DNA from: Sporosarcina sp. ANT_H38 | GTDB lineage: Bacteria; Bacillota; Bacilli; Bacillales_A; Planococcaceae | Assembly: GCF_008369195.1 (NCBI RefSeq) | Contig: NZ_VOBC01000001.1 | Location: forward strand, 124,001 to 188,000 | DNA: 64,000 bases | Direction: 5' to 3' | Shown here: positions 1 through 64,000 of the stretch, piece after piece | Layout: each line of letters starts with the position of its first letter | Numbering within the stretch: position 1 is the first letter of the stretch | Notes under the pieces: model-generated | What the model saw: the letters and a program-made list of their open reading frames with translations, nothing else | What the model was told of the DNA's origin: nothing | The model's database searches: none | Translations under genes and position numbers: made by a program

Positions 1-2
1 AT

Positions 3-140
3 ATATTGCTACTGATTAAAAGACGAATAAGTAGAGAAAAGGTTCGAGATGAAATAAAAAGTATTTGTATCTCTAATGCTAGCGCAGTAACCGTGTCAGC
101 TTGTAATGCTGACAACCGACAAGAGTGTAGCGCCTGTTAA
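3..140 (+). other. possible C-terminal tail of a gene cut by the window edge
   Basis: One frame stays open from position 3 to a TAA at 138-140 and reads ILLLIKRRISREKVRDEIKS followed by a Cys-rich tail. The hydrophobic-then-basic start resembles the end of a membrane protein, but the tail is atypical and there is too little sequence to assign a family. It may be chance. The rest of 141-225 holds nothing recognisable apart from a short GTCAGC/GCTGAC hairpin at about 96-113. Confidence 0.2.
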
Positions 141-225
141 TGCTGAAAAGACATCTTGGAAATGTTTTCTTGTTAATGGGCTCATTACATTTTTTAAAAC
201 TTAGCGAGGAAGCCATGTGGAAAAT

Positions 226-283
226 CAAAAAAGAAGAAAAACTCCGCAATCGAGTAACTGATTGTGGATTTTTTCTTCTTTTG
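226..283. terminator. bidirectional rho-independent terminator
   Basis: A long hairpin pairs AAAAGAAGAAAAACTCC.. with ..GGATTTTTTCTTCTTTT (about 229-251 against 260-282) around a short loop, with A and T runs on the two arms. It lies just downstream of the minus-strand lipoprotein gene that ends at 287. Confidence 0.75.
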
Positions 284-286
284 ATA

Positions 287-736
287 TTACTTTGACATCA
301 TTAATTCTTTTTTGTCGTGGCCTTTAAATTTTACTTTCAATTGCAAGTTTTTATAATCAATAATCTCGAATGCCTCTGATACTTTCTTAATCATATCCTC
401 ATCTTCCGTATCAGGTTCGAGTGAGAGCTCATTGAAAATTGTATTGAGCTTATCCATCGCTTTGTTGCCATGCAAATAGGAATCCTCGATTTTATTTTCA
501 TAGACAGCCTCGGTCTTATCACTTTTTTCATCGTAAGTAGCGATAAGAGCCTGTTTCATTTCTTTTGTATCGATTGATAAATCGAAAGAAGTGAAGCCAT
601 ATGTGTCCCCAAGAGGTTCTTTTGAGGTATCAGTTTCTGTCTCGGATTTGGTAACTATATTTTTATTACTGCAACCGACAATAAGTACTATGGAAAAAAA
701 TACTGTAATTAATAGCATTAACTGTGTCCTTTTCAA
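287..736 (-). CDS. YusW-like lipoprotein
   Basis: Small secreted lipoprotein of about 149 aa, function unknown. The N-terminus MKRTQLMLLITVFFSIVLIV is followed directly by a lipobox cysteine (VGC), so it should be anchored on the outer face of the membrane. The mature part is acidic and resembles the YusW-like domain (FTSFDLSIDTKEM near the start, YKNLQLKVKFKGHDK near the end). I chose the TTG at 736 because AAAGG at 746-750 lies 9 nt upstream; in-frame starts up to 766 have no ribosome binding site. The gene stands alone and is followed by a strong terminator. Confidence 0.7.
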   Translation of the reverse strand: MKRTQLMLLITVFFSIVLIVGCSNKNIVTKSETETDTSKEPLGDTYGFTSFDLSIDTKEMKQALIATYDEKSDKTEAVYENKIEDSYLHGNKAMDKLNTIFNELSLEPDTEDEDMIKKVSEAFEIIDYKNLQLKVKFKGHDKKELMMSK

Positions 737-822
737 GTCGATCATCCTTTCCCGCTTCATTAACAAAAATAGACTATTGTTAATCTAACCTTCAGAAGGG
801 GAAGTTATACGGGTGCAGGTAG

Positions 823-1728
823 TTAAACTCCTAGGAAGAACAGTATGACGGGAATGGTGATAATGCTTATTAGTGTCGTGAAAAATGTTGTAAATGATAC
901 AAGATCAGGTTCCGTCCCAAATTGTAATGCAAGCATTGTTGTATTTGCCGCTGCCGGCATGGATGCTTGTACAATAATAACTGCCTTTAGAAGGTCATTA
1001 ACCGGCATGAAATACAAAATTCCGACTGCAATCAACGGAGAGGCGATCATTCTGATGATACTGACTGCAGAAACATAACGGTAAGCGACTCTTTTTCGCG
1101 AAATGGCCGCTAGCTGCATACCGAGTACAAGCATTACTGTCGGAATAGATGCATCGGCAACGAGACTGATGGCTTCCATGACTGTTGAAGGAATAGGTAA
1201 TGAAACTAACTGGAGTCCGATCCCTAAAAAGGCGGCGTATATGAGTGGCATGCGGATCACTCGTTGTGCGGACTGGCGTAATGTAGATTTTTCTTCTCCA
1301 CCAATTGATGCAAAGAAGATCCCGACAGTATTCATTAGTAACGATTGAAATACCATCATAATGACGGCATAGTCAAACCCGACTGCTCCAAATGCAAACA
1401 GGACTACCGGTGCGCCGTAGTTTCCGCTATTCATAAATACGCCACCAAGAATCATTGCCGATAGCTGTGGCCGCGTTGCCTTCATAATAAGTGCTGTAAT
1501 CCACACAACAATTAGCAGGCCAATTGTAAGAAGTAAACTAAACAAGACAATATAGAAATAGTCCATCGTCAATTCATTAGTGTAAAATGTCCGGAATGCT
1601 AAAAAGGGAGACATTAAATAAAGGGCTGCTGTTGAAATAGACTTAATATCAAAGCCTATAAATTTTTGTCCTATATAGCCAATAGAAAAGATGATAAATA
1701 CCGGTAAAATAATTAATAGTAAATTCAT
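823..1728 (-). CDS. AEC-family transporter (auxin efflux carrier / malonate-malate permease type)
   Basis: Integral membrane protein of 301 aa, the usual length of the AEC family, with about ten hydrophobic segments in two five-helix halves. Typical features are the N-terminal LLLIILPVFIIFSIGYIGQK, the central GGVFMNSGNYGAPV segment (the NxGNxGxP-type motif of the family) and ASMPAAANTTMLALQFG near the C-terminus. Family members export or import small organic acids or auxin-like compounds; the substrate cannot be told from sequence. A GGAG lies about 10 nt before the ATG. It is transcribed alone, away from the DUF420 gene. Confidence 0.85.
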   Translation of the reverse strand: MNLLLIILPVFIIFSIGYIGQKFIGFDIKSISTAALYLMSPFLAFRTFYTNELTMDYFYIVLFSLLLTIGLLIVVWITALIMKATRPQLSAMILGGVFMNSGNYGAPVVLFAFGAVGFDYAVIMMVFQSLLMNTVGIFFASIGGEEKSTLRQSAQRVIRMPLIYAAFLGIGLQLVSLPIPSTVMEAISLVADASIPTVMLVLGMQLAAISRKRVAYRYVSAVSIIRMIASPLIAVGILYFMPVNDLLKAVIIVQASMPAAANTTMLALQFGTEPDLVSFTTFFTTLISIITIPVILFFLGV

Positions 1729-2106
1729 TAGGGTTCAGCTCCGACGTTTTGACCTGCTACTAGCATAGCAGAATTCAAACTATTCAACTATAACCCTTGT
1801 GGAAAGTTTATTACGGTATAATTATTAAGCTATGAACGAATGAGAAACGTGTTGAAATGGTTTATATTGAACGAGTTAAATAAAAAGGAGCTGTACGCTT
1901 ATGGTCGAAAGAAGGATCAATAATTTCAAAACGAAGCGATTGAAAGGAAAAGTGAAGCAGCATCTTACGTAGGCTATGGTTGAAAGTGAGTGGGGGACTA
2001 GTATTCGTTCACAAAAAAGTACTCTTTGATAAGGCACTGATTTACTTCTTGTTATACAATTATAGAAAAGCGTTTTATTTTACTAGTAATGGAGTGAATG
2101 ACTTTT
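1729..2106. other. intergenic region between divergent genes
   Basis: This 378-nt stretch separates the AEC permease from the DUF420 gene and must hold both promoters. The only coding hint is a 23-codon basic frame starting at ATG 1901 behind AAAAAGGAG (1882-1890), which I do not call. No repeat or riboswitch was recognised. Confidence 0.4.
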
Positions 2107-2658
2107 ATGCCAAAGAATGAAGAATCTGCAAAAACGTTTAAAAAACGAAATTATAAACCATGGATCATTGCACTCTCGATCATCTTGATTGGGGCGATTG
2201 GCGTACTATCTGGAATGCGAGGGGTTAAGGATTTTGATGCATTCGATATAACAATACTGCCTATGACGAATGCAATATTGAACAGTTTTACATTTTTATT
2301 CCTGGTGTGCGCTCTTATCGCCATTCTTAAACGGAATATAACCGTGCATCGCCGCTTTATATACGCCGCGTTTGTCACAACATTTCTCTTCCTAATTACG
2401 TACGTCTCTTACCATTATCTGGCGCCATCCACGCCTTACGGTGGAGAAGGATTTATGGCAGGATTCTATTACTTTATTCTAATTACACATATTGTACTTG
2501 CAGCCGCTATTGTCCCGCTTGCACTAACGAGTGTGGCGCGCGCATGGAATATGGAGAATGAGCGTCATAAAAAAATTGCTCGATGGACAATGCCAATATG
2601 GTTATATGTCAGCTTTACTGGTGTGTTGGTTTACATACTGATTTCTCCTTACTATTAA
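2107..2658 (+). CDS. DUF420 family membrane protein (YozB/CtaM type)
   Basis: Membrane protein of about 183 aa with five predicted helices, matching the DUF420 family by its MTNAILNSFTFLFLVCALIA, HRRFIYAAF, YHYLAPSTPYGGEG and HKKIARWTMPIWLYVSFTGV segments. Relatives include B. subtilis YozB and staphylococcal CtaM, which is needed for an active cytochrome aa3 oxidase; a role in terminal oxidase assembly is therefore possible but not shown here. Conserved histidines lie in the helices. GGAGTG at 2091-2096 fits the ATG at 2107 (10 nt) better than the ATG at 2098 (2 nt away). Confidence 0.75.
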   Translation: MPKNEESAKTFKKRNYKPWIIALSIILIGAIGVLSGMRGVKDFDAFDITILPMTNAILNSFTFLFLVCALIAILKRNITVHRRFIYAAFVTTFLFLITYVSYHYLAPSTPYGGEGFMAGFYYFILITHIVLAAAIVPLALTSVARAWNMENERHKKIARWTMPIWLYVSFTGVLVYILISPYY

Positions 2659-2729
2659 GTGAGTCGTAGGAGTTAGTATAGAGATATGGACTCGCACTTA
2701 AATTAACATCATAGTAGTACAAGAATTAG

Positions 2730-2753
2730 CACTGCCTTTTGGCGGTGTTTTTT
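2730..2753 (+). terminator. rho-independent terminator after the DUF420 gene
   Basis: CACTGCC TTTT GGCGGTG forms a 7-bp stem with a 4-nt loop, followed by a run of six T. Confidence 0.85.
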
Positions 2754-3151
2754 GTTAGTTAGTGGAATTGAATAAAAGAGGACGCTCTATCTTGAGAATA
2801 TGCTTTAGATTATTCATGTTGAATTAATGAAACTTTCTGCATAATATAACGTATAGTTAGTAGTGAGTTCTTTTTGAGGTGAAGGATACCCTCTGAAAAA
2901 GAGTAGGGTTTTTGTGTGAGTAACTTGTGGCGGTCATAACAAGCTTCGTGCCGGTCATAAATGCCCCAATGGCGATCATAACAAGCTCCGTGCCGGTCAT
3001 AAATATACCCGTGGCGATCATAACAAGCTTCATGCCGGTCATAACATAGTCTGCAGTTATTAGTAAGTCAAGTAACGTCTTGAATCCAAGGACAAGTACT
3101 TAAATTAACAAATGTTTTTTTGTATAAATACAAATGAAAGAGGTCATTCAT
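2754..3151. other. intergenic region containing a 21-bp-period repeat array
   Basis: No gene is seen between the DUF420 terminator and the penicillin-binding protein. The middle is the repeat array at 2929-3054; an AT-rich tract at 3100-3135 probably holds the PBP promoter. Confidence 0.5.
2929..3054. repeat. array of six 21-bp units, core GCCGGTCATAA
   Basis: Six units start at 2929, 2950, 2971, 2992, 3013 and 3034, exactly 21 bp apart. Odd units read GGCGATCATAACAAGCTTCGT-like and even units GCCGGTCATAAATGCCCCAAT-like, giving a 42-bp super-period; the last unit diverges in its 3' half. On the minus strand the core is TTATGACCGGC, and the frame stays open as seven-residue repeats beginning Met-Thr/Ile-Gly/Ala. 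The array at 33051-33197 has the same period and a similar core. Confidence 0.85.
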
Positions 3152-5158
3152 ATGAGAAAATGGAGAAGTATCGGTATCTTTCTAATTGTTATTATTGCAC
3201 TCGCAGCATGTTCAAAGAAGGAGACACCTGAAGATAGACTTACGACTTATGTCGAGCTTTGGAATAACGCTGAGTTTAAAAAAATGTATGGAGAATATGT
3301 AAGTGAAGCATCAAAAGAGGCATTTGGTTCAACTGAATACATTGACCGAACGACGAAACTTTATAAAGATTTGTCTATCACTGATGTAAAAGTCGTATTT
3401 ACTAAGCCAGATGGAGATAAGGAATATAAATCTGAAGAACAACCTGAGTTTCCTGTTCACATAACAATGGAAACACTTGCAGGTCCAGTGGAATTCGAGA
3501 AAAAAGTGATGATGACATATGGTAAATCAGGTGAAGATGAAAATTGGTTTGTCGAATGGGATCCTTCTTTCATTCTGCCAGACTTAACGTTGTCAGACAA
3601 AGTGGGCATTTCTACTATTACCTCAAAGCGCGGTGAAATATTTGATCGCAACGGACTTCCTTTAGCTATAAATGGAAAAGGGTACGAAGCAGGAATCGTG
3701 CCAGAAAAATTCAATGAAGAAAGAGATGCAGAAAAGCTCGCAACAGTACTTAGCACAACACCTGAATTTATTAACAAACAACTCAATCAAAGTTGGGTCA
3801 AGGCGGATCAATTTGTGCCCATTAAAAAAGTGGCATCTAGCCAAGAGATTATTATTGAAAAAATGATAGAAGTACCAGGGGTTACTTATACACAAGTAGA
3901 AATGCGGGAATATCCATATGGAGAGCCACTTTCACATCTTACTGGCTATATCAGTCGCATTAATGCCGACGAATTAGAGAAAGTCAAAGATCAGGGCTAT
4001 GTGGAAACCGATTTTATCGGTAAACGTGGGCTGGAACAACTGCTTGAAAAACAGCTTCGTGGTCAGGACGGGTCCCGAATATATATTGAGAAAACGGCAC
4101 AAGGAGCGGAGAGAATCACGATAGCTGAGAAAACTGCGACAGATGGAGATTCAATCACATTGACAATTGATGCGAAACTTCAACAGAAGACATTTAATGC
4201 TATGAATGGTGAGGCTGGAACAGCGGCGGCAGTTGACCCCAAAACTGGAGAAACACTAGTTTTGACAAGTTCGCCTGCTTTCGATCCAAATGAATTAATG
4301 ATTGGTGTCAGTGCAATTCGTTACGAAGAATTAACTGAAGATCCTTTACAGCCACTATTAAACCGATTTGCAGCTACATATGCGCCAGGTTCGGCAATAA
4401 AACCAATTACAGCGTCTATTGGATTAGAGGCAGGAACAATTGATCCTAGCAAAGGCTATACAATTGAAGGAAAGAGATGGAAGAAAGATGAGTCATGGGG
4501 TAATTTTGGTGTCACAAGAGTTTATACACCACCGAATCCAATCGACTTAAAAAAAGCAATTGCTTACTCAGATAATATCTATTTTGCAATGGAAGCAATT
4601 GGAATGGGGAAAGATACCCTAATAGAAGGCTTGAAAAAATTCGGTTTTGGAGAAGATATCCCCTTTAGTTATCCTGTGCGAACTTCGCAAATATCGAATG
4701 ATGGAACGATTGGAACAGAAGCACAACTTGTGGATACCTCCTATGGACAAGGTCAAATGTTAATGAACATTGCTCACTTAGCTTCGAGTTATGCTCCAAT
4801 CATTAATGATGGAAAGATGTTCAAGCCGGTTTTATTCGAAGATGAACCAAAAAGTGAAATATGGAAAGAAGGACTAACTTCACCTGAGAACGCTGCAATC
4901 CTTCGTGCAAATCTACGTGAAGTCGTTGTCAATGGCTCTGCCAAAGATGCAAATATCCCTTCTGTTAAACTTTCTGGAAAGACAGGGACTACAGAATTAA
5001 AGTCATCACAGGAAAAAGGCGGCAAGGAAAATGGATTCTTTGTCGGCTATCAAACGGATGAAACCTCTTATATTCTGGCGATGATGATCGAAAGCATAGA
5101 AGATAATGGTGGAAGTAGCCATGTAGTAAAAATGGTAGCAGAAGTCATGGGGAACTAA
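3152..5158 (+). CDS. class B penicillin-binding protein, PBP3/MecA-like transpeptidase lipoprotein
   Basis: DD-transpeptidase of about 668 aa that cross-links peptidoglycan at the outer face of the membrane. The N-terminus MRKWRSIGIFLIVIIALAAC carries a lipobox (LAAC). Order of domains: NTF2-like MecA N-terminal domain (about 25-145), PBP dimerisation domain (about 150-325), transpeptidase domain. Active-site motifs are SAIK (nucleophile near Ser414), SDN (near 473) and KTG (near 610). The domain order matches B. subtilis PbpC (PBP3) and MecA; relatives often have low beta-lactam affinity, but that cannot be read here. The ATG at 3152 has GAAAGAGGT 8 nt upstream; the earlier ATG at 3134 has none. 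Confidence 0.9.
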   Translation: MRKWRSIGIFLIVIIALAACSKKETPEDRLTTYVELWNNAEFKKMYGEYVSEASKEAFGSTEYIDRTTKLYKDLSITDVKVVFTKPDGDKEYKSEEQPEFPVHITMETLAGPVEFEKKVMMTYGKSGEDENWFVEWDPSFILPDLTLSDKVGISTITSKRGEIFDRNGLPLAINGKGYEAGIVPEKFNEERDAEKLATVLSTTPEFINKQLNQSWVKADQFVPIKKVASSQEIIIEKMIEVPGVTYTQVEMREYPYGEPLSHLTGYISRINADELEKVKDQGYVETDFIGKRGLEQLLEKQLRGQDGSRIYIEKTAQGAERITIAEKTATDGDSITLTIDAKLQQKTFNAMNGEAGTAAAVDPKTGETLVLTSSPAFDPNELMIGVSAIRYEELTEDPLQPLLNRFAATYAPGSAIKPITASIGLEAGTIDPSKGYTIEGKRWKKDESWGNFGVTRVYTPPNPIDLKKAIAYSDNIYFAMEAIGMGKDTLIEGLKKFGFGEDIPFSYPVRTSQISNDGTIGTEAQLVDTSYGQGQMLMNIAHLASSYAPIINDGKMFKPVLFEDEPKSEIWKEGLTSPENAAILRANLREVVVNGSAKDANIPSVKLSGKTGTTELKSSQEKGGKENGFFVGYQTDETSYILAMMIESIEDNGGSSHVVKMVAEVMGN

Positions 5159-5214
5159 TAGCTGTTGAATAATGGTGCAAGTATTCAATAGATAGTAATG
5201 ATCTCAGGTCACTT

Positions 5215-5375
5215 TGGAGAATGAAAGAATAGCTCCTTTTCTATTAGGTCTTTCCGTAATAGAAAGCCATCTTTTCTTTCGTTCCAAAAAGCTTAAGCAC
5301 TTCGTCTACCTGTGGCTTTGAAGAGCGAATGATGAACAACCGCCTTGCGAAGTCGCATCCCTGTAAGTAGCGACT
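5215..5375 (-). repeat. partial, diverged copy (C) of the dispersed non-coding repeat
   Basis: Read on the minus strand, this region shows in order GGGATGCGACTT, GGTTGT, CATTCGCTCTTCAAAG, GAAGTGCTTAAGCTTTTTGG, ACGAAAGAA and GATGGCTTTC. These follow the same order and spacing as in copy A (9389-9874). The right half of the hairpin and the 3' third of the repeat are missing. It fills most of the 309-nt gap between the PBP and Nudix genes. Confidence 0.6.
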
Positions 5376-5467
5376 AGTGTTTGATCAATTTATTAGCTGG
5401 AAAAGTTAGTTTATAAACAGACGTATAACAATCGTAGGTAATGGTTTTAAAAGGGGGATTTGACTAT

Positions 5468-5899
5468 ATGAAAAGAGTAGACGTTGCATATGTACTCTTA
5501 TTTGATAAGCATGATAGGGATGTATTGATGGTCAAAAATATAGGAGTAGGCTCATCTTACTATACACTCCCTGGAGGAGCGGTGGAGAAAGGGGAAACGC
5601 TTGAAGAGGCTGCTATTCGTGAAGTTAAAGAAGAAACAGGATTAGAAGTACAAATAGACGGTATTTTTACTGTGAGTGAAGCATTTTTTAAAGAAAGAGG
5701 GCATCACACAATATTATTTACTTTTCATGGGAAAATAATTGGTGGAGAAATTAATATTTCATATCCAGAAGAAATCGAAGAAATTACTTGGATGCCCGCC
5801 GAAGTGGCGGAAAAATACATACATCTGATAAGTGGATTTGAAGGATTGGTAAAACGAAAAAACAGGGTTCCATATATTCTTAGGGATGCTGATAGATGA
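5468..5899 (+). CDS. Nudix hydrolase
   Basis: Cytoplasmic Nudix-fold pyrophosphohydrolase of 143 aa. The Nudix box is complete: GAVEKGETLEEAAI followed by REVKEETGL (G-x5-E-x7-REUxEExGU), which binds Mg2+ and cleaves X-linked nucleoside diphosphates. The substrate could be a damaged nucleotide, a nucleotide sugar or a cofactor; sequence does not tell. I chose ATG 5468 because AAGGGGGAT (5450-5459) lies 8 nt upstream; the ATG at 5441 precedes this site. Confidence 0.88.
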   Translation: MKRVDVAYVLLFDKHDRDVLMVKNIGVGSSYYTLPGGAVEKGETLEEAAIREVKEETGLEVQIDGIFTVSEAFFKERGHHTILFTFHGKIIGGEINISYPEEIEEITWMPAEVAEKYIHLISGFEGLVKRKNRVPYILRDADR

Positions 5900-6007
5900 A
5901 ATTTTAATAGCCATCTACATGTGCAAATATCGGGGTAAAATAGTTGTAAATAGTTTATAATAGTAATAAGAACACACATTCTTTTTGGTGTGGATGAGGA
6001 GGATATA

Positions 6008-6541
6008 ATGAGTAGTCAACGAAAATTAGTATTATTCACTGCTGTAAGTCTAGATGGTTATATTGCTACAAAAAGTGATACTTTAGATTGGCTTTTTAAA
6101 GTCGAAGGAGAAGGAGATAATGGTTATTCAGAGTTTTATGAAACTGTGGATACAATCTTATTGGGCAGAAGAACTTATGATTGGATATCAGAGAATATGA
6201 CAGGGGATTTTCCATATAAAAATAAAGAATGTTACGTCTTCTCAAGGTCTACTAACGAGGATGGAAATGATGTAAAATTTGTTAGCGATGAGGTCGTTGA
6301 ATTCACTAATAAACTTAAAAACCAAGAAGGGAAAAACATTTGGATTGTTGGTGGAGGAGAATTGTTGCACTCTTTTATAAAAGGGAATTTAGTTGATGAA
6401 CTTATACTTACAGTTGCTCCAACATTAATAGGAAACGGTATTCCTTTGTTTAAAGAGGGTGATTTTAATTTGGAGCTTTCTTTGAAAGGCATTAAGCGTT
6501 TCAATCAATTCGTTGAACTTCATTACGAAGTACACAAGTAA
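6008..6541 (+). CDS. dihydrofolate-reductase-like (RibD C-terminal domain) family protein
   Basis: Protein of 177 aa with the DHFR-like fold of the RibD C-terminal domain: RKLVLFTAVSLDGYIA at the N-terminus, DTILLGRRTYDW, and IWIVGGGELLHSFI in the NADPH-binding part. Relatives such as YyaP and YwjB are uncharacterised stand-alone reductases, so a pteridine or pyrimidine reductase role is inference only. GAGGAGG at 5995-6001 sets the start at ATG 6008. The gene is 108 nt after the Nudix gene and may be co-transcribed or have its own promoter (TATAAT at 5956-5961). Confidence 0.8.
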   Translation: MSSQRKLVLFTAVSLDGYIATKSDTLDWLFKVEGEGDNGYSEFYETVDTILLGRRTYDWISENMTGDFPYKNKECYVFSRSTNEDGNDVKFVSDEVVEFTNKLKNQEGKNIWIVGGGELLHSFIKGNLVDELILTVAPTLIGNGIPLFKEGDFNLELSLKGIKRFNQFVELHYEVHK

Positions 6542-6669
6542 AAAAAGTTTCACTTGTGTTTTTGGAGAAGAATTTCACAAAAAGCATGCAAGTCATCGAG
6601 AAGGATTCTGTCCAGTGAAGATAATCCTTGCTTTTTTTTGAATAGTAAACTAGAATTTGTAGAAATAAA

Positions 6670-6959
6670 TGAAAAGCAATGAAGAGGAAAAGTAAAATGA
6701 TGATGTCTTATAGAGAGCTTCTGTCGGTGGAAATGAAGCGGACTAATCGTTTGAACATGATCTCTGAGCTTCGTACTGAACGTGACTTCACTAGTAGGAT
6801 ACGACAAGATTTGACACTTGTTACAAATGTCAAAGTATAAAGGCAATCGCTCTTTGTACTTTTGGAGACAAGCAACGTGAGTTGTTTGTGCATACAAGGT
6901 GGTACCACGAGATTTAAACCTCGTCCTTATCGATTTTTTCGATGAGGGCGAGGTTTTTT
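6670..6959 (+). promoter_or_regulatory. T-box riboswitch, Met specifier, controlling the methionyl-tRNA synthetase gene
   Basis: The leader shows the AGAGAGCTTCTG start of stem I, a specifier region GAAC-ATG-ATCTCTGAGC with ATG (Met) at 6757-6759, and the T-box sequence AAGGTGGTACCACGA at 6896-6910. The last pairs with the uncharged tRNA acceptor end in the antiterminator. It ends in a strong terminator (6917-6959). The expected behaviour is transcription read-through into the synthetase gene when tRNA-Met is uncharged. Confidence 0.9.
6917..6959 (+). terminator. T-box regulatory terminator
   Basis: AACCTCG..ATCGA pairs with TCGAT..CGAGGTT across a short T loop, followed by TTTTTT. It competes with the antiterminator that contains the T-box sequence. 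Confidence 0.9.
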
Positions 6960-6985
6960 GCATTTTAAAAAAGGAGATGTTTATT

Positions 6986-8626
6986 TTGAGTATTTTTATT
7001 GGAGGAGCTTGGCCCTATGCAAATGGTTCATTGCATCTAGGACATATTGCAGCATTGTTACCTGGTGATATTTTGGCTCGCTATTATCGACTAAAGGGTG
7101 AAAGGGTTTTGTATGTATCGGGAAGTGATTGTAACGGGACGCCTATTTCAATTCGGGCTGAACAAGAAGGATTATCTGTAAGAGAAGTGGCAGATCGATA
7201 TCATAACGAGTTTACCGACTGTTTTACTAAATTAGGATTCACATATGATTTATTTACAAGAACAGATAGTTTGCATCATCATACTACTGTTCAAAGTATC
7301 TTTTTGACGTTACTTGAAAACGGTTATCTTTATAAGAAAGAAATTGAACAAATGTATTGTGAGTCTGATAAAAAGTTTCTACCTGATCGTTATGTAGAAG
7401 GGGAATGTCCAAACTGCGGGGTGAAATCCCGAGGAGATCAATGTGATAATTGTTCAATGATTTTAGATTCATTGGACTTGATTAACCCTGTTTGTAAGTT
7501 ATGTGGGAATACGCCAGTCAGAAGGAGATCGGAGCATTTTTATTTTGAATTAAGTCAATTTCAAAAGAACCTCGAAGCTTATGTAGAAAATGCGAAAGTG
7601 AACAAGACATGGAGGGAAAATGCGATACAATTTTCAGAACGCTATTTAAAAGAGGGGTTACGTGATCGTGCTGTTTCTAGAGATATTGCAAATGGTGTAA
7701 GTATTCCCGTCATTGGATTCGAAAAAAAGAAAATTTACGTATGGATTGAAGCTGTTTCTGGATATTACTCGGCAAGTACAGAATGGGCATGTCAAACTGA
7801 AAATGAGGTAAGTAAGTTTTGGGATAAAGACACGGTCTCTTATTATGTCCACGGAAAAGATAACATCCCTTTTCATTCAATTATTTGGCCAGCTATATTA
7901 GTAGGTATAAATAATCCTGCATTGCCAACACATATTATTTCTAATGAATATTTGACATTAGAAAAAAAGAAAATATCAACAAGCAATAACTGGGCTGTAT
8001 GGGTTCCATATATAGTAGATCATTACCACCCTGACTCAATCCGTTATTTCTTGACGACAAATGCTCCAGAAAATCGAGACACAGATTTTTCATGGAGGGA
8101 ATTTATTTCAAGTCATAACGCTGAACTTCTTGGTGCCTATGGTAACTTCATTAATCGGACATTGAAGTTTTTAGAGAAATCATATGGGGGGCAAATTACA
8201 AGCGGAAGCATTAATAAAGAGATAGAGGAAAACATTGATAATTTATACGTAAGTGTTGGAAAGCTAATTGAGGATGGTCATTTCAAGCGAGCGCTTGATG
8301 AGATTTTTGATTCAATTCGTTCTGCAAATAGGTATTTTGATCACGAACAACCTTGGAAAAAATTCAAAGAGGATAAAGAATCTTGCAATGATACATTACT
8401 TACATGCGTTCATATCATTGCGAATAGCGCACAGTTACTTTCGCCATTTCTTCCATATTCGAGTGAAGAGGTTAGAAAAATGTTGAGTTTACCATCTTTG
8501 GAATGGCAAGCTATCAAGAAATCATCTTATGATTTTACTCAAATAAAACCATTATTTGATCGGATTGATACATCCAGGATAGAAGAAGAGTTGGCTGAAT
8601 TAAAGAAGAAAAGTAACTCGCTCTAA
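6986..8626 (+). CDS. methionyl-tRNA synthetase, short second type (MetRS2-like)
   Basis: Class I aminoacyl-tRNA synthetase of 546 aa that charges tRNA-Met. Signature HLGH (about residues 17-20) is the HIGH motif, and KKISTS (about 328-333) stands in place of KMSKS. Two Cys knuckles CPNCG..CDNC and CKLC are present in the connective peptide, so it is the Zn-binding type. It ends without the C-terminal EMAP/tRNA-binding domain of the usual ~650-aa Bacillus enzyme. This fits the second MetRS found in some Bacillota, which in pneumococcus gives resistance to MetRS inhibitors; resistance here is inference. Start: TTG 6986, 9 nt after AAGGAG (6971-6976) and just behind the T-box terminator. Confidence 0.88.
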
Positions 8627-8863
8627 TTATCAATAGCTCTCCAATACCCTTGCACGTATCATGACTGTCGATTTAAGTTATTTTAAATAATTTACAGTGA
8701 ATTTTAAGAATGCTAAACTTAGTTTACCTATCATAATGGATTATAAAGGGATTTTACTCCATTATTTCGGAATAAATATAATGGGAGTATCCGCCAATAA
8801 CATATACCTATTTTTAATTTTGTCTACTTAATATGGCGTCCAAATTATGATAGGGGTGTAATG

Positions 8864-9367
8864 ATGAGTGAATTGAAAACAGAAAGATTAAGACTAATTC
8901 CTTTGAGTGCAGAAAATTTAAAATTACTAATTGATGATCCAAAGGAAATGGAAATAAGATTATCATTAGTTGAATCAGGTAAATTTCTTAGTTCAGAACT
9001 TAAACAAGCAATGGAAATAAGACTATCAAAATTGTTAGACGATGAAGAAAACTATTCGTGGTATACCAATTGGTTAATCGTACCGAGAGATGAAAATTGT
9101 AATGCTGGAGGAATAATGGTGAAAGGTCTTCCGAATGAAAATGGCGAAGTAGTAATTGGTTACTATACACTTCCTGAATACCAGGGAAATGGTTATATGA
9201 CGGAAGCGGTTACTACTATAAAAAAGTGGTTGTTAAATCAGTCCTGTGTTATGTCCGTAGTTGCTGATACAGAGAAAGATAATATTCCATCACACAGGGT
9301 ATTAGAAAAATCAGGTGCAGAAATATATAAAGAAACAGAAGAATTATACTTGTGGAGATTTGTATGA
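8864..9367 (+). CDS. GNAT-family N-acetyltransferase
   Basis: Cytoplasmic acetyltransferase of 167 aa in the RimJ/RimL-like group: LKTERLRLIPLS at the N-terminus, IGYYTLPEYQGNGYMTEAV as the acetyl-CoA-binding motif A, and NIPSHRVLEKSGAE near the end. The acceptor is unknown. Either ATG 8861 or ATG 8864 could start it; AGGGG at 8852-8856 is better spaced for 8864. The gene is solitary, and the 237 nt before it contain an imperfect ACTCC..GGAGT inverted repeat without a T run. Confidence 0.8.
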   Translation: MSELKTERLRLIPLSAENLKLLIDDPKEMEIRLSLVESGKFLSSELKQAMEIRLSKLLDDEENYSWYTNWLIVPRDENCNAGGIMVKGLPNENGEVVIGYYTLPEYQGNGYMTEAVTTIKKWLLNQSCVMSVVADTEKDNIPSHRVLEKSGAEIYKETEELYLWRFV

Positions 9368-9388
9368 AATAATTTACTTGAACACGTC

Positions 9389-9874
9389 TGCTGATTAAAT
9401 AAAAGTAACCAGTAAATAACTTGAATACTCCTGGCCGCTACTAGTATAGTTGCGCTTTTGGATCGCTTTAGATTGAATGACTTCTATTACGATTTCCGTG
9501 ATGTCTGGATGTGTAGGGATGCGACTTTGTCGCATCCCTACACATTTTTTTCGGTAATCGTAAGGTTGTCCTTCATCCGTCGCGCTCCAAATACATAAGT
9601 ACACAGAGTGCTGAATCTTTTTGGGACGAAAGAATCGCTGGCTTCTTACCTGGAGAAAAGCCGCCAAAGATGCAATTTTGGCGGCTGATGCTTTCTTTAT
9701 GGTTTTTTCGAATTTATTTAAAGAAGTGTCACTTTCTACAGGGAATCACATGATTAGATGCATAATCTTTGCTAAAAGTAAGCAAGGAACACATTGTACA
9801 AAGTACAAGAGTGCCCGAAATTGTATCTTCGGGCACTTACAATTTCTATAGAAAGTCATCTATTCTTTTCTTTC
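9389..9874 (+). repeat. dispersed non-coding repeat, copy A (most complete)
   Basis: About 486 bp that also occurs at 20755-21144 (copy B) and partly, inverted, at 5215-5375 (copy C). Landmarks in order are AGTAAATAACTTG, TTTTGGATCGCTTT, a perfect 16-bp-stem hairpin (9511-9526 with 9530-9545, loop TTT, followed by seven T), TGTCCTTCATCCGTCGCGCT, TGTACAAAGTAC, and a second hairpin AGTGCCCGAA..TTCGGGCACT (9810-9837). A segment at about 9609-9690 is lost in copy B but present in copy C. No frame looks coding. Confidence 0.8.
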
Positions 9875-10370
9875 CAAGTAACTGCAATTTTTACTTGAAG
9901 ATTGTAGGAACACGACAGGCAACTATTCGCAACAGTATTACTGAAAAGAGTGTGGCTAGAAGTGACGGAGTCACTTCTAGCCACACATGCCCATCGAGTA
10001 ATGAATTGCGATTCCCCCTTAAACCTGTCATGAATAGTTCGCCGAGAGCGAGCTGAAAATGGAGGTTATCAAACCCTTCTCACCAGTCTTAATTTCATCA
10101 AGATCAGGGAGTAGCCATATGGATAATGGGAATCAAGCTTAAATAATAATTGACGAACAACAAGATATTGATGATAAAAAATGCGGAAAAAGAAATAATA
10201 TAAATGTGGAAGTAAACAATAGTGAGATAGTAACGTCGTGGCAAAGAAAGGGTGGAAGGTAATTCAGGTTTTACATAAATTCGATAAACTTAATTCCTTG
10301 TTTAATCCAAAGAATGAGTGATTTATAATGAAAAATGGCTGTACCTACTGTTGTAATCACATATATTAAA
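9875..10370. other. intergenic region with a long perfect hairpin
   Basis: No gene is called. A 17-bp perfect stem with a 3-nt loop lies at 9950-9986 (GTGTGGCTAGAAGTGAC, loop GGA, then its complement) without a T run. A frame at about 10150-10260 stays open for some 36 codons (DEQQDIDDKKCGKRNN..) without a start or ribosome binding site, possibly a decayed gene end. Confidence 0.4.
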
Positions 10371-10403
10371 ACAAAAGGACCTAGAAAAGGTCCTTTTGCT
10401 TTA
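10371..10403. terminator. bidirectional terminator
   Basis: AAAAGGACC tagaaa GGTCCTTTT is a 9-bp stem with T runs on both strands. On the minus strand it follows the SDR gene that ends at 10427. Confidence 0.85.
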
Positions 10404-10426
10404 AAGAAATTTCAGTTGAAGTTCTA

Positions 10427-11143
10427 TTAAGGATTCGTAGACCATAAACCAGCAGATTTAACAAGAATACGCGGGTGTAATTTCAACTGTGCGACCATAA
10501 CTTCAGCAAGATCTTCCGGTTGCATTACTTTATCAGGATTGCCGTCCGTCAAGTTTTCACTGAAAGCTAAGTCTGTAGCAACCGTGCTCGGTGTTAATGC
10601 GCTGACGCGGATATTATGCTTTCTTACTTCAAGCATAAGTGATTCTGTAAGCCCGAGAACACCGAATTTAGATGCGCTGTATGCGCTTGTAACAGGTGCC
10701 CCTTTTTGACCGGCAGTAGAGGAGATATTAATAATGTCGCCTGATTCTCTTTCGATCATTTCTGGTAGAACAGCTCTTGTGACATAATACACACCCATCA
10801 GGTTAACATCGATTATATTTTTGAATTCTTCCGGTGAAAGTTCAAGGAACTTGCCGAATTTACCAATGCCTGCATTATTAATGAGGATATCAATTGGACC
10901 AAGCTCTGATTTGATATGTTCGACTGCAGCAATGACCGACTCATTATCTGATACATCTGCAGTTGCCATAGTTACGTCAACTCCGTATTCACGAAGTTCT
11001 TCTGCAACCTTCTCAAGATTAGCAGCCGTTTTTCCGATAAGTCCTACATTTATGCCTTCTTGAGCAAAAGCGATGGCTGTCGCGCGGCCGATACCTCGAC
11101 CTGCTCCAGTGATTATGGCATTTTTACCTTTTATATTTTGCAT
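10427..11143 (-). CDS. SDR-family oxidoreductase, 3-ketoacyl-ACP reductase-like
   Basis: NAD(P)-dependent short-chain dehydrogenase of 238 aa. The Rossmann motif is TGAGRGIG (about residues 12-19); NNAG follows at about 88, and the catalytic triad is Ser in NISSTAG plus YxxxK in YSASK. Sequence style is close to FabG-like reductases of Bacillota, but as a lone gene outside a fab cluster its true substrate is unknown. ATG 11143 is preceded by GAGGGAG at an 8-9 nt distance; the GTG at 11152 overlaps that site. It has its own terminator. Confidence 0.85.
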
Positions 11144-11247
11144 ACTTAACACTCCCTCTATGAAATTTTCTACATAGAGCAGTATAACAAATATAGCGTG
11201 AATTAGTGTCAGCGGTGATTATCAGAAGTGTTCGGGAGTCACTGAGA

Positions 11248-11281
11248 CATAAAAAGTGGTATCACTAGCAGATGCCACTCG
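11248..11281 (-). terminator. terminator of the polysaccharide deacetylase gene
   Basis: On the minus strand AGTGG..CCACT is followed by TTTTT. It lies just after the deacetylase stop at 11301. Confidence 0.6.
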
Positions 11282-11300
11282 CAATTCGTTACTAAGCCCT

Positions 11301-12050
11301 TCATTTCAATAAATTATCTTTTTGATTTGATACTTTACTACCGTTTCTAGCCCAAAGTTCAGATATCGTTACAAACTCATAGCCCTGCTTTTTAAGTGCA
11401 GGTAGTATTTCCTCGAGTGCTTGCACAGTTTGTGAACGATCTCCGCCCGCATCATGAAATAAAACGACATCACCTGGTTTAGCTCCTGATAATACGGTTG
11501 ATACAATTTTATTTACCCCTGGTCTTTGCCAATCTTTTGTATCTTGATGCCATGACCACATAACTACCTTAAACCCATTCTCTACAGCAATATTAATAAT
11601 ACGATCATTGTAGCTTCCACCTACGGGCCGATATAACGTCGGATAAATACCGGTAATGTCATAAATGGCTTCATTGGTCTTTATTAATTCATTTTTAAGC
11701 ACTTCTGCAGTTCTTGAATAGGGATGGCTGTACGTATGATTGGCTATTTCATGGCCTTCATCTTTTTCTCTGAGGATAATAGCAGGAAATTTTTTCACGT
11801 GATCACCAATAACAAAAAATGTAGCCTTCGCACTATATTTATCAAGCACATCTAAAATTTGTGGTGTATAAGTAGCGTGTGGACCATCGTCAAATGTTAG
11901 AGCAATGATTTTCTCTTCTGTCTTGATATCCCAAAGTACATACCCTTTATCTTCGTAATAAGGCCTATCTTTCTCGGTTGCAAATGAAACATAAGCGATA
12001 GAAAAAAACATAACACTAAGGATTCCTATTTTTAATCCCCAATACTTCAT
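11301..12050 (-). CDS. polysaccharide deacetylase family protein
   Basis: Secreted or membrane-tethered NodB-domain deacetylase of 249 aa with an N-terminal hydrophobic signal/anchor (about residues 6-24). Metal-binding and catalytic motifs are TFDDGPH (Asp-Asp pair), HEIANHTYSHP (HxxxH) and YRPVGG, with VVLFHDAGG near the C-terminus. It should remove acetyl groups from peptidoglycan or related N-acetylglucosamine polymers. Length and layout resemble the PdaB/YlxY/YheN group, but I cannot tell which. AAGGAGG precedes the ATG. The 125-nt gap to the K+ transporter contains two copies of a TTTTTTTGTGTTTGTG tract. Confidence 0.85.
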   Translation of the reverse strand: MKYWGLKIGILSVMFFSIAYVSFATEKDRPYYEDKGYVLWDIKTEEKIIALTFDDGPHATYTPQILDVLDKYSAKATFFVIGDHVKKFPAIILREKDEGHEIANHTYSHPYSRTAEVLKNELIKTNEAIYDITGIYPTLYRPVGGSYNDRIINIAVENGFKVVMWSWHQDTKDWQRPGVNKIVSTVLSGAKPGDVVLFHDAGGDRSQTVQALEEILPALKKQGYEFVTISELWARNGSKVSNQKDNLLK

Positions 12051-12175
12051 GCATTATTCCTCCTTGCCTTGCTATTTTGGCAGAGGATTTTTTTGTGTTT
12101 GTGTCCTCGCAAATAGTGTTTGTCAAAGACGAAGGATTATACGGAATTTTTTTTGTGTTTGTGGTCATTTTATTT

Positions 12176-13504
12176 TCACCCAGATTGAACTTGGTCGTAA
12201 GGATAACGGAAAGATTCTTTTTTCGGTTTTAACAGTAAAAAGAATAATGTTAGTGGACCAATCCGACCTAAAAACATTACTGCACATAATAGCACTCTTC
12301 CAATATCACTAAAGTCTTCGGTTACACCCATTGATAATCCTACTGTTCCAAATGCTGAAAAGACTTCGAATGCGAGAGGGAAAATTGGGATAGTTTCTGT
12401 AATGGTCAATAAAAATATAAAAATAAAAACAATCATGGTACTAACCGTTGCGATTGCCAATGATCGAAAGATGATGTCAAATTTAATCGTTCTCCCAAAA
12501 AGATGAGGTTCCCGTATGGATCTAAAATAGGAGATGGTGGCTAAGACAATAATCATAAATGTGGTCAATTTAATCCCCGATGCAGTTGAAGCACTACCTC
12601 CTCCGATGAACATAAGGAACATTGTAAAAAGCAAGGAGGAATCTTCCATTTCACCAATCGAGATTGTATTAAAACCGGCAGTACGGGGGGAAACCGCTTG
12701 GAAATAAGATGCTAATAGTTTATCGGACATTGAAAAGTCAGCGATAGTAAGGACATTGTTAAACTCAAGAACAAAGATTGTCATAGTGGCAACGCAATTT
12801 AATGCAATCGTTCCAGTAATCATCATCTTTGTATGAAGTGACCAATGTACAAACGACTTTTTTTTAATAAGATCTAACACAACTACAAACCCGAGTCCTC
12901 CAATAATGAGTAATGAGGAGAGTACAAGATTAACGAGCGGATCGTTAACAAATTGAACAAGATTATCAGGGAATAATGAAAAACCAGCATTGTTAAATGC
13001 TGAGATGACATGAAAAATACTGTAATAAATCCCATCTTGCAACCCAAAAGTGGGTATCCAATAGAACGACAGGATAATAATGGCGATCCCTTCAACAATC
13101 AGAACAAAAAGTAAAATTTGACGAACGAATTTAACCATTCCTCCGAGAGTTTGAAAACTGAAGGATTCTTGTAGATAAATTCTGTTCTGCATCCCAATTT
13201 TTCGCCCAAGCAATAAAAGAATCGCTACGGCAAATACCATCAAGCCAATTCCGCCCAATTGAATAAGAGACAGTAAAATAATTTCTCCAAATAATGTGAG
13301 TGTAGAGCCAGGGTCGAATACAATTAGCCCGGTCACTGTTGTTGCGGACGTAACAGTAAAGAGCGCATCTATCCAGGAAATCGGTTGTTCAGTTGCAATT
13401 GGCAATTTCAAAAGTAAAGTGCCGATAAGAATTAGCAGAAGGAAATTACCGGCAATCATGACTGGGGGAGAGATATGTCGTCTATACTTCTTGTTTATGT
13501 TCAA
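12176..13504 (-). CDS. Ktr/Trk-type K+ transporter membrane subunit (KtrB/KtrD family)
   Basis: Membrane subunit of a Na+-dependent K+ uptake system, about 442 aa, with four repeated helix-pore-helix modules. Pore-type signatures include TSATTVTGL, NAGFSLFPDN, SPRTAGFN and SAFGTVGLSMG, each holding a selectivity Gly. It should work with a cytoplasmic RCK subunit (KtrA/KtrC), which is not encoded next to it. Start: TTG 13504 is about 7 nt after GGGAG; the TTG at 13510 abuts it. There is no ATG in this part of the frame. Confidence 0.9.
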   Translation of the reverse strand: MNINKKYRRHISPPVMIAGNFLLLILIGTLLLKLPIATEQPISWIDALFTVTSATTVTGLIVFDPGSTLTLFGEIILLSLIQLGGIGLMVFAVAILLLLGRKIGMQNRIYLQESFSFQTLGGMVKFVRQILLFVLIVEGIAIIILSFYWIPTFGLQDGIYYSIFHVISAFNNAGFSLFPDNLVQFVNDPLVNLVLSSLLIIGGLGFVVVLDLIKKKSFVHWSLHTKMMITGTIALNCVATMTIFVLEFNNVLTIADFSMSDKLLASYFQAVSPRTAGFNTISIGEMEDSSLLFTMFLMFIGGGSASTASGIKLTTFMIIVLATISYFRSIREPHLFGRTIKFDIIFRSLAIATVSTMIVFIFIFLLTITETIPIFPLAFEVFSAFGTVGLSMGVTEDFSDIGRVLLCAVMFLGRIGPLTLFFLLLKPKKESFRYPYDQVQSG

Positions 13505-13695
13505 AGACAATCTCCCTTCTCTACTAAATGAAATGGATTTAATTGTTAATACTTATACTATGAATTATAAATCATTAAATGTATATAGACTTCAAAAGGT
13601 GATGGTCTAGTATGAAATCTTTTAATAGTTGAAACCGCTTACAAAAAATACGGAAATACTGTTGACTTTGTTTCGTACAGCACTTAATATATTTA

Positions 13696-13720
13696 TTAAC
13701 GACTATTAAGCGACAGTTAA
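13696..13720 (+). promoter_or_regulatory. candidate operator, TTAACGACTATT-AAGCGACAGT type
   Basis: The sequence contains two CGAC boxes 11 bp apart (13700-13703 and 13711-13714) in a TTA-rich context. It matches 18 of 22 positions with the sequence at 16548-16569 between the regulator and the epimerase genes. It lies 37-61 nt before the antiporter start. A binding site for the regulator at 15281-16531 is inferred. Confidence 0.5.
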
Positions 13721-13756
13721 TAATTTTTGGAAAACTTAAATCTGGGGGGTATATGA

Positions 13757-15211
13757 ATGGAACATCAACAAGAAAAAAAGATTGGTTTTTGGATGGCGCT
13801 ACTTCCCTTAGTTGTCATGATTGTTGTCATGATCTTTACGGTTGTTAAATTAGAGCAAGGCCCTCATATTCCATTGATAATTGGAACGTCGACTGCTGCT
13901 ATTGTAGCTTGGAGAGCCGGTTTTACTTGGAAAGAAATTGAGGAAATGATGTATAAAGGGATTCGTTTGGCACTTCCAGCTGTTGTTATCATTATTTTGG
14001 TGGGGCTGACTATTGGAGCGTGGATGGGCGGCGGAATTGTCGCCACAATGATTTATTATGGTTTGCAAATCATTACACCTGCATGGTTTCTCGTTACAAT
14101 TTGTCTTATTTGTGCAATTGTCTCTTTGGCAATTGGTAGCTCATGGTCGACGATGGGAACAATCGGCGTAGCGGGAATGGGAATCGGTTTAAGTATGGGG
14201 ATTCCAGCAGGCATGATTGCGGGTGCAATTATATCAGGCGCCTACTTTGGGGATAAAATGTCACCGCTTTCAGATACTACGAATTTAGCAGCAGGGTTAA
14301 CGGGGACGGATTTGTTTGATCATATCAAGCACATGTTTTACACGACGATACCTGGCTTAGCTATTGCACTTGGCGTTTATGCCTTTTTAGGAAATCGTTT
14401 TGCAGCGAACAATATTGAAGTAGTAGAAATTGCGCAAACAGCACAAGTGTTAAAAGAGAGTTTTGTCATTTCACCGTGGTTGATGCTTGTACCATTGGCT
14501 GTTGTTGTACTTGTTGCTGTAAAAGTACCTGCTATACCTGCACTTGTAATCGGAATTGTACTTGGATTCTTGTCACAAATATTTGTGCAAGGTGGCACGC
14601 TTGTTGGGGGAATTGAGGCTTTACAAAGTGGGTTCACAATTGCCACAGGTAATGTAATGGTAGATGCTTTGTTTAACGGTGGGGGCTTGGATTCGATGAT
14701 GTATACCGTCTCCATGACCATTGTTGCCATGACGTTTGGTGGGATTCTAGAGTTTTCAGGCATGCTTATGTCATTAATGAATCAGCTACTTAAAGTTGTT
14801 AAGTCTTCTGCATCGTTAATTATCTCGACAATCGGGGCTTGTTTCTTAACAAATGCATCCTGTTCAGAGCAATATATCTCAATCGTCGTTCCATCACGGA
14901 TGTTCAGTAAAGCGTATCAAAATATGGGCTTGCATTCGAAAAACTTATCCCGTGCACTTGAAGACGGTGGAACGCTAACTTCTGTTTTCATCCCATGGAA
15001 TACGTGCGGTGTATTCATTTTCGGGACATTAGGTGTTAGTGTCGTCCAATACGGTCCATATGCAATACTGAATTTGGTTGTTCCGTTGATATCCATAATT
15101 TATGCATTAACAGGTTTTTCAATTGTAAAATTGACTGAACAAGAAAAGGAAAAAATTGCTGCAGAAGACCTGAAAGATGAGCAGATGAATGAAGAAATAA
15201 ATCCTGCTTGA
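13757..15211 (+). CDS. NhaC-family Na+/H+ antiporter
   Basis: Inner-membrane antiporter of 484 aa with about 11-12 hydrophobic segments, matching the NhaC family by GSSWSTMGTIGVAGMGIG, SGAYFGDKMSPLSDTTNLAA and the C-terminal SRALEDGGTLTSVFIPWNTC. Members exchange H+ for Na+, and some couple this to organic acids (MleN-type malate/lactate). GGGGGG at 13744-13749 is 7 nt before ATG 13757. Because it shares an operator-like sequence with an enolase-superfamily epimerase operon, it may move the substrate of that pathway rather than serve general Na+ homeostasis; this is inference. Confidence 0.87.
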   Translation: MEHQQEKKIGFWMALLPLVVMIVVMIFTVVKLEQGPHIPLIIGTSTAAIVAWRAGFTWKEIEEMMYKGIRLALPAVVIIILVGLTIGAWMGGGIVATMIYYGLQIITPAWFLVTICLICAIVSLAIGSSWSTMGTIGVAGMGIGLSMGIPAGMIAGAIISGAYFGDKMSPLSDTTNLAAGLTGTDLFDHIKHMFYTTIPGLAIALGVYAFLGNRFAANNIEVVEIAQTAQVLKESFVISPWLMLVPLAVVVLVAVKVPAIPALVIGIVLGFLSQIFVQGGTLVGGIEALQSGFTIATGNVMVDALFNGGGLDSMMYTVSMTIVAMTFGGILEFSGMLMSLMNQLLKVVKSSASLIISTIGACFLTNASCSEQYISIVVPSRMFSKAYQNMGLHSKNLSRALEDGGTLTSVFIPWNTCGVFIFGTLGVSVVQYGPYAILNLVVPLISIIYALTGFSIVKLTEQEKEKIAAEDLKDEQMNEEINPA

Positions 15212-15234
15212 TAGCTGGCGCTGGAGTCTAGAGG

Positions 15235-15282
15235 AAAAAGAATGGAAAGCTCACGTTACATTGTGAACTTTCCATTCTTTTT
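15235..15282. terminator. bidirectional terminator between antiporter and regulator genes
   Basis: AAAAAGAATGGAAAG pairs perfectly with CTTTCCATTCTTTTT around an 18-nt loop. It serves the two convergent genes. Confidence 0.9.
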
Positions 15283-16531
15283 AAAAATAAGGATGAAAGT
15301 TAAATTCATATAAAGCACGTGGCCTTCCTTGTTTATATGCCATTTCTTCACCAATGATTGTCGCATAATTATGGTCGACAAGTTTTTTTAACGTACGTTC
15401 TGCGGTTCTTCGTGAGACGTCTAAATATAGTGCCAAATCATTTGCGGTGAATTGTTTCGTTTGACGAACTAGACTGTACTGCATCAGTTTGGAAATATTT
15501 GCAGGACTGAGCTTGGTTTTTTCTGCCATCTCCACGAGAGCTGGTTCGGTAGTTTTCATCTCTACTGCTGCGCCTGATTGTGGAAATGGGCCATGCAATC
15601 TTTTGTTTGAATCTAGCATATAAAAAGAATGACCATCACTTTGCTGTATAAGATTGAGCGCGAAATTTGCGTTTTCGGTTGCGTCAATGAATGATTCACC
15701 ACATCCGAACGCCATTTTTGCTTTAGTGGCAAGTGAATGGAAAGCAACTAGGAATTCCTTGTTTTTTATAGCGGATTCGATGTTTCCCATCGAAGTGTAC
15801 AGAGTGAAATCTCCATCATGCTCACTCCAACGTGCCTGCATGATGGACGCCATTTTAGCGATGAATGTTTCAACATCTTGTCGCGGAGAAATTGCTTTTA
15901 CAATTCCGACTGCAATCTGGGCAGAATTACTTTTTTGCAACAATGCTTGCTGTCTCGCTTGTTCAATACTTCGAAGGATGGTATTTTCAGGGTCAATCAT
16001 CTTACATGTAGGAATGTTTTGCTGTCGTAGTTGCTCGTAAACAGCATGGACACTCGTAATCGCCATATCTGTTTTTCCTTGTATAGAAAGGGTTTGGTGA
16101 TAGGACGTTATGGTAGAGATTTTTTCATCATCGTGTAGCAAGTGAACGAAAGGTAGATTCACACTTTGGCCTAAATCATTGAGCACATGGTCAATATAGG
16201 CTTGCTCACGGACGTCGATGGATACGCGGCACAAATTCTGCTGATTTTGTGCTGACAACTGAAGTAATGTAATGGCGACTGCCGTTTCGTCTTGTTGTAG
16301 ATAAACGGCTGGAATAGATAGGTTATCGAGTAGCTTCTTTGAATAAGAGTAAGGTAGTGAACCTGAAAATAAAATGACATCACACGGTTTAAGTGTCTGC
16401 AGTAAACGGGGGGCCTCACTGGGTTCAGCGTAGCGATACCAGTTAAGTTCAATATCTTTTCGATTGCTGACTAGTTGTTCTGTACGATGGCAAAAATCAG
16501 TTGATCCGATAACTGCGATTTTAATTTTCAC
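15281..16531 (-). CDS. putative transcriptional regulator, C-terminal helix-turn-helix
   Basis: Protein of 416 aa with three recognisable parts. The N-terminal 150 residues resemble a receiver/PrpR-type sensor fold (IKIAVIGSTDFCHR). The middle (about 200-320) looks like a degenerate GGDEF-type domain such as in PucR/CdaR regulators (MAFGCGESFIDATENANFAL). The C-terminus is a winged HTH (FTANDLALYLDVSRRTAERT). GTG 16531 is 6 nt after GGAGG. It is convergent with the antiporter gene and divergent from the epimerase gene, with an operator-like sequence in the 83-nt divergent region. Control of both neighbours is inferred; the family assignment is partial. Confidence 0.6.
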   Translation of the reverse strand: MKIKIAVIGSTDFCHRTEQLVSNRKDIELNWYRYAEPSEAPRLLQTLKPCDVILFSGSLPYSYSKKLLDNLSIPAVYLQQDETAVAITLLQLSAQNQQNLCRVSIDVREQAYIDHVLNDLGQSVNLPFVHLLHDDEKISTITSYHQTLSIQGKTDMAITSVHAVYEQLRQQNIPTCKMIDPENTILRSIEQARQQALLQKSNSAQIAVGIVKAISPRQDVETFIAKMASIMQARWSEHDGDFTLYTSMGNIESAIKNKEFLVAFHSLATKAKMAFGCGESFIDATENANFALNLIQQSDGHSFYMLDSNKRLHGPFPQSGAAVEMKTTEPALVEMAEKTKLSPANISKLMQYSLVRQTKQFTANDLALYLDVSRRTAERTLKKLVDHNYATIIGEEMAYKQGRPRALYEFNFHPYF

Positions 16532-16547
16532 GATGAACCTCCAATAA

Positions 16548-16571
16548 TTAGCGACTATTTAACGACAATGA
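16548..16571 (+). promoter_or_regulatory. candidate operator in the regulator/epimerase divergent promoter
   Basis: TTAGCGACTATT followed by TAACGACAATG repeats the layout at 13696-13720: two CGAC boxes 11 bp apart, 18 of 22 aligned bases identical. It sits between the divergent starts at 16531 and 16615. Confidence 0.5.
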
Positions 16572-16614
16572 TACAATGAAAAGAAGAATTTGCCAACAGA
16601 AAGGATTTGGAATT

Positions 16615-17727
16615 ATGAAAATAAGAGAAATTGAAATTTATGCGATTCATTTACCGCTTTATGAACCCTTTGTTATCAGTTATGCGACTTACGATTACAT
16701 GCCCTCTATCATTGTGAAAATAACAACGGATACTGGTTTAATCGGCTACGGAGAAGGTGTTGCGGATGAGCACGTAACGGGCGAGAGTTGGAAAGGTACT
16801 TTTGCAATCTTAAGAAATACCCTTGCACCAAAGCTTATAGGTGAAAATCCTATGAATATGGAGCGAATTCATGAACTGATGGATTCCGAAATTTACGGTG
16901 TCCCAACAGCGAAAGCCGCAATTGATATTGCGTGCTATGATGTTGCAGGAAAAGCACTTGGCGTCCCAGTCTATAATCTTCTTGGAGGAAGATATCACGA
17001 AGAGTTTCCGATTACGCATGTACTGAGCATTGCAGCTCCGGAAGCAATGGCGAATGAAGCAGAAGAACGCGTAGCTGCTGGATACCGTTCGATGAAAATG
17101 AAGGTCGGTACCAATGTTGCAGATGACGTGTTACGTATTCAAGCGGTACGAGAGCGTGTAGGTGAAGATATTGCGATTCGTGTCGATGTGAACCAGGGAT
17201 GGGTAAATAGCGCCAATACACTACAAGGTCTCCAAAAGCTGCAGGACTGTTCACTCGATTGGTTGGAGCAGCCTGTACGAGCTGACGATATAGACGGTAT
17301 GGTCGAAGTGAAGTCTAAATCTTCAACTCCGATGATGATTGACGAGGGCATGCGAGGCGTGCGTGACATGAGAGAAATCATTGCCAAACGTGCTGCTGAT
17401 AAAGTGAACATTAAACTTATGAAGTGCGGAGGTATTTATCCGGCGACCAAGCTGGCACATATGGCGGAAATGGCGGGAATCGAGTGTCAAATAGGTTCGA
17501 TGGTTGAATCTTCTATCGGATCTGCTGCTGGGTTTCATGTAGCTTTTTCGAAAAAGATTATTACAAGTGTGGAATTAACAGGTCCGCTTAAGTTCAGCAA
17601 AGACGTTGGGAATTTACATTATGACGTTCCATTTATCCGTTTGAACGGGAAGCCAGGACTAGGAATCGACATTAATGAGCAAGTGTTGCAAGAACTGACA
17701 GTGTTCTCAGAGAAGGTAAGTATATGA
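16615..17727 (+). CDS. enolase-superfamily enzyme, dipeptide-epimerase-like (MLE subgroup)
   Basis: Metal-dependent racemase/epimerase/cycloisomerase of 370 aa. Visible catalytic elements are the KMKVG lysine pair at the end of the second barrel strand, Asp in RVDVNQGW, Glu in LEQPV, Asp in DEGMRG and Lys in KLMKCGG: the muconate-lactonizing subgroup arrangement used by L-Ala-D/L-Glu epimerases. A muropeptide-dipeptide role is plausible, but other substrates in this subgroup (N-acyl amino acids, betaines) cannot be excluded. ATG 16615 has AAAGGA upstream; the ATG at 16576 lacks a site. It overlaps the next gene by 4 nt (ATGA). Confidence 0.78.
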   Translation: MKIREIEIYAIHLPLYEPFVISYATYDYMPSIIVKITTDTGLIGYGEGVADEHVTGESWKGTFAILRNTLAPKLIGENPMNMERIHELMDSEIYGVPTAKAAIDIACYDVAGKALGVPVYNLLGGRYHEEFPITHVLSIAAPEAMANEAEERVAAGYRSMKMKVGTNVADDVLRIQAVRERVGEDIAIRVDVNQGWVNSANTLQGLQKLQDCSLDWLEQPVRADDIDGMVEVKSKSSTPMMIDEGMRGVRDMREIIAKRAADKVNIKLMKCGGIYPATKLAHMAEMAGIECQIGSMVESSIGSAAGFHVAFSKKIITSVELTGPLKFSKDVGNLHYDVPFIRLNGKPGLGIDINEQVLQELTVFSEKVSI

Positions 17728-18410
17728 AACAAAAGTATCTTCTGAAAAATGGGCGTGAATTTAGTATCGTAAGCTTAACAGTAGATCAGCTCGATGAAAT
17801 CCTGATACTTCAGCGAAAAGTGATTGAATCGTTATCTACGGGTTCATTTTTACAGCCGTTGACGGAAGAAGAGTTTAGCTATATTTTAAACGGTAAAGGG
17901 CTAATGATTGGTGCTTATTATAATGAACAACTGATTGCGTTCCGAGCAATGCTTGAGCCTGAGTTGGATGAAGAGCATCTTGGGAAGGATGCGAGGCTGC
18001 CTAGAAGTGAGTGGCCACTTGTTCTATATTCCGAAATCTCGAATGTCGACCCAGAATTCCAAGGCAATGGCCTACAAGTGTTATTGGGGAAACATTTAAT
18101 GAAGGAAGTCGTTCATCAACAGCGGTTCCGCTATATTTGCACTACAGTTGCTCCTTTTAATATTGCCAGCTTGAAAGATAAATTTGCTCATGGCATGCAG
18201 ATTGTCGAGCTTAAAGTGAAATACGACAACTTGCTTAGATATATTTTGATGAAAGATTTAGCGCTTCCTTTTACTGAAAAAGATACGCCGGAAAGCCGGT
18301 ATGTCTTAATGGCTGATACAGAAGAACAACAGTTGTATCTACGAGGTGGCTGGAGGGGGACGAAAATTGAACTAGTGGATGACCAGTGGGTTGTTCGTTT
18401 TGAGAAGTAA
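17724..18410 (+). CDS. GNAT-like acetyltransferase, translationally coupled to the epimerase
   Basis: Protein of 228 aa with a GNAT core: SEISNVDPEFQGNGLQVLLGKHLMK carries the acetyl-CoA-binding Q/RxxGxG/A-type motif (QGNGLQ). Its start overlaps the epimerase stop as ATGA, so the two are made together. The substrate may be the product of the epimerase (an amino acid or dipeptide), by context only. The C-terminal 60 residues are not part of the usual fold. Confidence 0.72.
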   Translation: MKQKYLLKNGREFSIVSLTVDQLDEILILQRKVIESLSTGSFLQPLTEEEFSYILNGKGLMIGAYYNEQLIAFRAMLEPELDEEHLGKDARLPRSEWPLVLYSEISNVDPEFQGNGLQVLLGKHLMKEVVHQQRFRYICTTVAPFNIASLKDKFAHGMQIVELKVKYDNLLRYILMKDLALPFTEKDTPESRYVLMADTEEQQLYLRGGWRGTKIELVDDQWVVRFEK

Positions 18411-18420
18411 TCTTAGTGTG

Positions 18421-18456
18421 AAAAACACCCCGTTTTTTGTTAAATAGGGTGTTTTT
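18421..18456 (+). terminator. terminator of the epimerase-GNAT operon
   Basis: AAAACACCC pairs with GGGTGTTTT across a 16-nt loop, followed by a T run. Confidence 0.8.
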
Positions 18457-18600
18457 GTGAATTGATTTAATAATTACGAGTGAATTCCTCGTGATTAGGA
18501 GGTAATTCCTATGACGTGATAATTATTTTTGGTAACTATACTCCTACTTTAATATGAGTTATACTAATGAATGGGTTTAAAATGTGGGGGGTAAATTTAA

Positions 18601-20289
18601 ATGAAATTCTCAGTTGGGAAAAAATTGTGGAGCGGATTCTTATCTGTTCTTCTTTTACTGATTATAGTGGGGGCTTCGGGTTTTTGGTCGCTATCTAAAG
18701 TAAATAATGAATATCGTTCTATTCTTGATGAACAAGTAACAAAAGCTGTGTTACTTGAAAAGTTATTATCCACACAGTATGCAATTTCGACTGATGTTCG
18801 GGGTTTCTTATTGTTTGAAAGCAACTCGTTTCTGGAAAAAAGAGAAAAATTGATTGAGACTTTTGATCAATTCTGGGGAACGGTAAATAAGTTGAGTCAG
18901 ACAGATTCCGAACGAGTATTAATTAACGAAATAAAAGAGACACATGAAAGTTATATTGAAACTACAAATTTAGCTATCAGTGAATTTAATAATGCCAATA
19001 CTGAAAAAGCACTCAATATTACCTTGGATGCTGATGTCTTTCAGGTCATACTTACAGAGCAAATCAATGACTTGATTTATAACCAAAATGAATTAATGAA
19101 ACAAGTGAATCAAGAGATTGTAGATTTAATAAAGCAGACACGTATATTTACCGTGGGATTGATAGTGGCAGCAATTCTTTTAAGTATTACTGTAGCAATC
19201 GTGATTAGTCGAAGTGTTGCACGACCAGTCGGCAAGATGACAGATGCACTTTTGGAGATTGCTGATGGAAATCTTGCGATTGAGCCGGTAACAATTCGTA
19301 ATAAAGATGAGATAGGTGAAATGGCAACTGCATTAAACAGTATGACAAAAGACCTTCATGCAATCATTACGAATGCAAATGATTCTGCCATCCAGTTAGC
19401 TGCTCAAGCGGAAGAGTTGTCTGCTAGTTCGGAAGAGAGTTTAGCAGCATCTGAAATGGTTGCTGAGATTTCGGAGAAAAACTTGTTCGGAAGCGAATCG
19501 CAAGTTGCCATTGTGAATGAAACGGTTTCAGCCATAGGAGAAGTAGTAATAGGCATCAACCGAATTACGGAAGATAATGAAGCCATGCTTCTTTCATCTG
19601 AAGACGTGGTCCAACTGGTCCAAGAGGGAGCGTCTCTAATGGAGGATGTTAACGGCCAAATGACTATCATCAGTACAGCTATTGGGCAGTCAGCGGGCAT
19701 TATGAACGGTATGGCAAATTATTCGGAGGAAATCAGGAAAGTGACGTCGCTCATTACGGATATCGCTGAACAGACCAACTTGCTGGCGCTCAATGCGGCA
19801 ATTGAAGCGGCTCGTGCTGGTGAGCATGGAAAAGGCTTCGCTGTTGTAGCAGAAGAAGTACGAAATCTTGCTGAACAGTCGAAACGATCCGCCGGAGAAA
19901 TCGGTAATATGATTGACAGGATGATTGGCAACGTTTCGGAGGCTGTTGCTAGCACGAAAGATGGAAGTCAACGTGTTGAAGAGGGGCTTGTTGTGACGGA
20001 ACGCACGCGCGATGTATTCAACAGAATTGAACGGGCGGCAAGCGACGTAGGTGAAAAAGTGACAGCAGTTTCCGCCGCAATTCAACAGATCCGTACAATG
20101 ACAGACGAAGTATCTAATGGTTCTTCGAAAGTACAAGACCTCGCCATGGAATCGTCGGCAGCAGCCCAGTCAACAAGTGCCGCAACTGAACAACAGCTTG
20201 CTGCAAATGAAGAGATATCTTCAAGTGCCCAAGTACTTGCGGGGCTTTCAGAGAAATTGCAAAGCGATATGGGTAGATTTAAAGTTTAA
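18601..20289 (+). CDS. methyl-accepting chemotaxis protein
   Basis: Transmembrane chemoreceptor of 562 aa. Order: TM1 (about 11-31), an extracellular four-helix-bundle sensor (about 35-180), TM2 (about 182-203), HAMP (about 204-257), then a coiled-coil signalling domain whose hairpin tip reads [20 protein letters not shown] and [18 protein letters not shown], where CheA/CheW bind. The C-terminus lacks a CheR-tethering pentapeptide. The ligand is unknown; the sensor resembles the 4HB_MCP type. GGGGGG lies upstream of the ATG. A hairpin at 20301-20341 ends the transcript. Confidence 0.93.
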
Positions 20290-20300
20290 TATGCAAGAAA

Positions 20301-20341
20301 CCAAACAAGCTGATTGCCGCGTGCAGTCAGCTTGTTTTGTA
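20301..20341. terminator. bidirectional terminator, first copy of a duplicated hairpin
   Basis: AAACAAGCTGA pairs perfectly with TCAGCTTGTTT around 13 nt and is followed by TTTT. It separates the convergent chemoreceptor and YheE-like genes. An almost identical hairpin is at 21148-21186. Confidence 0.85.
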
Positions 20342-20343
20342 AG

Positions 20344-20577
20344 CTATGCATTTTTGCATGGACAAAGTAACTTTTGCATTATAGTAGCTACAATGGATTC
20401 TAATTTCCCTAATTGTTGTGATCCGATTTTGTTAAATGGATGTGGATTGAACCAGTCGATCACACCTTTGTGATAGATCCCTTGAAAATTGTTACCTTGA
20501 TAGTTTAATGAAAATGAATACCGTTCGTGAAATTGATTTTGAAATAGTATTTTTGTGAGTTGAAATTTAGTTATCAT
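20344..20577 (-). CDS. small YheE-like (DUF5342-type) protein
   Basis: Protein of 77 aa, MITKFQLTKILFQ.. with SFSLNYQGNNFQGIYHKG and VIDWFNPHPF, a pattern like YheE of B. subtilis (F-x-F/S-F-x-Y-x-G..YxGxYH..G.I.W). Function unknown. It is probably real because GGAGG stands 8 nt before the ATG, codon use is normal and it has its own terminator. It ends CPCKNA, with a CxC pair. A disrupted second copy, with the same downstream hairpin, lies at 21190-21345. Confidence 0.65.
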   Translation of the reverse strand: MITKFQLTKILFQNQFHERYSFSLNYQGNNFQGIYHKGVIDWFNPHPFNKIGSQQLGKLESIVATIMQKLLCPCKNA

Positions 20578-20754
20578 AGTAATCGCCTCCGATTTTAGTA
20601 GTTAATAAAACAAGTTCCTAATGAAAAATGCTAAAAGTCTTGATGAAATGTATGTAAGTTGTCCTGCTATTAAAGAATAGCGTTTATTTATTACAGGTAC
20701 ATGAAATTCACATGAGAGTTTAATGAGAAATCGTCTTTTCTTTTGTAATGAATC

Positions 20755-21144
20755 ACGCCTGATGATTAACCAAAGTAACAAGTAAATAACTTGACCACCC
20801 CCTTACTGACACTTATAGGTGAGCTTTTGGATCGCTTTGAATTGAATGACTTCTAGTACGATTACCTAGGGATGCGACTTTGTCGCATCCCTAGGTAATC
20901 GTATGGTTGTCCTTCATCCGTCGCGCTCCAAATGCTTAAGTACACAGAGTGCTGGAGCTTTCTCTATGGTTTTTTCTTATTTACTTATATAGAAGTATCA
21001 CTTTCTATAGGGCATAACATGATTAAATGCATATTCTTTTATAAAAGTAAGTAATGAACACGTTGTACAAAGTACTAAAGTGCCCGAAACTGTATCTTCG
21101 GGCACTTACAATTCCGATATAAAATCGTCTATTTTTTTCTTTCA
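20755..21144 (+). repeat. dispersed non-coding repeat, copy B
   Basis: About 390 bp collinear with copy A (9389-9874) but lacking an internal segment of about 80 bp. The central hairpin is even longer here: ACGATTACCTAGGGATGCGA.. at 20858-20878 pairs perfectly over 21 bp with 20882-20902 around TTT. The second hairpin (about 21078-21108, GTGCCCGAA..TTCGGGCAC) is also kept. The flanks 20578-20754 show nothing else. Confidence 0.8.
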
Positions 21145-21147
21145 AAC

Positions 21148-21186
21148 AAAACAAGCTGATTGCCGTGTGCAGTCAGCTTGTTTTGT
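21148..21186. terminator. second copy of the AAACAAGCTGA hairpin
   Basis: The same 11-bp stem as at 20301-20341, differing mainly in the loop (GCCGTGTG against GCCGCGTG). It lies at the 3' side of the decayed YheE-like copy. Confidence 0.75.
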
Positions 21187-21189
21187 CAG

Positions 21190-21345
21190 CTATGCTTTTT
21201 TGCATGGACAAAGAAACTTTTACATTTTAGCAGTTATACTGGACTCAACATTTCCAAATAGGTTTACCTCAAGTTTGTTTAAGAGATTTGGATTGAACCA
21301 ATTGATATCTCCTTAGTGATAGATATCTTGACACTCGTTCTCGAG
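21190..21345 (-). pseudogene. decayed duplicate of the YheE-like gene
   Basis: On the minus strand this aligns with the 3' two thirds of 20344-20577: the IYHKG..DWFNPH block appears as IYH-stop-GDINWFNPN, the tail as TAKM-stop-KFLCPCKKA. Two in-frame stops and loss of the 5' end make it non-functional. The ending CPCKKA and the following hairpin are kept. Confidence 0.65.
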
Positions 21346-21807
21346 GACCTTTATTGAAATTGCAGACCTTAGGTTTTATTAAGGTTGCTATTACAAACCG
21401 AGGAATATTCTTCTTTTAGTTATATTCATAGTTTATAAGGATATAAAAAATCCTTTATAAATATTCTTTTTTTGTATGTGATTTTATATGGGGAATTCAG
21501 TATAAAAACAGAAACTTAGACGGAAAGAGAACTAATATAATTAGTGTTCGGTAATTCGGTTAAATATGTATCTGCATTAACTATTAATGTGAGAGATAGC
21601 AACTCGAACCATCTAAAAAAGAAAAATAGACAACCGTGACAGATAAAAAAATAGAAGAAACACCTCTCGATAAGTTTCCAAATACCATTATGAATCAGGT
21701 GGATTTCTTTTATTTTTGTAAAAAATTTCCGCATTGTTAAATTCTTGTTTTTACTTTATAATTTTATAGAAACATAGAAGTGTTACGAAAAGGAGAAAAG
21801 AAAAAAC
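21346..21807. other. AT-rich intergenic region
   Basis: No gene, repeat or clear hairpin was recognised in this stretch before the surface-protein operon, whose promoter and ribosome binding site (AAAGGAGAAAAG just before 21808) lie at its right end. Confidence 0.4.
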
Positions 21808-23205
21808 ATGAAAAAACTGTGTGCCATTTTACTTTCAATTACGTTGTTAATTAGCTTTTTTCCTCAATTAACATTGGCCGCTCAAAGCAATAATTTTGAG
21901 CAAGAACTTACAAAGTATTTAAAAAAAGTTAGCAAAGTAAGGGGGTTTGAAGTGACGAAAGATGATATTGAAACGTCTCTTTCTGCTTACGATGAGTCTG
22001 TCAAAAACTTCCAATCTATTGATGAGCTTAAGGATGCTTTAGGCGAAGTTATTAAAGCGGATTTAAGTAATTTAGATTCCATTTATGAAGATAATAATCT
22101 TACTAAAGATGGTTTAGTAAAACTATTAAACGAGAATGGCGAAGAACTGAATGATTATATCTTTATCTGGAACCTCGAGGAATCTGTTTATTTCTATACA
22201 GAAGAGGGCGACTTTGAACGCGACCCATACTTTGACCAAGATTTAGTCAGTTATCTAGTCAAGGTTAGCGAGGTAAGAGGTTTCGACGTAACAAAAGAAG
22301 ATATCGAAACATCATTAGATTCCTATGATTTAAGCACTGAAGAATTTGAATCTGTCGAAGAGCTTAGCGAATTTTTAGGTGAAGTCATTAAGGCAGACCT
22401 AAGCAATTTAGATTATTTTAACGAGAATTATGACCTAGATAAACAATCTCTACTTCAATTATTAGAGGAAAACGGTGAAGATATTAGCAATTATATATAC
22501 ATTGATAATCTTGAAATAACTGTTTGGACTATTAATGGTGGGGCAACGAACGGTGACATTATTGAGGGTCTTCTTCCTATTTTTGAGGAAGATTTTGGAC
22601 TAACGGAAGTGGAACTACAGCGAATTACAGACCATTTAGAGTCCTTAGAAAAGCACCTGTCCGATCCAGCAACGCTTAAGCGTCTTGAAGAATTAGGCAA
22701 CCGCATGATGGCTTTTGAGGAATTTGATGTAGCAACCGAACTAACAGCTAAACAAATAGCTGAAATGGCATCTATCTATGAAGAATTACTTTCAATCTTT
22801 GAACTTAATGTATCCTATTCCCTTGTGAAAAGTGGTTCAGAATCACCTGTTTCTCTTTTGGATTTAATGAAATTAGAACAATTGAAGGATGCTAGTCTTA
22901 AAATAGCGATATACACTACTGGCGGAAAGTTCTTAGCCGATCTTTTGATCACGGGTGATATGATCGATTCTGACACTATTATTAATGCAGGAGAACAAAT
23001 AACGGAATCCGCTAAAGATTTTACAAAGGCACCAGTTGCTAAACCAGTAAAACAAAACATCAGTAGTTATACGAAATCGGAACATCAAACAGTAAAAGGT
23101 GCTAAACTTCCAAAGACTGCATCCGATTATATCTCTAATGCTCTTCTAGGACTATTCATTGTCTTAATCGGAAGCATGATGTTTAGAAAAGTAAGGAAAG
23201 CTTAA
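21808..23205 (+). CDS. processed acidic surface protein with LPXTA sorting signal
   Basis: Cell-wall-anchored protein of 465 aa. It has a signal peptide (about 1-26), two tandem repeats of about 110 residues (RGFEVTKDDIETSLSAYD and RGFDVTKEDIETSLDSYD mark each; both go on to GEVIKADLSNLD), a helical middle, and a C-terminal sorting signal: LPKTA at 434-438, a hydrophobic span and RKVRKA. The strongly acidic repeats and LPXTA ending match the family called processed acidic surface protein, which pairs with a class D sortase. That sortase is the next gene, 1 nt away. The function on the surface is unknown. Confidence 0.87.
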   Translation: MKKLCAILLSITLLISFFPQLTLAAQSNNFEQELTKYLKKVSKVRGFEVTKDDIETSLSAYDESVKNFQSIDELKDALGEVIKADLSNLDSIYEDNNLTKDGLVKLLNENGEELNDYIFIWNLEESVYFYTEEGDFERDPYFDQDLVSYLVKVSEVRGFDVTKEDIETSLDSYDLSTEEFESVEELSEFLGEVIKADLSNLDYFNENYDLDKQSLLQLLEENGEDISNYIYIDNLEITVWTINGGATNGDIIEGLLPIFEEDFGLTEVELQRITDHLESLEKHLSDPATLKRLEELGNRMMAFEEFDVATELTAKQIAEMASIYEELLSIFELNVSYSLVKSGSESPVSLLDLMKLEQLKDASLKIAIYTTGGKFLADLLITGDMIDSDTIINAGEQITESAKDFTKAPVAKPVKQNISSYTKSEHQTVKGAKLPKTASDYISNALLGLFIVLIGSMMFRKVRKA

Positions 23206-23206
23206 T

Positions 23207-23827
23207 GTGAAACAACTAAAGAAAAAGCGGTTGCTGCTGCTTTCTTGTACGACAGCTATCATTATATTTGGAGTTTGTTTTTTCACAACGAATATGTATA
23301 AGTTTACAAAAGGCTACTTTCTTTACGATACCCATACTCCAAGTAGCCAAGTAAAAGAAACAATACAGATACCACCAAGTAATAAAGTAGCAAAGAAAGA
23401 GCTATATCCTGTCCGTCCTAAACCTGGTGAAGAAATTGGGGAACTGTATATACCTAAACTAAATGCAACACTTCCTATTTTCCATGGAACAAACGATGAT
23501 GAATTGGCGAAAGGTGTTGGTCACTTTGCAGGAAGTGTACTACCAGGTGAAAATGACAATTCCGTTCTCTCTGGTCATCGAGATACCGTATTTCGTAAAC
23601 TGGGGCAAGTAGGCGAAGGTGATTTGTTGATAGTAAGAACATCGGCAGGAGAGTTCACATACAAAATCAACAAAGTTCGGATTGTGGATGAGGATGATCG
23701 AACCGTAATCGTTCCAAAACCACGAGCAACGCTAACCGTAAGTACATGTTATCCTTTTGATTTCATAGGGTATGCAGCTGAACGCTATATACTTGTCGCT
23801 TATCTGGCTTCTAAAACAGTAAGTTAG
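23207..23827 (+). CDS. class D sortase
   Basis: Membrane-anchored cysteine transpeptidase of 206 aa that joins LPXTA-type proteins to the cell wall. It has an N-terminal anchor (about 8-28), then the sortase beta-barrel with the catalytic triad His (SGHRDT, about 124), Cys (VSTCYPF, about 180) and Arg (AERYIL, about 192). The start is GTG 23207, 1 nt after the TAA of the surface-protein gene, so the two are translated together. The pairing implies that its substrate is the LPKTA protein upstream. Confidence 0.9.
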   Translation: MKQLKKKRLLLLSCTTAIIIFGVCFFTTNMYKFTKGYFLYDTHTPSSQVKETIQIPPSNKVAKKELYPVRPKPGEEIGELYIPKLNATLPIFHGTNDDELAKGVGHFAGSVLPGENDNSVLSGHRDTVFRKLGQVGEGDLLIVRTSAGEFTYKINKVRIVDEDDRTVIVPKPRATLTVSTCYPFDFIGYAAERYILVAYLASKTVS

Positions 23828-24407
23828 TTAAATTTCCTGAAAACCAACTTTAAACGTTAACAAAGACTCTTGAATATAGAAATCTGAAGCTCCATTGAAA
23901 CAGGCAATTGTTTCGATGGAGCGCAGAATTCGCACAACAAGCGAGGAGTTAGTTTTTATCACAACAAATAACCTCTCTTAAAAATCGAGGTCACTTAAAA
24001 AATACGTTTTTTAAAATTGTAAATGCAAATGATAATTTTAAGGGGATATTTCGTTAGTTACAGAACGAAATGTCCCCTTTTTGGTATTTCATAATCTCAT
24101 TCTTTTATTAAGGTCATAAGCCGTTTTAGATTTACTGCGAGAATAGGTATTGTTCACTGCAATGGTGTAGTTATTATGGTTAAATATGTAAATATAAGAC
24201 GACTTCTATTATACTAACAGGACAGTAATATACGGCGTCAGCAGTGAAATGGCGTTAAGAATGCTCCATGTATGCCATAATATATGTCTAAGGATTTGAC
24301 ATGGGGCCTCTTTGTGTATGTTTAATACGATTGGAAGTCATACTGTATTTTAGTGCAGGTTAGTTGAATAAGTATGAAATTTTTTGTGAAGAGGAGGCAT
24401 TAATATC
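23828..24407. other. intergenic region with two hairpins
   Basis: No gene is seen. A strong hairpin GCTCCATTGAAACA..TGTTTCGATGGAGC at 23889-23922 has no T run. A true terminator follows at 24038-24083. The remainder, up to GAGGAGG at 24391-24397, presumably holds the promoter of the next gene. Confidence 0.5.
24038..24083 (+). terminator. terminator after the sortase operon
   Basis: AAGGGGA-ATTTCGTT pairs with AACGAAAT-TCCCCTT around an 8-nt loop, followed by TTTT. Confidence 0.85.
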
Positions 24408-24947
24408 GTGCTTGATACATCTGGAGCCTTTGTGAAATATTTTCCTTGCGACTTAAGGGGAGATATAAAGTATCCTTACAATATAGGTATTGAAGATTGT
24501 CAAAAGTTTTGTGAAGAAGTTCTTTATAAGTCGTTTAAAAGTATGAATGCCTATCCCTTGAATTTAGTTACGATACTAAATGATAGTCCTTCTGAATTTT
24601 CGAAAGAATATATCGGGAATTTAAAGTTTACTTATGAAATAATAAATAACCATCCAGAAGATTATTACATTTCAATAAAAATACAAAACGAGGAGGAATT
24701 CTTGAGAATTGTTCCATTTATTAATTGGTTGGCTTCAATAGAATCATTAAATATATTATCAACTTCAAAAAGTGAATTTTATATTGAAGAAGGTGTCCCT
24801 AAGTTTTGGAGTAATTCTGAAAACAAAGTTGTGAGTACGATGAAAGCAGAATCAACTTTTATTTCCTTTGTAAATGCGGGTTTAGTAGTATTAGTTGGAA
24901 CGAATTGTTCAGTGTTAGCAACCAATCTAAATGAAATTGATGATTAA
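24408..24947 (+). CDS. protein of unknown function (179 aa)
   Basis: I do not recognise a family. It is probably a real gene because GAGGAGG lies 10 nt before the GTG start and the frame is free of stops for 540 nt with normal codon use. The protein is soluble and mildly acidic, has no signal peptide, and begins MLDTSGAFVKYFPCDLRGDI; near the C-terminus a more hydrophobic stretch (FVNAGLVVLVGTNCSVLA) could be a buried strand. Neighbours give no hint. Confidence 0.6.
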   Translation: MLDTSGAFVKYFPCDLRGDIKYPYNIGIEDCQKFCEEVLYKSFKSMNAYPLNLVTILNDSPSEFSKEYIGNLKFTYEIINNHPEDYYISIKIQNEEEFLRIVPFINWLASIESLNILSTSKSEFYIEEGVPKFWSNSENKVVSTMKAESTFISFVNAGLVVLVGTNCSVLATNLNEIDD

Positions 24948-25446
24948 TAGTTAAGACTTAGGACGAAAAAGAATTGCCATATGACCCTTAAAAGTGACCA
25001 GTCCATAGATTAGATGTGGTAGGTCGCTTTCTATTATAGGTGAATTTGCAAAAGCTCTAACTCTACTCATGTACTAAAAGCATAGGGAAGATTGAAGTCA
25101 GTTATCTTGTTCACCAATAGCGTTTTTTGGAGTAGAGACTTAGCCAACGGGTTTCCGTGCCTTCATATTAATTCTTCTACTAAATAATTACTTTTCATAC
25201 GCCTCGCTCCTTATAGCCACTTGTATTATATCTTGTTGCACTATTTTAATAGTATTAGTTCGTAAAGTTAATGACATCAACAGATATTTCTAATTGCTGT
25301 CTTTTTTAATCAGAATATTTCATTCATTATGCAGAATGATATTGATAACGTCACCATCAAGTGGTAAACTTCAATTCTGTTTTAAAATCCCCCAACATCT
25401 CCCAAATAACGTGCAGGACGAAAAATACGCAAATTGGAGGAGTTGT
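24948..25446. other. intergenic region before helD
   Basis: No gene is seen. A weak hairpin AGTGACC..GGTCGCT (about 24991-25027) with a short T-rich tail may end the preceding gene. A frame is open from 25294 into helD, but the helD ribosome binding site at 25436 places the true start at 25447. Confidence 0.4.
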
Positions 25447-27672
25447 ATGTCTCAGAAACATCCTGACTTTGAGGTTGAATTACAGCGCCTTGACTACACC
25501 AAACATTATATGCAACAACTGTTGGAGGAATCGCTTCGCGACGTTAAATCCTCTCAAGACCAAATTCGTCAATCGATGGCGGACTTGGATTATTTGGATT
25601 CTAGTTTAAGCTACATAAACATTTTGACAAATGCTCGATTCTTTGAAATGGCACGTTCGCAAAAGGAAGGGCTGGAGGCAATTCAGCAGAAGCCTTATTT
25701 TGCCCGGATTCATTTCCAAAAGGAGGATGAGGCCGATGAATTTCTTTATATCGGAAAGACCTCTTTATTCCACCGGGAAACACAGGAACCGATTATTGTT
25801 GACTGGCGTTCTCCTGTCGCAAATGTTTATTATGACGGAAGGCTTGGCAATCTCTCCTATAAAGTTCGTGATGAAGAGTTTGAAGGTCATCTTTACTCGA
25901 AACGGCAATACCGGATTGAAGAGGGGGAACTGCTAGATATTCGAGATGTCGACCTCACAACGAATGACGAACTTCTTCAGGAAGCGCTTGCGGGTAAAGC
26001 AGATACACGACTGACTGAAATCGTGTCCACAATTCAGGCTGAACAAAATGCAATCATTCGTGCGAATTTGAAACAACCGATTATTGTACAGGGGGCTGCC
26101 GGTAGCGGAAAGACAACAATTGCTCTTCATCGTATATCCTATTTCCTCTATACAATGGGTGAAAATTTCCCTTCCGATAAACTGATGATTTTGGCTCCTA
26201 GTAAATTGTTTATGGATTATATTGCGGATGTACTTCCCGAACTTGGGGTTGGGCGCATCTGTCAGACGACATATAGCGAATATGTTTTACGTGCTACAGG
26301 ATTGAAACTGAAGCTGACAGATCCGGATGCCAAGTTGGAACAGTTAACTGAGTCAGACACGTTGGATGCGGGGTTGCTTTTTGTAACACGGGTGAAGGGG
26401 AGCCTTCAATACCGGGAAATTATGCAACGCTATGTGTATAAGTTAGAGCGGGATATGGCGGAGTTATTTGAAGATGTCTTTATTGAAAAGTACCGGATTA
26501 TAAAGGCCTCTCGATTGAGACAGCTATTTTTGAAGGAGTTTTCGTATATGCCGGTCGAGAAACGACTGGATAGAATTAAAATTATCGTTCAAAGCGATGT
26601 CAAACGGAAACGGAAACAGCTTATGGATATGCTGACTTCAAAATACGACGCAGCACTCGATAAGGCGCTATACGGAATCAGGGACGACGAAAGACGAAAA
26701 ATGAAGCTGACAAGAATTTTGGAGGAGCGCGACGAAAGACTTCCTGCGATTGAAAAGGAAGGAAAAACGGCGGCTGCGGTCTATATGCGTAGATTTAAAA
26801 AGTTCAACGTAAAGAAATTGTATCGAGATTGGCTGACGAGTCGTGAATTGCAAGCAGAATTAGCATACGGATGGTCCGACAACGACAGATTTTCTTTTTT
26901 TGAGGCACATAAAAAAGAGTTTTGGGAAATTGAAGATTTAGCTGCTATTTATTATTTACACGCAAAACTGATCGGAATTGCTGATGAATGGAAAATGAGG
27001 GTTGTATTCATCGATGAAGTCCAGGATTACAGCGAATTCCAGCTCGCTGCTATGCAAGATGGTTTAGAGACAGATATGTTTACGATGGTGGGGGATCTGG
27101 CTCAGGGAATTCATAGTTACAGGTCATTAACATCATGGGAACCGATAAAGGCACTATTTCCAAGGGCAACGTATACAACACTCCAAAAAAGCTACCGAAC
27201 GACGATTGAAATAATGAATCTAGCAAATCAAGTTCTTGCACAGATGGATGAGGATTTACCACTCGTGGAACCGGTCGTCCGTCATGGAAAGGAACCTCGG
27301 TATTATGAGATGGATGGGCTAGATGTTGGCGAAATAGAGGTTATTTATAAGGGGATAATTGATCGTGGACATAGATCTATTGCGCTAATTTGCAAAACAA
27401 GGAAAGATGCCAAGAAGATTCATGGTTATCTAGAGGAATTTGGAATGCCTGTTCAATTAATCGGAGACCAATCAGGCATCAGTGATAGTGGATTATTGAT
27501 CGTTCCAAGCCACTTAGCAAAAGGGTTGGAATTCGATGCTGTCATTATCGCAGCTTTCGACGAGCCATTTCGGAATCATCCAATCGACAGAAAGTTACTA
27601 TACGTAGCAATGACAAGGCCGATGCATGAACTGCATATTATTTTGGTGCCAGACACTGAGAGATTTTTTTGA
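25447..27672 (+). CDS. helD: HelD, RNA polymerase recycling ATPase
   Basis: UvrD-like helicase-family ATPase of 741 aa. In Bacillota HelD binds RNA polymerase, inserts a coiled-coil arm into its active-site channel and uses ATP to release it from stalled complexes and DNA. Seen here: N-terminal coiled-coil arm (about 1-70), a domain with SPVANVYYDGR, Walker A GAAGSGKTT (about 216-224), Walker B VVFIDEVQDY and motif VI-like LLYVAMTRPMHELH. ATG 25447 is preceded by GGAGGAG. It is likely followed in the same transcript by the GNAT gene at 27686. Confidence 0.92.
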   Translation: MSQKHPDFEVELQRLDYTKHYMQQLLEESLRDVKSSQDQIRQSMADLDYLDSSLSYINILTNARFFEMARSQKEGLEAIQQKPYFARIHFQKEDEADEFLYIGKTSLFHRETQEPIIVDWRSPVANVYYDGRLGNLSYKVRDEEFEGHLYSKRQYRIEEGELLDIRDVDLTTNDELLQEALAGKADTRLTEIVSTIQAEQNAIIRANLKQPIIVQGAAGSGKTTIALHRISYFLYTMGENFPSDKLMILAPSKLFMDYIADVLPELGVGRICQTTYSEYVLRATGLKLKLTDPDAKLEQLTESDTLDAGLLFVTRVKGSLQYREIMQRYVYKLERDMAELFEDVFIEKYRIIKASRLRQLFLKEFSYMPVEKRLDRIKIIVQSDVKRKRKQLMDMLTSKYDAALDKALYGIRDDERRKMKLTRILEERDERLPAIEKEGKTAAAVYMRRFKKFNVKKLYRDWLTSRELQAELAYGWSDNDRFSFFEAHKKEFWEIEDLAAIYYLHAKLIGIADEWKMRVVFIDEVQDYSEFQLAAMQDGLETDMFTMVGDLAQGIHSYRSLTSWEPIKALFPRATYTTLQKSYRTTIEIMNLANQVLAQMDEDLPLVEPVVRHGKEPRYYEMDGLDVGEIEVIYKGIIDRGHRSIALICKTRKDAKKIHGYLEEFGMPVQLIGDQSGISDSGLLIVPSHLAKGLEFDAVIIAAFDEPFRNHPIDRKLLYVAMTRPMHELHIILVPDTERFF

Positions 27673-27685
27673 GAGGGGGTTCGTT

Positions 27686-28132
27686 ATGTTGATTTTTAAA
27701 CAATTTTTGGAGATTCCTGAAGGTGAAATTATTAATGGGATTTTAGAACTGCATGAAAGTATATTCGAAGATTCTAAAACATTAGTGGGGAAAATAAAGT
27801 CGAAACCGAAAGTCTTAATAAATGTAGCTTTGGATCAATCAACTGTCGTCGGTTATAAAATTGGTTACGAGTTCGACTCAAATAAGTATTATAGTTGGTA
27901 CGGAGCAGTTCAAGAGGAGTACAGAGGTAAAGGAGTCGCATCGAAGCTACTTGAACAGCAACATCGCTTTTTAGTTGAATCTGGTTATAAAATTGTTCAA
28001 ACAAAGACGAGAAACAAGTGGCGGAGTATGCTTATACTTAATATTAAAAATGGCTTTGACGTTTTGGAAACATTCACGGATGACGAGGGGATTCATAGAA
28101 TTGTATTGGAGAAAAAATTGTCTGCAAACTAA
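27686..28132 (+). CDS. GNAT-family N-acetyltransferase
   Basis: Acetyltransferase of 148 aa with motif A in YGAVQEEYRGKGVASKLLEQ (RGKGVA binds acetyl-CoA). GAGAGGGGG just after the helD stop is 6 nt before ATG 27686, so the gene is coupled to helD with a 13-nt gap. Substrate unknown. Confidence 0.82.
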   Translation: MLIFKQFLEIPEGEIINGILELHESIFEDSKTLVGKIKSKPKVLINVALDQSTVVGYKIGYEFDSNKYYSWYGAVQEEYRGKGVASKLLEQQHRFLVESGYKIVQTKTRNKWRSMLILNIKNGFDVLETFTDDEGIHRIVLEKKLSAN

Positions 28133-28322
28133 ATACTGTCAACGGACTGTACAGGCATAATATAGCCATTTTAAACAAATATAGTTGTATAAAATGACAT
28201 CAATATTAAAATTAAACGTTATTATATCCATTTTCTTGTTAATAAAAGTGAAAAATATTAGACGGTAGACTATTTAATGAACATGTAGTTTAACCTCATT
28301 TTTCAAGATTGGAGTTGTGTTC

Positions 28323-28880
28323 ATGAATCGGTATGTAGTAATAACGGTTGGTAAAACTCATAGCGGTAAATCTACATTTGCTAAAGCTTTGGGAAATGAG
28401 ATGATCAATTCAGTTGTCATTGACCAAGATAACCATGCTGAATTCCTTCAAATTAACTACCAAACAATATTACCTAAACAAGGACCAAATACGATTAAGT
28501 ACGCTCTGACACAAACCATTGTTAATTACGCAATTACTGAGACGAATTGCCATCTTATATTGTGTAATGCAAATCGCAATCGAAAAGGGCGTTTGAAACT
28601 ACTCGAACAATTCCATAACAAAGGATTTTCGAGTATTATAGTGAATTTTGATATTCCTGAACATGTTCTAAAAGTTCGAGTTACGAAAAGCCAGCGTGAT
28701 ACATCCATACTAAGAATCGCTTCAAATTTTGCGGAAGTGCTTACTCGACAGCATAATGAAACGAACAAAGGTGATGTGATTGCACCTATTGAAGATGAAG
28801 CAGACCATTTATTTGTAGTTAAAGATTCAAGTGAAATTCAAATGGTTATCCGAGAAATTGTTGAAATTGCTAAAAACTGA
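28323..28880 (+). CDS. P-loop ATP-binding protein, small-molecule-kinase-like
   Basis: Cytoplasmic P-loop protein of 185 aa: Walker A is GKTHSGKST near residue 9, with DQDN after the second strand and a likely lid region RVTKSQRDTS. The layout resembles the zeta-toxin/AAA_33 kinase group, which phosphorylates small molecules, but no partner antitoxin gene is near. ATG 28323 lies 8 nt after GGAG; the in-frame GTG 28317 is too close to that site. Substrate unknown. Confidence 0.7.
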   Translation: MNRYVVITVGKTHSGKSTFAKALGNEMINSVVIDQDNHAEFLQINYQTILPKQGPNTIKYALTQTIVNYAITETNCHLILCNANRNRKGRLKLLEQFHNKGFSSIIVNFDIPEHVLKVRVTKSQRDTSILRIASNFAEVLTRQHNETNKGDVIAPIEDEADHLFVVKDSSEIQMVIREIVEIAKN

Positions 28881-28924
28881 TGTGACACTTAACTATGTCA
28901 ACTTTCGAACGACTGAAAGATAAT

Positions 28925-28966
28925 AAAAAGTACCGGATACCAGTTTTGGCGTCCGATACTTTTTTA
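28925..28966. terminator. bidirectional terminator
   Basis: AAAAAGTA-CGGA pairs with TCCG-TACTTTTTT around a 12-nt loop, between two convergent genes. Confidence 0.85.
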
Positions 28967-28975
28967 AATTTATAA

Positions 28976-30391
28976 TTATTTTTTTGACCATTCAGTATGG
29001 AAATGGCCTTCTTTATCAAGACGTTCATAGGTATGTGCCCCGAAATAATCGCGCTGTGCCTGAATCAGATTGGCTGGCAATGTTTCAGTGCGATAACTAT
29101 CATAGTACGCTAATGCACTTGAGAAAGCAGGAATTGGAATTCCATGTTGAATTGCTACAGTTAATACTTCGCGAAGCGAATTCTGATATTCTCCTACTAT
29201 TTCCTGGAAGTATGGGTCAACAAGTAGGTTTGGTAGGTCACTATTATTGTCAAACGCATCTTTTATATTCTGTAAGAACTGGGCACGAATGATACAACCT
29301 CCCCGGAAAATCATCGCTACTTCTCCGTAAGGAATTTTCCAATCATACTCCTCAGATGCTGCACGCATTTGCGCAAAACCTTGGGCATATGAACAAATTT
29401 TACTCATATATAAAGCTTTACGAATCGCTTCAACCAAATCGTTTGGATCACCTGCATACTTTTTCAGTTCAGGGCCTTTTAGAATTTTACTTGCTGCAAT
29501 ACGCTCGTCCTTAACAGATGAAATAAACCGTGCAAATACAGACTCTGTGACGATTGGAAGTGACACTCCTAAGTCTAGCGCATTTTGACTTGTCCATTTT
29601 CCTGTGCCTTTTTGCCCGGCTACATCTAAAATTTGATCAATGAGCGGTTTCCCGGTTTCTTTATCCCTCTTTAGGAAAATATCTGCGGTGATTTCAATGA
29701 GATAGCTATCGAGCTCTCCCTTGTTCCATTCTGAAAATATTTCATGCAACTCCTGCGCTTCAAGACCTAGTGCATGTTTCATGATGAAATAGGCTTCGGA
29801 GATTAATTGCATATCGCCATATTCAATTCCGTTATGAACCATTTTTACATAATGTCCTGCTCCATCGAGGCCCATGTATGCACTGCAGGGAATGCCATCA
29901 ACTTTTGCCGAAATAGCATCAAGAATGGGCTTAACTTGTTCGTAAGCTTCTTTTGATCCTCCAGGCATAATCGATGGACCATTACGAGCGCCTTCTTCTC
30001 CACCAGAAACACCTGCACCAATGAAATGTATACCGGATTCCTTTAAGGATGCTGTACGTCTATTCGTATCTTTAAAGAATGTATTGCCGCCATCGATAAG
30101 AATATCGCCTTGTTGAAGATGAGGGACAAGGGACTGAATCACAGTATCTGTTGTTTCCCCGGCTTTAACCATTAATAAGATCTTACGGGGAACTTCTAGT
30201 GAAGAGACAAGATCTTCGATGCTGTAGCTACCATAAATATCTTTATCTTTCGCTTCTTTGTTGGAGAATTCATCTGTTCGATCTGTCCAATAATCATAAA
30301 CAGCTACCGAATAGCCTTTACTTTCAATGTTTAGCGCTAGGTTCATCCCCATAACACCTAAACCAATAACGCCCATTTGTTTCTTAGTCAT
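28976..30391 (-). CDS. gnd: 6-phosphogluconate dehydrogenase (decarboxylating)
   Basis: Oxidises 6-phosphogluconate to ribulose 5-phosphate plus CO2 with NADP+. Protein of 471 aa, normal for the family. The Rossmann motif [12 protein letters not shown] is at about 8-19; the substrate-site signature is [15 protein letters not shown] with catalytic Lys; [17 protein letters not shown] and [13 protein letters not shown] also match. ATG 30391 is preceded by GGAGTAGG; longer in-frame starts have no site. It follows zwf on the same strand with a 171-nt gap, so the two make the oxidative pentose phosphate branch. Confidence 0.95.
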
Positions 30392-30562
30392 AATCCTACT
30401 CCATTCTTTTGTGTTATTTACCACGTTATATGTTGATATGAAAAAACCGATTGAATTTTTTACAGCGCTTGGGCTATCCCTTGTAAGGCGCCTTCGCTCA
30501 GATTATATAGGTAGTCATTTGTTCAATATATATAGCTGTGTTAAAAGTTTCAACTCTTTAGT

Positions 30563-32086
30563 TTACCACCAATTAAATTGATCGGCTTGCAATAGTTGAT
30601 TAGCAGCTTCTGGCCCATTTGAACCAGCAGGGTATGGATGTAAAGGTAGTGTATTCTCTTGAAATGCTTCCAATAGCGGTTGAATCCACTGCCATGATAA
30701 TTCAACTTCTTTCCAATTGGCGAAGAATGTTGCATTTCCGCGTATAGCATCAAATAGAAGTAGTTCATATGCTTCTGGCTGATCCTCTGAATTGGTGGAG
30801 AAGTTAATGCAAGCAGGCTCAAATTGGTTACTTGAAGGATTTTTCATATTTATCATTAAAGAAATACCTTCATTCGGACTAATTTCGAATATCAATAAGT
30901 TTGGAGTGATTCCATCAGTCGAAAGGACGTCTGTTTGTTTTACCTTGTTTTTAAACTCAATAACAATCTTGGTAGATTTTGTACCTACCCGTTTCCCTGT
31001 TCGTATGTAAAAGGGAATTCCGCTCCAAAATGGATTGTCAATATAGAGGCGAGCAGCGAAATAAGTATCATTCATTGAGGAAGCACCAACCCCTGGCTCT
31101 TCTTTATAACCAACAACCGGGTTATCGAAAATCTCGCCGGCTTCGTATTGAGCACGAACAACATTCTGCGCCATATCTTCTTTATAGATAGGTCGAAGAG
31201 AGTCCATGATAGTTACTTTTTGTTTTCTAATTTCTTCAGCAGTCATTTTTTTAGGTAAATGAAGGGCCGTCATCATGACTAACTGAAGAAGATGATTCTG
31301 AACCATATCCCGAATTGCGCCCGCTTGATCGTAATAATCTGCCCTTGTTTCTACCCCGACAGTTTCACATGCTGTGATTTGTATATTAGCAATTTGTTTA
31401 TGATCGAATAATGAACCGAATATCGGATTGGCGAATTCAAAGGATTCGAGATTTTGGACCATAGGTTTCCCTAGATAGTGGTCGATTCTGTAAATTTCTT
31501 CATCATTAAAAGCGTTGTTCAAACTCTCGTTTAATTGTCGTGCGGACTTTAGGTCGCTTCCAAAGGGTTTTTCGACAATAAGTCGCTTCCAACCAGTCGT
31601 TTGACTAATTCCGCTCTTATTAAGACCTGATGTAATAACATCAACCAACTGTGGAGCAACCGACAAATAGAACATACGATTTGCGGGTATATTTAATTCT
31701 TTCTCTCTGTTGCAAATAAGTTCATGAAGGTTTTGATACGAATCATTATCTTTTGCATCAAATTTAGAGTACCGAAACTTGGCTAAAAATGCATTCAATC
31801 CGGTTGTTTGAACAGCTCTTCTAGAATATTCTCTTAGTGAACTCTCGACTTTTGATTGGAAAACATCATCTGGGAAATAGTTTCTGCCTAAACCAATTAT
31901 GGAGATTGAATCTGGTAATTTACCGTCGAGAAACAAATTATATAAAGCAGGAAATAATTTGCGTTTTGCTAAGTCTCCCGTCGCGCCGAATAAAACAAAG
32001 GTCATGTCTTGAGTTGTCCATTCTTCTTGTAAATCATTAAATTGATTTTTTTTATCAGTTCCAACTGAGGCTGTTACGTCATCCAT
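30563..32086 (-). CDS. zwf: glucose-6-phosphate 1-dehydrogenase
   Basis: First enzyme of the oxidative pentose phosphate pathway, 507 aa. The N-terminal NADP-binding motif is FGATGDLAKRKLFPALYNL (about 32-50) and the catalytic signature is RIDHYLGKP (about 195-203). GGAGGAAAG lies upstream of the ATG. The 6-phosphogluconolactonase gene is not adjacent; gnd is directly downstream. Confidence 0.95.
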   Translation of the reverse strand: MDDVTASVGTDKKNQFNDLQEEWTTQDMTFVLFGATGDLAKRKLFPALYNLFLDGKLPDSISIIGLGRNYFPDDVFQSKVESSLREYSRRAVQTTGLNAFLAKFRYSKFDAKDNDSYQNLHELICNREKELNIPANRMFYLSVAPQLVDVITSGLNKSGISQTTGWKRLIVEKPFGSDLKSARQLNESLNNAFNDEEIYRIDHYLGKPMVQNLESFEFANPIFGSLFDHKQIANIQITACETVGVETRADYYDQAGAIRDMVQNHLLQLVMMTALHLPKKMTAEEIRKQKVTIMDSLRPIYKEDMAQNVVRAQYEAGEIFDNPVVGYKEEPGVGASSMNDTYFAARLYIDNPFWSGIPFYIRTGKRVGTKSTKIVIEFKNKVKQTDVLSTDGITPNLLIFEISPNEGISLMINMKNPSSNQFEPACINFSTNSEDQPEAYELLLFDAIRGNATFFANWKEVELSWQWIQPLLEAFQENTLPLHPYPAGSNGPEAANQLLQADQFNWW

Positions 32087-32330
32087 TTTCGCTTTCCTCC
32101 AATTTCAGTGTAGACACGAATAATACTTGAAACTGATTCAAGTATATCATTAAATGATGCGTGGTTCTAAGACTATAAATGAAATTACAATTAGAGGACA
32201 TGCATGGTCTTAGAGTCTTTTTTGGTATACTAATGAAGTAACTAAAGTTGTTTTGCTAGACTGCATGCTAAATTACATGCGAGGATAGCTCTATAGTCAG
32301 ACACTAAAAAGTAAAGGATGGGTTGGTAAA

Positions 32331-32948
32331 ATGAAAATGCATGATGTAACTGGGACCATTTATGAAGGTATGACCGTTTACAAAGATAAACCTGAAAAAC
32401 AACCAAAATTTAATCGAGTAACTAATGGGTATGTAACTGAAACTCGGTTGGAGATAGATGTGCATACAGGGACACATATCGATGCACCGCTTCACATGGT
32501 TGTAGATGGAGATACGTTTGAATCAATCTCGATGGACAGTCTTGTGGGACAGTGTAAAGTACTCGATTTAACAAATGTAGAAGATGGAATTTCTAAAGCG
32601 GATTTGGAGAAATTTGAAATTCAAAAGAATGATTTTATACTATTTAAAACTAAAAATTCTTTTGAGGAAACATTTAATTTTGATTTTATTTATCTAGCAC
32701 AAGATGGAGCAGAATATCTTTCCCAAATTGGTATTCGAGGGGTTGGAATAGACACACTTGGAATCGAAAGAAGCCAAGAAGGACATCCAACTCATAAAAC
32801 ATTATTTGCAAACGAGATTATTATTATTGAAGGGCTTCGTTTAAAAGAAGTTCAACAAGGTGACTATTTCATGGTTGCTGCACCTTTAAAATTGACGGGT
32901 ACAGATGCATCACCTGCAAGAGTGTTATTATTTGAAGGATTACAATAA
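32331..32948 (+). CDS. cyclase-family protein (kynurenine-formamidase-like hydrolase)
   Basis: Metal-dependent hydrolase of 205 aa with the family signature HTGTHIDAPLH (HxGTHxDxPxH), which binds Zn or Mn. Relatives hydrolyse N-formylkynurenine, isatin or other amides and lactones. No tryptophan-degradation gene is adjacent, so the substrate is open. A strong terminator follows. Confidence 0.83.
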   Translation: MKMHDVTGTIYEGMTVYKDKPEKQPKFNRVTNGYVTETRLEIDVHTGTHIDAPLHMVVDGDTFESISMDSLVGQCKVLDLTNVEDGISKADLEKFEIQKNDFILFKTKNSFEETFNFDFIYLAQDGAEYLSQIGIRGVGIDTLGIERSQEGHPTHKTLFANEIIIIEGLRLKEVQQGDYFMVAAPLKLTGTDASPARVLLFEGLQ

Positions 32949-32968
32949 ATTTCATTAATTGAGAGTCT

Positions 32969-33003
32969 AATCCCACCGGATAACTATTGCCGGTGGGATT
33001 TTG
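32969..33003 (+). terminator. terminator of the cyclase gene
   Basis: AATCCCACCGG pairs perfectly with CCGGTGGGATT around a 10-nt loop, with TTTT after. Confidence 0.9.
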
Positions 33004-33050
33004 TTGTACCTATAGGAAACTATAAAATTATCGGTCTGTGGATTATATAT

Positions 33051-33197
33051 ATGATTGGTTTGTGGTGAAATATGGTCGATGGTGCGGCGTTTATGATTGG
33101 TTGGCGATGGTATATGGTCGGTGGTGTGGAGTATATGATCGGTCGTGAGGGATATATAATCGGTTGGCGGTGGTATATGGTCGTTCGTGCTTAGGTA
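33051..33197. repeat. array of seven 21-bp units, core ATGATCGGT
   Basis: Units start at 33051, 33072, 33093, 33114, 33135, 33156 and 33177, exactly 21 bp apart. Each begins ATGRTYGG-like, and most end in TAT. A related unit at 33027 is 24 bp before. From 33072 the frame stays open for 40 codons as Met-Val/Ile-Gly heptads. The core matches the reverse complement of the core in the 2929-3054 array (ATGACCGGC / ATGATCGCC). The 371-nt gap 32949-33319 holds only this array, the terminator at 32969 and the promoter of the ABC operon. Confidence 0.85.
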
Positions 33198-33319
33198 TCG
33201 TCTTTTTTTCTATTGTGTAGGCATGATGACTCGTATATAATAAAGTTACTATCCAGAACTTTCTAACAACTCTGGCGCTTTGTGCTACATGAACTCAAAA
33301 ACATACGGGGGGAATGACG

Positions 33320-34114
33320 ATGAAGAAAGGATTGCGCTTCATATCATTGGGGTTACTGCTGGCGAGTGTTAGTATTCTATTGTTTGCTTGTGGAACAGGC
33401 ACGAAGGATTCTGGTTCATCGAAAAACGGAGAAAGTGGAAAAAGGGTATTGGTAGTCGGGACGGATGCTACGTATGCACCAATGGAGTTCATGGATGAAA
33501 AAGGGAATATTGTTGGTATCGATATTGATATTGTAAAAGCGATTGCAGAAGCTGCAGGCTTTGAAGTTGAATTTAAAAACTATGGTTGGGAACCTCTTTT
33601 TCCGGCATTAACAGGTGAGGAAGTAGACTTCGCGGTATCATCTATCACAATTACTGATGAACGAAAAGAATCGTATGATTTCTCAGATCCCTATTTCATA
33701 GCGAACCAACTGATTCTTGTGCCTGAAGATTCAAAAGTTGAGAAATTTGAAGATTTGAAAGATAAACGAGTTTCCGTCCAAATCAATACGACGGGGCATA
33801 CTGTCATTAAGGAACTTCTAGGAAAAACGAGTTCTAAAATTGTTGCACCAGAGTCTATGCCTTTAGCAATTAGTGAAATGATCAATGGCAATGCTGACGC
33901 TGCGATTGGGGACAATGCTGTTATTATCGATTACAAAGCAAACAATCCTAAAGTTAAAGTTAAAACAATCGAAGATGATAGTTTTGAAAAGGAGTATTAT
34001 GGCTTAATGGTTAAGAAAGGGAACACTGAAATCATTGAACTGTTGAATGAGGGCATCAAGATAATAAAAGAGAATGGGAAATTGAAGGAAATCACAGGAT
34101 TTGATGTAGAGTAA
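33320..34114 (+). CDS. amino-acid ABC transporter, substrate-binding lipoprotein
   Basis: Extracellular solute-binding protein, family 3, about 264 aa. It has a lipoprotein signal with lipobox LFAC and then the typical opening VLVVGTDATYAPMEFMDEKG and IGIDIDIVKAIA-like segments. The best start is ATG 33320, 7 nt after GGGGGG; ATG 33314 is only 1 nt away. It is the first gene of a binding protein-permease-ATPase operon for a polar or basic amino acid, perhaps glutamine, arginine or cystine; the substrate is not readable. Confidence 0.9.
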   Translation: MKKGLRFISLGLLLASVSILLFACGTGTKDSGSSKNGESGKRVLVVGTDATYAPMEFMDEKGNIVGIDIDIVKAIAEAAGFEVEFKNYGWEPLFPALTGEEVDFAVSSITITDERKESYDFSDPYFIANQLILVPEDSKVEKFEDLKDKRVSVQINTTGHTVIKELLGKTSSKIVAPESMPLAISEMINGNADAAIGDNAVIIDYKANNPKVKVKTIEDDSFEKEYYGLMVKKGNTEIIELLNEGIKIIKENGKLKEITGFDVE

Positions 34115-34170
34115 TCGTTTTTTTGTGGAACGATACAACTACACCAAGTTAGTAAATGGGAGTGATTGAA

Positions 34171-34881
34171 TTGGATTTCCTGGATATTAGATGGGGAATG
34201 ATTTGGGATTATCGTGAATTGTTCTTTCGCGGAATTGGGGTTACTTTAGCACTCACTGTGGTAGGCTATTTAGGGGGCTTTGTATTAGGCTTATTTGTAG
34301 GTATGGGGAAATTGTCTAAGAAAAAGTGGATTTACTATCCTTCTAAGTATTATGTCGACTTCTTTCGTGGGACGCCATTATTAGTACAAATTTTATTAAT
34401 ACATTTAGCTCTTATTCCAGGGGTTTTTGGTCATTCATTAGGTTATTTTGTATCAGGTGCGCTTGCACTTGTTTTAAACAGTGCTGCATACAATGCAGAA
34501 ATTATTCGTGCAGGCATTCAGTCAATTGAAAAAGGGCAAATGGAAGCGGCAAGGTCTCTTGGAATGACGAAAAATGTAGCGATGAAGAATATTATTCTAC
34601 CGCAGGCTTTTAGAAGGATGGTTCCACCGCTTGGGAATGAACTGATTGCGCTGCTAAAAGATTCGTCGCTAGTAACGATTATCGCTGCAAACGATTTATT
34701 GTATGCAGGAAAAGTAGTTGCAGGTGCTAGTTTCAGGTTTTGGGAGCCATATCTTACGGTTGCAATTCTTTACTTGTGCCTAACTTTCGTTTTCGGTAAA
34801 ATTATTTCGTATGTAGAAAAACGCTTTAGTAATAGCTATGTTCCGACACAAAGAAAGAAAATGTTCTCAACTCGGCGTTAA
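34171..34881 (+). CDS. amino-acid ABC transporter, permease
   Basis: HisM/GlnP-type inner-membrane permease of about 236 aa with five helices and the EAA loop EAARSLGMTKNVAMKNIILPQ, which contacts the ATPase. YVDFFRGTPLLVQ is the family signature. The preferred start is TTG 34171, 6 nt after GGGAGTG; ATG 34156 overlaps that site. It lies 56 nt after the binding-protein gene. Confidence 0.9.
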   Translation: MDFLDIRWGMIWDYRELFFRGIGVTLALTVVGYLGGFVLGLFVGMGKLSKKKWIYYPSKYYVDFFRGTPLLVQILLIHLALIPGVFGHSLGYFVSGALALVLNSAAYNAEIIRAGIQSIEKGQMEAARSLGMTKNVAMKNIILPQAFRRMVPPLGNELIALLKDSSLVTIIAANDLLYAGKVVAGASFRFWEPYLTVAILYLCLTFVFGKIISYVEKRFSNSYVPTQRKKMFSTRR

Positions 34882-34898
34882 GGTAGAAAGGTGATCAA

Positions 34899-35621
34899 AT
34901 GATTAAAGTGGACGGTCTCTATAAGTCTTTTGGGAAATTAGAAGTGTTAAAAGGAATCGATTATGAAGTGAAAGAAAAAGAAGTCATCTGTGTTATCGGC
35001 CCAAGTGGTTCCGGAAAAAGTACATTTTTACGCTGTATAAATTTGTTGGAAGACATTACAGCTGGCCAAATCTTTATTGACGGAGTTAAAGTAAATGATC
35101 CAAAAACGGATATCAATGAAATTCGGAAAGATGTGGGGATGGTGTTTCAACAGTTTAACCTGTTCCCACATATGCGAGTTATCGATAATATAACCATTTC
35201 TCCGCGGAAAATCAGGAAAATGAATTCTGCAGATGCGGAAGAACTAGCCCACGAATTGTTGAAGAAGGTTGGGCTAGCTGATAAAGCGAATTCTTATCCC
35301 GAACAGTTATCTGGTGGTCAAATGCAACGTGTTGCGATTGCAAGGGCATTAGCGATGCAACCTAAAGTCATGCTATTCGATGAACCAACTTCTGCACTCG
35401 ATCCAGAAATGGTAAAAGAGGTGTTGGATGTCATGAAACAGCTTGCGATCGAAGGGATGACAATGGTCGTTGTTACGCATGAAATGGGCTTTGCAAGAGA
35501 GATGGGAGACCGGGTGTTATTCATGGATCAAGGAATTATTGTCGAAGAAGGTATACCAGAACAAGTATTTAATAACCCAAAAAATGAACGGACAAAAGCA
35601 TTTTTAAGTAAAGTACTTTAG
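34899..35621 (+). CDS. amino-acid ABC transporter, ATP-binding protein
   Basis: GlnQ/ArtM-type ATPase of 240 aa: Walker [10 protein letters not shown] (about 34-42), signature LSGGQMQR, Walker [13 protein letters not shown] and switch His in VVTHEM. AGAAAGGTGA precedes the ATG, 17 nt after the permease. Completes the three-gene uptake system. Confidence 0.93.
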
Positions 35622-35649
35622 TCCAAGTTAATCTGTGCGATAGATACCA

Positions 35650-35697
35650 AGGAAAGCAGATGGGCGACATATATTCGCTTATACTGTTTTCCTTTTT
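35650..35697 (+). terminator. probable terminator of the ABC operon
   Basis: AAGGAAA-CA..TG-TTTCCTT stem with a long loop, followed by TTT. Confidence 0.6.
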
Positions 35698-35772
35698 AAT
35701 TATTAAATCTCCTGGCATGGTATAGTGAAATATATAATAGAAGTAAACAATTTGTTGTGAGGTGGTTTAATA

Positions 35773-36222
35773 ATGAAACAATGGACGAAGGAGATAGAGA
35801 TTGATGCACCAATTGAACAAGTATGGAGTTTTTTTGATGGGCCTTTAGAAAATATGCAAAAAATCATGCCGCAAGTCATTGAAAATAAAGCGATAACAAT
35901 AGTAGATGGAATGGTTGGAAGTGTATATTTACAAAAATATAAAGAAGGAAAGCGTGTTATGGAGTACCAAGTAGAAACGTTAGAATATAGCGATTCACCA
36001 AATGAAAAAAAGTTAAAGATTGGTTTTACACTCGCTAATATGTTTGATATTACGGCGCGCTACGAGTTGGTCAAGCTCAATGACGATAAAACCTCATTAA
36101 CATATACCGCAACGAATCGTCCGTTAAAGTGGTTTGTGAAATTATTTTTACTGTTTTCCACCGACAAAGTTGTGGTGGAATTTTTACAACGAGTAAAAAA
36201 GGTAGCTGAAACAGAAAAATGA
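35773..36222 (+). CDS. SRPBCC-family (START/Bet v1-like) protein
   Basis: Soluble protein of 149 aa with an SRPBCC-type opening (TKEIEIDAPIEQVWSFF) and a ligand-pocket pattern. Such proteins bind small hydrophobic ligands or act as polyketide-cyclase or AHSA1-like domains; the ligand is unknown. GTGAGGTGG precedes the ATG. Followed by its own terminator. Confidence 0.78.
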   Translation: MKQWTKEIEIDAPIEQVWSFFDGPLENMQKIMPQVIENKAITIVDGMVGSVYLQKYKEGKRVMEYQVETLEYSDSPNEKKLKIGFTLANMFDITARYELVKLNDDKTSLTYTATNRPLKWFVKLFLLFSTDKVVVEFLQRVKKVAETEK

Positions 36223-36271
36223 ACTATTGATGTCTGTCACCTAGAGTAATTGGATGCTGATGTCTATACAA

Positions 36272-36303
36272 GAGAGGCCATCCCGCAGGGAACGGCCTTT
36301 TTA
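36272..36303 (+). terminator. terminator of the SRPBCC gene
   Basis: AGGCC-TCCC gca GGGA-GGCCT with TTTT after. Confidence 0.85.
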
Positions 36304-36418
36304 TCTTAATGTAATATGATGAATTTCCAATGCGAATTGCGAAAAGGCTGAAGCGTTGAAGCGGGTTTAATGGAATTCTTTATTTCAACATATATAGTAC
36401 ATTAGATTGGTATGCCTA

Positions 36419-37069
36419 TTATAAAATATAGTTCAAGAAAACCAACATGATTCCAAGATCAGCTAAGATATGACTAATAATTGATGCGCTGATTGAATTC
36501 AATTTGTACCTGAAGTAGCCCCACATAAGGCCTGCTATAAATACCGGAATAACAGCGATGAAATTAAAAGGGAATGCGAAGATGGAAAAGAGAGAAACTA
36601 GATGATAGAGACTATAAAAAAATGATGTAATTATAATCGTTTGAGCCGCACCTACTCGTTCAATAAGGCGCTTATACATAACTTCTCTCCAATATAGCTC
36701 TTCCAAAACCGGATTGATGAAGATGAGGAAAATAATTAACCAGAAAAGGGTACTTCCAGTAAAATTCCACTCTTCTAAAACTTGCCTTAGTTCATTAAGA
36801 TCAAAAATTGAATTATGTAATACTGCAACTGTCCCGTAAATCGCCCCTAAACAAATAAGACCACTAATGAACCCGACTGAAAATGATTGGAGATTGAAGT
36901 GTTTTTTACGGTCCAATCGATGACCTTTATTTCCGATCTGTAATAGAATCGAAACAAATAATAGCCAACCATAGAATAGGATGAAAGTAATAGGGACGCT
37001 TTTGAATACGACTAAACCTAAGTAAATCATAATCGTTGGACATATTAATAAGAATGTGAGTTTTATCAT
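36419..37069 (-). CDS. CPBP-family intramembrane metalloprotease
   Basis: Membrane protein of 216 aa with six to seven helices and the ABI/CPBP motifs: EELYWR (EExxxR, motif 1), SFFYSLYHL (FxxxH type, motif 2) and SHILAD (HxxxD/N type, motif 3). Family members process prenylated or membrane peptides, and some protect against self-made bacteriocins; no bacteriocin gene is adjacent. Confidence 0.85.
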   Translation of the reverse strand: MIKLTFLLICPTIMIYLGLVVFKSVPITFILFYGWLLFVSILLQIGNKGHRLDRKKHFNLQSFSVGFISGLICLGAIYGTVAVLHNSIFDLNELRQVLEEWNFTGSTLFWLIIFLIFINPVLEELYWREVMYKRLIERVGAAQTIIITSFFYSLYHLVSLFSIFAFPFNFIAVIPVFIAGLMWGYFRYKLNSISASIISHILADLGIMLVFLNYIL

Positions 37070-37383
37070 AAATCCTCCATGTGTTCTAATTCGTAATAAA
37101 CATCCCTATCTTTCGGGGCGCAATGACTATCAGAATCATAATCAATACAATTTAACCCACTTTCGTTATATCTTATCATTTACTGGGTAATTTATCATAA
37201 CAATCAACTAATTTAATTTTGGAGGATCTCTCGTTTCAACTAACTAATAGCCAAGTAAAATTTTTTTGATAAGCTCTTTAAACAAGTTTTAAATAAAAAA
37301 GAAGTAACTACCTGTAATGGTAGTTACTTTCTGTGGGGATATTGATGTATTAACGACGGCCAATATCTTTGCACGAAGCTCTT
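37070..37383. other. intergenic region between two minus-strand genes
   Basis: It holds the CPBP promoter side and, near 37290-37330, the terminator of the dioxygenase gene. Nothing else was recognised. Confidence 0.4.
37290..37330 (-). terminator. terminator of the dioxygenase gene
   Basis: AAGTAACTACC tgtaat GGTAGTTACTT, an 11-bp perfect stem. On the minus strand it is followed by CTTTTTTA. Confidence 0.88.
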
Positions 37384-38352
37384 TTATCTTGTCGTATTCA
37401 ATGGTTTGATATTTGCTTCAATTGCTGCACGTTTACCTTCCAAAAATGGTGGAAGTGCAAGTGACTCACCCAATGTTTCAAGTGGCTCATCTGTTGCGAA
37501 TCCAGGTCCGTCAGTTGCAAGTTCGAATAAGATGCCATTTGGCTCACGGAAATATAACGAACGGAAATAGAATCGTTCTACAAAACCGGAGTTTGGCAAG
37601 CGCGTACTGTTAATTTTATCAATCCATGCATGCAGTTCCTCTTCGTCGTCAACACGGAAAGCTACATGGTGAACGCCACCTACTCCTTGAACTTCAGCAG
37701 GTAAATCAGTACGTGGTTCAACGAACACTTCAGCACCAGTTCCGCCTTCTCCAACTTCCATAACGATGATGTCGTCTTGTCCTTCAATTAATGCAGGAAT
37801 GCGGTTCTTCTCTGTAAATCCAAGAATCTGGAGGGCTGCGATTGTCGGTTCAGGAGTGCGAACAGTTAGTCTAACAGGACCAAGCCCGGTTATTCCATAC
37901 TCAACTGGAACTGGGCTCTTATCCCATGGCGTTCCAGTGGGAGCGATTGAATTTGTTTCATCGGATACGAGCGTCAATTGCTGACCTTCCGCATCTTCGA
38001 AGAAAATAACATTGCGACCAGCAAATTCTGAAATAGGTGCATGTTTAACGTCAAATTCAGTAAAGCGTTCAATCCAATATTTCAATGCTTCGTCACTCGC
38101 TACACGAAGCGATGAGTTTGAAATACTACTGACACCTGCTCTTTTTGGTCCAGCATTTGGGAAGTCAAAGAATGTAAGTTCAGTTCCCGGATTCCCTTTT
38201 TCATCTCCGTAAAATAAATGATAAGCAGTTGTGTCATCCTGATTCACAGTTTTTTTTACTAGCCTCATACCAAGTACTTCTGTGTAAAACTTAAAGTTAT
38301 GTGCTGCGCTTCCAGTCATCGCAGTTAGATGGTGAATACCTTTTACGTTCAT
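37384..38352 (-). CDS. ring-cleaving dioxygenase of the glyoxalase fold (MhqO/MhqE type)
   Basis: Vicinal-oxygen-chelate protein of 322 aa with two tandem glyoxalase modules: VKGIHHLTAMTGS at the start and GVGGVHHVAFRVDDEE in the second half, where His and a late Glu (NGILFELATDGPGF) bind the metal. Relatives are induced by quinones in B. subtilis and detoxify hydroquinones or catechols. ATG 38352 follows GAGGGATGATC. A perfect 20-bp palindrome resembling the MhqR operator lies 37 nt upstream, which fits that role. Confidence 0.88.
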   Translation of the reverse strand: MNVKGIHHLTAMTGSAAHNFKFYTEVLGMRLVKKTVNQDDTTAYHLFYGDEKGNPGTELTFFDFPNAGPKRAGVSSISNSSLRVASDEALKYWIERFTEFDVKHAPISEFAGRNVIFFEDAEGQQLTLVSDETNSIAPTGTPWDKSPVPVEYGITGLGPVRLTVRTPEPTIAALQILGFTEKNRIPALIEGQDDIIVMEVGEGGTGAEVFVEPRTDLPAEVQGVGGVHHVAFRVDDEEELHAWIDKINSTRLPNSGFVERFYFRSLYFREPNGILFELATDGPGFATDEPLETLGESLALPPFLEGKRAAIEANIKPLNTTR

Positions 38353-38388
38353 ATCGATCATCCCTCTCAAAAGTAATTAGTGATTTAT

Positions 38389-38408
38389 TTATCTTGAATT
38401 CAAGATAA
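38389..38408. promoter_or_regulatory. 20-bp palindrome resembling the MhqR (MarR-family) operator
   Basis: TTATCTTGAATTCAAGATAA is a perfect palindrome just upstream of the quinone-type dioxygenase gene. It is close to the TATCTCGAA-centred inverted repeat described for MhqR. No mhqR-like gene is in the window. Confidence 0.65.
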
Positions 38409-38878
38409 TACTACAGAGTGCATTTAATTTTGTCAAGAGATGGGTTTAGCGCAGATTCTAACATTTTTGTTGAAGTCAAGGTAAAGAGTGGGAACAAGGT
38501 GAAATACTTCTGAAAAGAATGCTCTATAATATCGTTTTAGTAACGATATTAACAGCCGAACACTTTATCCAGGATGATCTTATGACTAGTCGTTTTGGTT
38601 TAAGTTCAGAAAACGTAATTTCGATTTTTTTCATCTTTTACTGTTTATCTCGATTATTTTCTATAGAGTCAATTTCTCACGGACAATGAAGTGAAAGTCA
38701 AAATTTCACTTAACTAAAAATGTTGACCAAATGAATGCATGTAGAAACTGAGCGAAAGCGGATACAGCGTCCAGTGAAAAGCCCTGAGATTGGCGATGAA
38801 ACTGCTTAGCTTAGGGCGGGAGGCATCCCTTGCGCCATGACGAATTCAATGTGATTCCTATATATAGTGCGTTTCCTA
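38409..38878. other. intergenic region with a palindrome and a short dispersed repeat
   Basis: No gene is seen. AATATCGTT..AACGATATT forms a 9-bp inverted repeat at about 38528-38550. A segment at about 38745-38850 ending GCGGGAGGCATCC..GCGCC recurs, inverted and diverged, at 44637-44740. Confidence 0.4.
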
Positions 38879-39421
38879 TCAATGAAGCTGAAACGTTTCG
38901 ATTGCCTCGTACTTTGGAGATTTTTCCATATGTATAGTAAATAGGGAAAAAGAATGAACTGACACTTCAATCGCAGTGAAACTTTCTTTTTGAATCATGA
39001 CTTGATCCATCGTTTTTCGTTTTTTTGCGATTGTAACGTGGGGAGTGAATCGCTCTGAAACAGGCATATCAAGTTGTTTTGCAACAGTGAATTCAATTTT
39101 TCTTTGTAAAGGTAGTAATTCTGCGGATTCTCTAACTGATAAATAGACGACCCGCGGGCTGGAAGAGGGTCCGAAATAAGACAAACCGTCTATATATATT
39201 GAGAATGAAGAATGGTCAGCTGCAATTTCCGAAAGACATTTCTTCATTATTAGTAAGTGTTGTTCCTCTATAGTGCCTAAATAAAGCAATGTAACATGTA
39301 AATCCTCTATATGTGGAATCACTTTATAAGCTGCATCTAGTTTGTATGTCTTCTTAAATTCTACGATCTGTTCTTCAAAAGTCGATGGGATCTTAATCCC
39401 TATAAAATAATGCTGTGGCAA
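38879..39421 (-). CDS. thpR: RNA 2',3'-cyclic phosphodiesterase (ThpR/LigT family)
   Basis: 2H-phosphoesterase of 180 aa with both catalytic HxT motifs, HVTLLYLG (about 45) and HVTIAKKR (about 128). It opens 2',3'-cyclic phosphates on RNA ends. The start is TTG 39421, 8 nt after GAGGAG. Single gene with no terminator recognised. Confidence 0.85.
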   Translation of the reverse strand: MPQHYFIGIKIPSTFEEQIVEFKKTYKLDAAYKVIPHIEDLHVTLLYLGTIEEQHLLIMKKCLSEIAADHSSFSIYIDGLSYFGPSSSPRVVYLSVRESAELLPLQRKIEFTVAKQLDMPVSERFTPHVTIAKKRKTMDQVMIQKESFTAIEVSVHSFSLFTIHMEKSPKYEAIETFQLH

Positions 39422-39734
39422 TATTGTTTCTCCTCTACGAGTGAAATTACCTATCCTTCATTATTGTAGCCTGAACTTGCAAATTTAAGTCACATCATCC
39501 TCTCCCATTAACTGCTTTTTAGCGCAACTATTTTTCTAGAATAGATAGCTTAATTCCAAGGAAATTGATATAATCTATATTATTAGAAAACATTTTCCGC
39601 AAAGTGTTTATGGTGAAGGGATACCGTGTAAGCTATCTAATTAGGCATATCTTGGTATTCCTTTTAACTAAATAATTTATGGGCATAGTTAAATAAGTAA
39701 GGCCGAAAATTAGAAATAGGGAGATGCAGACCTC
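39422..39734. other. leader region of the branched-chain aminotransferase gene
   Basis: A 10-bp stem AAGGGATACC..GGTATTCCTT with a 29-nt loop lies at 39616-39664, followed by a short T-rich stretch. It could be a terminator or attenuator, but no T-box motif is present. Confidence 0.35.
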
Positions 39735-40823
39735 ATGACGAACCATGCTATCACAGTCACATTAAGTGAATCAAAAAAACAAAAACCACAATCCGATCAA
39801 TTAGAATTTGGAAAAGTATTTACAGATCATATGTTCATGGCTGATTATTGTGAAGGGCAAGGCTGGACAGATCATCGAATTGTTCCATATGCGCCACTTG
39901 AACTCGATCCGGCAGCGACTATTTTTCACTACGGACAAACAATTTTTGAAGGATTGAAAGCCTATGTAGGCAAAGATGGGCAAGTTCTGTTATTCCGTCC
40001 AGAAGAAAACATGCGTCGCATGAACAGATCGAGTGACCGCTTATGTATGCCGGCCTTTAATGAAGAAATTGCAATCGAAGCTTTAGAAAAATTAATAACA
40101 GTTGATAAAGACTGGATTCCTGAAACAGAAGGAACATCCCTGTACATAAGACCATTCATGGTTGCGACTGAACCCTATCTTGGCGTTTCACCATCGAAGA
40201 AATATAAATTCATCATTATCCTATCTCCTGTAGGGTCGTATTATAAAGAAGGAATTCATCCGGTTAAAATTCTCGTTGAAAATGAGTATGTGCGTGCAGT
40301 AGAAGGTGGAACAGGAACAGCAAAAACAGCTGGTAATTACGCATCTGGACTAAGAGCACAAGAAATAGCTAGCAAGAAAGGTTACTCGCAAGTTCTTTGG
40401 CTCGACGGTGTAGAAAGAAAGTATATAGAAGAAGTTGGAAGCATGAACGTCTTTTTCAAAATTAATGGGGAAGTCATTACCCCTGTTTTAAATGGTAGTA
40501 TTTTGGACGGGATTACTAGAAAATCAATTCTTCAATTACTGAGACATTGGGACATTCCAGTTGTTGAACGTAAAGTATCAATGGAAGAACTTCGTTCGGC
40601 ACATCAGGCAGGAACTTTAGAAGAAGCTTTCGGAACAGGAACGGCGGCAGTTGTTTCTCCAATTGGAGAACTTAATTGGGGCGATGACATAATGATCGTT
40701 AATAATAATGAAACCGGTGAATTATCTAAAAAACTGTATGAGACACTAACTGGTATTCAAACCGGTAAAGTGGAAGATCCATTTGGTTGGGTAGTTGAAG
40801 TCAAAGATAGATTAAAGGCATAA
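39735..40823 (+). CDS. ilvE: branched-chain amino acid aminotransferase
   Basis: PLP-dependent fold-type IV transaminase of 362 aa, the length of the type II BCAT group (YwaA/YbgE-like). It interconverts Leu/Ile/Val and their 2-keto acids with glutamate. Motifs: FGKVFTDHMF, FHYGQTIFEGLKAY, GTAKTAGNYASGL, the PLP lysine in QVLWLDGVERKYIEEVG context and FGTGTAAVVSPIG for the PLP phosphate. Monocistronic, with its own terminator at 40849. Confidence 0.92.
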   Translation: MTNHAITVTLSESKKQKPQSDQLEFGKVFTDHMFMADYCEGQGWTDHRIVPYAPLELDPAATIFHYGQTIFEGLKAYVGKDGQVLLFRPEENMRRMNRSSDRLCMPAFNEEIAIEALEKLITVDKDWIPETEGTSLYIRPFMVATEPYLGVSPSKKYKFIIILSPVGSYYKEGIHPVKILVENEYVRAVEGGTGTAKTAGNYASGLRAQEIASKKGYSQVLWLDGVERKYIEEVGSMNVFFKINGEVITPVLNGSILDGITRKSILQLLRHWDIPVVERKVSMEELRSAHQAGTLEEAFGTGTAAVVSPIGELNWGDDIMIVNNNETGELSKKLYETLTGIQTGKVEDPFGWVVEVKDRLKA

Positions 40824-40848
40824 CTGTTCCATCTCTCATTACATGCAG

Positions 40849-40884
40849 AAAAGGGTAGCCCCTTCCAAGGTGCTATCCTTTATT
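40849..40884 (+). terminator. terminator of the aminotransferase gene
   Basis: AAAGGGTAGC pairs with GCTATCCTTT across a 13-nt loop. Confidence 0.75.
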
Positions 40885-40979
40885 GTATCCGTTTCGGGAA
40901 GTCCTGCATATGCATATAGTAGGGAAGCGCCTAGGACACTAATCAGGTAATCACTAAATGCATGACGGAAGGGGATTGC

Positions 40980-43046
40980 GTGGATAAATCATCACCAAAT
41001 CATAAACATGTCATAGATGAAAATAGTAAAGATAAACAGTTGGAACAATTCCGTGTGAATAATGAAGGCACTAAAATGACGACGAATCAAGCACTGAAAG
41101 TTTCGAATGACGAGGAATCATTGAAAGCGGGTGTTCGTGGTCCGACATTAATGGAGGATTTCCATTTTCGTGAGAAAATAACCCATTTTGACCATGAGAG
41201 GATACCGGAACGGGTTGTACACGCTAGAGGATATGCGGCGCACGGGGTTTTCGAATTGTATGAATCAATGAGGGAATTTACAAAAGCAGGATTTTTGCAG
41301 GAGCCTGGATCGAAAACTCCTGTTTTTACGAGGTTTTCAAATGTTGTAGGAAGCAAAGGTTCGGCAGATACTGTAAGGGATGTACGAGGATTTGCTGTTA
41401 AGTTTTATACGGAGGAAGGAAACTACGATCTTGTGGGTAACAATATTCCCGTCTTTTTCATCCAGGATGGCATTAAGTTCCCGGATCTTGTCCACGCGAT
41501 ACAGCCAGAACCGCATAATGAGATGCCGCAAGCTGCCTCTGCACATGATACGTTTTGGGATTTCGTAGCTAACAACCAAGAATCGGCGCATATGGTCATG
41601 TGGTTGATGTCAGATCGAGCGATTCCGAGGAGTTGGCGAATGATGGAAGGATTTGGAGTCCATACATTCAGATTCGTCAATGAACATGGCAAAGCACGTT
41701 TTGTAAAGTTCCACTGGAAACCAGCACTTGGCTTACATTCGCTTGTATGGGATGAGGCGCAGAAAATTTCAGGAAAAGACCCAGACTTCCAACGACGGGA
41801 TTTATGGGAGTCAATTGAACAAGGTAATTTTGCGGAGTATGAACTTGGCGTACAAATGATTGATGAAAAAGATGAATTCATGTTCGATTTCGATGTACTC
41901 GATGCTACGAAACTTTGGCCGGAAGAAATTGTGCCTGTTAAAGTATTCGGCAAGATGACACTTAATCGAAATGTTGATAATGTATTCGCGGAAACAGAGC
42001 AAGTTGCGTTCCACCCAGGTAATGTCGTACCTGGAATTGATTTTACAAATGACCCACTCCTACAAGGGAGATTGTTTTCTTATTTAGATACACAACTCAT
42101 TCGCCTTGGGGGGCCGAATTTTACTGAAATTCCAATCAACCGTGCCGTCTGTCCATTCCATAATAATCAGCGAAATGGCTATAGTCGTCAGAGAATCGAT
42201 GTTGGTCAGGTAAGTTACCATAAAAACTCGCTTGCGGATAATACGCCGTCCACTTCATCTGCAAAAGAGGGTGGATTCGTCCATTATGCAGAAAAAGTGG
42301 AAGGGCGTATCATACAAGCGAGAAGTGATTCGTTCAAAGATTTCTTTTCACAGGCAAGGCTTTTTTGGAACAGTATGTCGCCACCAGAAAAGCAGCATAT
42401 CATTGACGCCTTCATCTTTGAAGTTGGAAAAGTACAAAGCCGTGACGTCAGACAGCAGGTCGTCGATATGTTCGTTCATGTTGATAAAGCAATGGCAGAC
42501 ATGGTGGCGGACGGCGTCGGAGTGAATCGTCCTACTGGCAAGCAAGTAAATGTCAGGGCATCATCACCAGCACTCAGTCAGGAAAATACGACGAGAGTCC
42601 CTTACACGTTGAAAGTCGGCGTGCTGATTGGCAATGACTTTAATGGTGCAGAAGTGAAAAGAGCTGTCAAGACGTTAAGGAAATATGGCGTTACTGTGGA
42701 TATCGTTGGTGAAAAACTAGGCACAGTTAGAGGGGCGGATGGTCTTAATGTGATCGTCAATGCAACATTCCTGACAATGGATCCGGTTTTATTTGACAGC
42801 TTATATGTTGTTGGTGGAACTGCTGAAAATCAGGCGAAGTTCAATTCCAATATCCAATATTTTATTAATGAATCGTTCAAGCATTATAAACCGATTGGAT
42901 TTGCATCGACAGGCGTTCCTTTCTTTGAATTATCAAATGCGAAGGCGGGACCTGGAATTGTATTCGCGACGGATAATCCCGATTTTGATAATGATTTTGT
43001 AAAAGCAATTGCACAGCAACGCTTCTGGTACAGAGAAATTTATTGA
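40980..43046 (+). CDS. katE: large-subunit catalase, HPII/KatE type
   Basis: Haem catalase of about 688 aa that breaks down hydrogen peroxide. The catalytic His region is ERVVHARGYAAHGVFELYE, the Asn is in DLVGNNIPVFFIQDG, and the proximal Tyr region RLFSYLDTQLIRLGGPNF is present. The C-terminal 150 residues form the flavodoxin/class-I-amidotransferase-like domain typical of large catalases (VGVLIGNDFNGAEVKRAVK). The best start is GTG 40980, 5-6 nt after GGAAGGGG; ATG 40962 lies before the site. In spore-formers such catalases are often spore-associated; that is inference here. Confidence 0.93.
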   Translation: MDKSSPNHKHVIDENSKDKQLEQFRVNNEGTKMTTNQALKVSNDEESLKAGVRGPTLMEDFHFREKITHFDHERIPERVVHARGYAAHGVFELYESMREFTKAGFLQEPGSKTPVFTRFSNVVGSKGSADTVRDVRGFAVKFYTEEGNYDLVGNNIPVFFIQDGIKFPDLVHAIQPEPHNEMPQAASAHDTFWDFVANNQESAHMVMWLMSDRAIPRSWRMMEGFGVHTFRFVNEHGKARFVKFHWKPALGLHSLVWDEAQKISGKDPDFQRRDLWESIEQGNFAEYELGVQMIDEKDEFMFDFDVLDATKLWPEEIVPVKVFGKMTLNRNVDNVFAETEQVAFHPGNVVPGIDFTNDPLLQGRLFSYLDTQLIRLGGPNFTEIPINRAVCPFHNNQRNGYSRQRIDVGQVSYHKNSLADNTPSTSSAKEGGFVHYAEKVEGRIIQARSDSFKDFFSQARLFWNSMSPPEKQHIIDAFIFEVGKVQSRDVRQQVVDMFVHVDKAMADMVADGVGVNRPTGKQVNVRASSPALSQENTTRVPYTLKVGVLIGNDFNGAEVKRAVKTLRKYGVTVDIVGEKLGTVRGADGLNVIVNATFLTMDPVLFDSLYVVGGTAENQAKFNSNIQYFINESFKHYKPIGFASTGVPFFELSNAKAGPGIVFATDNPDFDNDFVKAIAQQRFWYREIY

Positions 43047-43052
43047 AGAATA

Positions 43053-43087
43053 GCCGCTCCGATTAGAAATGCGGAGCGGTTTTTTCT
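43053..43087 (+). terminator. terminator of the catalase gene
   Basis: CCGCTCCG..CGGAGCGG stem with a 10-nt loop and TTTTTT. Confidence 0.92.
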
Positions 43088-43152
43088 TTAATCATTAAAC
43101 TAGTCTGAAATCATGTATACTAGTTTATAAAGCAGATAGGGGATGATTTCTT

Positions 43153-43959
43153 ATGATAAAAGCGATTATTTTTGATTTGGATGATACACTGTTATGGGAT
43201 AAAAAGAGCGTGGAAATGGCATTCAGAAAAACATGTGAATACGCGGCACAAGTACATGAACTCGATGTGGCTGAACTTGAAGAGAAAGTCAGAGTGGAAG
43301 CGAGAAAGCTTTATGAATCTTATGATACCTATGAATATACGCAGATGATTGGTATTAACCCATTCGAAGGCCTCTGGGGGACATTTGAGGACGAAGGAGC
43401 TTCCTTCATAAAGATGAAAGAAATAGTTCCTAGCTATCGTAAGGAAGCATGGACAAAAGGACTTCAGCGAATCGGCATAAATGATGAAGAGCTTGCCAGC
43501 ATGTTAGCAGAACTATTCCCACAGGAACGTAAAAAGCATCCCTACCTATATGAAGAAACATTCAAAGTGCTGGACCATCTGAAAGATACATACAAGCTTG
43601 TACTATTAACAAATGGCTCACCAAGTTTACAACACACGAAGCTTGAAATTACATCCGAACTTGTCCCATATTTTGACCAAATCATCATCTCAGGTGCATT
43701 CGGAATAGGGAAGCCTGACGCATCCATTTTTCAACATGTGCTTGCTGAAAGTGGTGTAACTGCAGATGAAGCAATAATGGTAGGCGACAATCTAATGACG
43801 GATATCTTAGGCGCCTCACGTGTGGGAATGCGTTCTGTCTGGATTAACCGAGAGGACAAACTACCAAGTGAAGAAGTTGTCCCGACTTATGAAATTGATC
43901 ATTTAGAAAAGTTATATCCGGTTCTTGAAGAGTTGCACAAGGAGCAGGTTGTACAATAA
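43153..43959 (+). CDS. HAD-superfamily hydrolase (YsaA-like)
   Basis: Phosphatase of 268 aa with the four HAD motifs: DLDDTL (nucleophile Asp9 region), TNGSPSLQ, Lys in GIGKPDASIF, and VGDNLMTDILGA. A helical cap lies after motif I. YsaA-type HADs have been discussed as phosphoserine phosphatases; the serine-biosynthesis genes at 45.8-48.5 kb make this attractive, but they are not in the same operon and the substrate is not shown by sequence. AGATAGGGGATGA precedes the ATG. Confidence 0.83.
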   Translation: MIKAIIFDLDDTLLWDKKSVEMAFRKTCEYAAQVHELDVAELEEKVRVEARKLYESYDTYEYTQMIGINPFEGLWGTFEDEGASFIKMKEIVPSYRKEAWTKGLQRIGINDEELASMLAELFPQERKKHPYLYEETFKVLDHLKDTYKLVLLTNGSPSLQHTKLEITSELVPYFDQIIISGAFGIGKPDASIFQHVLAESGVTADEAIMVGDNLMTDILGASRVGMRSVWINREDKLPSEEVVPTYEIDHLEKLYPVLEELHKEQVVQ

Positions 43960-44128
43960 GTAAGTTATTTACTTTTAAGTATATATTTACTTATATATCC
44001 AAGTATATTCTATCGTTTGGTTTCGCCAGTTTTCGCTATCTGTACATTTATATTTTAATGCGGAAAAAAATAGTTGCTAGTTAGAAATCATTGTAGGTCC
44101 TATGAAAGTTATAGTTGAGGTGGAGAAA

Positions 44129-44602
44129 ATGTCTTTTAAGGTTTTCATTCAATTGGTTTTAGCTTCAATACTTTTGATATTTTCTACTGGGGCAGCATGG
44201 TATGAAGGTAGCGCACTAATAGAGCATTCATGGGAATGGAAACATACCGCTATTTTTTCTGGATTAGTGAATGGACAAGTGGAGAACGCAAGCGAAATAC
44301 TCCCGATTGACTATTTTATCTATGCCGCTAAGTTTGCACATGTATTTCCTTTGCTAATGTTGTTAAGTGTTACATATCTCATACTCATTATGGGGTATGT
44401 TTTACTCAAACGTAACCATAAGATGTTCACATATTTCCTAGCTTCTGTTGGCATTTTATTCTTGATGTTAAGTGGTTTCGTGTCTAATTCCCCAACTAAC
44501 GGTTTGATAATTATATCCACTAGTCTTTTGGTTATCGGTATTTTATTACTGGTTATTCCGTTGGTTAGACTCGTTAATATTAAGGTTAAAGAAATTCATT
44601 AA
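44129..44602 (+). CDS. YjdJ-like DUF4306 membrane protein
   Basis: Membrane protein of 157 aa with four hydrophobic segments and the DUF4306 pattern STGAAWYEGSALIEHSWEWKHTA, then FIYAAKFAHVFPLLML. Function unknown. GGTGGAG at 44119-44125 places the start at ATG 44129 rather than 44102. Confidence 0.7.
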   Translation: MSFKVFIQLVLASILLIFSTGAAWYEGSALIEHSWEWKHTAIFSGLVNGQVENASEILPIDYFIYAAKFAHVFPLLMLLSVTYLILIMGYVLLKRNHKMFTYFLASVGILFLMLSGFVSNSPTNGLIIISTSLLVIGILLLVIPLVRLVNIKVKEIH

Positions 44603-44636
44603 TTCTATTTATGTTGAAATAAAGAAACCTATAGAA

Positions 44637-44740
44637 TCCGCTGCGGCGCTTTATGGATGCCTCCCGCGATATACTAGCCAGAAACCACTGCCGATCTTAT
44701 CGCTTCGGCTACCACTAGAAAGGGGCCAACGTTGGTTATT
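44637..44740 (-). repeat. short diverged dispersed repeat, second copy
   Basis: On the minus strand the segment ends GCGGGAGGCATCC ATAAA GCGCC, matching GCGGGAGGCATCC CTT GCGCC at about 38814-38836. The 5' parts share a looser GAAGCG..CAGTG pattern. Weak but suggestive of one repeat family. Confidence 0.35.
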
Positions 44741-44782
44741 TCTTAAACAATGGAGGTTGTTAATTATTTGTTTGTTTGCTAG

Positions 44783-44959
44783 CTAAACCGAGATGGTGAA
44801 ATCAAATGGTTTTCAATCCTTCTGAGATGAATTAAAATATTGGTTTTTAGTTCTGAACAAAATGGAATGGAATACCTTGCGGGCATAGTAAATGAAAAAA
44901 ATATCAAGTTTATCGAATCCAAAATGCCTGAAAGGGCGCCTTTTAATAGAAATAAGTAA
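44783..44959 (+). pseudogene. possible remnant of a small gene
   Basis: One frame reads RDGEIKWFSILLR, a TGA, then IKILVFSSEQNGMEYLAGIV and ..KFIESKMPERAPFNRNK to a TAA. Composition and codon use look coding, but there is no start and one internal stop. Family not recognised. It may be a decayed short gene or chance. Confidence 0.3.
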
Positions 44960-45089
44960 TCTACAGTGGATGGCATTTTTATTAACTAGATTGGTTAGTT
45001 TTTAGGGGATAACTGAAATCATCGATAAGCTATTAAAATAGGGGGTAAGACATTCAAAAGCATCTTAAAATGATGGAGGTTTTTAGACA

Positions 45090-45524
45090 ATGAAGTTCTT
45101 TTTGAAGCTAAATACAGTCAGCGCGATATATGCCTTTTCTTTGTTTATTTCCATTGAACTTCAAGTCAATTTCTATCGGATTTGGCGGCTAACTGGATGG
45201 CAAGTGAATACAATAGAAATAGTAATTGGTGCTATTCATTTTGTTGGATTTTTTTTAACACTATTTTTGTTCTACTTTTTTATTAGCAACTGGTTGGAAG
45301 GTAGAAAAGCGAGCTACTGGACGGTCATTCTTTGGTTTCCCTATTTAATTCTCTTTATCGCTATCTTTGCAATTCTATTTCCTATTACTTATCCGGGAGA
45401 TAAACCTGCTCCTGTTTCTGGACTTATTATTATTGCACAACTAATTAGTTATCCAATTTATCTATTTTTTATTAATTTCATTGGCAGGGAACTAGGTACT
45501 GGTATAGATGAAAAAAGGACTTAG
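45090..45524 (+). CDS. four-helix membrane protein of unknown function
   Basis: Protein of 144 aa with four predicted membrane spans and a short hydrophilic middle (NWLEGRKASYW). I do not recognise a family. GATGGAGG before the ATG and a strong downstream terminator support a real gene. Confidence 0.6.
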   Translation: MKFFLKLNTVSAIYAFSLFISIELQVNFYRIWRLTGWQVNTIEIVIGAIHFVGFFLTLFLFYFFISNWLEGRKASYWTVILWFPYLILFIAIFAILFPITYPGDKPAPVSGLIIIAQLISYPIYLFFINFIGRELGTGIDEKRT

Positions 45525-45578
45525 TAATTTTGAGGGTTTGAAACTTTATTTGTTCAATCCCTATTTCTAAAAAAGAAG

Positions 45579-45621
45579 AATGGATAGAGTCATCAGATTT
45601 TGTCTGATGACTCTATCCATT
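45579..45621. terminator. very strong bidirectional hairpin terminator
   Basis: AATGGATAGAGTCATCAGA pairs perfectly over 19 bp with its complement at 45603-45621 around TTTTG. It ends the membrane-protein gene on the plus strand. The 170 nt between it and serA hold a second small hairpin GGTGTT..AACACC that may end serA. Confidence 0.85.
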
Positions 45622-45797
45622 TGTTTAGTGACTATATATTCGGCACAATTTATTCGGAATTGACTAGGCGGTATATTTCACAAGTATAACGAACAAATCT
45701 AGCGTAAGGCCATCACCAAGCGACAAAGCGGTGTTGGAAGAACACCCCATTTGTTAAGTGCCGACTATATAAATATTGAAAGAAATTAGAACTGCAC

Positions 45798-47384
45798 TTA
45801 CAAATCAATTGCAATAACATCAAAGATATCTTCAAGCTCTTTCAAACGCTCAACGTTGGCCTTCTCAACATGATTATCAACAGACAGCATCATGATTGCA
45901 TTGCCGCCAACAGTGGAGCGGCCAACTTGCATCGTTGCGATATTGATGTTTTCGATTGCTAGTAATGTTCCAACTCGCCCAATCGCACCCGGTTGGTCTT
46001 TATGTTTAATGAACAGTAAATGGCCATCAGGTTTTACGTCGACAAGGTTATCATCGACTTTGACAATACGTGCACCCAAACCGTTCAGTAAAGTTCCAGC
46101 AACACGTCTTAATCCTTTTGTTGTCGATATTTCAACAGTCACTAAATTGGAAAAACCTTTTGATGTAGATGTTTTATTTTCATTAACCTTAATGCCGATA
46201 CGGTCCGCCAAAAACTTAGCGTTAACATCATTGACATGGTTTCCAAGATTGCGTTTCAATAGGCCTTTCAGTGTGTTACGTGTTAAAGGACGGACATCAG
46301 ATTCCGCAAGTTGGCCTGAATAATAAATATTTACTTCCTCGATAACGCCCTCTGCTAAATTGGATAGGAATACACCTAACTTTTCTACTAAGTCAAAGAA
46401 CGGCTCAACTTTAGCTAGCGCTTCTTTTGAGACAGAAGGAAGATTAACTGGGTTTTGCACCGCACCGCCGTTTAAGAAAGTGACAACATCTCGGCTAACA
46501 TCAATTGCAACGCTTTCTTGCGCTTCAATTGTACTTGCACCTAAGTGTGGAGTCGCGATAACTTCAGGAAGTGTCAAAAGTTTATGCCCAACAAATGGTT
46601 CTGTTTCAAAAACATCGAGTGCGGCTCCAGCGACTTTCTTCGATACAATTGCATCATATAATGCATCTTCGTCGATAATACCGCCTCGTGCACAGTTAAT
46701 GATTTGAACGCCATCTTTCATCAAATTAAAGGCTTCTTTATTGATCATATGTCGTGTTTCCTTCAACAGTGGGGTATGGACAGTAATAAAGTCTGCTGCT
46801 CTCAGTACTTCTTCAACAGTTCCTGCAGTAATACCCATTTTCTTCGCTTTTTCTTCTGTTAGGAAAGGATCATAGGCAATGACATTCATTCGTTGTCCTT
46901 TTGCTCTTGCCGCAACTTCCGCACCGATACGACCAAGACCTACTACACCAAGTGTTTTATTTTTTAATTCAACGCCAATGAATGATTTGCGGTCCCATTG
47001 CTGATTTTTCAATGAATTGAATGCTTGTGGAATTTTGCGTGCAAGGGACATCAGCATAGCAATTGTATGTTCTGCAGCGGAGTTCGTGTTGCCATCCGGA
47101 GCATTGACAACGATAATTCCGTATTCAGTCGCAGCGTCTAAATCGATATTGTCGACACCGACACCAGCACGTCCAATGATTTTTAGCTTCGTTGCTTTTT
47201 CAATAATTTCGCGTGTTACTTGTGTTTGACTGCGAACAAGCAAGGCATCGAAGTCGTGGATTTTCTCGGCTAATTCAGCGGGTGTGCAAGTAGTGTCAAC
47301 GACGATATTCAAGCCCTCTGCTTGTCTTAATGGGAAAATACCATCTTCACTTAATGGGTCGCTTATTAGTATATTAAAAGTCAA
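45798..47384 (-). CDS. serA: D-3-phosphoglycerate dehydrogenase
   Basis: First step of serine synthesis: 3-phosphoglycerate to 3-phosphohydroxypyruvate with NAD+. Long bacterial form of 528 aa: catalytic domain with GRAGVGVDNIDLDAATE, Rossmann motif GLGRIGAEVAARAKG, active-site His in TPHLGASTIEAQE, then the ASB domain (about 315-445) and a C-terminal ACT domain (DQPGAIGRVGTLLA) for serine feedback. It starts with TTG 47384 immediately after the aminotransferase stop, with AAAGGAG 11 nt upstream. Co-transcribed with the aminotransferase under the Ser T-box. Confidence 0.95.
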   Translation of the reverse strand: MTFNILISDPLSEDGIFPLRQAEGLNIVVDTTCTPAELAEKIHDFDALLVRSQTQVTREIIEKATKLKIIGRAGVGVDNIDLDAATEYGIIVVNAPDGNTNSAAEHTIAMLMSLARKIPQAFNSLKNQQWDRKSFIGVELKNKTLGVVGLGRIGAEVAARAKGQRMNVIAYDPFLTEEKAKKMGITAGTVEEVLRAADFITVHTPLLKETRHMINKEAFNLMKDGVQIINCARGGIIDEDALYDAIVSKKVAGAALDVFETEPFVGHKLLTLPEVIATPHLGASTIEAQESVAIDVSRDVVTFLNGGAVQNPVNLPSVSKEALAKVEPFFDLVEKLGVFLSNLAEGVIEEVNIYYSGQLAESDVRPLTRNTLKGLLKRNLGNHVNDVNAKFLADRIGIKVNENKTSTSKGFSNLVTVEISTTKGLRRVAGTLLNGLGARIVKVDDNLVDVKPDGHLLFIKHKDQPGAIGRVGTLLAIENINIATMQVGRSTVGGNAIMMLSVDNHVEKANVERLKELEDIFDVIAIDL

Positions 47385-48545
47385 TTAGACCAACACTCCT
47401 TTGTTTAAGTAGACTTGTTGTGCAGCTGCAGTGCCTTTTCCTAATTCAATTTCTTTGCCGATTTTGAGTAAGCCGATTTCCATCGCACTAATCGTTTGAA
47501 GGACATCTACCGGGGAACAGTATCCCATATGGCCTATGCGGAATATTTTGCCGCTTAAATGCTGTTGACCGCCTGCTACTATTAAGCCGAACTCTTGTTT
47601 AATCACTTTTCTAAACGCTTCTGCATCGAAATCTTCCGGTTTTACCGCTGTGACCGTAGGAGAGGCATCTTTATCACTTGTTAATAAAGGAATTCCTAAT
47701 GCTTGGAAAGCGGCGCGCGTCATCTTCATCATCAAAATATGGCGTGCATTTACTTGTTCGACTCCTTCTTTATCGATCAGCTGAAGAACTTGTTCCAAGC
47801 CGAATAACAATGATAGTGCGGGTGTGAAAGGGGTTGTATCTTTTAACAAGTTATCGCGATATCGTATTAAATCCATATAGTAGCGGGGGTGTGGATTATT
47901 CTCGATGATCGTCCATGCGCGTTCACTCGCTGCGATGAAAGCTAGTCCTGCTGGTAGCATAAATGCTTTTTGAGAACCAGTCACTAGGACATCGATTCCC
48001 CAATCATCCATTTTCGTCTCAACACCACCAACACAGGAAACGCCATCGACGACGATTAAAGCATCTGACACTTCACGAACTGCTTGTGCTAACTCTTTTA
48101 TAGGATTCAATACACCTGTTGAAGTCTCGCAATATGTAGAAAAAACAGCTTTAATTTCCAGGTGATTTTGTACATAACGTTTAATCTCTTGGGGATTTAA
48201 TGCTTGTCCCCATTCGACATTTAAGCAGTGAACTGTGATATTGTAAGCTTCACAAATTTTTGAAAAACGCTCCCCGAATGCACCCGTTACAATGATTAAT
48301 ACCTCATCGCCAGGATTCACAATATTTACAACTGCGGCTTCCAAACCAGCTGTTCCGCTACCTGTTAAAATAGCGACGTCTTGTGTCGTACCGAAAATCC
48401 GTTGCAGACCCGGCGCTATATTTCTAAGCATATTCGATGTCTCTTGTCCTCGGTGGCCAATCATTGGTTGGCTCATCGCTCGTTGTACACTCGGCGGGAT
48501 GGGGCTCGGTCCCGGGATTCTTAGTAGCATTTGATCTTGTAACAT
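47385..48545 (-). CDS. class V aminotransferase (alanine-glyoxylate / serine-pyruvate type), probable phosphoserine aminotransferase role
   Basis: PLP enzyme of 386 aa: IPGPSPIPPSVQRAM opening, TGSGTAGLEAAV for cofactor binding, VDGVSCVGGVETKMDDWGID and the PLP lysine in TGSQKAFMLPAG. It is not a SerC sequence, but the gene is directly followed by serA and sits behind a serine T-box, so it probably supplies phosphoserine from 3-phosphohydroxypyruvate; glyoxylate or pyruvate transamination remains possible. The start ATG 48545 is 7 nt after GGAG; ATG 48551 is only 1 nt away. Confidence 0.87.
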   Translation of the reverse strand: MLQDQMLLRIPGPSPIPPSVQRAMSQPMIGHRGQETSNMLRNIAPGLQRIFGTTQDVAILTGSGTAGLEAAVVNIVNPGDEVLIIVTGAFGERFSKICEAYNITVHCLNVEWGQALNPQEIKRYVQNHLEIKAVFSTYCETSTGVLNPIKELAQAVREVSDALIVVDGVSCVGGVETKMDDWGIDVLVTGSQKAFMLPAGLAFIAASERAWTIIENNPHPRYYMDLIRYRDNLLKDTTPFTPALSLLFGLEQVLQLIDKEGVEQVNARHILMMKMTRAAFQALGIPLLTSDKDASPTVTAVKPEDFDAEAFRKVIKQEFGLIVAGGQQHLSGKIFRIGHMGYCSPVDVLQTISAMEIGLLKIGKEIELGKGTAAAQQVYLNKGVLV

Positions 48546-48571
48546 TTTCATTCTCCTCTCAATTTTTGGGA

Positions 48572-48835
48572 TAAAAAAAAGCCTTCCTCCCCTTACAAAT
48601 AAATGTAAGGGGCGAAAAGCTGAAATACTCACGCGGTACCACCCTTTTTACTGTCAGAAAAAATAGACAGTCTTGGTTAGCATGCTTAACGCGCATGTGA
48701 CGGATAAACCTACTAAACGTTTCAGTTTATCTATTCCGGAGTGCTACTTTACTGCGAAATCACTGATTTGCACCATCCATCAGCTCTCTTGAGATTTCAG
48801 TAGATAAAGTGTGTCTCCATCAAAATAGTTAGATT
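48572..48835 (-). promoter_or_regulatory. T-box riboswitch, Ser specifier, controlling the aminotransferase-serA operon
   Basis: On the minus strand: AGAGAGCTGATGG (start of stem I, near 48777-48790), specifier region GCAC-TCC-GGAATAG with TCC (Ser) at 48738-48740, T-box sequence AAGGGTGGTACCGCG at 48632-48646, and a terminator with stem TGTAAGGGG..CCCCTTACA at 48589-48612 ending in eight T at 48572-48580. Low charged tRNA-Ser should allow read-through. Confidence 0.9.
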
Positions 48836-48986
48836 TATTATGGAATTAGAACTAATCATATCAAATGAAAAACGAATGTCAAGCACCATTTTACTTGAAA
48901 ACACGTTTTAATAAGACCAATTGCTAGAGGAATCTGGCTAGGAACGGTATTCTTTCATAAGAGTACAAAATAAGGAGTGAGTAGAT

Positions 48987-50003
48987 TTGGTTACTGATAA
49001 AATAAAAAAGTTCAATTCGATTCCTCTTTCCGTATTGGACCTTTCTCCAATAAATGAAGGTAGCAATGCAACGCAATCCTTCAAAAATAGTGCGGAATTG
49101 GCACAACATGTTGAGGAATTGGGATTCAATCGCTATTGGCTTGCTGAACATCACAACATGCCGGGCATTGGAAGTTCTGCAACGTCAGTACTCATCGGTC
49201 ATATTGCCGGTGCGACAAAACGGATCCGCGTCGGTTCGGGCGGTATTATGTTACCGAACCATGCCCCACTTGTTATTGCTGAGCAGTTCGGTACACTCGA
49301 ATCAATCTATCCAGGACGAATCGATTTGGGCCTTGGACGTGCGCCAGGTTCTGACCAAGCCACTGCTTATGCACTGCGTCGCACATTACAAAGCACTGGG
49401 GACGATTTCCCAGAACAATTAGCTGAACTTCAAGCTTATTTTGAAACCGATAGATCTGCTCGTGTTCGCGCTTTTCCAGGTGAAGGACTTGATATACCTA
49501 TCTGGCTTCTCGGTTCGAGCGGCTTTAGTGCACAACTTGCAGCAGCAAAAGGCATGCCATTTTCTTTCGCAAGTCATTTTGCACCGGCCTATACTTTACA
49601 AGCATTACAGTTGTACCATCAAAACTTTAAGCCATCCAAGTTTTTGAAGGAACCATATGCAATGCTTGGTATCAATGTTATCGCAGCGGAGACGGACGAA
49701 AAAGCGCAATGGTTGGCGACTTCACAGCAACTTCAATTCCTTGGTATCACTACGGGGATGCCGTCACAACTAAAACCGCCAGTCGACAATATCGATGAGT
49801 TTTGGTCACCACAACAACGAGCGTCTATTAAGCAAACACTGGATCCTCGTACAACAATTGTTGGCAGTCCTGAAACTGTTAAACGCAAGCTCGAAAGTTT
49901 CATTCAAGAAACAAGGGCGAACGAATTAATTATCAATACGCAAGTATACAGTCATGAAGAACGCTTGCGCTCTTATGACATTATTGCAGGTATGATGGAT
50001 TAA
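48987..50003 (+). CDS. luciferase-like flavin-dependent monooxygenase (MsnO8 family)
   Basis: Single-subunit bacterial-luciferase-fold oxidoreductase of 338 aa using reduced FMN or F420-like flavin. It opens [14 protein letters not shown] and has [20 protein letters not shown] and [13 protein letters not shown], all typical of the MsnO8/YhbW-YceB group. Substrate unknown. TTG 48987 lies 10 nt after AAGGAG. Confidence 0.87.
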
Positions 50004-50009
50004 CTAAAT

Positions 50010-50047
50010 AAAAGTCGCGACCTTTAATTAGGTTAGCGGCTTTTTGT
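50010..50047 (+). terminator. terminator of the monooxygenase gene
   Basis: AGTCGC-ACCT..AGGT-GCGGCT stem with TTTTTG after. Confidence 0.8.
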
Positions 50048-50128
50048 TTGGAATAATCACTTAATTTAGTTGTCAATATGGTAAAATATAGACGATAGAT
50101 ATTTGTAGGGGGTTATGAGGTGGGCAAT

Positions 50129-52165
50129 ATGACAAAGACGGAAACGATTGTTGAAAACTATCATGGTACTGATGTTGCAGATCCTTTTCGCTGGCTCGAA
50201 AAGCCGGAAACTTTAGAGGTGAGGACTTGGATTGACGAGAAAAATGAAGCGACGCAAAATTACCTAGCAGCGTATCCAAAACGGGAAGAAGTTAGAGAGA
50301 AATTAACAAAATCCTGGAATTATCCGAAATACTCTGTTCCACAAAAAGAAGGGGACTATTACTATATTCATAAAAATAATGGACTACAAAACCAAGCCAT
50401 TTTTTATCGTACAACAGATTTAGCGTTGGATGAGTTCGAGGTCATTATCGATCCAAATACGTTGAATGAAGAAGGTACGGCAGCGATAACGAATCTTGCA
50501 TTCACAAAAGATGGGAATCGTTTGGCTTATGGCGTTTCATTGAATGGAAGTGATTGGCAGGAAATTCGAATCCGTAATTTACAGACGGGCAAAGACGAGT
50601 CTGACGTTATCAAATGGTGTAAGTTCAGCAGTATTGCATGGAATGAAGAGGGAAGCGGGTTTTATTATAATCGATTCCCTGAACCCGGGACGGTAGATTC
50701 CGAAGATGAGAGTAACTATAATCGCGTTTATTGGCACACGGTTGGCACAGTCCAAGAAGAGGACATTTTAACGTACGAAGACAATGAGAATAAAGAGTTA
50801 TCTTTTAATCCAATGCTCTCTGATGATTATCGTTATTTGATTTTATCAGTATGGAAAGGAACAGAAAATAAAAGTCGTATCTATTATCGTGATGAACAAG
50901 CTGATGCGGGATTTGTTCATTTATTGGCAGACGATGACGGCGAATATACGTTTATCGGAAATGAAGGAAAGCTCTTTTACTTTATAACAAATTACGATGC
51001 TCCTAAGGAGAAAATCATTGCTGTTCATCTGGATAAACCGGAGAAAGAGCATTGGGTTGATATTATTTCTGAACAGGAAGACGTCCTTACATTCGCAAAA
51101 ATCATTAATGAGCAGTTTGTCGTTTGCTATTTGCATAATGCCCATTACAAACTAAGTATTTATGATTTGGAAGGACAGTTACAAAAAGAAGTGTCTCTTC
51201 CTAATTACATTTCATTGTCTGGCGTGACCGGTAAGAAAACAGCTTCAACGATGTTCATAGGATACACTTCTTACTTGGTGCCGACGACCATTGCACGCTA
51301 TGATTTTGAAAAGGATGAATTGGACACTGTATTTAATACGTCCGAGTTATTTGAAGCGGAAGGTTTTGAGACCACTCAAGTGTTTTATCCATCCAAAGAC
51401 GGTACGCGTATTCCGATGTTCCTAACACATCGAAAAGGGTTGGAATTGACGGGTGATAATCCGGTCTTGTTGAATGGCTATGGTGGTTTTAATGTTAGCT
51501 TGACTCCAGCTTTTTCTCCATCACAGCGTATGTGGATTGAGGCGGGCGGTGTGTTTGCGGTCGCGAATTTACGTGGTGGTGGGGAATTCGGTGAGGAATG
51601 GTACAAAGCGGGGACTTTGGGGCATAAGCAGAATGTCTTTGACGACTTCATTGCCGCGGCAGAGTGGTTGATTGAACAAAACTATACAAGTAGCAAGAAA
51701 CTTGCCATTATGGGAGGGAGTAACGGGGGATTGCTCGTTGCGACATGCATTTCTCAGCGGCCAGATCTTTATGGGGCGGCACTGTGTCTTGTTCCTGTCA
51801 CTGATATGTTACGTTATCATAAATTTACTGTGGGACGCTATTGGGTGACAGATTACGGAAATGCTGAAACAAACCCGGAACATTTCGAGTTCATGTACAA
51901 GTATTCTCCGCTTCATAATGTCAAAAAAGGAATCGAGTATCCACCGACACTTGTGACGACAGCTGATACGGATGACCGTGTCGTCCCTTGGCACGCGACG
52001 AAATTTGCGGCGACATTGCAGGCGGTGCAACAAGGAAGTAACCCAATTCTTCTGCGGGTGGAAAAGAATGCTGGTCATGGATTGGGTAAACCCACAGTTA
52101 AAATCATTGAAGAACAGACGGATATGTATTCGTTCTTGTTTAAAACATTGGAGATTGAGATTTGA
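50129..52165 (+). CDS. prolyl oligopeptidase family serine peptidase (S9A)
   Basis: Cytoplasmic peptidase of 678 aa that cleaves short peptides after proline. Seven-bladed propeller N-terminal domain (about 60-400), then an alpha/beta-hydrolase domain with Ser in MGGSNGGLLV (near 534), Asp in TADTDDRVVPWH and His in NAGHGLGKP. No signal peptide. ATG 50129 follows GAGGTGGG; the in-frame GTG at 50120 is inside that site. Confidence 0.92.
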   Translation: MTKTETIVENYHGTDVADPFRWLEKPETLEVRTWIDEKNEATQNYLAAYPKREEVREKLTKSWNYPKYSVPQKEGDYYYIHKNNGLQNQAIFYRTTDLALDEFEVIIDPNTLNEEGTAAITNLAFTKDGNRLAYGVSLNGSDWQEIRIRNLQTGKDESDVIKWCKFSSIAWNEEGSGFYYNRFPEPGTVDSEDESNYNRVYWHTVGTVQEEDILTYEDNENKELSFNPMLSDDYRYLILSVWKGTENKSRIYYRDEQADAGFVHLLADDDGEYTFIGNEGKLFYFITNYDAPKEKIIAVHLDKPEKEHWVDIISEQEDVLTFAKIINEQFVVCYLHNAHYKLSIYDLEGQLQKEVSLPNYISLSGVTGKKTASTMFIGYTSYLVPTTIARYDFEKDELDTVFNTSELFEAEGFETTQVFYPSKDGTRIPMFLTHRKGLELTGDNPVLLNGYGGFNVSLTPAFSPSQRMWIEAGGVFAVANLRGGGEFGEEWYKAGTLGHKQNVFDDFIAAAEWLIEQNYTSSKKLAIMGGSNGGLLVATCISQRPDLYGAALCLVPVTDMLRYHKFTVGRYWVTDYGNAETNPEHFEFMYKYSPLHNVKKGIEYPPTLVTTADTDDRVVPWHATKFAATLQAVQQGSNPILLRVEKNAGHGLGKPTVKIIEEQTDMYSFLFKTLEIEI

Positions 52166-52827
52166 TTTAGATACGAGTCGAAATAATTATAACTGATTCT
52201 TTTGTTGTAGAAACTACAGAACTATTCGGAATAGCGGGTGGGTCTTAGTTTGGTTGGTATATAGGCACGCCTATGATTTCATCATTTACTTTTTGGTGGC
52301 GGACTTTAATGTTGGATTAATATATGAAAATGTTAGTACTCTTTTTGTTCAGCTAACGAGTTTAGTTGAATTATTAAACGTATTCAAAAAAGAAAGCATC
52401 GGTACTATAACTAACGGGTTCGGTTGTTGTGGAGAAAACATTAAACAGCGGTCTAATTGGGGACACAATTCACATATGAATTGGCGTCTCCTTTTTTGTT
52501 GTCATATCAATGCTTTAACGGGTTTAACAAATGAAATGGCACGTCAATTCACACACAAATTGAAACTACCGCATAAATTTATGCGATGCCGTTAAAACCA
52601 GGGCAAAAGGGTTTCGAATTGATGTGCTAAAAGTAATTCGTAACACTTATTTCTAGTAGGATATTGGAGTTTTTACGTTAACCTATATAGATTGTGAAAT
52701 AATTGAAATTATTCTTTATTCGACAAACTGACCAATAGTTGAATTAGTGGCGCAACTTTTACAAAAAGAAATCGTTTAAGTTAATAATGAAGAATTTATT
52801 AGTTTTGGGAGTGAGGGGAAAATCAGT
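52166..52827. other. intergenic region, no gene called
   Basis: Contains a terminator at 52459-52497 and one half of an inverted repeat, TAACGGGTTCGGTTG at 52414-52428, whose complement is at 53480-53494 beyond the next gene. A 113-codon open frame at 52254-52595 spans the terminator hairpin and lacks a ribosome binding site, so it is not called. Confidence 0.45.
52459..52497 (+). terminator. rho-independent terminator
   Basis: GGGGAC..AATTC..GAATT..GTCTCC stem followed by TTTTTTG. Confidence 0.75.
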
Positions 52828-53301
52828 ATGACAAAGAAAAAAATGCTGATAATAGCTGTCATAATACTGTTCGCCGTTCTATTAGTAAAAGTAATTAAAA
52901 AAGAATTACGGGAAGCGAATGAAACCCTGTTGAAACAGGAAGTGCTGAGCATTAAAGAATCCGCAGAGTCGGTGAATTTATCTGACGTGACTCCATTCGA
53001 ATGGGATCTCGTGTATTCGTTTGACCCATATACATCCAAAGATGCCATCTATGAAACCGTCGGCTATAAGTGGGGCAGAATCAGTGAAACAGTAAGTGAA
53101 GGTATGAATCAATTGGTTTTCATGAAGGATGGAAAAGTGGTTTGTTATGTATATGGATACCCTGCGAATAATGGATACGGCATTTATTTCATGGACGACA
53201 GTTCTACCGAATCAACACCTGCCTCTCTGCTCAGTGCACAAGACGATTTAACTTTTCAGGTTGATAGAAGAGTTGGTTATATCTATTTAATGAAAAATTA
53301 A
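52828..53301 (+). CDS. single-pass membrane protein of unknown function
   Basis: Protein of 157 aa: one N-terminal transmembrane anchor (about 5-25), a basic stretch, then a soluble domain with WDLVYSFDPYTSKDAIYETVGYKWG and a conserved-looking GKVVCYVYGYPANNGYGIYF. I do not recognise a family. GGGAGTGAGGGG lies before the ATG. It is bracketed by the two halves of a 15-bp inverted repeat. Confidence 0.6.
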   Translation: MTKKKMLIIAVIILFAVLLVKVIKKELREANETLLKQEVLSIKESAESVNLSDVTPFEWDLVYSFDPYTSKDAIYETVGYKWGRISETVSEGMNQLVFMKDGKVVCYVYGYPANNGYGIYFMDDSSTESTPASLLSAQDDLTFQVDRRVGYIYLMKN

Positions 53302-53363
53302 TGAGAACCAATTACTTAATTATCGAGTGCTTTAGTATAATAAGGATGGTAAAATACACGTCA

Positions 53364-53390
53364 AAAAAAGGCTCAGAAATCTAAGCCCTT
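53364..53390 (-). terminator. terminator of the LytH-like peptidase gene
   Basis: On the minus strand GGCT-AGA..TCT-AGCC is followed by seven T. Confidence 0.75.
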
Positions 53391-53521
53391 ATTACTTGCC
53401 ATTTGTATTGTCAATTTGCTGTTGAAACTAATGCTGATTAGTATGTTATTTACATTGCAAATAGCACTTTTCTCCCCGTCAACCGAACCCGTTATACTAT
53501 AACCGATGCTTTTTACTTGCT

Positions 53522-54508
53522 TCACTTTTGCTTGTCTTGCCTTTCCCAAATTCTGAGCGAAGGATACGGATCAAAAGCCCATTCTGTTCGTCCATTATAT
53601 TTGTACATCCCGTAGTGGAGATGTGGAGGGAATCGGCCGGATGTCCCTGCTTTTCCATAACCTGAGCTGCCCACTGAACCAATTATGGTCCTTGGTTCAA
53701 CGATGTCTCCTTCTTTCAAATCTTTATTGAAATAAGCTAAATGGGCAAAATAATGGTACGTATTATGGGCATCGCGAATGCCGACCCGCCAACCGCCAAA
53801 GTCATTCCACCCCATTATTTCGATAACTCCGTAAGATGTGGCTCGAACTGGGGTACCATATCCAGCGAATAAATCGGTTCCCTCATGAATCCTTCTGCCA
53901 CCCCATCCTCTGCTTGCCCCCCAGGTTCCACGATAACTGTAATTGTAATTGGTTGGGACAGGAAAGGCATGTTCATCCAAGTCCAATGTTTCAAAGTGTT
54001 TATATAGTTTTGCGATAGCAATAATTTGTTTAACCGTGTCTTCGCGCTGATAATAGTCCAATAAAGCCAATTTAAAATCTTCTTCAGCTTGCCCGTATCC
54101 GCTTAAATAAGTTGCCATTGTATAAAGGACGTCTTCTGCATCATTTATATTGGCTTTCCCATCTTCATTGCCATCAAGCCCATTTCCATCTGAATAGGTT
54201 ATCGATTCAAGAGAAGTATCTTTTTTATCGGGGTTAAGTGGGCCTGTCCAATAATCGTCTGAAAACTGAATGGCAACGGTCCCTTCTTTCTTCGGAATAT
54301 CATTTCGAACTTGTTGGATGTTGCGTTCAAATTGATCAACTGCCGCTAAATAATACCAGGGAACAGTAACGTTTTCAAACTGTAAATATAGACGCATTCG
54401 TTCTTCTAGAATCATTTCTTGAGTAGGCTCTTCTTTTGCTGAAACCACCGTTAAAAATAGCAATGACAATGCGAGTACATACATTGGTAAGACAAACCAG
54501 TGACGCAC
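53522..54508 (-). CDS. M23-family metallopeptidase, LytH-like
   Basis: Secreted peptidoglycan endopeptidase of 328 aa with a signal peptide (about 1-24), a helical middle and a C-terminal LytM domain carrying the Zn ligands HEGTD (HxxxD) and HLHYG (HxH). Length and layout match B. subtilis LytH (YunA), which trims peptide side chains during spore-cortex maturation. A sporulation role is inferred. The middle also holds a short DxNxDGxxN-like stretch (DGNEDGKANINDAED) that looks like a dockerin/EF-hand Ca2+ loop. Confidence 0.82.
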   Translation of the reverse strand: MRHWFVLPMYVLALSLLFLTVVSAKEEPTQEMILEERMRLYLQFENVTVPWYYLAAVDQFERNIQQVRNDIPKKEGTVAIQFSDDYWTGPLNPDKKDTSLESITYSDGNGLDGNEDGKANINDAEDVLYTMATYLSGYGQAEEDFKLALLDYYQREDTVKQIIAIAKLYKHFETLDLDEHAFPVPTNYNYSYRGTWGASRGWGGRRIHEGTDLFAGYGTPVRATSYGVIEIMGWNDFGGWRVGIRDAHNTYHYFAHLAYFNKDLKEGDIVEPRTIIGSVGSSGYGKAGTSGRFPPHLHYGMYKYNGRTEWAFDPYPSLRIWERQDKQK

Positions 54509-54650
54509 GAAAAAACCTCCTTTTATTCCATTTATATAGAATTCCCCAAATGGATTTATTCATGAGTGCATTTTTCAGGAAAACAATTCAAAATCGAATT
54601 TTAACTTACTTGATAACTGTGAGCCATATGTAGCTTAAAGGTGAAAAATT

Positions 54651-55235
54651 ATGTATACAAATGTTTTTCATTCACATAATACAGTTGAAAGCCATTACAC
54701 AAGTGGAGAGAAAAGGAGAGATGAATTGGGTATTTTAAGTGGTAATCCAAAAGAAGAACCGTTGCATTACGGAGAAGTACTCGGATCGTGGTCATTTGTT
54801 GGGGCGAATAATGGGTTAATCAGTGCTTATGAAGCATTTGTTAATCATGCAGGTGACGATGACCTCATTGAACTTTTAAAAGAAGCAATAAAAACGATGA
54901 AATCGGAAAACAAACAACTTGAAAATATCTTAAAAGAGAATGGAATTGCATTGCCTCCTTCGTTGCCAGAGCGACCGAAAGCGAAAGCGGAAGATATTCC
55001 GGTCGGTGCAAGATTTATGGATCCTGAAATCAGCGGAGCCATCTCGATTAACGTTGGACAAGCTCTCGTGTCTTGTAGCCTAGTGCTAGGACAATGCTTG
55101 CGAGAAGACCTTGCGATGATGTTCGGGAAATTCCATGCTGATAAAATGTTATTTGGTTTAAAATTATTGAGAATGAATAAAGACAAAGGGTGGATCATTC
55201 CGCCGCCGCTTCATAAGGATTCTCCTAGCCATTAA
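54651..55235 (+). CDS. DUF3231 family protein
   Basis: Protein of 194 aa with a helical-bundle pattern and the DUF3231 features GEVLGSWSFVGANNGLISAYEAFVNH-type start and PPSLPERPKAKAEDIPVGAR in the middle. Related proteins are spore-associated (CotF-like ferritin-fold bundles) and occur widely in Bacillaceae; the role is unknown. It has a terminator of its own. Confidence 0.75.
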   Translation: MYTNVFHSHNTVESHYTSGEKRRDELGILSGNPKEEPLHYGEVLGSWSFVGANNGLISAYEAFVNHAGDDDLIELLKEAIKTMKSENKQLENILKENGIALPPSLPERPKAKAEDIPVGARFMDPEISGAISINVGQALVSCSLVLGQCLREDLAMMFGKFHADKMLFGLKLLRMNKDKGWIIPPPLHKDSPSH

Positions 55236-55240
55236 CTTAA

Positions 55241-55279
55241 TGAAAAGGATCTTGTCATTAAGTTGACGAGGTCCTTTTC
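55241..55279 (+). terminator. terminator of the DUF3231 gene
   Basis: GAAAAGGA-CTTGTC pairs with GACGAG-TCCTTTTC. Confidence 0.8.
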
Positions 55280-55496
55280 ATATTGCACCATGAAAGTCGA
55301 GTATGGTGAGCTCGCTTCGGATTCGATCTATAAACGAATTGGTTTTGTTGATATTGGGAAATGGTGCATGTAGAGTATTAAATAAGTGAATGGCGTAGGT
55401 TATATATGATTAAAATTAACAGAAGATATTAAATAGTGTCTTTGTTAATGTTATAATCAATTCGTGTTAGTTAACAAAAAAATAGGAGTGAATCAA

Positions 55497-55814
55497 ATGG
55501 AAAAACTACAATCAATGGAACAATTCGACAAACTGAAAAATGAGGAGAGAACAATGTTCATGTTTTCTGCAGATTGGTGCTCTGACTGCCGAGTAATTGA
55601 GCCGTTATTACCTGGAATCGAAGCAGATTACCCAGAATATAGTTTCATCCTTGTTGACCGTGATGAGTTTATAGATCTATGTGGAGACCTTGATATTTTT
55701 GGAATCCCGAGTTTTATCGCGTTCCATAGTGGTGTTGAAGCGGGTCGCTTTGTTAGTAAAGACCGCAAATCTCAAACGGAAATTGAAGAATTTATTAACA
55801 GTCTTTCTGCTTAA
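55497..55814 (+). CDS. thioredoxin-family protein
   Basis: Small thioredoxin-fold protein of 105 aa with the active-site motif WCSDC (CxDC rather than CGPC) and the cis-proline in FGIPSF. It resembles YdbP-type thioredoxin-like proteins. AGGAGTG at 55484-55490 is 6 nt before ATG 55497. A decayed FAD dehydrogenase gene follows after 20 nt. Confidence 0.85.
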   Translation: MEKLQSMEQFDKLKNEERTMFMFSADWCSDCRVIEPLLPGIEADYPEYSFILVDRDEFIDLCGDLDIFGIPSFIAFHSGVEAGRFVSKDRKSQTEIEEFINSLSA

Positions 55815-55834
55815 TTGAAGAGGAGCGCTGCGCG

Positions 55835-56218
55835 ATGAAATATAATGTCATTGTTGTTGGTGCTGGTTTGGCAGGATTAGTTGTGACTTCAGAACATACA
55901 ATTGTCGGTAGGAAAGTGCTACTGCTCGATCAGGAATCGAAAGCCTCTCTTGGCGGACAAGCTTGTTAGAGTAGCAGCCCCATATAAACTGCATAATTCA
56001 CCAAAAAGACCGTTGATTGCGTTGTGTTTACATATTGACAATCGAAAGACACTTGGTGGGCTACAAACTGATTTAGTAACCTGACGGGGAATTCGATTTC
56101 GGGTCTTTATGTCGCAGGTGAAATTTCAGGATTTTGCGGTGCTCATGGTCAATCCTTGGGGGCTGTATTTTTTCCGGAAGACAGGCGGGAAGGGCATGTG
56201 CAGACTATACGCGTGCGT
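55835..56218 (+). pseudogene. wrecked FAD-binding dehydrogenase gene
   Basis: The remains of a ~550-aa flavoprotein of the fumarate reductase / 3-ketosteroid dehydrogenase type. The start is intact (AGGAG, then MKYNVIVVGAGLAGLVVTSE, a dinucleotide-binding motif, up to SLGGQA), then a TAG. Further along come RKTLGGLQTDL, SISGLYVAGEISGF and LGGCIFSGRQAGRA, in different frames. Most of the middle is deleted. Confidence 0.85.
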
Positions 56219-56250
56219 ATGAATATACTAGTTATAAGGGGGATAAGTGG

Positions 56251-56955
56251 ATGAAACCAGTTATTGGTATAACGACAGATGTTGGGGAAGACGGGAAAAG
56301 TATATTAAAAAACACATATGTGCAAGCCGTTATTCGGGCTGGTGGATTGCCGATGATTGTTCCGGTTGGGGTAGAGGAGGACGTTGCTCAACTGGTCGCA
56401 ATGCTTGATGGTATTCTATTGTCTGGGGGAAGTGACATCAATCCGATGTTGTTTAATGAGGAGCCACATGCACATCTCGGAGAAGTTTCGCCAAGCAGGG
56501 ATTCAATTGAGCTTGAACTTACGCGTAGGATGCTAGAAACGGGCAAACCGATTCTAGGTATTTGTAGAGGACTTCAAGTGCTGAACGTTGCTGTTGGTGG
56601 AACGGTGTATCAAGATCTTCATAAACAAAACGACGGACCAATTCTCCAGCATATGCAAAAGGCACCCAACACGCATCTTTCCCATTATGTTCAAGTGGAA
56701 AAAGGAAGTTTGCTTGAATCGATTGCGGGGAGTGAACGCATTCAGGTGAATTCGTTTCATCATCAATCGTTAAAGGATGTACCGCCATTTTTCAAAGTTA
56801 CCGGTGTGGCGAGCGATGGAATTATAGAGGCAATTGAAAGTACGGACAAACAATTCGTATTCGGCGTTCAATGGCATCCCGAAGCATTGTCGGTAACTGG
56901 AGATGCTATTTCCTTACGGATATTTGAAAGATTTATAAGTGCGTGTGCTAACTAG
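56251..56955 (+). CDS. class I glutamine-amidotransferase-like hydrolase (PuuD / peptidase C26 family)
   Basis: Protein of 234 aa with the gamma-glutamyl hydrolase fold: KPVIGITTDVG opening, DGILLSGGSDINP, nucleophile Cys in GICRGLQVLN (about 105) and His/Glu in QWHPEAL (about 209/211). Such enzymes hydrolyse gamma-glutamyl bonds, for example gamma-glutamyl-GABA. AAGGGGGA precedes ATG 56251; the longer upstream frame belongs to the dehydrogenase pseudogene. Confidence 0.9.
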   Translation: MKPVIGITTDVGEDGKSILKNTYVQAVIRAGGLPMIVPVGVEEDVAQLVAMLDGILLSGGSDINPMLFNEEPHAHLGEVSPSRDSIELELTRRMLETGKPILGICRGLQVLNVAVGGTVYQDLHKQNDGPILQHMQKAPNTHLSHYVQVEKGSLLESIAGSERIQVNSFHHQSLKDVPPFFKVTGVASDGIIEAIESTDKQFVFGVQWHPEALSVTGDAISLRIFERFISACAN

Positions 56956-57062
56956 TGTGAATAAAGTAAGGACAATGTTGTTATGGATGGAAACAATCTT
57001 CTCATAGATGATAACAGCGTTTATTCGAAAGAAGACAACTCTGATGGAAATTCGATTGAATA

Positions 57063-57093
57063 GAAAAAGCTGAGCTAAATGCGCTCAGCTTTT
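57063..57093. terminator. bidirectional terminator
   Basis: AAAAAGCTGAGC taaatgc GCTCAGCTTTTT between convergent genes. Confidence 0.92.
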
Positions 57094-57810
57094 TCTATTC
57101 AAATAAATCATCATTTTTTCTGGATAATCCGTGAAAATACCGGTAATACCAACTTTGTTCAGTGTTTCTACATACTTTTCTTCATTAACTGTGAAAACAC
57201 GAACAGCGACTCCGTCTTCTACCACATTTCTCATAGATGGACGGACAGCTGATGGTAATGAAATATGGAGTGCATCAGCAGGAATATTTCGTAAATAATT
57301 GAGTGGATCGACTAACACTTCCATGAACAAAGCGGCAGTTTCGATGTTTGGTGCAATTTTTTTTACTGTCTGAACTGCTTCGTGATCAAATGATGAAATA
57401 ACGGTACGTGCATCGAGCTTCATTTTCTGAACCATTGCAACAGCTTTCTCCGCCATCCCCTCGTAAGGAAAAATATCCGATTTTAGTTCGATATTCAGAT
57501 GGTGGGAAGTCTCGGAAAAAATTTCGAGCACTTCTTGTAATAACGGAATGGTTTCATCTTGAAATTCATCAGAAAACCAGCTACCAAAATCAAATGCCTT
57601 TAACTCTGCAAGTGTCATATCTTTTACGAAACCTGTGCTGTCGGATGTTCTAGCTATTGTTTCATCATGAATGACAACCAGCTCACCGTCTTTCGTCAAA
57701 TGAACGTCGAATTCTACTCCGTAAATGGGAAGACGGGCAGCTTCACGGAACGCTGCGAGTGTATTTTCTGGATGTGTTCCTGATGAACCGCGATGTGCGT
57801 AAATATTCAA
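57085..57810 (-). CDS. glycerophosphodiester phosphodiesterase
   Basis: GDPD-family enzyme of 241 aa, no signal peptide, so cytoplasmic (UgpQ-like). Motifs: AHRGSSGTHPENTLAAF at the start, EFDVHLTKDGELVVIHDE (metal Glu/Asp and catalytic His), and VRVFTVNEEK. It releases glycerol 3-phosphate from deacylated phospholipids. Confidence 0.92.
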   Translation of the reverse strand: MNIYAHRGSSGTHPENTLAAFREAARLPIYGVEFDVHLTKDGELVVIHDETIARTSDSTGFVKDMTLAELKAFDFGSWFSDEFQDETIPLLQEVLEIFSETSHHLNIELKSDIFPYEGMAEKAVAMVQKMKLDARTVISSFDHEAVQTVKKIAPNIETAALFMEVLVDPLNYLRNIPADALHISLPSAVRPSMRNVVEDGVAVRVFTVNEEKYVETLNKVGITGIFTDYPEKMMIYLNRKS

Positions 57811-57894
57811 ATCAAAACCACCTTCCTTTTCCTGTAATTGTAATACGGGATTTACATCAACACAATTTTAACTCAACAAAGAAATGAAATTGGA

Positions 57895-57926
57895 AAAGGG
57901 ATGCCCTCGATTGAGGACATCCCTTT
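57895..57926. terminator. bidirectional-looking hairpin terminator
   Basis: AAAGGGATG-CCTC gatt GAGG-CATCCCTTT. It lies between ypsA and the phosphodiesterase gene, both on the minus strand. Confidence 0.75.
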
Positions 57927-58031
57927 GTATTGTCAGGTAACACTATATTTTTGAATTTAATTTTTCATCCCGATATTTCGGGGAATAATTTCCATAGAAA
58001 GGATAAGCTTTCAGAGCCGCGGTCATTGTTC

Positions 58032-58108
58032 CACTGGGTGCTTTCTAACTTAAGCAACATAAACCCTGCCTACTTTTATGTCCTTGCGACCCTTTAGTCG
58101 CGCCAGTG
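58032..58108 (-). other. candidate structured RNA element
   Basis: Three nested or adjacent helices: an outer stem CACTGG (58032-58037) with CCAGTG (58103-58108), a hairpin ACATAAA/TTTATGT (58057-58063 with 58075-58081) and a hairpin GCGAC/GTCGC (58086-58090 with 58097-58101). It matches no riboswitch class I know. Strand is assumed from the flanking genes. Confidence 0.3.
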
Positions 58109-58227
58109 TGAATAAGTATTCTCAAAAACAGTACGTAGAATGCCAGATATTCAAATCTTAGCATTACCTTTTTGTTAATGAAGAAATCATACCATGTAGC
58201 TGCGGAAGTGTCAAGGAATTGGGAAAC

Positions 58228-58785
58228 TTATTGCCATTCATCCATTTGCTCTTCTTCCGCAATCACTTGTAAGTCGTCTGCAGAAATTGTTAGAACTTGA
58301 TAGTCGGAGCGTTCCGCATGCTTTTCGGCAGACTTTTTAACGAATCTGGGAGATCCATCATTTTCCTCATCGTAGACAATGAGCATTCCATCAGAATTGC
58401 GCATAAAAAACTTATCTTTTTCAATAAATTGCCAAGGAGCTTCATAGGGTCTTTTCGTAAGACTTGTATGATAATCGGCCCTTGTGATAATTGAATGATA
58501 CTTTTCCTTTTTCATATCGTTCCAATTTTTCTCTTGGTCTGTGAAAGGAGTAATAATGGCATATTTCAAATCCGTATATTCTTTTTTTAGGTCAATCACT
58601 ACCTCTGCCGCCCATGTTTCAATTCCTAGTTGGCCGCTTGTAATTACCCACTCCAACCCGTCATCCAGTAAGGCTACGAGCCGTTTTTCTAATGCTTTTT
58701 TTATAAATCGGACGCCTGGATGCTTGTCGTCAAAAATGCCGAGTTCATGGGGTTTATAACCCGTGACCACCAATCGTTTGAGAAT
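58228..58785 (-). CDS. ypsA: YpsA, SLOG/DUF1273-family protein
   Basis: Cytoplasmic Rossmann-like protein of about 185 aa matching YpsA, a protein linked to cell-division control in Bacillota: RLVVTGYKPHELGIFDDKHP, GLEWVITSGQLGIETWAAEV, and KRPYEAPWQFIEKDKFFMRN. The usual protein starts six residues before TGYKP. Here no ATG, GTG or TTG fits; AAGGGGG (58794-58800) is 8 nt before an ATT at 58785. The in-frame TTG at 58830 lies inside a terminator hairpin. I therefore take ATT 58785 as the start. gpsB, the usual downstream partner, is absent. Confidence 0.85.
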   Translation of the reverse strand: MLKRLVVTGYKPHELGIFDDKHPGVRFIKKALEKRLVALLDDGLEWVITSGQLGIETWAAEVVIDLKKEYTDLKYAIITPFTDQEKNWNDMKKEKYHSIITRADYHTSLTKRPYEAPWQFIEKDKFFMRNSDGMLIVYDEENDGSPRFVKKSAEKHAERSDYQVLTISADDLQVIAEEEQMDEWQ

Positions 58786-58812
58786 GATGTCCGCCCCCTT
58801 CGAATTTATAAT

Positions 58813-58845
58813 GAAAAAACTAGCTTCCAATGGAAACTAGTTTTG
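58813..58845 (-). terminator. probable original terminator of the 6S RNA gene
   Basis: ACTAG-TTCC..GGAA-CTAGT stem, followed by TTTTTT on the minus strand. It lies next to the left copy of the 56-bp repeat, so before insertion it would have followed the RNA gene. Confidence 0.75.
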
Positions 58846-58864
58846 TTAAAATTATTAAAATAAC

Positions 58865-58920
58865 AGCCGCCTTTGCCGTATGGTCTTAGAAAGTTTTAAA
58901 CCACCACTTCTCAAAGTGGG
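58865..58920. repeat. left 56-bp direct repeat (attL)
   Basis: Perfectly identical to 62859-62914. It begins AGCCGCCTTTGCCG and ends CTTCTCAAAGTGGG. The sequence is the 3' end of the small RNA gene on the minus strand. Confidence 0.88.
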
Positions 58921-59017
58921 GTTTGCATTGTATTTAATTATCAAAGACTATAAAGAAACGTGATATTAGCGCCTTTTCAAGTTCCTCTTCGCCTTACTTT
59001 AAAACCATTTCTAATGG

Positions 59018-59050
59018 TTTTACAACAATTTTTACAACAGATTTACAACA
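59018..59050 (+). repeat. left arm-type repeats (three TTTTACAACA-like 10-mers)
   Basis: TTTTACAACA at 59018-59027 and 59030-59039, ATTTACAACA at 59041-59050. The same 10-mer occurs three times near the right end. Likely arm-type binding sites for the integrase. Confidence 0.6.
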
Positions 59051-59054
59051 ATCA

Positions 59055-59226
59055 TCATTCTGTTGGAGGTCTTGGCTGGAATATACTCTCCATCTTGTCG
59101 CCAGCCGACCTGTTTGCAGACTCGAATACATGACCGTAGGTATTCATTGTAACAGAAATGTCAGAGTGCCCCAAGCGTTTAGAAATGACTTTGGCGTGTT
59201 CGCCTTGCGCTATTAATATACTTGCA
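59055..59226 (-). pseudogene. C-terminal fragment of a tyrosine recombinase (integrase)
   Basis: About 56 codons read SILIAQGEHAKVISKRLGHS then DISVTMNTYGHVFESANRSA and end QPRPPTE-stop. This is the end of the phage-integrase catalytic domain: His in LGH and the nucleophile Tyr in NTYGH are kept, the RHTHAS box and everything before are lost at a junction near 59226. It lies 135 bp inside the left repeat, where a functional int gene would be expected. Confidence 0.85.
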
Positions 59227-59294
59227 GGGGGGTGATTGGTTGGCTTTTTTGTGAGAACTGGGGCTCAAAGCTCAAATCTGAAAGGATGATGAAA

Positions 59295-59558
59295 ATGACA
59301 GCAATTCCAAAACCACCAAAATCAAAGGTTGTGGCAGGTCCGAAACTAACAGAGACTGATTTTCTCGAGTTAGGCGAGAGAATCGGTGAATCAAAAGAAT
59401 TCGGCGTAGAGGTAGAGGTTACGATATAAGCTCAAAAACGCTATGAGTCAGTTACGGGCGTCGTTAAAGAAGTTGAAGGTCAACAAGGTAAATTGACTAT
59501 GCAAGTTGGTTACGACAATATAAAAGTCAACATGAATAATATTGTGAGTGTGAAATGA
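59295..59558 (+). pseudogene. YolD-like gene interrupted by an in-frame TAA
   Basis: ATG 59295 (AAAGG 9 nt upstream) opens MTAIPKPPKSKVVAGPKLTE and runs to VEVEVTI, then TAA at 59427-59429. The same frame continues without a stop for 42 codons (AQKRYESVTGVVKEVEGQQG.. to ..NNIVSVK, TGA at 59556). The second half looks like the beta-strand tail of YolD-like proteins. Either a nonsense mutation or two short products. Confidence 0.65.
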
Positions 59559-59559
59559 G

Positions 59560-59898
59560 ATGTTAGAAAGTATTCGTGATCGAGGAACAAAAAAGTGGAC
59601 GGCTATGATGCTCTCGGAACACGTCAGAGAACTGCGTATATGGAAAGACAAAGATAATTACGAAGAACGTCCGCTACTTGATGATTTTGATTTGCAAGCT
59701 ATCCAGTATGAAATAGAAGTGGCATATAAAAGGAAATGCCTAACATTCGTGAAGTCGTGGGAAAATGGAAAAATTATTTTACACAGCGGAGTAATAAAAG
59801 AAATTGATGTGGAGTCAATGTGTATTACAATCTATGGCCCTTTTGGAAAGGATCGCATACTAGTTAAAGATATAATCGGAGTTCGGTGTGAGGAATAA
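59560..59898 (+). CDS. YolD-like family protein
   Basis: Protein of 112 aa with the YolD opening DRGTKKWTAMMLSEHVRELR, KDNYEERPLLDDFDLQ and a beta-rich tail. YolD proteins are coded by phages and integrative elements, usually behind a UvrX/ImuB-type Y-family polymerase gene; none is present here. The start is 1 nt after the stop of the previous frame and has only a weak ribosome binding site, so translation was probably coupled to it. Confidence 0.8.
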   Translation: MLESIRDRGTKKWTAMMLSEHVRELRIWKDKDNYEERPLLDDFDLQAIQYEIEVAYKRKCLTFVKSWENGKIILHSGVIKEIDVESMCITIYGPFGKDRILVKDIIGVRCEE

Positions 59899-59905
59899 AC
59901 AGGGA

Positions 59906-59941
59906 AAGGCGATCGCTCCGTAATGGAAGGGTCGCCTTTTC
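59906..59941 (+). terminator. terminator after the yolD-like genes
   Basis: AAAGGCGA..TCGCCTTTT, 8-bp stem, T run. Confidence 0.82.
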
Positions 59942-60085
59942 AATCTGATAACTTTCGACAGGATCAGATTGACTCTAATTTAGAACATGACTCATACATA
60001 AAATATAAAATATAAAGTAATTTGTCAACATTTAAAAATCTCCCGTTCCAAGTCGCTATTTTCTAGTATAACGGGTTTTTAAACA

Positions 60086-60133
60086 GAAAAAACCCCGAAT
60101 GGGTCACTTTTTTTAAGTGTCCACTATTCGGGG
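60086..60133 (-). terminator. terminator of the regulator/membrane-protein pair on the minus strand
   Basis: On the minus strand CCCCGAAT..ATTCGGGG is followed by TTTTTT. An inner ACACTT..AAGTG helix extends it. The gap 59942-60180 holds nothing else. Confidence 0.85.
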
Positions 60134-60180
60134 CTCAGTTCAATGAGAAGGTCGCTTTAATATTTACTATATTTTCTTTT

Positions 60181-60567
60181 CTAGTTCTGCAATTCGTTAT
60201 TATTTTTTACTTCTTTTTGATTGTATAAGAAAATTGCTGCTAAAAAAACCATAGCTACGTTAATTACAATGGCAACTATATTTAAAAAGTCATTTGTATT
60301 CATAAATACAATAATCAATGATGTTACTGCTACAAATAATGGAATTACCTTATTTGTGTTTGTGACTAGTTGTTGCTTGTGAAAATGTCTTAGTATGAAA
60401 TAAATACCTATTAAGATTGGTGCAGTAAGGAGTACTCCTAAATACCCCCATGCATCTTCAATAAACCAAGGGAAAAAGCGCATACGTGAAGTAAAGATAA
60501 AAAGATTCAGTATGATAGTTCCTACTAATAGACTGTTTAATATAATGACTTTCTTGTTTTTCTCCAT
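60181..60567 (-). CDS. four-helix membrane protein, element-borne
   Basis: Protein of 128 aa with four predicted spans and short charged ends (MEKNKK.., ..KEVKNNNELQN). No family recognised. It lies 23 nt downstream of the HTH regulator gene on the same strand, so the two probably form an operon; such regulator plus membrane-protein pairs are common on integrative elements. Confidence 0.6.
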   Translation of the reverse strand: MEKNKKVIILNSLLVGTIILNLFIFTSRMRFFPWFIEDAWGYLGVLLTAPILIGIYFILRHFHKQQLVTNTNKVIPLFVAVTSLIIVFMNTNDFLNIVAIVINVAMVFLAAIFLYNQKEVKNNNELQN

Positions 60568-60590
60568 TTTAGTTACTCCTTAAAATTTAT

Positions 60591-61046
60591 TTACTCATTA
60601 GTTAATTCGTGAAAACGATTCATGACTTCTTCTTTTTCTTCAAACGTGCTATACCAATGATAATCACTATCATCTAAAACACGAAAATGCTTACTAACCA
60701 CATTGTGTTGTACTCGAAACCTTCCTTTTTTCGCAATCTCATTCCAAAATATTATTCCACCTAATGTTTTTTCTTTTGGAGTATTCATACCATCGTGAGC
60801 TAGTGTTTCAATTACTTCAAAAGGTTCTTCCCCTAAAATATGTTTTAAGATTTGGCTATCCTTAAACAAAGCACAAACTACGACTGCATTCGTCCAACCA
60901 ATGGATGTTCTTTCTTTTTCAACTTGAACTAGTGTCTTTTTAGAAATCCCCAGAACAGTACCCATTCTTTCTTGAGAATATCCTTTTTCAAGACGAATCA
61001 GTCGAACATTCTTAGAAATCAAATCAATTACAATTTCTTTATTCAA
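60591..61046 (-). CDS. HTH-type (XRE family) transcriptional regulator
   Basis: Protein of 151 aa: N-terminal XRE helix-turn-helix NVRLIRLEKGYSQERMGTVL and GISKKTLVQVEKER, then an unassigned C-terminal domain of about 80 residues (GGIIFWNEIAKKGRFRVQ..DYHWYS). TTG 61046 is 7 nt after GGAGGG. A perfect 24-bp palindrome at 61076-61099, 30 bp upstream, is the likely operator for self-control. Confidence 0.78.
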   Translation of the reverse strand: MNKEIVIDLISKNVRLIRLEKGYSQERMGTVLGISKKTLVQVEKERTSIGWTNAVVVCALFKDSQILKHILGEEPFEVIETLAHDGMNTPKEKTLGGIIFWNEIAKKGRFRVQHNVVSKHFRVLDDSDYHWYSTFEEKEEVMNRFHELTNE

Positions 61047-61075
61047 ATAACATCCCTCCATAAATCGAAGTACAC

Positions 61076-61099
61076 TAATCGTGTAATATTACACGATTA
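61076..61099. promoter_or_regulatory. perfect 24-bp palindrome, probable operator of the XRE regulator
   Basis: TAATCGTGTAAT is followed immediately by its exact reverse complement (centre between 61087 and 61088). It lies between the minus-strand regulator and plus-strand sequence. Confidence 0.75.
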
Positions 61100-61125
61100 A
61101 GGACCGTTTATAAATAGAAAATATA

Positions 61126-61326
61126 GTGAGGAATATTTACATTAAAACTATAATAAACAGTCAAGTTGAAGCTCATAAAATATGGGCGGACAAAAACAAA
61201 GAGTATAGTAACTATTTTAAGTATCGATCTACAGCTCGTAGTTTCATTAGAAATAAGACTATGCTGTCAGAACATCTTGTGGAGCTTAGAAAATGGTTGA
61301 AGGAAGATAATTACGAAAAACGCTGA
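61126..61326 (+). pseudogene. truncated YolD-like fragment
   Basis: The last 23 codons (TMLSEHLVELRKWLKEDNYEKR-stop) match the start region of YolD proteins, as at 59580-59660, but the beta-strand half is missing. The upstream 43 codons are not recognised. It is the third YolD piece in the element. Confidence 0.55.
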
Positions 61327-61364
61327 TATATACCTATTGATACTTTTTTAAAAATACGTTAATG

Positions 61365-61396
61365 TGAAATCAACTTCACATGAAGCAAACTTCACT
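61365..61396. promoter_or_regulatory. tandem 16-bp operator-like repeats
   Basis: TGAAATCAACTTCACA (61365-61380) followed directly by TGAAGCAAACTTCACT (61381-61396). Each unit is itself a TGAA..TTCA inverted repeat. They lie 33 nt before the membrane-protein gene and are probably bound by the small XRE protein coded downstream. Confidence 0.6.
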
Positions 61397-61428
61397 TCGG
61401 GAGAATAAGTTAGTTAGGAGAGGTACAT

Positions 61429-61827
61429 TTGAAAAATCTATTCATACAGCGACTTCTAGTATCAACCTTACTTATGGTATTGGGGATCATTAAAATAATT
61501 CTCGATACATCAGTAGGATTTAATTTTGCTTATGTCGTGTTATTCATAGGTGGAATAATTTTGTTATATTCAATAATTGCTTACTTTAAATCCCGTAATA
61601 ACAAATTATTCGAAAAGGAAATGTCAAAGCAATATGACGAAAGAGATATTTTAATTGATGGAAAAGTTGCTCACTTTTCCTTGCATATTTTGTTATATGA
61701 AATTTTTATTATTATGTTTTTAACTAATTTTGTGGCAATCCAAACAAATATTGTGTTATTTATTGTTTTAATATCTTTAATAATTTGCGAATTTGGATCT
61801 AGAAAATACTATAATCATGTCCTTTAA
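61429..61827 (+). CDS. DUF2178-like membrane protein, element-borne
   Basis: Protein of 132 aa with four spans and a cytosolic loop KEMSKQYDERDILIDGKVAH like that of DUF2178 proteins (YDERD..I..KA..FS). Function unknown. Start TTG 61429 follows GGAGAGG. It lies 14 nt before the small XRE gene; such pairs form self-regulated modules. Confidence 0.65.
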   Translation: MKNLFIQRLLVSTLLMVLGIIKIILDTSVGFNFAYVVLFIGGIILLYSIIAYFKSRNNKLFEKEMSKQYDERDILIDGKVAHFSLHILLYEIFIIMFLTNFVAIQTNIVLFIVLISLIICEFGSRKYYNHVL

Positions 61828-61841
61828 TAATGGAGGGATTT

Positions 61842-62045
61842 ATGAGAAATAGAGTAAAAGAATTACGAGTGGAACATAGAATGACGCAACAAGAGTTAGC
61901 TGATAAAGTAAGTGTATCTTCAAGAACAATCATCTCATTAGAAAAACAAAAATATAATCCATCTTTAGTACTTGCATATAAAGTGGCTTCAGTTTTTAAT
62001 CTATCAATTGAAGAAACATTTATTTTTGATGAGGATGACAAATAA
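61842..62045 (+). CDS. small XRE-family regulator (67 aa)
   Basis: Stand-alone helix-turn-helix protein: NRVKELRVEHRMTQQELADK, VSVSSRTIISLEKQKYNPSL and FNLSIEETFIFDEDDK, the common ~68-aa form. GGAGGG is 5-6 nt before ATG 61842. It likely binds the tandem repeats at 61365-61396. Confidence 0.88.
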   Translation: MRNRVKELRVEHRMTQQELADKVSVSSRTIISLEKQKYNPSLVLAYKVASVFNLSIEETFIFDEDDK

Positions 62046-62093
62046 TACAATTCATAAAAATGCACATATAAAATAAACAACGGAGGAATGTAA

Positions 62094-62300
62094 ATGCTTA
62101 TTATATTACTTATTTTTGGGGTAGTTTTAACGGTTTGGGGTCTTTATCGTATGAGAACAGACGATGGTTTATTTGGGAAAAATCGAAAAACTAAAAACAT
62201 ATTCAATTTAATACTGATGGGACAAGCTTCAGGTTTAGGACAATTTTTGAGCGGAGTCTTATGTATGATAATATGGATTATCTCATTTTTTATTAAGTAG
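62094..62300 (+). CDS. small two-helix membrane protein
   Basis: Protein of 68 aa with two spans separated by a basic loop (RMRTDDGLFGKNRKTKN). CGGAGGAATG gives a strong ribosome binding site. Third gene of the small XRE operon. Family not recognised. Confidence 0.6.
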   Translation: MLIILLIFGVVLTVWGLYRMRTDDGLFGKNRKTKNIFNLILMGQASGLGQFLSGVLCMIIWIISFFIK

Positions 62301-62392
62301 TAACACGAATGAAATCACATATGCAAACAGGGTCATTAGTGCAACAATAAAATAGTTAGTTGTTGTAGTAAATAGAATCATTTGTAGTACAA

Positions 62393-62442
62393 AAAGGGTA
62401 GATAGAGCATATATTTTATTTGCTCATCTATCCTTTCGTTTT
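62393..62442 (+). terminator. terminator of the small XRE operon
   Basis: AAAGGGTAGAT-GAGC..GCTC-ATCTATCCTTT with a T-rich tail. Confidence 0.7.
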
Positions 62443-62664
62443 ATATACTGCTGGTCATTCAATAGAACCTAAAGATAGAAACAAGAGTGGCTATGCAATA
62501 CCCTGAATATTGGAAATGGTATATGGACTGGTGGACGTTGATGCTATGCTCGAATTGGGTGATGTTAAGTTCAATGACTTGGTACAAATAAATGTTTATT
62601 GTTCAGCGTGTAAATCTAAAGATAAATTTGAACAGCACTTATGCTTATAATTTAAGAGACTGTA

Positions 62665-62708
62665 AAAACAGCCACCTTCTATTAAACAGAAGAGTGGCTG
62701 TTTTCGTT
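62665..62708. terminator. strong hairpin terminator inside the element
   Basis: AAAACAGCCA..TGGCTGTTTT, 10-bp perfect outer stem. Confidence 0.82.
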
Positions 62709-62751
62709 TATTTGTTGTTATATGTAAGGGGTTTGTTTGCTCGATAAGAAT

Positions 62752-62789
62752 TTTTACAACAGTTTTACAACAACGCTATTTTTACAACA
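62752..62789 (+). repeat. right arm-type repeats (three TTTTACAACA 10-mers)
   Basis: Exact TTTTACAACA at 62752-62761, 62763-62772 and 62780-62789, the same orientation and motif as near the left end. Confidence 0.6.
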
Positions 62790-62820
62790 AAAAAGCACCA
62801 CCCAATTAAGGATGATGCTT
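62788..62820 (-). terminator. element-supplied terminator for the 6S RNA gene
   Basis: On the minus strand AAGCA-CA-CC ttaatt GG-TG-TGCTT is followed by TTTTTT. After insertion this replaces the original terminator at 58813-58845. Confidence 0.7.
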
Positions 62821-62858
62821 GATTGTAAACCATTGGTATATATGGCTTTGTAAAGCAT

Positions 62859-62914
62859 AGCCGCCTTTGCCGTATGGTCTTAGAAAGTTTTAAACCACCA
62901 CTTCTCAAAGTGGG
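62859..62914. repeat. right 56-bp direct repeat (attR)
   Basis: Identical to 58865-58920. This copy is joined to the promoter part of the RNA gene and so restores its 3' end. Confidence 0.88.
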
Positions 62915-63044
62915 TGTTCGCAGAAACAATCCTGTATGTCCCGGTTATCGAAAGAACTGGGTATGCCATTCCTGTTTCTAGGTAAAACTCCCGATTACAG
63001 ATTAAAGGTTAAAACTTAATGGGTATACGCACAACGCAGCTTGT
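62859..63044 (-). ncRNA. ssrS: 6S RNA
   Basis: About 186 nt, the usual 6S length. The RNA ends pair: GCTGC..CGTAT at the 5' end (63025-63040) with ATACG..GGCGGC at the 3' end. Internal landmarks typical of Bacillota 6S are TTTTAACCTTT, CCGGGACATAC, TTTCTGCGAACACCCAC and GGTTTAAAACTTTCTAAG. A canonical promoter is placed exactly upstream. 6S RNA binds the main RNA polymerase holoenzyme in stationary phase. Its last 56 nt are the attachment site of the element. Identification is by remembered consensus, not by a covariance search. Confidence 0.72.
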
Positions 63045-63050
63045 AAATAT

Positions 63051-63079
63051 AGTGTACATCATCTGCTTCATATTTTCAA
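63051..63079 (-). promoter_or_regulatory. sigma-A promoter of the 6S RNA gene
   Basis: On the minus strand TTGAAA (63079-63074), a 17-bp spacer and TACACT (63056-63051), giving a start near 63044. Confidence 0.7.
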
Positions 63080-63190
63080 ATGAAATTGTTGGAAACCTAT
63101 TATGAAATTCTTTAATTGTTTCCGTGTCAGGTAACGCTACAACGTTTATAATAGTTAAGTAAAGAATTTAATTAAAAAAGGAGAATAAGT

Positions 63191-63670
63191 ATGACAGGGA
63201 AGACACACATCTTAGGCGGTATTACTGCAAGTCTTGCCTATGCACAATTTACAAATCATGATCCGATTATCATGCTTGGGGCAGGGGTGATTGGCGCTTT
63301 GCTTCCTGATATTTGCCATAGTGGCAGTAAAGTTGGAAGGAAATTACCTCTGTTATCGAAACTGATTAATATGGTATTTGGACATCGTACATTTACGCAC
63401 AGTTTATTGTTCCTAGTGATTGTTGCCACTTTATTGAATTCATTCGTTCCTAATGAAGCCTTGAAGGCAGGTTTTTTGGCTGGAATGGTAAGTCATTACG
63501 TATTAGATATGGCGACTAAAAACGGCATTAAACTGCTTTACCCATTGAGCATGACAGTTCGCTTTCCATTGACGACAAGAACTGGTGGCGCGGTAGAAAA
63601 CATTGTGTTCAGTATTTTAGCGCTTTTATCATTCTATTTCGGCTATGAAGCGTTCAGTTTTTATCTTTAA
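63191..63670 (+). CDS. YdjM-like metal-dependent membrane hydrolase (DUF457)
   Basis: Inner-membrane protein of 159 aa with the family features MTGKTHILGGITAS, GALLPDICHSGSKVG, FGHRTFTHSL (HRxxTHS, metal-binding) and SHYVLDMATKNGIKLLYP (HxxxD). Role unknown; relatives are sometimes LexA-controlled. AAAAGGAG precedes the ATG. Confidence 0.85.
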   Translation: MTGKTHILGGITASLAYAQFTNHDPIIMLGAGVIGALLPDICHSGSKVGRKLPLLSKLINMVFGHRTFTHSLLFLVIVATLLNSFVPNEALKAGFLAGMVSHYVLDMATKNGIKLLYPLSMTVRFPLTTRTGGAVENIVFSILALLSFYFGYEAFSFYL

Positions 63671-63751
63671 CTGAAGTTGGTTTTGAAAAAATTGATGTCA
63701 TATCGCTCTTTTTGCTGGAATGGAAAGGGTGAAAGAGAGGAAGCATAAAAA

Positions 63752-64000
63752 ATGGCAATACAAAAATTTAAAAAAACGGTCTTATTTGAATATATTCAAA
63801 TCATATTTGGAGCTGCACTCGTCGGTTTAGCTTTCAATATTTTCCTGTTACCGTCTAGGCTAGCTGCAGGCGGAGTTTCTGGAATTAGTACGATACTCTA
63901 TGAACTTTTCCAATTCAATCCGGCTTACGTACAGTGGCTCATTAATATTCCGCTATTAATACTTGGGGTCTTGCTAGTCGGCAAGGAATTCAGTATGAAA
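63752..64000 (+). CDS. YitT-family membrane protein (partial, cut by the window end)
   Basis: The first 83 codons read MAIQKFKKTVLFEYIQIIFG and on to LVGLAFNIFLLPSRLAAGGV-SGIS, the conserved start of YitT/DUF161 proteins (NIFLxPxxLAxGGVxG). The rest lies outside the window. AGAGAGG lies about 9 nt upstream of the ATG. Confidence 0.87.
   Translation, partial: MAIQKFKKTVLFEYIQIIFGAALVGLAFNIFLLPSRLAAGGVSGISTILYELFQFNPAYVQWLINIPLLILGVLLVGKEFSMK

Follow-up and report, generated by a model that had tools for sequence, protein, structure and literature searches.

The window, that is, the whole 64-kb stretch of Sporosarcina DNA analysed in our study, contains a single pair of exact repeats of at least 30 bp when both strands are searched: two identical 56-bp copies in direct orientation, at 58865-58920 and 62859-62914. 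The 56 bp correspond to the 3' end of a 6S RNA gene, and the copies bracket accessory DNA between ypsA and a gene for a membrane protein. The features of the locus are the following.

58228..58830, minus strand: ypsA, host flank (PF06908, E 6.4e-69)
58817..58843, minus strand: old host terminator, now separated from the 6S gene (hairpin and T-run, -13.3 kcal/mol by folding)
58865..58920, minus strand: distal att copy, the displaced host 6S 3' end (56-bp repeat; empty sites show it joined to the host flank without a break)
58921..62858, no strand: interior of the insertion (3,994 bp counting one 56-bp copy), missing at the same site in three relatives
59018..59051, minus strand: left-hand arm-type repeats, TGTTGTAAA three times in direct orientation in the minus-strand reading (sequence reading and repeat search; putative arm role)
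59055..59225, minus strand: C-terminal stub of a tyrosine integrase, 56 codons and stop (open reading frame; identity to 6S-site integrases)
59560..59898, plus strand: cargo, YolD-like protein (PF08863, E 2.5e-15)
60029..60144, no strand: multi-copy repeat inside the element, probably an IS end judging from copies in a number of genomes and close to the starts of contigs
60181..60567, minus strand: cargo, ORF with no family match above the cut-off (ORF list, profile search)
60591..61061, minus strand: cargo, HTH protein (PF01381, E 5.6e-5)
61126..61326, plus strand: cargo, phrog_2277-like small protein (E 4.8e-13)
61429..61827, plus strand: cargo, ORF with no family match (ORF list, profile searches)
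61830..62045, plus strand: cargo, Cro/C1-type HTH regulator (PF01381, E 2.5e-12; phrog_3)
62750..62789, minus strand: right-hand arm-type repeats, TGTTGTAAAA three times in direct orientation with two copies spaced 11 bp (sequence reading and repeat search; putative arm role)
62793..62820, minus strand: terminator that the element supplies to the rebuilt 6S gene (hairpin and T-run, -15.9 kcal/mol by folding)
62854..63045, minus strand: 6S RNA gene whose 3' end is rebuilt by the element (Rfam RF00013, 73.4 bits)
62859..62914, minus strand: att copy on the 6S side, the restored 6S 3' end (56-bp repeat)
63191..63670, plus strand: YdjM-family membrane protein, host flank (PF04307, E 9.6e-36)

The original prediction described a perfect 56-bp repeat around 4 kb of DNA, a small RNA gene resembling 6S, and a right-hand copy that rebuilds this RNA. 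The repeat coordinates were exact, and the Rfam covariance model identified the RNA as 6S with a score of 73.4 bits, above the curated gathering score of 46.4; the match extends over the full length of the model (positions 1-187) and runs across the right-hand copy. Two 6S genes were found in the genome, the other one (G000:C1:732500) reaching 98 bits, and the element occupies the lower-scoring of the two. A new terminator had also been proposed at 62788-62820 and an abandoned one at 58813-58845, and folding recovered a hairpin within each interval. The predicted 6S structure is the same with the old and the new tail. Since the sequences differ past the 56 bp, with ATGCTTT in the rebuilt gene and GTTATTT in the old one, the transcript ends of the rebuilt gene may shift.

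The comparison with element-free relatives that had been proposed bore out the reading of an insertion, with a single 56-bp copy at the empty site in three genomes (G036, G020, and G037). In these relatives, the old host terminator follows the 6S gene. The site is continuous on both sides in G036, while G020 carries about 0.33 kb of additional DNA some 290 bp into the right flank, and G037 carries about 0.28 kb at some 290 bp into the right flank and about 0.1 kb more to the left of the terminator; the junction is single-copy in both. The G118 assembly holds an occupied and an empty form together; over 3.1 kb, 11 substitutions and 24 gap columns separate the two.

An integrase stub at one end of the element had likewise been noted, and it proved to be an open C-terminus containing an NTYGH stretch, which we take to be the region with the catalytic tyrosine; the last 56 codons remain and the rest of the gene is gone. 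The stub is 64-82% identical to 12 integrases located at 6S sites versus 36-60% to other relatives. These 12 came from the search for recombinases beside the 56-bp sequence that the original prediction had suggested: among 261 genomes of the family, every integrase at least 60% identical to the query P0002 (12 of 12, with P0002 itself included) adjoins a displaced 6S 3' end. The order-wide search covered these same 261 genomes, and two loci (L062 and L063) that are apparently the same as G047:C30 and G106:C64 were counted once. The 6S fragment begins 137-161 bp beyond the integrase stop codon in all 12 cases, which are spread over three genera according to the genus names we assigned by inference. 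In the nine contigs holding both ends, the full 6S gene always lies upstream, at 12.8-50.7 kb and on the same strand; the ends fall on separate contigs in G096 and G106, and the 6S side was not found in G047. The occupied 6S locus was the lower-scoring one in 11 of 11 genomes, the block common to both ends measures 55-139 bp in the 11 genomes compared, and the 6S gene of L085 scored 74.6 bits, although another search left it off its list, probably owing to filters.

The arm-type repeats at both ends of the window element are an addition to what was originally observed. Paired arm repeats with 11-bp spacing, at a nearly constant offset on the 6S side, are present in all 12 other elements when searched with patterns derived from those very sequences. 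An element-borne terminator precedes the arm repeats in 10 of the 12; on the 6S side of the remaining two (G115 and G096), none was found.

Integrases that are 47-56% identical have tRNA genes or tRNA-like 3' ends nearby. In each of the four control genomes with such integrases, the single 6S 3' end is 1.2 Mb away or on a different contig. A class-wide search of 398 genomes gave matches in three, G014, G281 (two copies), and G599; the G281 and G599 integrases show 48% identity, and two of their three copies have tRNA genes just downstream, with no tRNA seen at the locus of the third (L137). The tree separates the 6S-site integrases from the remaining relatives with moderate support (0.72); two weak viral matches (L067 and L068, 22%) and one integrase whose reading frame was not recovered (L061, 36%) were excluded from it.

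Beyond the view of the original prediction, prophages and satellite-like islands are found among the sister elements. Five of the 12 were scanned for genes, each in part. Virion genes are present in three of these five (G053, G120, and G126), and PF00589 was found in both sister integrases tested. The elements of G101 and G103 look satellite-like in gene content, with sizes of 12.8 and 14.3 kb, an integrase, a repressor, and a primase/helicase, to which G101 adds an excisionase-like protein. Extra 6S 3'-end copies occur in 15 of 32 Lysinibacillus genomes. Six Lysinibacillus genomes have a 6S fragment without an integrase; the one characterised, G094, has a small element of about 2.8 kb with an integrase stub of 48 residues.

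The locus presents the features characteristic of integration at the 3' end of a structural RNA gene: border repeats, an empty site in relatives, and an adjacent integrase, which is complete in the 12 sister elements and retained in the window as the stub only. The element survives in the window as a remnant, decayed or integrase-less. Its cargo is mosaic and, because pieces of it match other places across the genus, the present body may not be the original one. With high confidence, we interpret the stretch as what remains of a temperate-phage or phage-satellite-type element, the 6S 3' end serving as attB for its tyrosine integrase. The attP site would reproduce the final ~56 bp of 6S (the closing stem's 3' strand), followed by its own terminator and tandem arm-type sites, with further arm sites between the core and int. 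Recombination, whose crossover point we place provisionally in the core, would join the 5' part of the host 6S gene to the element's 3' part and new terminator, thereby rebuilding the gene, and would displace the host 3' end and the old terminator to the far end, beside int. The window element would afterwards have lost int except for the last 56 codons and probably most of its body too. Judging from the sequences, the sister integrases probably catalyse recombination at 6S, the repeats presumably act as arm sites, and the rebuilt 6S RNA is likely to be made and functional.

It is important to consider that a repeat of this kind could also arise by segmental duplication or by homologous recombination between 6S copies, with no integrase involved. 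Tandem full-length 6S duplications do exist in the genus (G021, G022, and G035, with three copies in G058), and there is no tyrosine integrase near them among the matches listed. However, the repeat in the window is limited to the 3' 56 bp of 6S, three relatives have a single-copy junction at the far flank, and the stub and arm repeats are placed as in the rest of the family, a layout common to 11 other genomes; we therefore regard duplication as extremely improbable. Multi-copy 6S genes (G058, G019, G045, and G067) were also considered as element-borne and rejected, with no PF00589 nearby among the matches listed.

The remaining alternatives concern the type of element. It may be cis-mobilisable, lacking an integrase but with intact att sites and arms and moved in trans by the integrase of a related phage, which would agree with the perfect repeat, the arm repeats on both sides, and the second small element in G094; we judge this unlikely, although worth keeping in view, given that a search of this genome at E 1e-40 gave no related integrase and that the cargo is mosaic with an IS-like scar. 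An origin from an integrative conjugative element, neither phage- nor satellite-derived, is improbable: the eight window ORFs scanned include no virion gene, which speaks for it, but the sister elements scanned contain virion genes in three cases and a repressor and primase module in two.

The usual structural-RNA landing sites of mobile DNA are tRNA and tmRNA genes. Like phage-inducible chromosomal islands, the G101 and G103 elements combine a similar size with an integrase, a repressor, and a primase/helicase; they differ in having 6S as the target. The window element resembles CIMEs in possessing both att sites without a complete integrase. As far as the part of the Islander description consulted goes (PMC4383910), the islands and prophages that occupy tRNA or tmRNA genes share with our elements the tyrosine integrase at one end, the repeat formed by the RNA gene 3' end, the rebuilt gene, and the displaced fragment that marks the far end; they differ in the target, which is 6S here, and in the terminator that most of our elements carry between core and arms.

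The Sporosarcina 6S gene had no match in 50,697 phage records. Over 58 bp, the genome of Acinetobacter phage Ab1656-2 matches the 3' end of an Acinetobacter 6S gene (ssrS) perfectly, upstream of a tyrosine integrase barely related to those described above. Because a family of 6S-site integrases exists and this unlike integrase also accompanies a 6S 3' end, 6S genes are, on sequence comparison, a recurrent attB, apparently reached twice by unlike integrases. In A. baumannii, ssrS has already been named as a prophage neighbour and hotspot (PMC11998280); the sections of that report available to us describe the prophages as 'adjacent to' ssrS without an att site, and the Ab1656-2 match is added here. 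Two records labelled 'Acinetobacter phage MD-2021a' contain housekeeping genes where they were inspected and were kept solely as the source of an ssrS, presumably of Acinetobacter, and two Salmonella records, a 2.3-kb unverified clone and a 691-kb bacterial record, were dropped. Of 5,426 E. coli genomes, 5,375 gave a match to the 3'-terminal 63 nt of ssrS, and each of them has a single copy; megablast, which detects only fragments with an exact 28-base word in common, gave no sign of use as an attachment site in these genomes.

A broader proposition, that phages of different phyla have repeatedly evolved to attach at the 6S 3' end, making it a widely used site, and that each lysogen brings in a 6S tail and terminator of its own, so that phages would tune (or read out) a growth-phase regulator of the host RNA polymerase, appears to us rather doubtful. 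Our results tie a phage integrase clade in three genera to the gene of an RNA polymerase regulator, and an apparently separate Acinetobacter lineage carries the corresponding part of a 6S gene. The occupied loci constitute a natural collection of chimeric 6S genes, the specificity of the integrases for 6S may offer a tool, and the question is raised of whether lysogeny changes 6S output.

The perfect 56-bp direct repeat described in the original prediction was recovered at the exact coordinates 58865-58920 and 62859-62914, and this pair is the only exact repeat of at least 30 bp in the 64-kb window. Its proposed identity as the 3' end of a 6S RNA gene held up in a covariance check, with the following result:

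62854-63045, minus strand: 6S RNA gene, 73.4 bits (threshold 46.4), the right repeat copy being the gene's 3' end

A second 6S gene of this genome (G000) scores higher, at 98 bits, and its 3' end differs in sequence from that of the window 6S gene. Further 6S copies were observed in other genomes (G numbers, with their loci as L numbers): three close relatives of G000 have a direct tandem of two complete 6S genes spaced by about 260 bp (L004, L005, and L007 in G022, G021, and G035), and there are 3-5 matches to the window 6S gene per genome, some of which may be the other paralogue, at L039 (G058), L040-L042 (G019), L045 (G045), and L037/L046 (G067). No tyrosine integrase lies near the multiplied copies of these last four genomes among the matches listed. 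The window also holds an Rfam BsrC match just past ypsA (58044-58131, 62.9 bits) and two T-box leaders (6670-6931, plus strand; 48605-48832, minus strand).

The single junction copy expected in relatives free of the element was found in three of them (G036, G020, and G037; 52 loci compared), where both flanks meet across one repeat copy in the order host 6S gene, single core, the host's old tail GTTATTTTAATAATT, and old terminator. G036 is continuous across both flanks (57372-58927 and 62859-64000); G020 and G037 carry extra DNA of about 0.33 kb and 0.28 kb, respectively, about 290 bp into the right flank, and G037 has an additional 0.1 kb or so between ypsA and the terminator.

From copy to copy the element measures 3,994 bp. 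The open 56-codon stub adjoining its distal copy is the C-terminus of a tyrosine integrase, with 64-82% identity to integrases at 6S sites elsewhere and 36-60% to the remaining relatives. TGTTGTAAA repeats occur at two places in the element: between stub and core, and past the new terminator at the opposite end. The cargo consists of a YolD-like protein, two HTH proteins, and small unknowns. Pieces of this cargo are matched in 28 of 68 Sporosarcina genomes (its own among them) and a multi-copy repeat occupies 60029-60144, so the element body is a mosaic relic.

Of the 68 Sporosarcina genomes, 67 gave a match to the 6S gene. Detached 3' fragments were seen in G000, G053, and G047 and, as weaker matches, in G067 and G009; in G053 and G047, full integrases of 402 and 393 residues (73% identical) lie beside the fragment. 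Our search of 261 Planococcaceae genomes, taking relatives at E 1e-90 or better, identified integrase relatives in 16. A search for recombinases beside the 56-bp sequence had been suggested; all 12 integrases at least 60% identical to the query (the query's genome included) adjoin a 6S 3' fragment, which begins 137-161 bp past the stop codon. These 12 lie on one side of a split in the integrase tree (support 0.72). The 56%-identity integrases of G192 and G193 (n=2) run into GGTTCGAGACCAGTCGGGACCA, which we read as a probable tRNA 3' end; ARAGORN reported no whole tRNA in these two loci. A tRNA-Ala gene lies downstream of the integrase in G023 (52%), at about 0.2 kb, and in G014 (47%), at about 1.2 kb. 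All four genomes have one 6S 3' end apiece, located 1.2 Mb from the integrase or on a different contig.

Nine contigs contain both ends of a sister element (G053, G101, G103, G107, G115, G118, G120, G121, and G126), all with a full 6S gene upstream on the same strand and with repeat-to-repeat distances of 12.8-50.7 kb. Together with G096 and G106, whose ends lie on separate contigs, both borders were obtained in 11 genomes; the block common to the two borders is 55-139 bp long and starts with TTTGAG (TTGGAG in G126), and the occupied locus is the lower-scoring 6S locus in these 11 genomes and in G000. Each of the 32 Lysinibacillus genomes has a copy that aligns to the 64-nt query starting at base 1, and 15 carry an extra, later-starting copy, as expected of a displaced fragment. 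Six of these 15 have no integrase in the E 1e-90 family search, and one of the six, G094, carries a second mini-element of about 2.8 kb with an integrase stub.

The 6S side of all 12 elements compared (the 11 and G094) carries a pair of arm-like repeats, spaced by 11 bp and at a near-constant distance from the core; this count is descriptive and not a blind test because the arm patterns were derived from the very elements compared. The new terminator that the element was thought to bring is present in the window and precedes the 6S-side arms in 10 of the 12 other elements, none being found there in G115 and G096; the window element shares this layout of a terminator followed by arm-like repeats 11 bp apart. 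Folding predicts an identical 6S structure with the old and the new tail, as the core contains the closing stem. Arms also occur past the displaced fragment in G101, G115, G120, and G096, with single arms in G106 and G094, which suggests older elements once at the same site. L011, L012, and L024 (G002, G052, and G038) show arm-like repeats past the 6S terminator, with no second 6S fragment listed in the genus-wide 6S search; this looks like the scar of a lost element.

Gene content was scanned, each time in part, for five of the 12 sister elements. Tail sheath, tape measure, portal, terminase, and major head proteins are encoded in G053 (10 proteins); terminase, head, sheath, and tape measure in G120 (six proteins); and terminase, head, portal, and tape measure in G126 (four proteins). 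G101 has a repressor, an excisionase-like protein, and a primase, and G103 an integrase, a repressor, and a primase/helicase, with no excisionase match at 1e-5; no virion genes were found among the 8 and 12 proteins, respectively, scanned against PHROGs. In the satellite-like element of G101, an AAA_15 ATPase gene adjoins the gene of a 328-residue partner (L120:9694-12533), possibly a phage-defence pair. The G118 assembly (L105, L106, and L107) contains an empty 6S site on a 5.5-Mb contig and the same site occupied by a prophage on a 47.6-kb contig. Excision would yield both forms, but 3.1 kb of flank shows 11 substitutions and 24 gap columns between the empty and the occupied form, so a strain mixture or an assembly error is just as likely.

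Outside this family, one study places ssrS among the top prophage neighbors in A. baumannii (PMC11998280). Our query was a presumed Acinetobacter ssrS (RF00013, 113.7 bits) taken from a mislabelled record. Phage Ab1656-2 matches its 3' end with 93.5% identity over 77 bp, including an identical block of 58 bp by our count (52 inside the 6S hit), a sequence that the 6S gene of the phage's own host may share. This block is separated by 125 bp from a downstream recombinase gene, whose product has Pfam integrase and arm-binding domains and resembles the Planococcaceae 6S-site integrases over 35 residues only. In Ab1656-2 the core stands before the recombinase gene, whereas in the Planococcaceae family it stands after the integrase gene. 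The phage was isolated through mitomycin C induction (PMC8473069, whose main text is without the terms 6S RNA, ssrS, attL, attP, and integrase). Two records named Acinetobacter phage MD-2021a (L138, CAKLQF020000025.1; L140, CAKLQH020000022.1) show housekeeping genes, among them lon, pepP, and ygfA, in the parts that were read and seem to be chromosomal. In E. coli, no displaced ssrS 3'-end mark was found at megablast sensitivity.

Among the matches listed for PMC titles and abstract openings, there was no description of a 6S gene as attB. Judging from the sequences compared, Ab1656-2 looks like an independent parallel to the Planococcaceae 6S-site clade. The mechanism appears to be the usual one for structural RNA genes, insertion by a tyrosine integrase, with the 6S gene as an unusual target used by a whole integrase clade.
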